Origin: a virus
Virus record (IMG/VR): IMGVR_UViG_3300002460_000129
Coordinates: 1 to 29,432 of that record
Length of the DNA stretch: 29,432 nucleotides
Direction: 5' to 3' (one strand)
Of this stretch, positions 1 to 29,432 are shown piece by piece; position 1 is the first letter of the stretch; the number at the start of each line of letters is the position of its first letter. The notes beneath the pieces were generated by a model that was not told where the DNA came from, searched no databases, and saw only the letters and a list, made by a program, of their open reading frames with translations. A program made the translations under genes and the position numbers.

Positions 1-281
1 CGAATGGCGAAATCTACCGCATGAATGACCAAAGTTTTCTGACCCTCGTACTCCACGAGTCGGAAGTCACCCTCAAGATAGAGCGTGCCAATCCAAATCG
101 CAAAGATTGAAGAAGGAGTGCGCTCCTGAACCTCGAACGCATCCAAGCGATGCTCCCATATCTCATCTTCCACTCCTTTCTCAAGGACGCACTCCGCGTC
201 CACGCCGATGTTAGACACACCACCAGATTTTGCAGTCGTTGGTATCAGCAAGAAGAATAGAAAGAAAATAGAAAACCACAT
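1..281 (-). CDS. Secreted or membrane-anchored small protein, C-terminus cut by window edge
   Basis: An open frame runs from an ATG at 279-281 off the left edge, giving 93 visible codons and no stop. It starts MWFSIFFLFFLLIPTTAKSG, a hydrophobic stretch of about 15 residues followed by a possible signal-peptidase site after TTA. The mature part is acidic and soluble-looking, with no family I recognise. The start is fixed by a near-consensus ribosome binding site (AAAGGAGGT) five nt upstream. It is the last visible gene of a four-gene set (859 to 1) that shares such strong sites. Export to the envelope is inferred from the signal only. Confidence 0.7.
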   Translation of the reverse strand, partial: MWFSIFFLFFLLIPTTAKSGGVSNIGVDAECVLEKGVEDEIWEHRLDAFEVQERTPSSIFAIWIGTLYLEGDFRLVEYEGQKTLVIHAVDFAI

Positions 282-293
282 CTCCACCTCCTT

Positions 294-506
294 TCAGTTG
301 TCCGAGAAACTAGTTTGTCCTGTCATCTCCTCTGTCACATCAATGGATATGGTGCTGTTGCACGGCTTCCCGTTTTCCCTGATGCCGTCGCAGTTGCGAA
401 GTTCGAGTATCATTGACTCGTCGTCCGCTACCCAAAGCCCGACATAAGGGAGCATGAGCCAATCACTGTCACTATGTATTCTTCCGCAACAGTGGCATAA
501 CTTCAC
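294..506 (-). CDS. Small cysteine-rich (zinc-ribbon-like) protein
   Basis: 70 residues from a GTG codon at 504-506, preceded by AGGAGGT at ideal spacing, which decides the start. The N-terminus carries C4-x-C6-C7 and the middle has a second cysteine pair (NCDGIRENGKPC), so a structural zinc site is plausible. It overlaps the end of the upstream gene by 35 nt, a normal arrangement in this compact operon. No enzymatic motif is visible; the function is unknown. Confidence 0.6.
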   Translation of the reverse strand: MKLCHCCGRIHSDSDWLMLPYVGLWVADDESMILELRNCDGIRENGKPCNSTISIDVTEEMTGQTSFSDN

Positions 507-657
507 GGCGACCTCCTTTCGTCTCGACTTCTTTCTTCACCTGTTTGTCGAAGCAGGACGGATGATAGTCCTTATCCCTGTCCTTGACACTGATTCGCTC
601 CTCAAACGGGAATATGAGTAAGCAGCACCATCCACAAAACGAGTCCTTTCTCTCCAT
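472..657 (-). CDS. Small LIM/zinc-finger-like protein
   Basis: 61 residues beginning MERKDSFCGWCC. C8-x2-C11 near the start and H32-x2-C35 (YHPSC) form a CCHC pattern like half of a LIM or treble-clef finger, with a basic Lys/Arg-rich tail. An AGGAGGT ribosome binding site lies seven nt before the ATG. A similar CxxC...HxxC arrangement recurs at 9246-9461. Binding to nucleic acid or to a host protein is possible but not shown. Confidence 0.6.
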   Translation of the reverse strand: MERKDSFCGWCCLLIFPFEERISVKDRDKDYHPSCFDKQVKKEVETKGGRREVMPLLRKNT

Positions 658-661
658 GCCT

Positions 662-859
662 CTACCTCCTTTTGATGGCTACGATGAAGTAATCGGGGTC
701 GATGAACCTCCTTGTGAGAATGTCGGCGATTTCCTCTGGCGTGCGGTTTGCGAAGATTAGATGCCACGCCTGATGAATTTCATGTTCGAGATACGAGATG
801 TTTCTTTTGTTACTTTTGCCACCGTTAGAACGACATTTTCTATGGTGTTTTGTGAGCAT
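662..859 (-). CDS. Small HHR...N...H..WH protein of a Patescibacteria-associated type
   Basis: 65 residues. The pattern HHRKCRSNGG, then N20, then H26, H29 and WH33, then a TPEEIA helix and an FIDPDYF end resembles a family of small proteins I associate with Parcubacteria-like genomes and their phages. The spaced His/Asn residues recall an HNH (beta-beta-alpha metal) fold, so a compact nuclease or structural zinc module is possible. The start ATG at 857-859 has AAAGGAGG immediately upstream, which sits just 3' of a long RNA hairpin (872-960). Family resemblance is from memory and is the weaker part of this call. Confidence 0.65.
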   Translation of the reverse strand: MLTKHHRKCRSNGGKSNKRNISYLEHEIHQAWHLIFANRTPEEIADILTRRFIDPDYFIVAIKRR

Positions 860-977
860 TATCCCTCCTTTGTTGAAGTGCTTGGCTCTGTGGTCTTCAT
901 CACATTACGCGCGATAGGATGAAAGGATCTTACGACCACCACAGAATCAAACACTCCAACTCTTTCAAAGACCATCT
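860..977 (-). promoter_or_regulatory. Structured 5' leader with long hairpin before the 859-1 gene set
   Basis: Seen on the minus strand: positions 960-938 and 894-872 are 23-nt arms that pair almost fully. Nine pairs (GTTGGAGTG with CACTTCAAC, one G-U) are followed by six mostly wobble or weak pairs, then eight perfect pairs (TCTGTGGT with ACCACAGA). The 43-nt loop holds an inner TTCATC/GATGAA hairpin. The 3' arm ends directly at the AAAGGAGG ribosome binding site of the 662-859 gene. Such placement suits translational control or mRNA stabilisation. No known riboswitch class is recognised. Confidence 0.55.
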
Positions 978-983
978 CATTCA

Positions 984-992
984 ATTATAGCA
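984..992 (-). promoter_or_regulatory. Extended -10 promoter (TGCTATAAT)
   Basis: On the minus strand TGC-TATAAT is a perfect extended -10 element. No good -35 is present, which is usual for extended -10 promoters. Transcription would start near 977, at the beginning of the hairpin leader, and drive the strong-SD genes from 859 leftward. It lies in the only sizeable gap of the left operon (860-1001). Confidence 0.6.
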
Positions 993-1001
993 ACTCATTT
1001 A

Positions 1002-1115
1002 TCAAGATGTTCTGTTATGCACTTCTCCGATTCTAAATATAGGATTCAAGCATTGTACACACATGTCAGGCATAACTTCTCCTGGAATAGGGTGTTCACA
1101 GGAACAGTAGGTCAT
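1002..1115 (-). CDS. Tiny zinc-ribbon-like peptide
   Basis: 37 residues (MTYCSCEHPIPG..., ending HNRTS). C4-x-C6-x-H8 and C19-x2-C22 make a four-ligand pattern within a very small protein. The start overlaps the stop of the upstream gene as ATGA (1112-1115), a strong sign of translational coupling and of a real gene. Function unknown; nucleic-acid or protein binding is conceivable. Confidence 0.5.
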   Translation of the reverse strand: MTYCSCEHPIPGEVMPDMCVQCLNPIFRIGEVHNRTS

Positions 1116-1351
1116 AACTCAAGAGCGCGAGAGATGTCAGAGAGAGCAATGTAATACGAGTTGCCGACACCTTCTTTTATTTTTAGTTTCTCAATCTCCT
1201 CACGCATCTTCTCCTTTGAAATGAAGTTATCGCGGATGAAAGGAATCAACCGAGTGTCCACATAATTCCTCACATACCACTCGCGCGGTGTTCTTCCATT
1301 TTCTTTAATAACATCACCATGTTCCTTCTTCCACACGATTGTGTTACTCAT
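1112..1351 (-). CDS. Hypothetical protein, 79 residues
   Basis: The chosen ATG at 1349-1351 (MSNTIVWKKEHGDVIKENG) overlaps the stop of the HNH gene by eight nt. A longer frame to 1384 exists but would run deep into that gene. The protein is charged, with a lysine/glutamate-rich helix around residues 45-60 and a Trp-Tyr motif (REWYVRNYVDTRLI) that looks like a small DNA-binding or interaction domain. I do not recognise it. It is coupled at both ends to its neighbours. Confidence 0.6.
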   Translation of the reverse strand: MSNTIVWKKEHGDVIKENGRTPREWYVRNYVDTRLIPFIRDNFISKEKMREEIEKLKIKEGVGNSYYIALSDISRALEL

Positions 1352-1649
1352 ATTCTTTAAGTATTTTTTTAATGTCCTCATCATTCGCTAACTTCATCTT
1401 TCTTTGAGAGAGATTACATTTCTCGCACGACAATACTAGATTTTTTGCGGTGTGCTTTCCACCTTTTATGACCTGATTTTTATGGTCTAAATGAAATGCT
1501 CTACCGTTTTCGTCAAAATAAGTTAGCACGCCTCGTTTACTTATAATTGCTTTTGTTGCTTTCTTTTTACAGTGAGTACAAATACCTCTATCTCTTTTTG
1601 CAACCTCATTTCGAACGCTCGCTGGTATCCAATAATATGTTCCTTTCAT
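1344..1649 (-). CDS. HNH endonuclease (free-standing homing-type)
   Basis: 101 residues with C24-x2-C27, an HLDH core, GGKHTAKNLVLSC and EKCN: the classic zinc-stapled HNH fold (first His in LDH, Asn in KNL, last residues around CEKCN). Such proteins nick or cut double-stranded DNA and in phages are usually selfish homing nucleases. Its stop region overlaps the start of the downstream gene by eight nt. Its ATG lies six nt after a promoter -10 box (1656-1661), so it probably carries its own leaderless promoter. Identity is clear; target and activity are not known. Confidence 0.85.
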   Translation of the reverse strand: MKGTYYWIPASVRNEVAKRDRGICTHCKKKATKAIISKRGVLTYFDENGRAFHLDHKNQVIKGGKHTAKNLVLSCEKCNLSQRKMKLANDEDIKKILKEYE

Positions 1650-1655
1650 ACAAAG

Positions 1656-1684
1656 AGCATATCACAATGCACTACGCTTTGCAA
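1656..1684 (-). promoter_or_regulatory. Promoter of the HNH gene, giving a leaderless mRNA
   Basis: On the minus strand TTGCAA (1684-1679), a 17-nt spacer (1678-1662) ending in TGA, and TATGCT (1661-1656) form a good sigma70-type promoter with an extended -10. Only six nt (CTTTGT) separate the -10 box from the ATG at 1649. The predicted transcription start therefore falls on or next to the start codon, leaving no room for a ribosome binding site. Confidence 0.55.
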
Positions 1685-1755
1685 GTACTTTTGCGCTCAA
1701 TGTATGTGTCAAGGTCTTTCTCTACTTTCGCTGGCAGTTTTTGTTTGTATTTCAT
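1672..1755 (-). CDS. Possible 27-residue basic peptide
   Basis: An ATG at 1753-1755 opens a short frame (MKYKQKLPAKVEKDLDTYIERK..., ending CKA). The amphipathic lysine/glutamate composition is typical of a real N-terminal helix, and it sits in line in the operon, but it stops right where the HNH promoter begins. It may be an intact peptide or the stump of a gene truncated when the HNH gene arrived. Low confidence. Confidence 0.3.
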   Translation of the reverse strand: MKYKQKLPAKVEKDLDTYIERKSTCKA

Positions 1756-1762
1756 AATTTAG

Positions 1763-1921
1763 TTAGTAAGAGATGGTGCAAGGAATAATTTTATGAGGTG
1801 ATTTCCACATTTCATATTCCAAATCGTCCTTGTAGAGTGATAATTTGCGAATACTTTTTGTCCTTGTATTCACCACAATCCACGCCTTCACCTTACTTGT
1901 TTTAGTTGTTGGGGGTTTCAT
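1763..1921 (-). CDS. Small hypothetical protein, 52 residues
   Basis: Begins MKPPTTKTSKVKAWIVVN and contains a compact beta-like stretch with aromatic residues near the C-terminus (LEYEMWKSPHKII). The DNA around its start codon (1905-1922) is nearly identical, 17 of 18 bases, to that around a micro-frame start at 2221-2238. This indicates a duplicated start region. No family recognised. Confidence 0.5.
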   Translation of the reverse strand: MKPPTTKTSKVKAWIVVNTRTKSIRKLSLYKDDLEYEMWKSPHKIIPCTISY

Positions 1922-1924
1922 AGG

Positions 1925-2080
1925 TTAGTTTTGTTCAAGCCAGCTTATAAATCCATCAAAGTCTCCTTTCAATTCTCTCGGTTCTTTTACTCCAGTATCA
2001 AGATTTGTCATTAGATGAGTACGCTCATCTACACTTTCTTCAAGATACTGATTGTAGAGTTTTATAAGTTCTTCTTTCAT
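1925..2080 (-). CDS. Small acidic hypothetical protein, 51 residues
   Basis: MKEELIKLYNQYLEESVDERTH... is helical and acidic, ending in FISWLEQN. It starts five nt from the stop of the 2083-2199 gene, with only TAGGT as a weak ribosome site. It contains one of three copies of the DNA sequence GTCATTAGATG (2007-2017), here within a perfect eight-bp hairpin (2012-2031). No recognised domain. Confidence 0.55.
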   Translation of the reverse strand: MKEELIKLYNQYLEESVDERTHLMTNLDTGVKEPRELKGDFDGFISWLEQN

Positions 2081-2705
2081 ACCTATTGGATTAAAGTAAT
2101 AACTAATTCACCTGTCATTAGATGAAATATCATCGCTGACACTACAACGAAACCGAAACAAGCGAAGAGAATAAATAATGCTTGTGCGGTTGCTTTCATA
2201 CCTTTTTGATTAAGTTGATGGTTGTTGGGGGTTCCATATTTGGTTAATTAGACGACCACTGTTCAGCCATTGCTTTAGCTATACCAGTATAAGTTTTTCC
2301 TCTCTTGTCTGCTCTTGACCATGCGTAGTCAGCACTGAATCGACTTCCGTCGACGTAAGTTTTTATATCCGGTTCAACAATATTAGTAGGGAAAAGAAAA
2401 GGAAGATTCTTAAGCCAAAGACACGTCGTCTTTTTTGAATGATGTCCGAACTCATACGGTTGGATTATTTGGTCTGGCTTACGCCAGTAGGAACTCATTA
2501 TGCCAACAGGATTTTCTATCGCTATCTTTGGACACGGATTACTAGCGAATAACATAAAGAAGTCAATCCCTTGTTGTTGGCGACCATCTGCCTTCTTTTG
2601 GGCAAAATGCCGTGCGCCACTGACTGCTAAGTGGGTACAGGGAGGAAATGCAAGAATCATGTCCCATTTTTCATCTAATACATTTCTTACATCAGTCATT
2701 AGATG
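2007..2705. repeat. Three copies of GTCATTAGATG with hairpin potential
   Basis: Copies at 2007-2017, 2114-2124 and 2695-2705, each followed or faced by an inverted partner: TAGATGAG/CTCATCTA around 4 nt (2012-2031), GATGA/TCATC around 4 nt (2121-2134), and TCATCTAAT 2671-2679 with ATTAGATGA 2698-2706. On the minus strand each encodes His-Leu-Met-Thr in a different protein. One given 11-mer would be expected about 0.01 times in this window. Confidence 0.55.
2083..2199 (-). CDS. Single-pass membrane peptide, 38 residues
   Basis: MKATAQALFILFACFGFVVV is followed by a continued hydrophobic helix (SAMIFHLMTG), so most of the peptide would span a membrane. The ATG overlaps the TGA of an upstream 13-codon micro-frame (2196-2237). 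It carries the second GTCATTAGATG copy at 2114-2124. It could be an envelope-acting phage peptide such as an exclusion or lysis helper, but nothing specific supports that. Confidence 0.5.
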   Translation of the reverse strand: MKATAQALFILFACFGFVVVSAMIFHLMTGELVITLIQ

Positions 2706-2822
2706 ATTATCTGTATACTTTCCTTCTGTTGGCAGAATATCGCATGACCACGCATCATGTTCTTTTTCGATGAAAGCATCTCGTACTATTCCACTGAACT
2801 CGCAAGCAATAAGTATCTTCAT
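2244..2822 (-). CDS. Cytosine-methyltransferase-like protein
   Basis: 192 residues. ACEFSG (6-11) with the following acidic CDILP loop matches the S-adenosylmethionine site (motif I) of cytosine-5 methyltransferases. FPPCTH (59-64) is motif IV with the catalytic cysteine C62, and IENP (102-105) corresponds to the motif VI Glu-Asn pair. Full-length enzymes exceed 300 residues with a separate target-recognition domain, which this protein lacks; many phages carry such short forms. It may modify phage DNA against host restriction. The start overlaps the upstream gene's stop by four nt. Activity without a recognition domain is uncertain. Confidence 0.65.
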   Translation of the reverse strand: MKILIACEFSGIVRDAFIEKEHDAWSCDILPTEGKYTDNHLMTDVRNVLDEKWDMILAFPPCTHLAVSGARHFAQKKADGRQQQGIDFFMLFASNPCPKIAIENPVGIMSSYWRKPDQIIQPYEFGHHSKKTTCLWLKNLPFLFPTNIVEPDIKTYVDGSRFSADYAWSRADKRGKTYTGIAKAMAEQWSSN

Positions 2823-3136
2823 ATCTCTTTGATTAAGGCGAGCCAGAGACGAGCGACGGCTTCTTCGGGGGTTGAATGATGTGCCGTGCTTTCAGCAAAT
2901 TCTTCATCGTCTTGTGCGCCGCAACAAAACCATTTTCCACTTACTGCTCTACCGAGAGACCAAAAGTTCTTTCCACACGCCTCTATGAGTTCCGAGAGGG
3001 TTGGGACATAGCATAGCTCGTACTGAGTTACTGGAGTAACACCGTCTTCGTATTGAGGAATTAAGGGCAACCTATGGCCTTCCCCGTCTTGTGGAAATCC
3101 TGCATCTTTCAACTCCTTAGCAAGTTCGTAGTTCAT
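2819..3136 (-). CDS. Hypothetical phage protein, 105 residues
   Basis: Starts MNYELAKELKDAGFPQDG and has a PTLSELIEACG motif, then a WFCCGAQDDEE segment and a Pro-Glu-Glu-Ala-Val helix (TPEEAVARLWLAL). This architecture is seen in many uncharacterised phage and prophage proteins, often next to replication genes. It overlaps both neighbours by four nt, so it is translationally coupled. No catalytic motif can be named. Confidence 0.65.
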   Translation of the reverse strand: MNYELAKELKDAGFPQDGEGHRLPLIPQYEDGVTPVTQYELCYVPTLSELIEACGKNFWSLGRAVSGKWFCCGAQDDEEFAESTAHHSTPEEAVARLWLALIKEI

Positions 3137-3417
3137 AGTGTTTTGATTAAGGCGATGATGTCGAAGAGGGCTTGGTTGTGGCCAACAATTTCTTTTAGAC
3201 GTGCCGTTTCCTCTGTTATTCCCTCTATATCTTTTGGAAAGTTAGGGAGCATCTCTTTCTCTAATTCTATTAACCTCTCCACCAGAAGATTCTGGTAGGC
3301 GGTATGACGGGTGGTGAGGAAGGATTTGATTTTATTGCGATTTTGATTCCCGATATCTCTCTGAAATGGAAACTTCTCGTCAAACTCCTTCAATGTGTCG
3401 TCGTGGAAGCTTTTCAT
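3133..3417 (-). CDS. Hypothetical protein, 94 residues, helical
   Basis: A charged, mostly alpha-helical protein: an N-terminal EFDEKFPFQRDIG segment, a long helix around residues 35-65, and a C-terminal HNQALFDIIALIKTL amphipathic helix. The composition suggests an oligomerising accessory protein. It is coupled by ATGA overlap to the 2819-3136 gene. I do not recognise a family. Confidence 0.6.
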   Translation of the reverse strand: MKSFHDDTLKEFDEKFPFQRDIGNQNRNKIKSFLTTRHTAYQNLLVERLIELEKEMLPNFPKDIEGITEETARLKEIVGHNQALFDIIALIKTL

Positions 3418-3423
3418 ATTGAT

Positions 3424-3594
3424 TTAGTAATGACAGAAAACGTGAATTGTTATCCCGTCTGGATTCAAAACATTTCCCACGAGTCGGCTAGGACACGCTA
3501 CATCCGTTGTGAGCAACATATATATTGCTATATCGCTCACAAGTAAACTGATAAACATGAGCCAGACAAGCCATTTATTGTCGTGGTGGGTCAT
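3424..3594 (-). CDS. Small membrane protein, 56 residues
   Basis: An ATG at 3592-3594 opens a frame with a transmembrane helix at about residues 9-29 (WLVWLMFISLLVSDIAIYML), then a short tail with two cysteines. It starts four nt after the stop of the candidate SSB gene and so is part of the operon. Function unknown; the orientation and tail do not resemble a holin. Confidence 0.5.
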   Translation of the reverse strand: MTHHDNKWLVWLMFISLLVSDIAIYMLLTTDVACPSRLVGNVLNPDGITIHVFCHY

Positions 3595-3597
3595 AGG

Positions 3598-4323
3598 TTA
3601 GAATGGTATTTTTGACGGATCAAACTCATCTTCTAGCGGGTCTTTGGCAGTATTTCGTTCCTGTTCTTCTTCGTAGGATTGAGGTGGCTTTTGATTCAAT
3701 CCCACATTTTCAAACTTTGAGATAACATTTTCTTTGATGAAGTTCACAAGGAACCCCTTGCGCTTGATTTTGTATATCTCCCGCTCCTCTTCGGTCTGCT
3801 CGTCCCACGGTATTTCACGAACTGGAAAACCGTTTATTGCGACATTCCTTTCGCCGTCTTTTTTGTAGAAGTACGAGGTGATTTTCTTGGTGAACTTATC
3901 CATTGAATCCCTTTGCATAATCTCAATGCCAGTTACTTCCTTATCCTCGCCTTCGGGTGTAAAGGCAAACGGACGAATACGCACGTCCTCGTCAAGTTTG
4001 ATGTTCGGCAGACGGTGCATTAAGTCCTGCGCGTACTTTGAATCAACGCCGACTGTGATGACCGGTATCTTCCCCGTGTCCTCGTTCTCGTCCATTGTGA
4101 GCACCAAACTGTTAAACTTCTTTCCTTCCCATTCGTTCTGCTCAAACGCGACATCGGTTATCTTGCCGAATACAGGCGGGTACTCAATCTCGGTGTATAT
4201 CTTCCCCTTGTGTTCTCTTACAATCGCTCCCTCGGTTTTCGCGGGGACGGATTGACGGAATGACCCCTCAATAATCTTCAGAAAGAGTTTGTTTGCACCT
4301 GTTCGTTCTTCAAATTTGCTCAT
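3598..4323 (-). CDS. Candidate ssDNA-binding protein with SSB-like acidic tail
   Basis: 241 residues. The last residues, after a Gln/Glu-rich linker, are acidic and end DEFDPSKIPF, very close to the bacterial SSB C-terminal peptide (acidic run then IPF) that recruits recombination and repair enzymes. The body (residues 10-150) is beta-rich with alternating hydrophobics, consistent with an OB-like fold, but I see no strict SSB signature. It sits directly downstream of two DNA nucleases, as expected for a replication or recombination module. Phage ssDNA-binding proteins diverge strongly, so this is an inference from tail and context. Confidence 0.5.
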   Translation of the reverse strand: MSKFEERTGANKLFLKIIEGSFRQSVPAKTEGAIVREHKGKIYTEIEYPPVFGKITDVAFEQNEWEGKKFNSLVLTMDENEDTGKIPVITVGVDSKYAQDLMHRLPNIKLDEDVRIRPFAFTPEGEDKEVTGIEIMQRDSMDKFTKKITSYFYKKDGERNVAINGFPVREIPWDEQTEEEREIYKIKRKGFLVNFIKENVISKFENVGLNQKPPQSYEEEQERNTAKDPLEDEFDPSKIPF

Positions 4324-4346
4324 ATTGTATTAGGTTATGTGGGTTG

Positions 4347-5033
4347 TTAATCTTCATTCGCGCGATTCAAATAATAATGAAGAGTGAATATCCAATCTTC
4401 TTCTCCTTCTGGTTTCATAGATTTTTGTTCTAGTAGCCAACGAAGATAATTTGAGTCGGTTTTTGATACTTCTTCAATACTTTTACCATTATATTTCCCG
4501 AATCTGAACTGTCTAATAAGCATTGGCTGTGAGGATACTTCTAGCATCTTTTCTTCGCTCATTTTCAATGAAAGACGGTCAAATAACTTCTCTAAGACCA
4601 ACACATCACCAAGAGCATCGTGCGCCATTCCCTCAATATCTAAGTCAAGAAAATAGCGCAAATACTGAAGAGCATAACTCGGTATAACTCCACTGACATC
4701 AAGTGCTGAAGCAACCTTGCGAGTGCAGATTATTTTATTTGCTTCTATTCCTTCGCGTTTTAACATCTCTACATCAAATGAGGCATTATGGGCAATGAGG
4801 ATATTCGTTTCCAACAGTGTTGCTAATTCTTTAGAAGTAGGACTATCTTTGAATGTAGGTTGATTACTGACCATTTTCTCGGTTATATGGTGAACCGCCA
4901 TTGCTTCAATTTCTATCTTCTTTGGTGGCTTGAACAATTCATTGACCGTAGCACTCCCATACTTGTATGCAACTTGAATAAGCCGGTCATCTTTTTCTTT
5001 TCCTGTTGTCTCGGTATCAAGAAAGATTCTCAT
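4347..5033 (-). CDS. DEDDh 3'-5' exonuclease with ExoX-like C-terminal domain
   Basis: 228 residues. Exo I is LDTETTG (D6, E8), Exo II is AHNASFD (H82 to D87), and Exo III is AHDALGD (H138, D143), so all four acidic residues and the histidine of the DnaQ/RNase T superfamily are present. After residue 170, FRFGKYNGKS plus YLRWLL matches the small domain found at the C-terminus of ExoX-type exonucleases. It would degrade DNA 3' to 5', in repair, recombination or proofreading in trans. The gene is two nt from the upstream nuclease gene. Family is secure; the exact role is inferred. Confidence 0.88.
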   Translation of the reverse strand: MRIFLDTETTGKEKDDRLIQVAYKYGSATVNELFKPPKKIEIEAMAVHHITEKMVSNQPTFKDSPTSKELATLLETNILIAHNASFDVEMLKREGIEANKIICTRKVASALDVSGVIPSYALQYLRYFLDLDIEGMAHDALGDVLVLEKLFDRLSLKMSEEKMLEVSSQPMLIRQFRFGKYNGKSIEEVSKTDSNYLRWLLEQKSMKPEGEEDWIFTLHYYLNRANED

Positions 5034-5035
5034 AC

Positions 5036-6091
5036 TTATTCTTCGCCATTAGCAAACTCTTTAATAATCTTTTTCACTTTGAACCCCTCGGCTTTCATTT
5101 CGTCCATCGCATCTTTATTATTAGCGGTCATTTTGTCCCCTTTCTTTACGCGCAAGAGGACGCGGTTCCATTTTGACACGGTGGGCAAGAACTTATCGCT
5201 GTATTCTCGCGGCTCTTTGAATCCATAGAGTTTGGAGAGATACTGTGAGTATTCTATTTTCAGATTCTTTGAGAACTTCCCCGCGTCCCAGTCAAAGATA
5301 ATCGGTTGTTCTAGCGGCGGTTGTTCATCGCGCCGCCAAAAATTGGTCATATCCTTGCAGAAAGTCCGCACCTCTTTCTCCACCACTTTATCACCTCGTA
5401 TGACCTCAAACTCAAACATACGAAGGTCATCTCGGCAGATGTAGATGAGCATTCCTCGGTCATAGCGCGAGCCGTTGAGTTGGATTTTGAGTTGCATACG
5501 GTGTGCCTTGATACTCTTACCCTTCCTTTCCATAGCATCCGCGCCGAATGAGGCAATACTCTTTATCTCAAACGGCATTTCGGGAAGTCCTTTAGGATAT
5601 TTCCGACTGATATGCTCAACGATAGAGAATGAAGCTCGTTTGAATACATCCGGCACATCCATTGTTTCAAGCTCTGCGCGTATTTTCTCAATGTCCGGCT
5701 TGCCGCCAACGATATAGTCAAGTCGCGCGGTCATCGGGAGCATTCCCTTATACTGATACTCCACCCGCTTCTGTTCGGCGCGAAGCAGTCCGGCGCGAAT
5801 AAGAACATTCTTCACAACCCATTCGCACACATCTCCCGCCTCAAACTTACGGAGAGCGCGGGCATTCGGAGGGTTCGTGGGTTTCTTGCCTTTCATTGAA
5901 AGAAAAACATCCACATATCCCCGCGCCATATCCGTAGCCCAGAGCCGGTCGCGTGCTTCAATCGATCTGCGTTCGGCGGTAGTGAGAGCGTGATTCCACA
6001 TTTCTGCGAGACCAAACGGATACGCGACTTTCTGAAACTTTGACGCTTTGAGCGAACGCATCTTTTTCTTCATATACGGTTTTCTTTTCAT
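5036..6091 (-). CDS. PD-(D/E)XK nuclease (RecB/Cas4-like)
   Basis: 351 residues with the ordered motifs of RecB-family nucleases: RKFEAGDVCEW with E90, TARLDYIV with D125, PFEIKS with E175 and K177, then a helix with Q200 and Q204 (HRMQLKIQLNG) followed by a beta strand (GMLIYICRDD). This is the Q-containing layout of Cas4 and phage exonucleases. No four-cysteine iron-sulphur cluster is visible, unlike Cas4 or AddB. With the DEDDh exonuclease, the ssDNA-binding candidate and the RecA-like gene it suggests a phage recombination system. The start overlaps a 45-residue upstream gene by four nt. Confidence 0.8.
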   Translation of the reverse strand: MKRKPYMKKKMRSLKASKFQKVAYPFGLAEMWNHALTTAERRSIEARDRLWATDMARGYVDVFLSMKGKKPTNPPNARALRKFEAGDVCEWVVKNVLIRAGLLRAEQKRVEYQYKGMLPMTARLDYIVGGKPDIEKIRAELETMDVPDVFKRASFSIVEHISRKYPKGLPEMPFEIKSIASFGADAMERKGKSIKAHRMQLKIQLNGSRYDRGMLIYICRDDLRMFEFEVIRGDKVVEKEVRTFCKDMTNFWRRDEQPPLEQPIIFDWDAGKFSKNLKIEYSQYLSKLYGFKEPREYSDKFLPTVSKWNRVLLRVKKGDKMTANNKDAMDEMKAEGFKVKKIIKEFANGEE

Positions 6092-6225
6092 AAGTCAGAA
6101 AATGAGTTCAAGTAAGTTTCTACAATTTCTACTGCTTCCGACACTTCTTTCTCCGCGTCTTGCTTGTTCCGTCTCTCAACGAAATCAAGAATGATACGAA
6201 GCGCGTTTTCAAGGTTGGCGTTCAT
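6088..6225 (-). CDS. Small acidic helical protein, 45 residues
   Basis: MNANLENALRIILDFVERRN continues as a single predicted amphipathic helix rich in Glu and Val. The stop overlaps the start of the nuclease gene and the start overlaps the stop of the 6222-6410 gene, so it is tightly coupled. It could be a small partner of the nuclease, though nothing but position supports this. Confidence 0.5.
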   Translation of the reverse strand: MNANLENALRIILDFVERRNKQDAEKEVSEAVEIVETYLNSFSDL

Positions 6226-6410
6226 ACCTCTTTTCTTAGTTGATTCGGCACGAGCGGCATTCTTTCATTTCCATTGAAGAGCATTGCAATTCCATCATTA
6301 TCAAGTGGGTCAATGCTGTACATAATTCTATTTCGTATGAGCGCGACCGGATTATTTTCTTCGTCCGTGAGAATGTTCACTGATTCGGTTACGGGGTGAA
6401 GATTAGCCAT
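6222..6410 (-). CDS. Hypothetical protein, 62 residues
   Basis: The frame extends to 6452, but the likely start is the ATG at 6408-6410 (MANLHPVTESVNILTDEE), which overlaps the stop of the HNH gene by eight nt. The protein is beta-prone (VALIRNRIMYSID) and otherwise unremarkable. The neighbouring HNH gene abuts its start codon in the same way as at 1344-1351. Confidence 0.55.
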   Translation of the reverse strand: MANLHPVTESVNILTDEENNPVALIRNRIMYSIDPLDNDGIAMLFNGNERMPLVPNQLRKEV

Positions 6411-6888
6411 ATTTTGTGTTTTTAGTATGTTTCTTGCTATTGCAACTCCCACAAAGAGGTTGAATGTTCTCTATGTTATCTGAACCGCCCTTTGACAACG
6501 GTATAATATGGTCAAGCGTTAATTTAATTTTTGGTTCTTGCTTTTTACAACACAGGCAAGTCCAATTGTATTGAGCTTTTAGAGTTTCCCACTCATTCCA
6601 AGTATGTCCGCCAGCTTTAGTCTGCCTATTTCTTTTATTTTTGAGCCAAGAAACATACTTTTTGTCTTTCATAATTCCCCCCTTCCAGCTATGATGTCTT
6701 TCACCTTTATTGTCTTTACGATTGTGTTGAGCTTCACTCATTTTTCTTTTTGTTTTTTTATGATGTTTCTTCCCAAAAAATGGATTATTTTTACCAGAGA
6801 ATTGTGGAAGTCTCTTATCTTTATTCCATGGGGTTTGTCCTTTTTTGAATCCAAATCTATTTCCTTTCTTGAATAAAAACTTCGTCAT
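6403..6888 (-). CDS. HNH homing endonuclease with NUMOD-like N-terminus
   Basis: 161 residues. The basic N-terminal half has repeated FKKG, FKKGQTPWNK and FFGKKHHKKTKRKMSEAQ motifs typical of DNA-binding modules (NUMOD3 type) in homing nucleases. The C-terminal half is an HNH domain: C-x2-C at WTCLCCKKQ, LTLDHIIPLSKGGSDNIENIQPLCGSCN. It is predicted to bind and nick a specific site. Its start overlaps a 21-residue peptide by ATGA and its stop overlaps the next start by eight nt, so it is inserted without breaking translation of the operon. Confidence 0.88.
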   Translation of the reverse strand: MTKFLFKKGNRFGFKKGQTPWNKDKRLPQFSGKNNPFFGKKHHKKTKRKMSEAQHNRKDNKGERHHSWKGGIMKDKKYVSWLKNKRNRQTKAGGHTWNEWETLKAQYNWTCLCCKKQEPKIKLTLDHIIPLSKGGSDNIENIQPLCGSCNSKKHTKNTKYG

Positions 6889-6950
6889 ACCTGAAAGAAT
6901 GAATCAATAATCACATAGAGCGCGAACAATCCGAGCGGGGCAAATATCAT
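6885..6950 (-). CDS. Possible 21-residue hydrophobic micro-protein
   Basis: MIFAPLGLFALYVIIDSFFQ is almost entirely hydrophobic, a potential single membrane helix. Both ends overlap neighbours as ATGA (start with the 6947-7114 gene, stop with the HNH gene), so at minimum it passes ribosomes along the operon. Size makes the call uncertain. Confidence 0.35.
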   Translation of the reverse strand: MIFAPLGLFALYVIIDSFFQV

Positions 6951-7114
6951 ACCGATTCATCCATACTCTCCGCCCGCGCGACCGCGCCGCTAAAACAATC
7001 CTCGCAATGCACTTCATCGGGGTCGTGGTGGTCATTGCCAAACGAAGCGATGAGATTAGGAGTAATCTTTTTGTCGCATTTACCGCACATCACCATTTCT
7101 ATATTTGTTTCCAT
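6947..7114 (-). CDS. Small zinc-ribbon protein, 55 residues
   Basis: C10-x2-C13 (CGKC) and C37-x2-C40 (CEDC, preceded by H36) with 23 residues between pairs form a classic four-cysteine ribbon, and DHHDPDEVH lies in the loop. Two nt separate it from the upstream gene. It may be a small transcription or DNA-binding accessory, as is common in phage early operons. No named family. Confidence 0.6.
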   Translation of the reverse strand: METNIEMVMCGKCDKKITPNLIASFGNDHHDPDEVHCEDCFSGAVARAESMDESV

Positions 7115-7115
7115 A

Positions 7116-7274
7116 TCAGATTTCCTTAATTTCTACTCGTACCGCAGTCATTCCTTTTTTTTCTGCAAAGTCCCTTACGGCTTCCTCTCCATAAATATCG
7201 TTGCGATCAATCTTCGCCATTGGTCTAATTCCTCTTTCGTCTTTTACTGTCCAAAATATATTTTTTGTTTTCAT
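7116..7274 (-). CDS. First gene of the left operon, 52 residues, hypothetical
   Basis: The ATG at 7272-7274 gives MKTKNIFWTVKDERGIRPMA, followed by an EEAVRDFAEKKG helix and an RVEIKEI strand, a small alpha/beta protein. The frame stays open to 7424, but that extension covers the structured inverted-repeat region and has unlikely composition, so the internal start is preferred. It is the promoter-proximal gene of the leftward operon. Confidence 0.55.
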   Translation of the reverse strand: MKTKNIFWTVKDERGIRPMAKIDRNDIYGEEAVRDFAEKKGMTAVRVEIKEI

Positions 7275-7477
7275 TTTAGTTTTTGGCGTGTTCTGGGTTC
7301 GCCTTGTGAGTAAACCCAGAGAACGCGACACAAGGCACTCTAATAATTTCCTGTCTTTGCAGAACAGGCGAGAGAAAGCAATTGTTTGTTTCCTCACGCC
7401 CACTCTGCGGTGAGCGACCGACAAGTTGCTATCGTGTAGCGGAGCCGGAACTCCTTTGCTACCGTTGCTGTTGTCTA
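7275..7477 (-). promoter_or_regulatory. Highly structured leader or RNA region between divergent operons
   Basis: About 200 nt without a convincing gene, full of inverted repeats. Seven-bp arms at 7293-7299 and 7313-7319 are interleaved with eight-bp arms at 7301-7308 and 7329-7336. There are hairpins around CCTGT/ACAGG and CTCAC/GTGAG, and GTAGC plus GGAG pairs with CTCC and GCTAC near 7436-7462. If read leftward from the promoter near 7484 it would be the leader of the left operon. It matches no RNA family I can name. Confidence 0.45.
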
Positions 7478-7483
7478 TAAGTC

Positions 7484-7512
7484 AATATACACCCGTATAG
7501 CGCAATACGCAA
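7484..7512 (-). promoter_or_regulatory. Candidate leftward promoter of the left operon
   Basis: On the minus strand TTGCGT (7512-7507), 17 nt, then TATATT (7489-7484). The -10 matches the consensus at five of six bases but the -35 at only three. The -35 overlaps one arm of the 12-bp inverted repeat 7498-7509/7539-7550, where a repressor would block it. Position and spacing are good, so it is a fair candidate. Confidence 0.35.
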
Positions 7513-7550
7513 GTACCCAGAAAGTCAGTTGGGGATAACGTATTGCGCTA
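7498..7550. repeat. 12-bp perfect inverted repeat, candidate operator
   Basis: TAGCGCAATACG at 7498-7509 and its exact reverse complement at 7539-7550, with 29 nt between. It lies between divergent operons, just before a small ribbon-helix-helix-like gene (7562), and overlaps a candidate leftward promoter. One of the four GGGGATAAC copies (7531-7539) abuts the right arm. An operator bound by the adjacent small protein is a reasonable inference. Confidence 0.5.
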
Positions 7551-7561
7551 CACATTTAACT

Positions 7562-7735
7562 ATGGTACAAGTATCTTATATGACACAAGAAACAGTCGAG
7601 AAGATGCGAGGAATGATGGTGCGAGTGAAAGATAAACATAGGGTGATGTTAAAAAAGTTGGCGAAGAAACTGGGTAAAGGTGAAGCAGAAATTGTCCGTG
7701 AACTGATAGAGAAATCATTTATGAAAGAGTTATGA
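7562..7735 (+). CDS. Ribbon-helix-helix-like small DNA-binding protein
   Basis: 57 residues from the ATG at 7562. A TTG-initiated extension to 7529 would read through the right operator arm and is less likely. The central VRVKDKHRVMLKKLAKKLGK followed by GEAEIVRELIEKSF matches the strand-helix-helix layout of MetJ/Arc-type repressors, which bind DNA as dimers through the strand. The stop overlaps the RecA-like gene's start (ATGA). The adjacent inverted repeat is a natural target for autoregulation. Confidence 0.6.
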   Translation: MVQVSYMTQETVEKMRGMMVRVKDKHRVMLKKLAKKLGKGEAEIVRELIEKSFMKEL

Positions 7736-8538
7736 AGGCAATAGAATCACCCTACGAAAAGATAGAAATAATGCCCACCGGCTTTCCAGCGTTGGATACT
7801 ATCTTGGGAGGAGGACTTCATTTCCGCAAGATATTTCAAGTGTCGGGTATTTGGAGTGTGGGGAAAAGCACCTTGGCTATGCAAATTGTTGCGCGAGCGC
7901 AGAAAGAAAAACATCCTTGTCTTTACGCTGATTGTGAAATCGCATGGGCTAACTCTTATGCGGAGATACTCGGAGTTGATTGTAAAACGCTTGATTTGTC
8001 TATTGAGGACTTTGCAGAGGCGTATCTTGATTCTATTGAAAAATGGGCGAGTGGGCATAAAAACGGAGTGATTGTTTTAGATGCCGTTGGTTCTTTACTT
8101 CCGAGGGAAGAAATGGAGAAGGGCGCGGAAGGTAGAACGATAGGCGGACAAGCACGGCTCGTGGGGGCATTTTGCAGGCGCATAGTTCCTATCCTCGCAA
8201 AAAAGAACCACGCTCTTATCGTATTGAACCACCAATTCACCGACATTCAAAGTGGCCGTCTAAAGGCATCGGGCGGCGAAAAACTCTCGTACGCTATTAG
8301 TCAATGGCTTACCCTCAAGCGTTCCTATGGCAAACCCGCGAAGCGCACGAAAGACGGAAAGAAATCTATCTTGTTCCTAGAAGCAGAAATCAGGAAGAAT
8401 AAACTCTCGGCGACCGAGGGGATGAAATGCGAACTTGAAATGATACCGGGGCAGGGCTTTGTTTCCGCACCTCCGACTTTATTTGACGCACCCAGGAAAC
8501 CCCGCGGCCGCCCAAAGCGCACGCCATTATCCACCTAA
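7732..8538 (+). CDS. RecA-like recombinase (phage type) with AT-hook tail
   Basis: 268 residues. The RecA core is plain: TGFPALDTILGGGL at 16-29, Walker A GIWSVGKS (39-46), catalytic E69 in YADCE with the same 24-residue spacing from the Walker lysine as in bacterial RecA, and Walker B GVIVLDAVGSL with D117. The strand that in RecA ends INQ reads VLNHQF here. GGEKLSYAISQWL matches the L2 region. It lacks RecA's N- and C-terminal domains and instead ends in an AT-hook (RKPRGRPKRT). It should carry out strand pairing in recombination. Coupled to the upstream repressor-like gene. Confidence 0.85.
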   Translation: MKAIESPYEKIEIMPTGFPALDTILGGGLHFRKIFQVSGIWSVGKSTLAMQIVARAQKEKHPCLYADCEIAWANSYAEILGVDCKTLDLSIEDFAEAYLDSIEKWASGHKNGVIVLDAVGSLLPREEMEKGAEGRTIGGQARLVGAFCRRIVPILAKKNHALIVLNHQFTDIQSGRLKASGGEKLSYAISQWLTLKRSYGKPAKRTKDGKKSILFLEAEIRKNKLSATEGMKCELEMIPGQGFVSAPPTLFDAPRKPRGRPKRTPLST

Positions 8539-8541
8539 CCT

Positions 8542-8748
8542 ATGAAATACTACTTCTCACCTAAAATAAAGTGGCGCACATTCAAGAAACTCTACGACGC
8601 CATTCCCGACTCCGGCCCGACACCGACTTATCTCTCAAAGATTCTTTGGGAACTTCTCAAAGAAAAAAGAATCTATATCGAGTATTCAGAGAAGGATTTG
8701 TTCGTGAGTGTTATTCCGCCAAAAGGAAAGATAAAGATTATCCACTAA
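8542..8748 (+). CDS. Hypothetical protein, 68 residues
   Basis: MKYYFSPKIKWRTFKKLYDA is followed by a Pro-rich turn and a helix (YLSKILWELLKEKRIYIEY) that could be a winged-helix-like small domain. It starts three nt after the recombinase stop. A second frame at 8571-8777 overlaps it but lacks the operon spacing. Function unknown. Confidence 0.6.
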   Translation: MKYYFSPKIKWRTFKKLYDAIPDSGPTPTYLSKILWELLKEKRIYIEYSEKDLFVSVIPPKGKIKIIH

Positions 8749-8952
8749 CTCTCTATAACCTGTATGGAAAAAATTGAAATAAGAATTATTGAAACAAGAA
8801 ACGGATTCTTAATTAAGAAAATTACCTTTACTGATATTGTTTGTGCTGATAATGAAGAACTTTGGACGGCAAATGAGGCAAAAGAAGTAAGTGAAATAGT
8901 GTATAATTTACTCCCGAAAGGATAACTCTCTAATTACTTATAACCTGTATGG
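8746..8952 (+). repeat. Duplicated start region (TAACTCTCTA ... TATAACCTGTATGG)
   Basis: TAACTCTCTA with the stop codon of the preceding gene, then TATAACCTGTATGG with a start codon, occur at 8746-8755 plus 8754-8767, and again at 8923-8932 plus 8939-8952. The second copy starts only a five-codon frame that overlaps the 8963 gene. This indicates a duplication of an intergenic translation-start module. Confidence 0.5.
8764..8925 (+). CDS. Hypothetical acidic protein, 53 residues
   Basis: MEKIEIRIIETRNGFLIKKI gives two likely beta strands, then an acidic helix ending VYNLLPKG. The 14 bases at its start (TATAACCTGTATGG, 8754-8767) are repeated exactly at 8939-8952, and the preceding stop context (TAACTCTCTA) is repeated too. 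No family recognised. Confidence 0.55.
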   Translation: MEKIEIRIIETRNGFLIKKITFTDIVCADNEELWTANEAKEVSEIVYNLLPKG

Positions 8953-8962
8953 GTAGTTACTT

Positions 8963-9136
8963 ATGAAAAAAGAAACGATAGAACATAAGACAAGATTGAT
9001 AAAGGATAGGTTGGAATATTTGTCGCGATATTTACGCAGTATTTCTCCAAATGTGTCAAATTACCACAAACTAAAAGCGGAACATAAAAAACTAATGAGA
9101 AATCTCGTCTTTATGAAAATGAAAATACTCAGATAA
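8963..9136 (+). CDS. Basic coiled-coil-like protein, 57 residues
   Basis: A strongly basic, helical protein (MKKETIEHKTRLIKDRLEYL..., ending MKMKILR). Its ATG overlaps the stop of a five-codon micro-frame (8949-8966) that uses the duplicated start sequence. It is the last gene before the bidirectional terminator at 9170-9215. It might bind nucleic acid by charge alone; unknown. Confidence 0.5.
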   Translation: MKKETIEHKTRLIKDRLEYLSRYLRSISPNVSNYHKLKAEHKKLMRNLVFMKMKILR

Positions 9137-9169
9137 CCCCCACACCCAGTACGCACGAGGGGCGTGGGC

Positions 9170-9215
9170 AAGCAAAACACCCCTCTGGACGCGCTAGGCA
9201 AAGGGGTGTATGCTT
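9170..9215. terminator. Bidirectional intrinsic terminator
   Basis: ACACCCCT (9177-9184) pairs with AGGGGTGT (9202-9209), extended outward by AAGCA (9170-9174) with TGCTT (9211-9215). A-rich bases on the left and TTTCTT on the right give U-tracts in both directions. It lies between converging genes, 8963-9136 rightward and 9246-9461 leftward, exactly where such a terminator is expected. Confidence 0.65.
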
Positions 9216-9245
9216 TCTTGTAAGTGGCGACCTCTGGCGGGGTTG

Positions 9246-9461
9246 CTATTTCTTTTCGTTCATCAGTTTGCCGAAGAAGTCATTTAAGGCTCCAATAGCT
9301 TTCTGACTTGTTTTGTTGCTTCGTTCCCACCCATCCTCGCAATCGGTGTGTACATATTTCATTGCTCCGAGTAAAGCCATTCCGCTCCACGGGCCTCCGT
9401 CTGATTTTCCACACCAAGCGCATTTGGATTTGATAACACCAAGTTCTTTTGTGTCTTTCAT
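9246..9461 (-). CDS. Small CxxC...HxxC zinc-binding protein, 71 residues
   Basis: C14-x2-C17 (CAWCGK) and H38-x2-C41 (HTDC) give a LIM-like CCHC site, followed by a helical tail (KAIGALNDFFGKLMNE). The pattern echoes the 472-657 protein. It has its own extended -10 promoter (9498-9506) and a small CCCC-gaaa-GGGG hairpin in the leader. The zinc site is inferred from spacing; function unknown. Confidence 0.6.
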   Translation of the reverse strand: MKDTKELGVIKSKCAWCGKSDGGPWSGMALLGAMKYVHTDCEDGWERSNKTSQKAIGALNDFFGKLMNEKK

Positions 9462-9802
9462 TTCAATGAGCGCGTCCCCCTTTCGGGGCCTGAATTAAGT
9501 ATAGCACACTTGTCCAATTATACCTATATTCTACGCCATATTTCAGTGTTTTTCGCCAAACGAACTAGGAAATACGCAGTCAAAATGTGAGAAAATGCTC
9601 AAAAACCCATAAAATACAGCGTATTTCGTGTCAAGTTTCGTTCCGAGCATCGCTCCTATGCCCTCTAAAAACCGATATACAAGTCATTTGAGGTTATCCA
9701 CTTCTTACTACACCACACTTCAATAATCGGTACGCGCGAGTGGGAGTAGAGGGAGAGTTAGAGGAGAGGCGTATCGCTTTTATTCTTCATAGAGTATGGA
9801 TT
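9462..9802. other. Gene-free region with repeats; possible replication origin
   Basis: 341 nt with no believable gene. It contains a nine-bp inverted repeat (GAAATACGC 9569-9577 with GCGTATTTC 9619-9627), degenerate copies of the same core nearby (CATATTTCAGTG around 9540), an AT-rich stretch, and a near-consensus DnaA-box-like site TTATCCACT at 9694-9702. Non-coding, AT-rich, iteron-like DNA can mark an origin, but no single element is decisive. Confidence 0.3.
9498..9506 (-). promoter_or_regulatory. Extended -10 promoter (TGCTATACT)
   Basis: On the minus strand TGC-TATACT forms an extended -10 with five of six consensus bases. No clear -35. Transcription would start near 9491 and cross a short GAAA-capped hairpin before the ATG at 9461. 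Confidence 0.45.
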
Positions 9803-10039
9803 TTAACGCCATTTTCTAACTTCCACTAAACGCCAGACCTGTTCTGTTCCATCACGCTTTGGAATGTATATTGTTGTCCCCTTTTTGCTATTAAATATCT
9901 TTTCCTCTTCCTTACGAATGAACGATATAAACTTACCGATACTAATTCTTCTAAATGTTCCACTACCAACTCCCCTTCGTTCTAAAGGAAATGCTTTATC
10001 AAAAGCTCTCTCCATTTCTGTATTATATTGTTTCTTCAT
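9803..10039 (-). CDS. Hypothetical basic protein, 78 residues
   Basis: Start chosen at ATG 10037-10039 (MKKQYNTEMERAFDKAFPLE) because the longer frame to 10147 overlaps the upstream gene heavily. The protein has a central helix (KFISFIRKEEEKIF) and ends with a strand-rich segment (TIYIPKRDGTEQVWRLVEV). No recognised family; it overlaps the upstream gene by 17 nt. Confidence 0.5.
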   Translation of the reverse strand: MKKQYNTEMERAFDKAFPLERRGVGSGTFRRISIGKFISFIRKEEEKIFNSKKGTTIYIPKRDGTEQVWRLVEVRKWR

Positions 10040-10286
10040 AGAGAGTGGTGTAGTGGGAGAGGGATTTCTTCCTTGAATGGGATGCTTTTGTTGCGATTTC
10101 TTTTCTTCGCGCGGCGGATAGTTTTTTAGCGCGGGCGATGCCTCCACTTGATGCTAACTCGGAGCGAATGGAACATCCATAACAAATGTTTAATGTCTCT
10201 GGAAACTTTTGCCCTTTTCTATGCCACATAGTAGAACCACAACGAGAACAGGGTTTTTTACTTATCACAATTTCTTTTGTTTTCAT
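10023..10286 (-). CDS. Zinc-ribbon protein with basic GG-ARA tail, 87 residues
   Basis: Start at ATG 10284-10286 (MKTKEIVISKKPCSRCGST). C13-x2-C16 and C35-x2-C38 form a zinc ribbon. The tail SGGIARAKKLSAARRKEIA resembles a helix found in many small phage proteins, probably nucleic-acid binding. The -10 box TATGAT lies only six nt before the start, implying a leaderless message. Confidence 0.6.
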   Translation of the reverse strand: MKTKEIVISKKPCSRCGSTMWHRKGQKFPETLNICYGCSIRSELASSGGIARAKKLSAARRKEIATKASHSRKKSLSHYTTLYEETI

Positions 10287-10292
10287 ATCAAC

Positions 10293-10298
10293 ATCATA
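10293..10298 (-). promoter_or_regulatory. -10 box placed six nt before a start codon
   Basis: On the minus strand TATGAT is followed by GTTGAT and then ATG. The best -35 (TTGTGT, 18-nt spacer) is weak. The geometry matches the HNH promoter at 1656-1684, so transcription probably starts at the ATG itself. Confidence 0.4.
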
Positions 10299-10344
10299 CA
10301 GGCAAGATAAAATAAACACAAGAAAAGTTATCCCCTCCTCCCCT

Positions 10345-10372
10345 TTGACACACCCCCGCTAGTTGCTATATT
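10345..10372 (+). promoter_or_regulatory. Strong promoter of the structured RNA
   Basis: A perfect -35 TTGACA (10345-10350), 16-nt spacer ending in TGC, and -10 TATATT (10367-10372). The TG dinucleotide makes it an extended -10 as well. The start point would be about 10380, the first base before the GGAGATGAA segment. One GTTATCCCC motif copy (10327-10335) lies ten nt upstream of the -35. Confidence 0.6.
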
Positions 10373-10379
10373 TGGGGTA

Positions 10380-10496
10380 TGGAGATGAAACACCAATCAG
10401 CAGTTTCGCGCACGGCGCAGTGCATTTTGGCTTCATCTCCAGACTGTGCTGTGCGCGAAGTTTCTGATTAAAACGCTTCACGGCGTTTTTTGTTTT
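10380..10496 (+). ncRNA. Candidate structured non-coding RNA, about 115 nt
   Basis: A complete small transcription unit: strong promoter, then a hairpin with 26-nt arms (10395-10420 with 10444-10469) pairing at 25 of 26 positions including four G-U, with a 23-nt loop, then an intrinsic terminator. The 5' end GGAGATGAA (10381-10389) is perfectly complementary to TTCATCTCC in the loop (10432-10440). The two pairings cannot readily coexist, so the RNA may switch folds during transcription or use the loop to bind another RNA. A 28-codon frame lies inside, with no ribosome site. It matches no RNA class I can name. Confidence 0.5.
10470..10496 (+). terminator. Intrinsic terminator of the structured RNA
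   Basis: AAAACGC (10470-10476) pairs with GCGTTTT (10483-10489) around a six-nt loop, followed by a run of six T, a G and four T. It immediately follows the long hairpin's 3' arm. Confidence 0.7.
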
Positions 10497-10659
10497 ATAG
10501 TCGTGGGGGGTATAACGGGGACGACTCTAATCACAAGCCCTGTTCCAGCGTAGGCTACTTCATGCCGTCAAACAGAAGGCAACTCAAGGGAATCTGCGCT
10601 TTCTTCTTCCATACTCTATGGGGGAGGGGGGCGCATCTACGCAATCTTAGGGAATCAAT
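10497..10659. other. Intergenic stretch with G-runs and one small hairpin
   Basis: No gene seen. AGTCGT (10499-10504) pairs with ACGACT (10521-10526) around a G-rich loop, and a second G-run lies at 10620-10631 shortly before the next gene. The region is purine-rich and might hold a promoter for the 10660 gene, but I cannot identify one with confidence. Confidence 0.3.
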
Positions 10660-10839
10660 ATGAAAATACTAATACCTAGAATACAGAGAGAAGAGTCAGA
10701 AATGGTAGATATAGGAAATGGATATAAGACAAGGAGAAAGATAAAGACAAAACGAGCGCGGAACAATTTCAAGAAAAATATGCCGAAGAAATTACGAAAA
10801 GAATGGGGAGAACGAATGGACTTTTTTAGGAGTCTATGA
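10660..10839 (+). CDS. Small basic protein, 59 residues
   Basis: MKILIPRIQREESEMVDIGN is followed by a lysine/arginine-rich segment (KTRRKIKTKRARNNFKKNM) and LRKEWGERMDFFRSL. The purine-rich coding strand and high charge are like the other small genes of this arm. It may bind nucleic acid through its basic middle; unrecognised. Confidence 0.5.
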   Translation: MKILIPRIQREESEMVDIGNGYKTRRKIKTKRARNNFKKNMPKKLRKEWGERMDFFRSL

Positions 10840-10855
10840 CCACACAACAAATAAT

Positions 10856-11128
10856 ATGGAGCTGATTCAGAATCTCTTTAACGAAGAACGAGTAATGGAG
10901 CGATTCAAACCAAACGGCAAGAAAGCAAGCAACGAGCGCGGCGATCTCTTAAAAGAATTAGCAACCCTCACGGGCTATCCGTTCGGCAGAATCCTCGCAA
11001 AAACCGCACATCTTAAAAACATAAATGATTACTATTATTTATTGAGTGTGATAAAGGATGATGTACGCACTGGACGAAAGAAAGATTACCGACATTCGCT
11101 CAATAGTTCTTTGTATCTACCCAAATAA
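10856..11128 (+). CDS. Hypothetical protein, 90 residues
   Basis: Mostly helical: an N-terminal LFNEERVMERFKPNGKK segment, then GDLLKELATLTGYPFGRILA, then a tyrosine-rich helix (INDYYYLLSVIKDDV) and a basic tail. The central helices could be a small DNA-binding or adaptor domain. It begins 16 nt after the preceding gene. An opposing frame at 11100-11285 overlaps its end but looks like a shadow. Confidence 0.6.
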   Translation: MELIQNLFNEERVMERFKPNGKKASNERGDLLKELATLTGYPFGRILAKTAHLKNINDYYYLLSVIKDDVRTGRKKDYRHSLNSSLYLPK

Positions 11129-11308
11129 GCATTACAACACAAAAAACGCTTCCGTGAGTGCATCTAAAAAACATAGACAATACACCGTATAATTCACCCT
11201 CCAAGTTCAACTTTGCTAAAAAGGGGATAACTTCCTTGCATTTAGCAGACCGCTTTGTTAGAGTATAGACATAAGAGAAACACATAAGACACTCTTACAA
11301 AAAACACT

Positions 11309-11467
11309 ATGAAAAGAATAAAAGAGCATAGTCAAACGTTAGAACTCGCGGCCTTCAAGGTTGCGGAAGATAGGTCAAAAAGCAACGCGCAAAAAGTATC
11401 CGCGATTCGTAAAATGGGATTTACTGGGTTGGAAGCAGGCGACATTATTCTTGCGGCGATGAAATAA
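11309..11467 (+). CDS. Small hypothetical protein, 52 residues
   Basis: MKRIKEHSQTLELAAFKVAE reads as an amphipathic helix, then KMGFTGLEAGDIILAAMK. The second half resembles a short phage repressor-like or structural helix. It follows a 180-nt gap with a GGGGATAAC copy (11223-11231) and TGCTAAA/TTTAGCA arms around it. Three nt separate it from the next gene. Confidence 0.5.
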   Translation: MKRIKEHSQTLELAAFKVAEDRSKSNAQKVSAIRKMGFTGLEAGDIILAAMK

Positions 11468-11469
11468 AT

Positions 11470-11622
11470 ATGACTCCCGAAGACATCAAAGAAGCTCACC
11501 GTCTCTTTTCACAGAAGGGCGGTCGGGCTACGTCTAAACGAAAGACCGAGGCCGTTCGCAGGAACGCACAGCAACCACGCCCGAATAGAAAGAAGCGATC
11601 CCGAACAGGCGTATCGCCATAA
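11470..11622 (+). CDS. Small Arg/Lys-rich protein, 50 residues
   Basis: MTPEDIKEAHRLFSQKGGRA continues with TSKRKTEAVRRN and RPNRKKRSRTGVSP. The KGGRAT plus basic helix resembles a recurring small phage protein that probably binds DNA. It is coupled to the 11309-11467 gene by two-nt spacing. Function not established. Confidence 0.55.
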   Translation: MTPEDIKEAHRLFSQKGGRATSKRKTEAVRRNAQQPRPNRKKRSRTGVSP

Positions 11623-11725
11623 AAAACACAACAAAAAACACTCCGCACTATGGGTGAGGTAGGGGAATAGTTATCCCCAGATGGTTATGTACACAAAGAG
11701 CGCATTATGATAATGTAGAGAAGAT

Positions 11726-11890
11726 ATGAGAAAACAAATATCACTTAAGCGATTGTATATGCTTGCGAATGGATATTTACTTCCGCGAGCTGATAAAGAA
11801 GGTTGGACGATAGAAGGCGCGAAATTAGAAATGGAAAGAATAGTAGATTTCTTGAAATATGTATCTATTCATAAAGACGATGTTCTATGA
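11726..11890 (+). CDS. Hypothetical protein, 54 residues
   Basis: MRKQISLKRLYMLANGYLLP then an acidic, aromatic helix. The stop overlaps the start of a ten-codon micro-frame (11887-11919), which in turn overlaps the next gene's start, making a chain of ATGA couplings. The gap before it holds a GTTATCCCC copy (11670-11678). No family seen. Confidence 0.55.
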   Translation: MRKQISLKRLYMLANGYLLPRADKEGWTIEGAKLEMERIVDFLKYVSIHKDDVL

Positions 11891-11915
11891 AACCACCTAA
11901 ATCAGTAAAGGAGAT

Positions 11916-12140
11916 ATGAAAAGAGATTTCAATTTAGAAGAAACATTAGAAACGTACTCTAAACTACCTATTCCCGGCCTTTCAGTAATGACAACTGGTC
12001 AATACCAAAGCAAAGTTTTCTATCACTTGAATGAATGGTATGGCTGGAGATTTTATCTGAAAGCAATAAGAAAACGCGATTGGAAAAGTTTACTCGGACA
12101 TATTAAAACTGAGTATTTCACACCCACTAAAAGCGTATGA
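11916..12140 (+). CDS. Hypothetical protein, 74 residues
   Basis: MKRDFNLEETLETYSKLPIP followed by QYQSKVFYHLNEWYGWRFYL and a basic helix (KAIRKRDWKSLLGHIK). It is aromatic-rich in the middle. An AAAGGAGAT sequence stands just before the ATG and helps choose it. The stop overlaps the next gene by four nt. Confidence 0.6.
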   Translation: MKRDFNLEETLETYSKLPIPGLSVMTTGQYQSKVFYHLNEWYGWRFYLKAIRKRDWKSLLGHIKTEYFTPTKSV

Positions 12141-12469
12141 AGCAAGCCGACCTCTGTATTCTTTCATTAGCCGAACACCGCGAGTGGCGCAGGGCGTATG
12201 AACTAGAACGGAAGATGGTCGGGAATGAGATGATTGGCTCGGAAAGCGATACGCGACTTTATGAGGTATTTGACAAGAATGTCCCCGACAAAGGAGAAGC
12301 GACAAGAGAAATAGACGGCGCGGTATACACCCTTGAAACAAAGAAAATCGGCGGTGCGCGATGGTGGCGTGCATTTCTCTTCAAGGAAAAACCCGCAAAG
12401 AAAATAGATTTTGTCCGGCATCCTCTTACCGGACAACTCATAACAACAGAACAATTCGCTCTTTTATGA
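12137..12469 (+). CDS. Hypothetical protein, 110 residues
   Basis: A charged N-terminal helix (EHREWRRAYELERKMVG), then a beta-rich part with the motif GGARWWRAFLFKEK and a C-terminal HPLTGQLITTEQF. The two tryptophans suggest a small globular domain. ATGA overlaps couple it on both sides, placing it with the NinG-like gene in a replication or recombination accessory operon. No family I can name. Confidence 0.6.
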   Translation: MKQADLCILSLAEHREWRRAYELERKMVGNEMIGSESDTRLYEVFDKNVPDKGEATREIDGAVYTLETKKIGGARWWRAFLFKEKPAKKIDFVRHPLTGQLITTEQFALL

Positions 12470-12915
12470 TTAAACGAACGGGTATCAAGCGCAGGAAGCC
12501 CACCAGAAGCCCCAAATTGGCTCGTAAACCACTTTCCATATCAAAATTGATAAAGGAGTGCGACCGCTTGTTTAGTATCAAGGTGCGGGCAAATAAGGGC
12601 AAAGTGAAATTAGAGGATATGGAGGGTAACGAAGTAAACCAGTGCTACACATGTCTCGGCATCTTTCTTATCAAGCGACTACACGCTGGACACTATCTCT
12701 CCCGGTGGTATAAATCAGCGAGGTGGGATTTTGACAATGCCAGACCCCAGTGTTTCGCCTGTAACATTATGAGAAAAGGGGATTCTATAAAGTTCCGCCA
12801 ACATTTAGTACAAGAAATCGGCGAGAAACGAGTAAAGGCCGTGGAAGCAAAAAGAAACGAACACACAAAACTCACCAGAGAATACCTTACCGATTTAATA
12901 GAAAAACTGAAATGA
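12466..12915 (+). CDS. ninG: NinG-like (Rap) recombination protein
   Basis: 149 residues from the ATG at 12466; an in-frame extension to 12361 overlaps the previous gene and is rejected. After a basic N-terminus (KRRKPTRSPKLARKP) come CYTCLG (C60, C63), HAGHYLSRWYKSARWDFDN with H73, H76 and N91, and PQCFACN (C96, C99). This is the zinc-bound HNH-like core of lambda NinG, an enhancer of recombination between short homologies. It fits with the RecA-like and nuclease genes of the window. ATGA overlaps join it to both neighbours. Confidence 0.8.
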   Translation: MIKRTGIKRRKPTRSPKLARKPLSISKLIKECDRLFSIKVRANKGKVKLEDMEGNEVNQCYTCLGIFLIKRLHAGHYLSRWYKSARWDFDNARPQCFACNIMRKGDSIKFRQHLVQEIGEKRVKAVEAKRNEHTKLTREYLTDLIEKLK

Positions 12916-13040
12916 AAATAGAAACAATGAAATGGATTTGCTCCACCTGCAAAAAAGAACAGAAAGGAGGAAACAGATACTCCAACCAAAAAGGAGGACA
13001 CGACTGCTGGAAATGTACATCCTATCTAAAAGGGGAATAA
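12912..13040 (+). CDS. Small zinc-ribbon peptide, 42 residues
   Basis: C10-x2-C13 (CSTCKK) and C32-x2-C35 (CWKC) with a Gly/Asn/Gln-rich loop form a clean zinc ribbon. The ATG overlaps the NinG-like stop (ATGA), so the two are translated together. A DNA- or RNA-binding partner role is possible. Confidence 0.55.
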   Translation: MKIETMKWICSTCKKEQKGGNRYSNQKGGHDCWKCTSYLKGE

Positions 13041-13047
13041 AAAATTA

Positions 13048-13076
13048 TTGACAAATAACTTATAATCGGATAATAT
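13048..13076 (+). promoter_or_regulatory. Promoter directly in front of the chaperonin gene
   Basis: Perfect -35 TTGACA (13048-13053), 17-nt spacer, -10 TAATAT (13071-13076), and the ATG at 13085 only eight nt later. There is no ribosome binding site, so the transcript would be leaderless or nearly so. A perfect TATAAT at 13061-13066 is also present but wrongly spaced for this -35. Confidence 0.6.
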
Positions 13077-13084
13077 AAAACTAT

Positions 13085-14818
13085 ATGTCTAAATCAACAT
13101 TGGTATGCAGTTCGGATAAGAAAGTTCTTGAGTATTTGAAACATGGCGTAGATGCTATAGCGATTCCGGTCAGTAGGACACTTGGGCCAGAAGCGAAAAC
13201 AACTTTGATGTATCGGACATACAATCGCGGGCCGAGGAATGTCGATGATGGATTTTATACTGCCGAGGTTATACAGCCCAAAAATCCATTCGTGAAGTTA
13301 GTTGCAGAGTTTTTCAAAGAAGCCACAATGCGTACCAATCGCAAGGTTGGAGACGGCACAAGCGCAACCACTGTTTTGGCGCGGTCTCTTTTCAACGACA
13401 TATATGCAAAACTCCAAGCGAAATCTAGTGGATATTCTTCGGGAAAAACCGAATCCAAAGGCGTCATGCAACTCAAAAAAGATATTTTAGAGGAAGCAAA
13501 GAAAATCAAAGAGGAAATAACGAAAGTGGCGAAGCCAATAAAAACGCTCGCAGAACTTGAAAAGATTTCGGCGGTTTCACTCGGAGAAGATAATGACACC
13601 TCAAAACTCATTGCAAAAATGGCGTATGAAGTGGGGGTGGACGGATTCCTAGATGTCGTAGAGGGATATAAGGGCGAGATAGAAACGGAAATCGTCAAAG
13701 GACACAGATTTCACGCCAAAATCTGCGGAAAGGCATTCGTCAATAAGCCGGAGCGATACGAAATGGTCATAGAGGATTGCCCTGTATTTATTACGAATCA
13801 CAAAATGGACAATGATATGCTTGCTCGTTTCGTAATCAGCAAGTTTGAATCAACGAAGGCAATCCTTCTCGCCCCCGACTTCTCGGAGAATGTATTGGTA
13901 AATATGGTGCTTGCACGGCAAAACGGCACATTCCTTTGGCCTGTAAAAGTTCCAGGGCTTCGCACAGAGCAATTAGAAGACCTTGCTATCTTCTGCGGGG
14001 CAACACTCATAGACAAAAACAAGGGAATGAAATTGGAACAAGTTACGAAAGGAGTAATGGGATTTCTAGAGAAACTCATCGTCAAAGACACAGAAACGAA
14101 AGAAGATGCGGTGGCTCTCGGAGGCAGAGGAGAACAAGTAGAGCAGTACACGGAAACCGAGCGTGTAGAGGGAAAGAAACAAACAAAACTGGTAGAAAAA
14201 TCCGCCATTCAAAAGCGTATAGAAATCCTCAAAGGACAACTAGAGGAAACAAAAGAGCCACAATTCCAAATGTTAATGAAACGAAGAGTCGCCTCAATGG
14301 CTTCGGCGGGCGGGGTTATCCGTGTCGGAAGTCCAACTGATGCCGAGTCGCTCCCGCTCAAACTCAAGATAGAGGACACAGTATTTGCTTGTAGAGCCGC
14401 GCTCAAATCGGGCTATGTAAAAGGTGGGGGACTTTGCTTAAAAGAAATCGCAGACAAACTTCCCGAAGGTCATATCTTAAAAGAATCCCTCCTCGCTCCC
14501 TACAAGCAAATCCAAGAAAACGCAGGAGGAACACTTGACATAGGAAAAGACATCATTGACCCAGCAGATGCGGTATACTATACGGTAGAGCACGCGACTT
14601 CAGTGGTGGCCTCGCTTATCACGGTAGGAAATCTCATTGCAGAAGAACCGGAGAATGAAGTCGGTGAAGGTGAGAAGGCGATAGCAAAAGCAATAGAGAG
14701 TTTTGTTCTGATGACAAAAAAAGAGAAAGGAATACTTACAGAGAATGAAAAGTTGGCGATGGACGATGCAAACGGCGGACTTACGCAGGACGAGATTATG
14801 AGTTTGGACGTTGGTTGA
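13085..14818 (+). CDS. groEL: Phage-encoded GroEL-like chaperonin (Cpn60)
   Basis: 577 residues. Group I chaperonin ATPase features are kept: RTLGPE (31-36), D55 in DDGFYTAE (equivalent to GroEL D52), VGDGTSATT with D90 (GroEL D87), D431 in IEDTVFACRAALKSG (GroEL D398), the GGG loop soon after, and D492 in IIDPAD (GroEL D495). The apical part has NKPE and VPGLRTEQLEDLA as in GroEL. It is about 30 residues longer than GroEL, with an insertion near residues 325-370 and an acidic tail in place of the GGM repeat. It probably folds capsid proteins in the host cytoplasm. No GroES is seen; it may use host GroES or none. Confidence 0.9.
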   Translation: MSKSTLVCSSDKKVLEYLKHGVDAIAIPVSRTLGPEAKTTLMYRTYNRGPRNVDDGFYTAEVIQPKNPFVKLVAEFFKEATMRTNRKVGDGTSATTVLARSLFNDIYAKLQAKSSGYSSGKTESKGVMQLKKDILEEAKKIKEEITKVAKPIKTLAELEKISAVSLGEDNDTSKLIAKMAYEVGVDGFLDVVEGYKGEIETEIVKGHRFHAKICGKAFVNKPERYEMVIEDCPVFITNHKMDNDMLARFVISKFESTKAILLAPDFSENVLVNMVLARQNGTFLWPVKVPGLRTEQLEDLAIFCGATLIDKNKGMKLEQVTKGVMGFLEKLIVKDTETKEDAVALGGRGEQVEQYTETERVEGKKQTKLVEKSAIQKRIEILKGQLEETKEPQFQMLMKRRVASMASAGGVIRVGSPTDAESLPLKLKIEDTVFACRAALKSGYVKGGGLCLKEIADKLPEGHILKESLLAPYKQIQENAGGTLDIGKDIIDPADAVYYTVEHATSVVASLITVGNLIAEEPENEVGEGEKAIAKAIESFVLMTKKEKGILTENEKLAMDDANGGLTQDEIMSLDVG

Positions 14819-14838
14819 TTAAAAGATACAAATAATTT

Positions 14839-14901
14839 ATGGCGATACCACGAGCTGCATACGAAAGGAGTAGAAAAAGTGAAGTCAATGGTTCACTATA
14901 G
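14839..14901 (+). CDS. Possible 20-residue basic peptide
   Basis: MAIPRAAYERSRKSEVNGSL starts 20 nt after the chaperonin gene, with no clear ribosome site. It overlaps the next short frame (14888) by 14 nt. Either may be a leader that passes ribosomes to the 14992 gene. Low confidence. Confidence 0.2.
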   Translation: MAIPRAAYERSRKSEVNGSL

Positions 14902-14989
14902 AATGGAAGCGCAAAAGAACTTCCAAAACAGAAAGAATAACGACAATTACAACTGTAATTCAAGTTATTGGACAAAAAATAAGAACTAA
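14888..14989 (+). CDS. Possible 33-residue Asn-rich peptide
   Basis: MVHYRMEAQKNFQNRKNNDN ends in a Ser/Tyr/Trp segment and stops two nt before the 14992 start. An AATTACA-AC-TGTAATT inverted repeat lies inside it (14946-14961) and could be a protein-binding site instead. Real translation is uncertain. Confidence 0.25.
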   Translation: MVHYRMEAQKNFQNRKNNDNYNCNSSYWTKNKN

Positions 14990-14991
14990 CT

Positions 14992-15642
14992 ATGCTTACC
15001 CTGCTTCAGGCAACAGCTATACTCTCAATCCTAATTGCATTTGGCGTAGATAATTCAACTGTTGACAACATACGAGCAATTCTTATTCCCTCACAAACAT
15101 TAGGAGTAACTCAACCAATTATTATGCCCAAAACCCCACAGAAAGTAATTATCACGCCAACAACGCAAGCAGAATCTCTACCTGCACAATCAGCAGAGAT
15201 AGCATCAACAACTATTCTTGTCGTTCCGCCGGTAGTAGAAGCCGTAACAAAAATAGAATCGCAAGGGGCCTCGCACTACAAGTTCTACAATCGGACGGGA
15301 GGTTCTATTCAGTATAAAACTGCCACAATAAAAGTGTACAGGATACAGATAAAAGAACCCCTACCGAAAGATGTGTCTATAGAGTTGTATTACGGAGAGA
15401 ATCTTGTATCAAAAGCTGGATACTGGAGCCAGGAAGGACACTTAGTAGAAGGAGAAGTACCATTCACACTCAACGCAACAATGGGAACAACAGAAGCGAA
15501 TGCACTCGTAATTGAATTACCGATAAATCTGACAGTGAATAAAAACACGGAACATACATTCCGCACAGAAATCCACGCAGACAATCAAAACATAAACAGC
15601 GGAAACTCCTACCAAGCAAACCTCATCTCATTGAATGAGTAG
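14992..15642 (+). CDS. Membrane-anchored protein with Pro/Thr-rich stalk and beta domain
   Basis: 216 residues. Residues 2-18 (LTLLQATAILSILIAFG) form a signal anchor; residues 30-85 are Pro/Thr/Ser/Ala-rich (PKTPQKVIITPTTQ, TTILVVPPVVE); residues 95-216 are a beta-sandwich-like domain with RTGGSIQYKTATIKVYRIQ and a long Thr/Asn-rich C-terminus. The composition fits exposed proteins of Parcubacteria and their phages. It lies between chaperonin and terminase genes. It may be an envelope or virion-associated protein. No enzymatic motif. Confidence 0.6.
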   Translation: MLTLLQATAILSILIAFGVDNSTVDNIRAILIPSQTLGVTQPIIMPKTPQKVIITPTTQAESLPAQSAEIASTTILVVPPVVEAVTKIESQGASHYKFYNRTGGSIQYKTATIKVYRIQIKEPLPKDVSIELYYGENLVSKAGYWSQEGHLVEGEVPFTLNATMGTTEANALVIELPINLTVNKNTEHTFRTEIHADNQNINSGNSYQANLISLNE

Positions 15643-15643
15643 T

Positions 15644-15772
15644 ATGAATCACAAACAGAAACGACATCTCGCAATAAAACTCCTATCCCGACAAGAGAGG
15701 AAAGAACACACACCTATCTTTTCAGGGTTTAATTGGGCAATGAGAAATGCGGCGCGGACTGCGCGGGTATGA
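15644..15772 (+). CDS. Small basic protein, 42 residues
   Basis: MNHKQKRHLAIKLLSRQERK then FSGFNWAMRNAARTARV. It starts one nt after the preceding stop and ends one nt before the TerS ATG (15774), so it is wedged into the operon. It is likely a real tiny gene of unknown function. Confidence 0.5.
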   Translation: MNHKQKRHLAIKLLSRQERKEHTPIFSGFNWAMRNAARTARV

Positions 15773-15773
15773 T

Positions 15774-16154
15774 ATGGCTACAGCACTTCAGAGTGATTTA
15801 GCGGAGGCAATAGTAAAGAATCAATCGCTCCCAAGAGACAAGAGAAAGAATAAACGAGATGTGTTGGTTTCGGTTGGTTATAGCACAAAAGTTGCAAAAC
15901 ACAAACCGAAGGAAATAATGGAATCAAAAGGAGTGAGGCAAGCTCTTTCAGATTTTGGGCTTACAGAGGAATTGATAACGACAGCGTTGGTTTACGACAT
16001 TGAAAAGAAACCGAAACGTAGGGTAAAAGAACTGTCATTGGGCGCAGAGATATTGGGAATGAAGAAGCAGGGAAACGAAGGAAATAAGACATTGATACTT
16101 GTAGTATCTGGCGAAACAGCACAACGATATGAAGTTAACCCTAGCACAAGCTGA
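15774..16154 (+). CDS. terS: Terminase small subunit
   Basis: 126 residues from the ATG at 15774; an upstream in-frame ATG at 15747 lies within the previous gene. The sequence SVGYSTKVAKHKPKEIMESKGVRQALSDFGLTEELI matches the helix-turn-helix region of phage small terminases, which recognise the packaging site and load the large subunit. The 16129 terL start overlaps its end by 26 nt. Position immediately before terL makes the identity likely despite low sequence specificity. Confidence 0.75.
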   Translation: MATALQSDLAEAIVKNQSLPRDKRKNKRDVLVSVGYSTKVAKHKPKEIMESKGVRQALSDFGLTEELITTALVYDIEKKPKRRVKELSLGAEILGMKKQGNEGNKTLILVVSGETAQRYEVNPSTS

Positions 16155-17358
16155 AATTGCATTAGATAGACATAGATTCCGCGTCATAAATTGCGGAAGG
16201 CGTTTTGGCAAAACAACACTCGCTATTGACCAGATGAAAGGGAGAGCGGCCATTGCTAATTCACGAATTGCATATATCGCTCCGACCTATCAGCAAGCGC
16301 GAGATATCGCGTGGAGTCAATTAAAGAAAGATTGCACCGAGGCGGCAAGCAACATAAACGAATCACGACTTGAAATAACTTTAGTCAATGGTTCACAGAT
16401 AATCCTAAGAGGATGGGAAAGTATTGAAACACTCCGAGGACAGCAATTTGATTTGATAGTGATAGACGAAATCGCAATGATGAGGAACTTCTGGGTGAAC
16501 TGGCAAGAGGTTATCCGGCCGACACTCACGGATACGAAAGGCGAGGGAATGTTCATCTCAACGCCAAAAGGATTCAATCACTTCTACGACCTGTTCGGAA
16601 TGGAAGCAAAAGACACCGATTACAAGTCATTTCACTTCACCAGTTATGACAACCCGTTTCTTCCAAAAGAAGAGATAGACAAGGCAAAAAAAGAAATAAC
16701 CGAGGACAGATTCGCCCAAGAATATTTGGCTGACTTCCGCAAAACCGAAGGACTTGTCTATAAAGAGTTTGACCGCGAACGTCATGTTTATTCTGATGAT
16801 GATGTGGAAGCAGACCCTATAAACAGAATTAAACTATTCGGCGGTGTGGACTTCGGCTTTACCAATCCTTGTGCGGTGCTTTCAATAGAGAAAGACAGCG
16901 ATGCGCGATATTTCATTACAAGCGAATGGTATAAAACCCAACAAACAGACGCTCAAATTGCTGATTATGTCGCCGCGCTCAAATGGAATGAATGTTATCC
17001 CGACCCCGAAAGCGCAAGTGGAATAGAGGAATTAAAACGCCGAGGAATAAATGTGCGCGAAGTGATAAAGAATAAGGACAGTATACGAAATGGAATAAAT
17101 GTGGTGAGGGAACTATTCAAGTCGAATCGCCTTTATATTCATGAGTCCTGCCAGAATCTTATTTGGGAATTGGAAACATATTCGTATCCCGATAGGAGAT
17201 CAATGCACAATGAGGATGAAAATCCGATAAAGGAGAATGACCATTTGTGCGATGCCGCCAGATATGCCCTTTCAATGGAACAAACGATAGTATCTTCGGG
17301 GAGTGTAGTTATCCACAAGCCTCCTATTGCAGGATACGCGCGTATGAGGGGACGATAG
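16129..17358 (+). CDS. terL: Terminase large subunit
   Basis: 409 residues. Walker A GRRFGKT (23-29), Walker B LIVIDE (109-114), the Q-motif-like YQQAR region, and LRGQQFDL before Walker B define the packaging ATPase. The nuclease domain has D241 in GGVDFGF and D371/D375 in DHLCDAARYAL. It cuts concatemeric DNA and pumps it into the prohead through the portal. All key residues are present, so it should be active. A 17364 promoter follows for the portal segment. Confidence 0.95.
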   Translation: MKLTLAQAEIALDRHRFRVINCGRRFGKTTLAIDQMKGRAAIANSRIAYIAPTYQQARDIAWSQLKKDCTEAASNINESRLEITLVNGSQIILRGWESIETLRGQQFDLIVIDEIAMMRNFWVNWQEVIRPTLTDTKGEGMFISTPKGFNHFYDLFGMEAKDTDYKSFHFTSYDNPFLPKEEIDKAKKEITEDRFAQEYLADFRKTEGLVYKEFDRERHVYSDDDVEADPINRIKLFGGVDFGFTNPCAVLSIEKDSDARYFITSEWYKTQQTDAQIADYVAALKWNECYPDPESASGIEELKRRGINVREVIKNKDSIRNGINVVRELFKSNRLYIHESCQNLIWELETYSYPDRRSMHNEDENPIKENDHLCDAARYALSMEQTIVSSGSVVIHKPPIAGYARMRGR

Positions 17359-17360
17359 TG

Positions 17361-17369
17361 TGGTATAAT
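17361..17369 (+). promoter_or_regulatory. Extended -10 promoter before the portal segment
   Basis: TGG-TATAAT is a perfect extended -10. The predicted start point falls on the ATG at 17377, seven nt after the -10 box, giving another leaderless message. There is no -35 of note. It would boost portal expression independently of terL. Confidence 0.55.
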
Positions 17370-17376
17370 CTTGACA

Positions 17377-17559
17377 ATGAAAAAGAAAAAGAAATCTGAC
17401 ATTCAAGCACGACTCACTGTTTATGGAATTGGAGAGATGAGTACCAAGCAATATAACTTCTTCAAGAAATGGATTATGATGGTAGCAAAAGAACTCACGA
17501 CTGAAAATAGAAAAGTGTTCAATCAAAAGGTCTTTAGACATACGCTATACAAACCATGA
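17377..17559 (+). CDS. Small basic protein preceding the portal gene
   Basis: 60 residues from ATG 17377; the frame could begin at TTG 17371, but that codon lies inside the promoter spacing. MKKKKKSDIQARLTVYGIGE has a lysine run, then a helix (QYNFFKKWIMMVAKELTTE). The stop overlaps the portal ATG, so it is coupled to portal translation. Unknown function. Confidence 0.5.
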   Translation: MKKKKKSDIQARLTVYGIGEMSTKQYNFFKKWIMMVAKELTTENRKVFNQKVFRHTLYKP

Positions 17560-19499
17560 TTGAAGACATCATAAAAGACAGTTCTCCAACCTCCTCATAT
17601 ATTCCAAGTAGAGACATTATTGAGTTTAGTTCAATGGTAAAAAAAGATTACGCTACCGGACATCAGATACTCAATAAAAACTGGAACGAGCTGAATGAAA
17701 GTTCAGTACTGGACGATATGAATCGTGGGCGCAGGATGTTCAATGCGTTTGTCGATGAATCGTTTGAAGACCCGAACGATGCGTGGAAATGGCGAGGAAC
17801 GCGCTCAATGGCTCGTAACAAAGGAATCGCTATGCACGCGAATCTTACAGCCGGTTATATGCTTCCCTCTTTCCAAGCGCAGAATGATGATGATGAAATA
17901 GACCGAGGCGTATCCGAGTTTATGACCGACCTCGTGGAATGGATGGCGCAAGATGAGAACTCTAACTATAAAGAAAACTTCCTTTCGCTTGTGTTCGCAA
18001 TGGAAACTGACCCTGTTGTATATCTCGGCGCGGAATATCAGAAAGTAATGCAAGAGATAAAGATTAAGGGGGAATCGGGGAAATACACGAAGAAAGAAAT
18101 ACTGGATGAAGTGTTGTCTGGCTTCAAAGCACCTATTTATACTGCAGACCAAGTGCTTATCAGCAACGCATTTGAAAGGAATATCCAAAAGCATCGTTTC
18201 AATATCACGCGGAAATGGATTGAGTATCAGGAAGCCGAAGCGAAATATGGGAAGCACGAGAACTGGAATTATGTCGGTGCCGGACGACAAACAGTCTATA
18301 ACGAAGACGATGGACTATTTTATGAAATCAAAGACGAGGAGCATCCATCTCTCGTGGAGGAAGTAACCTACAAGAACCGTAGAGAAGATTGTGAGGTGTG
18401 TTTCCTAGGAGGTGTGTATATGGGTAATACGAACGTAGACAACAATCCTATTAAGCATAGAGACAACTTCGGTGCGCCGCGCTATAACCTCCAGCAATTC
18501 GGTTTCTATCCTATCGGCTCGCACTTCTTTTTCTACAAGTCAATGATGAACGCGATGCGCTGGGATAACGCACTCTATGACGCTTCAACAGAAATTATTG
18601 CTAACAGGGCTATCCTTGACGCAGAGATGCCTATCGCCGTGTCAGGTTCAGACAAGATAGACGGAGATATCATTTATCCGAACGCTGTGGTGGCGTTCGC
18701 GGATAAGGAGACAAAGGTTTCTCCATTGATGCCGCCGTCAAATCTCAATCCTCTTATCGCTTCGCTCAATATGACCGAACAGAGTATGTCCGAGGCATCG
18801 GTATCGGAAACAATCGCGGGGCAACTTCCCCCCGCCTCACAGAAAGCATTTACTGTCGCACAAGCACAAGCAAACTCAAAGAAAATTATCGGTGGGGTTG
18901 CAAAGGGACTTGCTTCTTCAATAGCACGATATGGACTTCTTATGGGGGATATAGCAATCAATAATCTCTCAATTCCGCAGGTGGACGACATCGTAGGCGA
19001 GCATACGAAATTGAAATACAAGAAGTTTATGCTCCAAAATAAAGAAGTCGGCGGACAACGAATGTCCAAACAATTGATGTTCAGCGAAGACCTTATCGGC
19101 AAGGAAATGACCGAGGACGAGATGCGAATGGCGAATCTTAATCTCTATGAAGAATCCGAGAAGAACAAAATGGCGATACTGAAAGCGAATCCCGAAATCT
19201 TCGCCAAGATGAAGTATTATGCAAGAGCCGACTACAAAGAAGTATTCCAGCAAAGTGATGAAACAATGCAGGCACTCTTGATGGCTCTTGAAGCGCAGTT
19301 CAGAATGAATCCGTATGTTGACCAAGAAGCACTGGTGCGCGAGACGTTCCACTCATTCTTCCACAGCAAGGCGGACAAGTTTATTCAAAAGCCACAAATG
19401 CAGGGAATACCGAGTCCGATGGGCAGTGATGGTTTTGGAGCGCAGGTAAAGCAGAAGACATTGTCCCCTGCTATCGGTGCGGCCAGTGCAACTGGTTAG
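17556..19499 (+). CDS. Portal protein
   Basis: 647 residues, between terL and scaffold/capsid genes, with a size and composition of a podovirus-like portal: an acidic N-terminus, the segment WKWRGTRSMARNKGIAMHAN, a long helical middle, and a C-terminal region with FMLQNKEVGGQRM and ALLMALEAQFRMNP. Portals form a dodecameric ring at one vertex, through which TerL pumps DNA. No precise family signature can be quoted, so the call rests on synteny and length. The start is ATGA-coupled to the previous gene. Confidence 0.75.
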   Translation: MIEDIIKDSSPTSSYIPSRDIIEFSSMVKKDYATGHQILNKNWNELNESSVLDDMNRGRRMFNAFVDESFEDPNDAWKWRGTRSMARNKGIAMHANLTAGYMLPSFQAQNDDDEIDRGVSEFMTDLVEWMAQDENSNYKENFLSLVFAMETDPVVYLGAEYQKVMQEIKIKGESGKYTKKEILDEVLSGFKAPIYTADQVLISNAFERNIQKHRFNITRKWIEYQEAEAKYGKHENWNYVGAGRQTVYNEDDGLFYEIKDEEHPSLVEEVTYKNRREDCEVCFLGGVYMGNTNVDNNPIKHRDNFGAPRYNLQQFGFYPIGSHFFFYKSMMNAMRWDNALYDASTEIIANRAILDAEMPIAVSGSDKIDGDIIYPNAVVAFADKETKVSPLMPPSNLNPLIASLNMTEQSMSEASVSETIAGQLPPASQKAFTVAQAQANSKKIIGGVAKGLASSIARYGLLMGDIAINNLSIPQVDDIVGEHTKLKYKKFMLQNKEVGGQRMSKQLMFSEDLIGKEMTEDEMRMANLNLYEESEKNKMAILKANPEIFAKMKYYARADYKEVFQQSDETMQALLMALEAQFRMNPYVDQEALVRETFHSFFHSKADKFIQKPQMQGIPSPMGSDGFGAQVKQKTLSPAIGAASATG

Positions 19500-19529
19500 T
19501 GCTATGATTACACAATAATAAAATAATTT

Positions 19530-19934
19530 ATGGAAACAGATTTTGCAGAAATAGACGGGTTTGTTCTTCAGAACAGCGAAAAGATAGAACGCGTTATCAA
19601 CGGCGAATTAGGGCGCGAGGGTTCGCTTGTCGGGGGAATGGGAGAGAAAGAAGCGCGAGAAAATCCCTCACTCGTTCTCGCACGATACGACAAAATCGCA
19701 GGATACATCACCAAGGACGGCGTGAAGATAAAGACAGGTTCATTCTGGGATTTCAAAAAGAAGTGTCCTAGAGAGAAGCCAGAAGTGGTGTATATCTTCA
19801 ACATTGGCGGGGAGAAGATAGAGGTGGATAATCCGGCGAACCTCGCATCGGCTGTCTCGACAATACAGAAAGTCGTTGCAGAGAAAGAAGAGAAGGTAAA
19901 AGAAAAGAAATCGAAAAGCAAGTTTAAGAAGTAA
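19530..19934 (+). CDS. Hypothetical virion-locus protein, 134 residues
   Basis: Begins METDFAEIDGFVLQNSEKIE and ends in a lysine/glutamate-rich tail (EKEEKVKEKKSKSKFKK). A beta-rich centre (VVYIFNIGGEKIEVDNP) suggests a small globular domain. It lies between portal and scaffold, where a head-completion or packaging accessory could be encoded. A TATGAT box at 19503-19508 precedes it. Function unknown. Confidence 0.55.
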   Translation: METDFAEIDGFVLQNSEKIERVINGELGREGSLVGGMGEKEARENPSLVLARYDKIAGYITKDGVKIKTGSFWDFKKKCPREKPEVVYIFNIGGEKIEVDNPANLASAVSTIQKVVAEKEEKVKEKKSKSKFKK

Positions 19935-19937
19935 ACT

Positions 19938-20267
19938 ATGCGTGAGTTCTTTCAAAGGCATCTTATCCGTTTTATCATCAGAGATGTATTTCACACTCTC
20001 ACAAAGGATGATTTCCTAGTTATCAAGAAAGATACATGGGAATGGAAAGGTAAAGAGTTGGACGTGAATATGATAAGCACGCTCAAGTCGCAAGCCAAAG
20101 CATTCCAAGAGTCCACACTTTGGAAGGTTCTTAAATCAGAGATGCAGTGGGCCGCCACGAAGACGCTTTTAGAAAAAGGAACAACTGCGAATGATTTACG
20201 AATTGCTCAGTTGACAGGGTACTTGACAAGGGTAATAGATGATAAACTGGTAGAAATGAGTAAATAA
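19938..20267 (+). CDS. Hypothetical virion-locus protein, 109 residues
   Basis: A small, mostly helical protein: MREFFQRHLIRFIIRDVFHT, then QAKAFQESTLWKVLKSEMQW and a C-terminal helix (LTGYLTRVIDDKLVEMSK). It is six nt or less from its neighbours' ends. Similar small helical proteins lie beside portal genes in many phages, but I cannot name a family. Confidence 0.55.
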   Translation: MREFFQRHLIRFIIRDVFHTLTKDDFLVIKKDTWEWKGKELDVNMISTLKSQAKAFQESTLWKVLKSEMQWAATKTLLEKGTTANDLRIAQLTGYLTRVIDDKLVEMSK

Positions 20268-20351
20268 AGTTCTGTCCCATTCCAAGACGGTAAACTGGGA
20301 ATGCGAAAGCTTACAAATAAATGACCACGGGGAAAGTCCCGATGTCCCAAA
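20268..20351 (+). promoter_or_regulatory. Structured segment before the scaffold-like gene
   Basis: Three hairpins in 84 nt: CATTCC (20278-20283) with GGAATG (20298-20303), a GC-GAAA-GC tetraloop right after it, and CGGG (20328-20331) with CCCG (20338-20341). The following CCCAAAATG has no ribosome binding site. An RNA element controlling the scaffold or capsid segment is possible; no known class is recognised. Confidence 0.35.
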
Positions 20352-21086
20352 ATGACTGAAGAAGAGAAACAAGCTCAACTGCAAGCTGAAGCCGAACAGG
20401 CAGAAAAGGAAAAAGCAGATGCTGAAGCAAAAGCGAAAGCCGAAGCCGAAGCTTCTCAACAGAACCTTGAAATAGATTACGAAGCTGTTGCTAAGGCGGA
20501 AACCGAGCGCAGAGAAGCGGCTGAACGCTTGCTCGCTGAAGACCGATATAACGCCTCACGGCAGAAACGGGAAACAGACGAGGAGCGCGAAGCACGAGAG
20601 GCATCTGAAGCGGAAGAGGACAAGCCAATCACCGCCAAGGAACTCCCTGCTATCCTCGCTCGTGAACGCCAGATAGCCCAAAAAGAATCACAGGAAGGTC
20701 GTGCTTTGGATATTGCCAGAACCAACACATCTTCAGAATCAGAAGCGCAAGCCGCTGTCCTATTTTGGAAGAATCGTGTTATCCCGACAGGCAGTTTAGA
20801 GGAGGACATGAAGTTCGCTATAGGCGGTCTCAATTCAAAGAAAATTGTCGCCAAGAACAACGAACTCGCCCGCGCTCTACGAGCCAAAGATACGATTTCC
20901 AACGATTCAATGGGTGAACACCGAGACGGACTTCCGAACGAAGTACCGAAGCTTCCCGAAAACTCTCCACTCAAAGGATACAAATATGAAGGTGGAAGCA
21001 TCTACTCAAAAGTATTACCGAGCGGCAAGACACTTTTCAGGAACGCAAAGCCATCGCCAGGACAGCCGAAAGCTTGGACTAAATAG
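20352..21086 (+). CDS. Scaffold-like protein, coiled-coil and acidic
   Basis: 244 residues. Residues 1-75 are a run of Glu/Ala/Lys coiled coil (EEKQAQLQAEAEQAEKEK), residues 75-130 are acidic helix, then a segment with VLFWKNRVIPTGSLEEDMKF and a Pro/Gly-rich basic C-terminus. Long coiled coil plus basic end directly upstream of capsid genes is the typical form of phage scaffolding proteins, which guide prohead assembly and then leave. No protease motif is visible. Confidence 0.65.
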   Translation: MTEEEKQAQLQAEAEQAEKEKADAEAKAKAEAEASQQNLEIDYEAVAKAETERREAAERLLAEDRYNASRQKRETDEEREAREASEAEEDKPITAKELPAILARERQIAQKESQEGRALDIARTNTSSESEAQAAVLFWKNRVIPTGSLEEDMKFAIGGLNSKKIVAKNNELARALRAKDTISNDSMGEHRDGLPNEVPKLPENSPLKGYKYEGGSIYSKVLPSGKTLFRNAKPSPGQPKAWTK

Positions 21087-21167
21087 CTCGTAATTTATAT
21101 AGAACTTATTGGAAAGGGATAAAACTCCCGGAGGTATTTTATTATACCGAACTAATTAAATTAAATT

Positions 21168-21680
21168 ATGGCGAAAGGAGACATGAAAGTGATAGGGCAG
21201 TGCATGAGACAGCCATTCCGAATTGCGGCGAGCGCAACTCGTGGCTATGTGGGCGAACCGATGATTAACACAGCTACCCATACGTCAGGCGTTGCATCGT
21301 CGAACGTAATTGTCGTTGCTGTAGATGACGACGTAACAGTCGTTACCGAGCAGTTCGTGGGCATTCTTGCAAAAGACATGGAGGTAACTTCTCCGACTGA
21401 TGCAACGATTGTCGCACATCGTACTGTAGTTGATATGCCATTCGCACAACTAACTCGAATTGAGGCGAAGGCAAAAACAGCATCAACCGCAGACACGGAG
21501 TCAGAGGCAATCGGCCTTCTGCATGACATCTACATGATAGACCTCACATCAAGTGTCTACACATGGGAACCGGCAGGCGCAGATACGGCGGCATTCACAG
21601 TCGCTTGGTACAACGTCGCTCGTTCGGCTCTTCAGTGTACGGTTGACGCTCGTGGTGTGTCTCGTAAGGACATCACCTAG
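21168..21680 (+). CDS. Decoration or head-stabilising protein
   Basis: 170 residues, beta-rich, with MKVIGQCMRQPFRIAASATR at the N-terminus and repeated Val/Thr-rich strands (VIVVAVDDDVTVV, FTVAWYNVARS). Its position between scaffold and major capsid, together with size and beta composition, matches phage decoration or capsid-stabilising proteins. The 81-nt upstream gap contains GGGA/TCCC and GGTAT/ATACC hairpins. An HNH gene has inserted between it and the capsid gene. Confidence 0.55.
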   Translation: MAKGDMKVIGQCMRQPFRIAASATRGYVGEPMINTATHTSGVASSNVIVVAVDDDVTVVTEQFVGILAKDMEVTSPTDATIVAHRTVVDMPFAQLTRIEAKAKTASTADTESEAIGLLHDIYMIDLTSSVYTWEPAGADTAAFTVAWYNVARSALQCTVDARGVSRKDIT

Positions 21681-21687
21681 TTCTCTT

Positions 21688-22236
21688 ATGAGAATCCCGT
21701 GGAATAAAGGAACAAAAGGGATAGTAGTCGCTTGGAATAAGGGACTTAAACTATCTACGATGCCTAAATATTCAGGAATGGGATTTCAGAAGGGGAATAA
21801 GTTAGCAGATAATTCCGAAAGTAAATCCACTCAATTCAAGAAAGGTGAAAGGGTTTCTCCGACTACTGAATTTCAGAAAGGATATGCTTCTTGGAATAAA
21901 GGGAATGAGGGGTTTCTTTCTGGTGAAAAACACTGGAAATGGATTAAAGACAGAACACAATTAGTGAAAAATGAGAATAAACATCTTGACGGATGTTATA
22001 GAGAATGGATGTTTTCAGTAAAAACTAGAGATAGTTGGAAATGTAGAATATCTAATCTCGATTGTAGTGGTCGCTTGGAGGCACATCACATTCTCAATTG
22101 GAAAGATTACCCAGAATTGCGTTATAAAATTAACAACGGCATCACTTTATGCCACGCTCATCATCCAAGAGGACGAGAGGAAGAGAAACGGCTATCTCCT
22201 TACTTTCAGGATTTAGTGTCAGTATCAAAAGTATAA
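21688..22236 (+). CDS. HNH homing endonuclease inserted before the capsid gene
   Basis: 182 residues from ATG 21688. Repeated WNKG and FQKG motifs (IPWNKGTKG, FQKGNKLADN, SWNKGNEGF) make up a NUMOD3-like DNA-binding part. The C-terminal HNH core is CRISNLDCSGRLEAHHI, LRYKINNGITLCHAHH. It sits seven nt after the decoration gene and ends one nt before the capsid gene's TTG start codon, with the TAA as part of GTATAATTTG. It is likely a mobile gene that spares, or even takes part in, capsid translation. Confidence 0.88.
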   Translation: MRIPWNKGTKGIVVAWNKGLKLSTMPKYSGMGFQKGNKLADNSESKSTQFKKGERVSPTTEFQKGYASWNKGNEGFLSGEKHWKWIKDRTQLVKNENKHLDGCYREWMFSVKTRDSWKCRISNLDCSGRLEAHHILNWKDYPELRYKINNGITLCHAHHPRGREEEKRLSPYFQDLVSVSKV

Positions 22237-22237
22237 T

Positions 22238-23200
22238 TTGGCCTATACAGGAGGACACACAGCGAACTTGTCAAGTGATGATTGTCAAACCGCGATTGAT
22301 GAAGTGATGTACGAAACATTTACTGCCGAACAGGTACCCGCGTATCTCTCAGCACAGGATGGTTTCTTCTTCAAAACAGATTCAATTGATAGTATGGCTT
22401 TCATCTACGATGAGGACTCCAATGTTGGTGAGTTTGAGGAAACCGGTGAGCAAGAGGAAATCGTCTCTACCTCGACCCGTATCGGGAACACAAAGACGAA
22501 GCGTGTTACGAAGTACACGAAACAAGTCCCTATTTCTTGGGAGGCGTTCAAAACTTCACAGCAAGGCAAACGTGAGAAAATCGGACAGCAAATCGGTTAT
22601 CGCGCTCGCACGACTCAAGACCATCAGTCCATTATCAACACCTACGGCGATTTCACTGCAGGTTCCATCAACACAACTCCTGACGGAGATGCGGTTGCTT
22701 CGGACTCACACACAACGCTCACGGGTGTAACAGTGGACAATCTTGAGACAGCCGCAATGACCGCAGACGCTCTGTGGACTGATGTTCAGTCGCTTGCGAA
22801 TCAGAAAGGACAGGATGGCGATGCGGGGTCTCATCAGTTTGAGGCACTCGTGGTTCCGTTCATTCTCTACAGGACAGCGCGTGAGACACTCGGTTCTCCG
22901 CTTATGCCAGGGGGTGGTGAGAACAACATCAACGTCTTTGAGACGGATTATGGACAGGTACGCCTGAAGGCATCTATCTTCCTTGGTTCTACCTATAACT
23001 CAGCATCGAATGCAAACACGACATTCACCCTTCTTGGGCGAAATCACGAGGTGCGCCGCAAGGTGCTATCGGGTCTTGAGACATCAATGCTTGAGCCGAA
23101 GTACACCGACAATGATACCTATGTAATGCGTGCGAAGTTCTCGGAAGCGCATTTCCCGGGTACCTGGACGGCAATTGTCAGTGCCACGGGCGCAGCTTAA
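22238..23200 (+). CDS. Major capsid protein (HK97-like fold expected)
   Basis: 320 residues starting at TTG 22238 (MAYTGGHTANLSSDD). Key parts are an N-arm with YETFTAEQVPAYLSAQ, the strand EEIVSTSTRIGNTKTKRVTK, the PISWEAFKTSQQGK segment, the QFEALVVPFILYRTARETLGS spine-like helix and strand, and a C-terminal FSEAHFPGTWTAIV. Size, position after scaffold and decoration genes, and the beta-hairpin/helix pattern fit an HK97-type capsid. No ribosome binding site is visible, so translation is probably coupled to the HNH gene. The start codon is unusual for such a highly made protein. Confidence 0.8.
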   Translation: MAYTGGHTANLSSDDCQTAIDEVMYETFTAEQVPAYLSAQDGFFFKTDSIDSMAFIYDEDSNVGEFEETGEQEEIVSTSTRIGNTKTKRVTKYTKQVPISWEAFKTSQQGKREKIGQQIGYRARTTQDHQSIINTYGDFTAGSINTTPDGDAVASDSHTTLTGVTVDNLETAAMTADALWTDVQSLANQKGQDGDAGSHQFEALVVPFILYRTARETLGSPLMPGGGENNINVFETDYGQVRLKASIFLGSTYNSASNANTTFTLLGRNHEVRRKVLSGLETSMLEPKYTDNDTYVMRAKFSEAHFPGTWTAIVSATGAA

Positions 23201-23221
23201 TAGCGTAATTGCAATCACACC

Positions 23222-23863
23222 ATGAAAACTCTTAAAGAATGGTCTGGAGTGATTGCGCTATTAGCAATCATTCTGACTTGGATTTTTCCTTCTCCGAATA
23301 TGTTTGGTGCGACAGGTACTCGTATGCCGAATGGTATTAGTACGGACACGACTTCTCCTGTAGTGGGAGAGGTTCGCGGTACGACACTTACTATCACAGG
23401 TGCGATGACTGCGGCGGCTTCTACGCTTTCTGGTCTTTTGACCACGAACGCAGGAACGCTTCATAGTTACACAAATGCGACATCAACAGCTACGACAGCG
23501 GCAACATTAAAACTGTCTGATGTAAATGGTTATGACAGTATCGTATTAACACCTAATATTGGTGCATTAACACTTACTTTCTTTGCATCTTCAACAGCAA
23601 GCGCATGGCTTCCAACTGCTGGAGATACACAAAGGACTTGTGTCTTCAATGCAACAACGACCAATGCAGCGACAATCACATTCGCTGGTGGTACAGGTGT
23701 TGATATAGAAACTGTAGCAACTACAACTACAGCAGGAGTGCCGTCAGGTATGTTGGCAATTCCAGCAATGGGTTCTGCGTGCTTCGTGTTTATGCGACAG
23801 TACACATCAACATCTACGTTTGATATATCGGCACTCTATACGCCGTATTTGAACGCGGACTAG
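23222..23863 (+). CDS. Signal-anchored Thr/Ser/Ala-rich protein
   Basis: 213 residues. Residues 9-25 (GVIALLAIILTWIFPSP) form a membrane anchor, then low-complexity Thr/Ala/Ser repeats (TTLTITGAMTAAASTLSG) lead into a beta domain. The style (ATTTNAATITFAGGTG) matches surface or fibre-like proteins in Parcubacteria phages. Directly downstream of the capsid gene, it may be a virion protein exposed or processed in the envelope. Role uncertain. Confidence 0.55.
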   Translation: MKTLKEWSGVIALLAIILTWIFPSPNMFGATGTRMPNGISTDTTSPVVGEVRGTTLTITGAMTAAASTLSGLLTTNAGTLHSYTNATSTATTAATLKLSDVNGYDSIVLTPNIGALTLTFFASSTASAWLPTAGDTQRTCVFNATTTNAATITFAGGTGVDIETVATTTTAGVPSGMLAIPAMGSACFVFMRQYTSTSTFDISALYTPYLNAD

Positions 23864-23874
23864 GTTACTCGTCT

Positions 23875-23917
23875 CTATCCTTCAACTCTTGGAGGATAGG
23901 ACACGGGCCGCCGCCCG
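23875..23917 (+). other. Two adjacent hairpins without T-tract
   Basis: CTATCCT (23875-23881) pairs with AGGATAG (23893-23899), and just after it CGGGC pairs with GCCCG around a four-nt loop. There is no U-run, so a standard intrinsic terminator is unlikely; RNA stabilisation or weak attenuation after the capsid genes is possible. Confidence 0.3.
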
Positions 23918-23934
23918 ATAATAATTAACAATCT

Positions 23935-24522
23935 ATGACTATAAATCTAAAATACACGGTAGTTATCGCATTGATTCTTGCGATTGTTTTTATGTTCGGA
24001 ATTTCGTTCGTACAAGCAAATCCATCATTCTTCTTGAGGCAGAATGACGGAACGGGTACAACAGCTACGACTTCGGTTTCGTATATGAGCGTGGGAGTAG
24101 CAACTACGACTTATTATCTTGACTCTCAAGCGAACGGAAATCCGTTTGGTGCGGATTCAGCTACGCTCCTATGGCAATTCACTGCATCGTCTACCAATTC
24201 TACGCAGGATATGTACTTGGAATACGCGCAGAGTGGTAATTGCATCACGACACCGACTTCGTGCGATTGGTACTATCACGCGACCTCAACTGTCTCAAAT
24301 CCGAGTGTTGCTGCGACATCGCCGTTTGCACGTTGGCAGTTCGCTTCTACGACACAAGGACTCGGAACGAGTGGAGCATCGCGCGGACTTCGTGAAATTG
24401 AAATCCCGACTCCAACGAGATATGTGAGGGTGATGTTTGTGGTTCCCTATCAACTCATTGCAACAGGAGTAGCGTCATCTAGCGCGGTCTGGGCGGAGTT
24501 CGTGGCACAGAAGCAGAACTAA
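23935..24522 (+). CDS. Second signal-anchored protein
   Basis: 195 residues. Residues 8-26 (VVIALILAIVFMFGISFVQA) are a clean signal peptide with a likely cleavage site after QA. The rest is beta-rich with Thr/Ser motifs (GTGTTATTSVSYMSVGVATT, DSQANG) and a LREIEIPTPTRYVRVMF strand region. Two such exported proteins in a row after the capsid gene are unusual. Function unknown. Confidence 0.55.
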   Translation: MTINLKYTVVIALILAIVFMFGISFVQANPSFFLRQNDGTGTTATTSVSYMSVGVATTTYYLDSQANGNPFGADSATLLWQFTASSTNSTQDMYLEYAQSGNCITTPTSCDWYYHATSTVSNPSVAATSPFARWQFASTTQGLGTSGASRGLREIEIPTPTRYVRVMFVVPYQLIATGVASSSAVWAEFVAQKQN

Positions 24523-24523
24523 A

Positions 24524-25012
24524 ATGTCCGAACAGCAGTCAGTACCAACTCAACTATTCTATCCACTTGACAAAGATTCAGCTTCAGTAGTTGAGAGAAT
24601 AATTCTACAAACAAAATGGCCGCAATCACGTTGGCCGAATGTTGGTAGAATTATTGTTCTCAAAGTATTAGATGACGCGACTGTTCTGACGACGGGAGAT
24701 GGGAAAGTTATCTTCAATGTTCCTGAAGAGTTAGATAATACTCTTCTGATAGCTGCTCATGCTTTCGTGACAACAGTATCTTCTTCGGGAGTAATAACTG
24801 TTCAGATAAGAAATGTTACTGATTCAGTTGATTTACTAACAACAGCAATAACAATAGATGCAAGCGAGTTTGATAGTTATACGGCGGCGACACCTCCACT
24901 AATCAATTTCACAAATGCTCAGTTGTCAAAGAGTGACAGAATTGCTATAGACGTTGATGGTGCTGGAACAGGTGTAAAAGGACTTTCTGTCTATCTAAGT
25001 ATTCAATCATGA
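24524..25012 (+). CDS. Beta-sandwich structural protein, 162 residues
   Basis: A beta-rich protein with no signal: VVERIILQTKWPQSRWPN, then alternating strands (TLLIAAHAFVTTVSSSGVIT, DLLTTAITIDASEF) and an AIDVDGAGTGVKGLSVYLSI ending. The pattern is that of small capsid- or tail-associated beta sandwiches. It begins one nt after the previous gene and overlaps the next by four nt. Confidence 0.55.
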   Translation: MSEQQSVPTQLFYPLDKDSASVVERIILQTKWPQSRWPNVGRIIVLKVLDDATVLTTGDGKVIFNVPEELDNTLLIAAHAFVTTVSSSGVITVQIRNVTDSVDLLTTAITIDASEFDSYTAATPPLINFTNAQLSKSDRIAIDVDGAGTGVKGLSVYLSIQS

Positions 25013-25674
25013 TTACATTTGATTCATTCGGACAAAGTAATGAAACCGGGACAGGTGCAGGTACGACTCCTTGGGCATTTAATAATGTTGGAGGAAACTT
25101 TCTTGTTTTAGTTTGTGCAATGGATACAGGGGGCGGTGCAGTTACTGATGCAACGTATGCTGGCGAACCTCTAACACAGTTACATGCAAGTAATAATGAT
25201 GGAGCAGGATTATATGTTGGGTATCTAGCAAATCCTGCAAAAGGTTCAAATAATATAGCGACATTATTCAGTGGAGGGGTAACAGCATATAGAACTGGGG
25301 TGATTACATTCTCTGGAGTAAATACAAATAACCCGATAGGAGGAAGTAATAGCACTTCAACTGATGGCGTTGGAACTCCAATTACGACAATAGTTACGGT
25401 TCAGGGTACAGAAGGAATAGTAATTGATGGTTTCGCAAATCTTCGTGTTACAACTGGAAATGTAACTTCTCCTCAAGTGGAAAAGATGAATAATCAAGGA
25501 TTATGGGGAGCTGGTGTAAATCATCTTGCTGGTATGTCGTATTTATCTCACGCAGGTTCAAATATAACAATGTCTTGGGAAAATCTTACTGGTGAATCTG
25601 GGTCTACTCATAAGATTTTATATGCTGTAGAAATTCTACCTTCCACATTCATTCCTCAAATACAAATTATATGA
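25009..25674 (+). CDS. Beta-sandwich protein with phage-surface type repeats
   Basis: 221 residues. Motifs NFLVLVCAMDTGGGAVTDAT and LYVGYLANPAKGSNNIATLF, followed by GVITFSGVN, are typical of a beta-sandwich domain found in surface and tail proteins of phages and small-genome bacteria. It lacks a signal. Overlaps join it to both neighbours. It could serve in attachment or as a tail part; no enzymatic residue seen. Confidence 0.55.
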   Translation: MITFDSFGQSNETGTGAGTTPWAFNNVGGNFLVLVCAMDTGGGAVTDATYAGEPLTQLHASNNDGAGLYVGYLANPAKGSNNIATLFSGGVTAYRTGVITFSGVNTNNPIGGSNSTSTDGVGTPITTIVTVQGTEGIVIDGFANLRVTTGNVTSPQVEKMNNQGLWGAGVNHLAGMSYLSHAGSNITMSWENLTGESGSTHKILYAVEILPSTFIPQIQII

Positions 25675-27533
25675 TTGAAAAACTAAGACAGCATCGGTGG
25701 CGAGCAGGGTTTCCCGGTAATTACATCGGAGAAATCCTCTATACACGGAATATAGATATTTCCACTTCATCTGGAAGAATTCTCTTGTCTGACAAGATGC
25801 TAAAACATGTTGATTCTGGCGATACGAATATGACGAATCTTGTTGTTCCAACAAAGTTCATTCGTTCAAATGCAGATGCGACTGATAGATATTGGGCAGT
25901 ATGCGGGAACGGAGTAACTGGAGGACGACTATTTAAAACGGGAACAGCGACTATTGTAGGAACATGGGCAGAAGACACACTAGCAAGCGATACCGCCCCA
26001 ACAACAGTTCTAGATATTGAAATACACGAGAGTGCGAATGGAGAACAACGAATGCTTGCATGTTTACCTACTGACGTTGCTATATTGAATAAAACAGGAG
26101 CGGCGAACGTATGGGATGTGGATTGGGGAACGACAGTGGCGGCTCCTGCGATTGTTCTTACGACAGGAACGCTTCATCCGATTGCTCGGCTTCAAAGGAT
26201 TATAGCAATTGGTAACGGAAGTGTGCTTCAGACGATTGATAAGAACGATGTTGTGACAAATTCACGTTTAGTGATTCCTTATGGTTTTTCAATACGGAAT
26301 ATTTATACCTCGTCAGATAGATTTTGGATAGGATGTACAAATCTTGTTGGAACGAATTGTAAGATAATAGAATGGGATGGATATTCCCTCACATATAATA
26401 ATGAATATGACTTAGTAGGAAATAATCCTCTTTCGGGATTTCTTGTTGGAAACATCCCTTATTTTATTACAAACTATGGGTATATCTACAGATACGCCGG
26501 AGGTTCATTTGTTGTAGACCAACAATTTCCCCTCACAGAGGAACAACTTTCTTCTCTTGATATTAGTCCTTATGGGGTATCAGTTAATAGTAAAAATGTA
26601 TCCATACTTGCAAACGACCAGTCAAATACTGCACAAGTTGCTTCTAGGAAGTTTAGAGCAGGTATTTGGGAGTTTGATACAATCTCAAAAAATCTAAACC
26701 ATAAATATGGAATTGGTGCGACTGATGTAGGAGCAACCGCAACGTTCCCTGACTTCGGACAGGCGCAGATTCCAACCAGTGCTGGAGTAGGTGGCTTGTT
26801 CAGTGGGTTTACTTCAACAACAAGCATTAAACCAGTTTTAATAGCTGGTGCGGTTATCTATACAGCATATACAGGCACATCTCTATATGGAATTTTTAGG
26901 ACTGTAGAAAACAAAGCTCGTTATGAGAGCACTGGATATAACAGAGGATATTTCGTTACAACGCACCTCAATCTCCTAGAGATTAGTGCTATATGGGAAG
27001 CATTATGGGTAAAATTCAAAAGATTCGTTGATTCAGGAAATCGTATTGTAGTAAAGGCACGAGTTGTAGACCCTAAAGTTCTCGCACTTGGAGATGTCAC
27101 TGTTGATAATTCAAGAGCAGTTGTTCAGGTTGATGGGACATGGACATCAACAACAACGTTTACTGCTGTTGTCCCAACTGGTGTTGTAGTTGGAGAAGAA
27201 GTGGAAGTGCTTGGAGGAAATGGGGCGAGTTGTTTATTCCACATCAGTACCCTATCCACAACGCCGGACGGAAGTGCAACGATTACAGTTACTGTGGATG
27301 AAGCACTCCCCTCTCTCAATACTGCGGGAAGTCGCGGCGCATTGTTCCGTTTTGATAATTGGACGAAAATAGAAACTATAAGTTCCACATCAGTTGGTTC
27401 ACAGAAACTTGTAATACCTTCTTCATTACAAGGAGAGTTCCTACAACTAAAAGTAGAATTGCGTGGACATGAGGTTGAGATAGACGAACTTATACCTGTG
27501 TATAAGTCTCTTACTAATCCACAGCAAGTATAA
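25671..27533 (+). CDS. Large beta-propeller-like tail or nozzle protein
   Basis: 620 residues. After a short basic start (MIEKLRQHRWRAGFPGNYIG) come several repeats of strand-turn-strand with motifs such as DRYWAVCGNGVTGGRLFKTG and DRFWIGCTNLVGTNCKIIEW, spaced like propeller blades. The C-terminal 180 residues are another beta domain (VKARVVDPKVLALGDVTV). A propeller-rich 600-700-residue protein after the capsid module recalls podovirus tail nozzle proteins such as T7 gp12. This is an analogy from layout, not shown homology. Confidence 0.55.
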   Translation: MIEKLRQHRWRAGFPGNYIGEILYTRNIDISTSSGRILLSDKMLKHVDSGDTNMTNLVVPTKFIRSNADATDRYWAVCGNGVTGGRLFKTGTATIVGTWAEDTLASDTAPTTVLDIEIHESANGEQRMLACLPTDVAILNKTGAANVWDVDWGTTVAAPAIVLTTGTLHPIARLQRIIAIGNGSVLQTIDKNDVVTNSRLVIPYGFSIRNIYTSSDRFWIGCTNLVGTNCKIIEWDGYSLTYNNEYDLVGNNPLSGFLVGNIPYFITNYGYIYRYAGGSFVVDQQFPLTEEQLSSLDISPYGVSVNSKNVSILANDQSNTAQVASRKFRAGIWEFDTISKNLNHKYGIGATDVGATATFPDFGQAQIPTSAGVGGLFSGFTSTTSIKPVLIAGAVIYTAYTGTSLYGIFRTVENKARYESTGYNRGYFVTTHLNLLEISAIWEALWVKFKRFVDSGNRIVVKARVVDPKVLALGDVTVDNSRAVVQVDGTWTSTTTFTAVVPTGVVVGEEVEVLGGNGASCLFHISTLSTTPDGSATITVTVDEALPSLNTAGSRGALFRFDNWTKIETISSTSVGSQKLVIPSSLQGEFLQLKVELRGHEVEIDELIPVYKSLTNPQQV

Positions 27534-27538
27534 TGTTG

Positions 27539-27544
27539 TATAAT
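27539..27544 (+). promoter_or_regulatory. Possible -10 box before the connector-like gene
   Basis: TATAAT at 27539-27544, with a second TATAAT ten nt upstream (27529-27534), 13 nt before the ATG at 27558. No -35 is evident. It may give an extra promoter for the 27558 gene or be chance in an AT-rich gap. Confidence 0.3.
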
Positions 27545-27557
27545 AATAAAAACTAAT

Positions 27558-28751
27558 ATGGCTACTCCAATTTATAGTCAAAGTGATTTTTACGAAATGG
27601 TCGATGGAATGGTTCATCAAAAATTCGCACAGTGCAACGACAGACAAGTAATTTCTAATCGTGCCGTTCGGACTGTTCTTGGAGAAGTGGATTTGCGTTC
27701 TAGCAAAAGAAGCGCACAACTCTCTCCGAATATGTACGAGGATGTGTACGAGTACGCCGCGCCAACTGACCTTAAAGGAGAGAAAATTATAGACCTCCGA
27801 AAGCAAGTCAATCGTTCCTCAATGGAACGCTGGACACTTATAGATGATGATGATTTTGATAGAACAAAAGGACTCTCACAACACAGGATTGCCTTACGAG
27901 ATGAGAACTTTAGCAAACTCCTGCGAATAGACGGAGTAGAGGGTTCGGATAATCTAGTGCTTCATTCTTGCGAATCACTGACTGCGAATGGCACGTGGGC
28001 GGCAACAGCAGATGCAAGCAACCTCACACTGGATAATGATAACTTCATCACGGGCGGAGGCGCACTCAACTTTGATATGGCGGCGGGCGCGGCAACGGGC
28101 TATATAGAAAACTCCACAATGGATGCTCTTGACCTCACGGACTATGACGAAAAAGGTTCAATCTTCGTGTGGGTATTCATTCCCGATTACTCCGATGCGG
28201 AAGCGGATACGGTCACAAACTTCATTCTTCGCTGGGGGAACGATACCTCTAATTACTGGAGCAGAACCGTTACTACGAATAACGAGGGCGCGACATTCTA
28301 TGATGGATGGAATCTCCTGCGTTTTGACTGGAATGGCGCAACCGAAACAGGGACAGTCGCACCGGCCACGATTGATTATCTGCGTCTGACGGTAACAAAA
28401 TCCACATCTCTTGCAGCGGATACCGATTGGCGCGTGGATAACTTCATTATTCGTCTCGGTGAAATCTATAACACTGTTTACTACACGAAATATGGGTGGC
28501 AGACTTCTGCCCTCTCATATCTTGAAGAAAGTACCGTAACTACCGACCTTCTCGTTGCCGACACGGATGAAATAGAAGGGATTGCATTCAAAGCGGCTGA
28601 ATATGCTTCACAGGAATTAAAAGAGTATGATGAAATGAAAATGTTTCGTGATGAGTATGAGGCATGGAAAAGAAAATACACGTCAAACAACCCTTCTGAA
28701 GCGTTGAAGAAAACGAGAAGTTATGGGGGTGCTCCTAGAATAAATAGATAA
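27558..28751 (+). CDS. Connector/adaptor-like protein with lectin-like insertion
   Basis: 397 residues. Residues 1-130 (YSQSDFYEMVDGMVHQKF, VLGEVDLRSSKRSAQL) and 305-397 (AAEYASQELKEYDEMKMF, YEAWKRKYTSNNPSEALKK) are helical and resemble a phage head-tail adaptor. Between about 134 and 298 lies a beta-sandwich with SCESLTANGTW, LDLTDYDEKGSIFVWVFIPD and DWRVDNFIIRLG, of concanavalin/LamG type, which often binds sugars. A lectin-like domain within an adaptor would place it on the outside of the neck. Both parts are assigned by pattern only. Confidence 0.5.
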   Translation: MATPIYSQSDFYEMVDGMVHQKFAQCNDRQVISNRAVRTVLGEVDLRSSKRSAQLSPNMYEDVYEYAAPTDLKGEKIIDLRKQVNRSSMERWTLIDDDDFDRTKGLSQHRIALRDENFSKLLRIDGVEGSDNLVLHSCESLTANGTWAATADASNLTLDNDNFITGGGALNFDMAAGAATGYIENSTMDALDLTDYDEKGSIFVWVFIPDYSDAEADTVTNFILRWGNDTSNYWSRTVTTNNEGATFYDGWNLLRFDWNGATETGTVAPATIDYLRLTVTKSTSLAADTDWRVDNFIIRLGEIYNTVYYTKYGWQTSALSYLEESTVTTDLLVADTDEIEGIAFKAAEYASQELKEYDEMKMFRDEYEAWKRKYTSNNPSEALKKTRSYGGAPRINR

Positions 28752-28755
28752 TGAT

Positions 28756-29432
28756 ATGGATTACGACATCAACAAAGTAGATACATCCTCATTTACGCCA
28801 GAGCAAATGACCGCTTTCAATAGTGCAAAATCTCTTATTCCTGCTCCAACGGAAACCCCACTAGCAAAACCCGTAACCCTTCTAACCTCACAGGCAGGCG
28901 CGGATATTGTGGACAACAATAGAACAAAATTAGGTGCAGTAGAGAGTTCGATAGTCCCGATACAAAACCTCGACACTTCTTCATTTACCCCAGAACAGAT
29001 GAAAGCATTTGAAGCGGCGAAAGCTCTTATTCCGGGTTCCCCCGCATCATCTAAAATGCGTTCCGAAATAGATACAGCAACCTCGCAAGGTGGAATGACT
29101 GCAGACGAACGAGCGGGAAAAGATAAACTGCAGTCTGCACAAGACGCGGTAACGACAGCCGCCGCGAAAGCCCGCGCCGCACTTGATGCAAAGGACTATA
29201 CGTCAATGGACTATTGGACGAACAAGGCAACCGCAGACCGACAACAGTATGAGAAACAACTTGCTGACTACTACGACCAAACAAAAGCACTTCGACAGAG
29301 GATGACAGAAAACGCAACACCTTCCGAAAAAGCACAACAACTCGGACAACAGCTTATAGACATTCGCGGGCAAGCGGATGCTTTCAAACTCCAGACCGAG
29401 GAAGATAAGTTTAGGGAATACGAGGGGCAGAC
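28756..29432 (+). CDS. Partial Ala/Gln-rich virion protein with internal repeat, runs off right edge
   Basis: An ATG at 28756 opens a frame that is still open at the window end (225 codons). Residues 9-29 (DTSSFTPEQM, then AF..AK.LIP) are repeated at 73-93, 17 of 21 identical. After residue 100 it becomes an Ala/Lys/Gln-rich coiled coil (AGKDKLQSAQDAVTTAAAKA). Position and composition fit an internal virion or tape-measure-type protein. The C-terminus and any enzymatic domain lie outside the window. Confidence 0.6.
   Translation, partial: MDYDINKVDTSSFTPEQMTAFNSAKSLIPAPTETPLAKPVTLLTSQAGADIVDNNRTKLGAVESSIVPIQNLDTSSFTPEQMKAFEAAKALIPGSPASSKMRSEIDTATSQGGMTADERAGKDKLQSAQDAVTTAAAKARAALDAKDYTSMDYWTNKATADRQQYEKQLADYYDQTKALRQRMTENATPSEKAQQLGQQLIDIRGQADAFKLQTEEDKFREYEGQ

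Follow-up and report, generated by a model that had tools for sequence, protein, structure and literature searches.

The question raised by this locus is what a compact structured unit, placed between two divergent gene blocks and equipped with its own predicted promoter and terminator, does for the phage that carries it. The window, i.e., the whole stretch of DNA analysed, is an entire IMG/VR virus record of 29,432 bases and belongs to a tailed phage with genes of terminase, portal, a divergent GroEL, a RecA/UvsX-like protein and NinG. The portal protein, named from its position and its relatives without a PHROG match, had no matches among 50,697 phage records, which points to a lineage for which that collection has no close isolate. 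The unit at 10345-10496 lies between leftward genes, the last of which occupies 10023-10319, and rightward genes starting from 10660. The first of the latter would be the probable beneficiary of any read-through of the terminator. No other promoter-like sites with at least nine matches were found on the + strand between 10372 and this gene, and only two sites with at least ten matches are present on the same strand at 10300-17600, namely, the unit's own and one at 13048, upstream of groEL.

Several other features of the record and its relatives were observed. The GroEL-type chaperonin encoded at 13085-14818 and its relatives are divergent, with about 27% identity to phage and cellular chaperonins; a divergent GroEL is common to this phage lineage, for which the phage collection contains no portal relatives. 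The region 9132-9253, located between convergent genes, is highly stable on both strands (-41.4 and -37.5 kcal/mol per 85 nt) and is probably a bidirectional terminator. The terminase large subunit of two close relatives, L004 (2063-4081) and L002, contains about 257 extra codons, inserted in frame and intein-like at the ends (CFIAGT...LLVSN/C), for which no Pfam intein domain was reported; this insertion is absent from the window (position about 17245), L003 and L005. An insertion with a homing-endonuclease-like frame, lacking a Pfam match, is present between two structural genes at about 21682-22248 of the window and is missing in the close relative L003, where the alignment jumps from 5655 to 5686, so that it seems to have been gained or lost recently.

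A promoter, a long hairpin and an intrinsic terminator had been listed for the unit in a preliminary description, and all three were confirmed in position (Table 1); the term 'self-contained gene', used there for 10345-10496, is consistent with the predicted promoter and terminator. The RNA is predicted to start at 10379 or 10380. In the hairpin, 10395-10420 and 10444-10469 are paired at 25 of 26 positions, with four G-U pairs in the + strand RNA and a C-U mismatch at 10401, and the extra pair 10421-10443 extends the A:A' hairpin to 27 positions. Its RNA folding energy is -51 kcal/mol (z = -5.5), and none of 200 shuffles was equally stable. The terminator has the G+C-containing stem (10470-10489) and the T run, TTGTTTTATA, expected of the intrinsic type. 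The nine-nucleotide complementarity between the 5' end and the loop, also part of the preliminary description, is real: GGAGATGAA at 10381-10389 is perfectly complementary to TTCATCTCC at 10432-10440, and addition of the pair T10380-A10441 makes it 10 bp in length (10380-10389 with 10432-10441). The four segments thus follow one another as w-A-w'-A'; w is close to the start of the RNA, w' is adjacent to A', and the geometry is w 10 bp, L1 5, A 27, L2 10 and L3 1.

Table 1. Parts of the unit at 10345-10496, other features of the window, and units of the same layout in related phages. The gene at 10660-10839 and the gene names given after L173, L085, L080 9917 and the L138 group were read from the sequence.
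Feature	Positions	Strand	Description
Sigma-70 type promoter	10345-10372	+	TTGACA 10345-10350, 16-nt spacer, TATATT 10367-10372, TG-extended -10; 11 of 12 consensus matches
Word w, RNA 5' end	10380-10389	+	TGGAGATGAA; perfect reverse complement of 10432-10441
Linker L1	10390-10394	+	5 nt; from sequence and geometry
Arm A	10395-10421	+	5' side of the long hairpin; from hairpin fold and layout search
Word w' in hairpin loop	10432-10441	+	TTCATCTCCA; complement of w
Arm A'	10443-10469	+	3' side of the long hairpin; begins 1 nt past w'
Intrinsic terminator	10470-10496	+	AAAACGCTTCACGGCGTTTT and T-rich tail; predicted in both constrained folds
First likely gene past the terminator	10660-10839	+	59 codons; AGGGA upstream of ATG
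Second window unit (candidate)	7284-7336	-	w GCCTTGTG, A 17 nt, 'act', w' CACAAGGC, A' 17 nt; then ATG of a 52-aa frame, MKTKNIFWTV...
L173			w GAGCAAGTTCG, 34-position stem; ATG of replication-initiator-like gene straight after A'
L176, L125			upstream of a gene starting MANPQKENGYT
L085			upstream of groEL
L080	9917		upstream of groEL
L118			promoter TTGACG-17-TATAAT
L138, L157, L081, L083			upstream of a scaffold-like gene, downstream of portal

The statement that the unit contains no convincing gene holds with a reservation, as a 30-codon frame opens at ATG 10379 and is closed by a stop at 10469-10471. A leaderless gene, the mRNA of which would form a hairpin by accident, is nevertheless a highly improbable reading of this frame: its ATG coincides with the predicted RNA start, but frames at the same place are missing or very short in many related units, and such a length is not rare by chance. 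No promoter-like site was found on the minus strand at 10345-10500.

The arrangement of the segments has a consequence for folding. With a linker of 5 nt against a stem of 27 positions, complete w:w' and complete A:A' pairings cannot coexist, by a geometric argument, and an H-type pseudoknot was rejected for the window unit on the same ground. In a calculated equilibrium series of RNA lengths, the pairing probability of w:w' was 0.97 with the RNA 3' end at 10443-10452, and A:A' became dominant once the end had reached about 10458, rising to 94%. In constrained folds of the RNA ending at 10495, the energies were -38.3 kcal/mol for the w:w' fold and -47.3 kcal/mol for the A:A' fold, with the terminator present in both, so that a trp-like terminator switch or simple attenuator is unsupported for the window unit. 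Calculation thus supports the earlier view that the RNA is structured and has two pairings which exclude each other, the 5' one being the first to form: w:w' is predicted for the nascent and A:A' for the complete RNA of the window unit. In all 16 units folded, w:w' was likewise the predicted pairing when the RNA was cut at w'. That the 5' pairing is then 'displaced', as had been proposed, is perhaps too quick. Along the lowest nested path, the barrier for exit from w:w' is about 29 kcal/mol in the window unit, compared with 8-26 kcal/mol in relatives, values which are upper bounds neglecting invasion through pseudoknotted intermediates; this modelling suggests that the first fold need not disappear at once.

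The A:A' fold leaves both w, as a single-stranded 5' end, and w', in the loop, free and unable to meet in cis. Such an arrangement would be expected if the 5' end of one transcript paired with the loop of another, leading to dimerisation or copy counting. Intermolecular pairing is improbable, however, as pairing in cis during transcription is predicted to come earlier, and neither the tight abutment of w on A and of w' on A' nor the Shine-Dalgarno site in A' of the small members described below would be explained by it.

Searches by sequence recovered no relatives of the unit. A second copy of 10345-10496 was not found in the rest of its own record, homologues were absent from the 50,697 phage records, and 22 related records contained only scraps of 14-29 nt. 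Two pattern scans of IMG/VR returned chance matches in coding DNA. For the close portal relatives (92-95% identical protein), the available sequences stop short of the unit region, and no relatives were found with the RecA-like protein and a left-arm protein as queries. No Rfam 15 matches at gathering score were detected in the window or in the loci of four relatives, and a permissive search yielded only sub-threshold hairpin look-alikes, in agreement with the preliminary description, according to which no known RNA family fits. 6S RNA was rejected in view of the continuous stem without a central open bubble and the lack of an Rfam match. The divergent junction of L006 is similar, but such a hairpin is absent there; none of the strong hairpins inspected in L009, L010 and L014 had the layout. 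The string GGCTAGGGATAT/GGCTAGGAATAT was found in the divergent junctions of the distantly related phages L006 (520-760) and L016 (1330-1380) and is perhaps a common promoter or operator element. The structured junction of L016 was left out of the count of units, its words overlapping the promoter itself.

Related loci were therefore characterized by anatomy only, through a scan of 68 portal loci and 18 GroEL loci for a word w upstream of a hairpin that carries the reverse complement of w in its loop; cellular chaperonins from the GroEL alignment served as controls only. The portal and GroEL relatives yielded about 20 units arranged as w-A-short gap-w'-A', most of which were ascertained through the w:w' complementarity itself. 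Their letters are unrelated, and they are often located right after a -10 box and head to a Shine-Dalgarno site, a start codon or a terminator. Layout matches scoring at least 20 numbered 23 in 1.24 Mb of these relatives; of two shuffled sets, one contained a single such match and the other none, and none was present in 513 kb of DNA from unrelated phages and cells. The window unit scores 32, and the best matches in the two shuffled 1.24 Mb sets remained below 21. The genomes of lambda, T4 (50 kb) and T7 gave one weak match with a 6-nt word.

Complementarity of at least 8 nt between the 5' flank and the loop was present in 12 of 175 leader hairpins of the family, vs. a mean of 0.79 and a maximum of 4 with re-dealt flanks (300 trials), and in none of 67 control leader hairpins. 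Since each hairpin is read on both strands, undirected 5' and 3' flanks are alike, and only counts with an assigned direction were used for the mirror control: 11 for the 5' flank vs. 1 for the 3' flank with 25-nt flanks, and 12 vs. 3 with 15-nt flanks. In 13 of 24 units, w is preceded at a distance of 4-19 nt by a -10 hexamer (at least 5 of 6 matches), vs. 8.4% of control positions. Units ahead of groEL or its operon neighbour were found in only about 4 of the 17 groEL loci examined; the unit is not bound to one gene.

These counts bear on an origin of the layout by chance or as a mutational by-product of palindrome formation. Hairpins are abundant in intergenic DNA of phages, and weak look-alikes do occur in unrelated sets, yet every control (shuffles, permuted flanks, the mirror flank and control genomes) gave much lower values than the family, both helices covary, and a single template switch would produce the order w, A, A', w' rather than w, A, w', A'. 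Such an origin is very unlikely. An element acting at the DNA level, i.e., two interleaved inverted repeats serving as an operator, origin or recombination site, is equally hard to credit. The divergent gene junction near the GC-skew minimum would suit it, but the orientation of the units is fixed relative to promoters and genes, Shine-Dalgarno sites stand at a fixed place, and differences between the arms are of the G-U kind in 52 cases vs. 11 of the A-C kind in the RNA sense (16 units, with a search score that favours G-U).

Compensatory changes were found in related units. The layout 8-17-3-8-17 is common to L153 and L166 (two copies, phage G011) and L143, which can be aligned without gaps; the BLAST match between L153 and L166 spans A through A' in full, with w excluded. 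In these three units, which were first found through w, all 8 pairs of w:w' are kept and 5 of the 8 are changed on both sides; for A:A', 94% of cells are paired and 7 of 17 pairs are changed on both sides. Slid controls of the alignment were all far lower. The preliminary description had named as a refutation a change of arm bases without compensatory pairing in homologous loci. No homologue of the exact unit was found, so that covariation holds for the relatives and not for the window unit, but in units of this design from related phages, both helices have compensatory changes.

A covariance model built on the pairing of the A stem alone recovered, outside the training set, L169, L080 9917-9963, the minus strand of the window at 7284-7336, and L111 3107-3162, with 7, 7, 8 and 6 pairs of w/w' in register, respectively. 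The E-values for L080, the window site and L111 are 0.08-0.24 (0.15 for the window), weak if taken alone; nothing better than E 3.6 was obtained in 557 kb of controls. Weak matches in L114, L121 and L003 lacked the layout. The site at 7284-7336 was found twice independently, by layout and by the stem-only model, and a second unit is probably present there, ahead of the 52-aa frame.

The segments that follow w' differ among the relatives. In L143, L153 and L169, the 3' ends of A' are represented by AAGGAG, AGAGGG and CTAAGGG, located about 8 nt before an ATG; L166 resembles these Shine-Dalgarno members (ATAGGG, 11 nt), and L080 is likewise similar. The small Shine-Dalgarno members are 53 nt in length. 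In L118, L138, L157 and L081, the terminator overlaps A', the end of A' being the left half of the terminator. L173, L125, L134 and L111 have a U-rich A' with a start codon 0-14 nt downstream; the gene after the units of L176 and L125 presumably encodes a protein resembling phage replication protein O. In the unit at 10380, a Shine-Dalgarno site in A' is absent and the terminator adjoins A'; L080 7246 is likewise of the terminator-adjacent type. An A' that carries a Shine-Dalgarno site or overlaps a terminator was found in L143, L153, L169, L118, L138, L157 and L081, and not in the 10380 unit; this feature is that of two sub-classes and not of the whole class.

Two further readings are affected by this anatomy. 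If the structures merely stabilised phage mRNAs against decay from the 5' end, the position of w at or near the predicted RNA start and the nearly blunt RNA 5' end predicted for the first fold would be accounted for. One hairpin would be enough for this, however, and there would be no need for two covarying helices that exclude each other, nor for a Shine-Dalgarno site in A', which makes simple protection unlikely. Somewhat less likely still is a stand-alone small RNA, the loop w' of which would bind ribosome-binding sites of other mRNAs, as the preliminary description had suggested for mRNAs of the phage. The unit does have its own predicted promoter and terminator, and the apical loop CUUCAUCU is exposed in the final fold. 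The 9-mer GGAGATGAA/TTCATCTCC, however, is present at only two sites of the window, both inside the unit, and the complement of the loop is thus found only at the unit's own 5' end; in relatives, w' matches the 5' flank of its own RNA, and many units lie directly on a start codon. The suggested action in trans on phage mRNAs is not supported; one on host targets may still occur.

The reading that we favour, with moderate confidence, is that the 10380 unit is a member of a class of bistable, ligand-free 5'-leader switch RNAs, defined by geometry and belonging to an uncultivated phage lineage. According to the calculations, w would pair with w' while the polymerase is still near the hairpin; once A' has emerged, the far more stable A:A' would form and exclude w:w', as hardly any linker separates w from A or w' from A'. 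In members with a Shine-Dalgarno site in A', w:w' would confine A in its loop and leave the site free, and closure of A:A' would hide it. Where the terminator overlaps A', the anatomy implies that the A:A' fold competes with termination, which may in turn affect expression. Hence w:w' would be permissive in the Shine-Dalgarno class and restrictive in the class with an overlapping terminator, and no single rule fits the two. The anatomy, the calculated order of stability and the covariation in relatives have been demonstrated; that expression follows the fold is an inference. The folding history, and not a ligand, would set the expression of the next phage gene, as a kinetic gate or timer, and the timing of transcription or the loading of ribosomes may decide which fold results.

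For the 10380 member, the terminator makes a leader RNA of roughly 115 nt, preceding the rightward genes (10660 onwards), the most likely product. This member has no Shine-Dalgarno site in A', and its terminator is predicted in both folds; the fold may decide the exposure of the 5' end, the lifetime of the RNA or occasional read-through, which is the weakest step of the proposed mechanism.

A more general proposal is put forward tentatively, at somewhat less than even chances: this phage lineage may use, as a general timing switch, an RNA module free in sequence, defined by geometry and independent of ligands, in which mutually exclusive hairpins are interleaved at the start of the transcript and which is present in several copies per genome with differing w words, before groEL, replication initiators and scaffold-like genes. 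Of interest here is one anatomical rule without conserved letters, which is repeated ahead of many genes of one lineage and is accompanied by compensatory change in two exclusive helices. Such elements escape ordinary homology and covariance searches, so that the layout rule provides a direct route for finding them, and the 53-nt Shine-Dalgarno members are simple to test as reporters. The class is a variant of cotranscriptional leader switches and may act as a timer.

Among known systems, trp-type attenuators and the expression platforms of riboswitches contain exclusive leader hairpins, one of which is tied to a terminator or a Shine-Dalgarno site. The mutual exclusion of leader hairpins is shared with the units described here, but segments are paired there as 1:2, 2:3 and 3:4, whereas the unit pairs 1 with 3 and 2 with 4; in addition, the class has no conserved aptamer or leader peptide, its sequence being free and its geometry kept. 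H-type pseudoknots, e.g., those of the preQ1 and SAM-II riboswitches, have an identical topological order of four segments. In these the helices stack, whereas in the units, with linkers of 0-5 nt against stems of 17-34 bp, they exclude each other.

Closer in their dynamics are RNAs with metastable nascent structures. The type I toxin mRNAs hok/Sok and aapA3/IsoA3 have metastable 5' hairpins (PMC6733600), which, similar to what is predicted for w:w', form in the nascent RNA and give way to a stable inactive fold. These systems, however, need a toxin frame, long-range pairing with the 3' end and an antisense RNA; at 10345-10500, neither a toxin frame nor an antisense promoter was found, the sole frame being of 30 codons and unshared. 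In the leader of the MS2 maturation gene, translation is possible during the lifetime of a transient structure, until the site becomes hidden by the final cloverleaf (discussed in PMC6733600), and the likeness would consist in a first-formed nascent structure that delays the stable fold blocking ribosome binding. MS2 is an RNA phage with a cloverleaf at one locus, whereas the units belong to a DNA phage lineage and are represented by two interleaved exclusive hairpins with a fixed order of segments. Metastable leaders have so far been known as single cases (MS2, hok, aapA3); unlike that of MS2, the layout described here is reused before several genes, with unrelated sequences.
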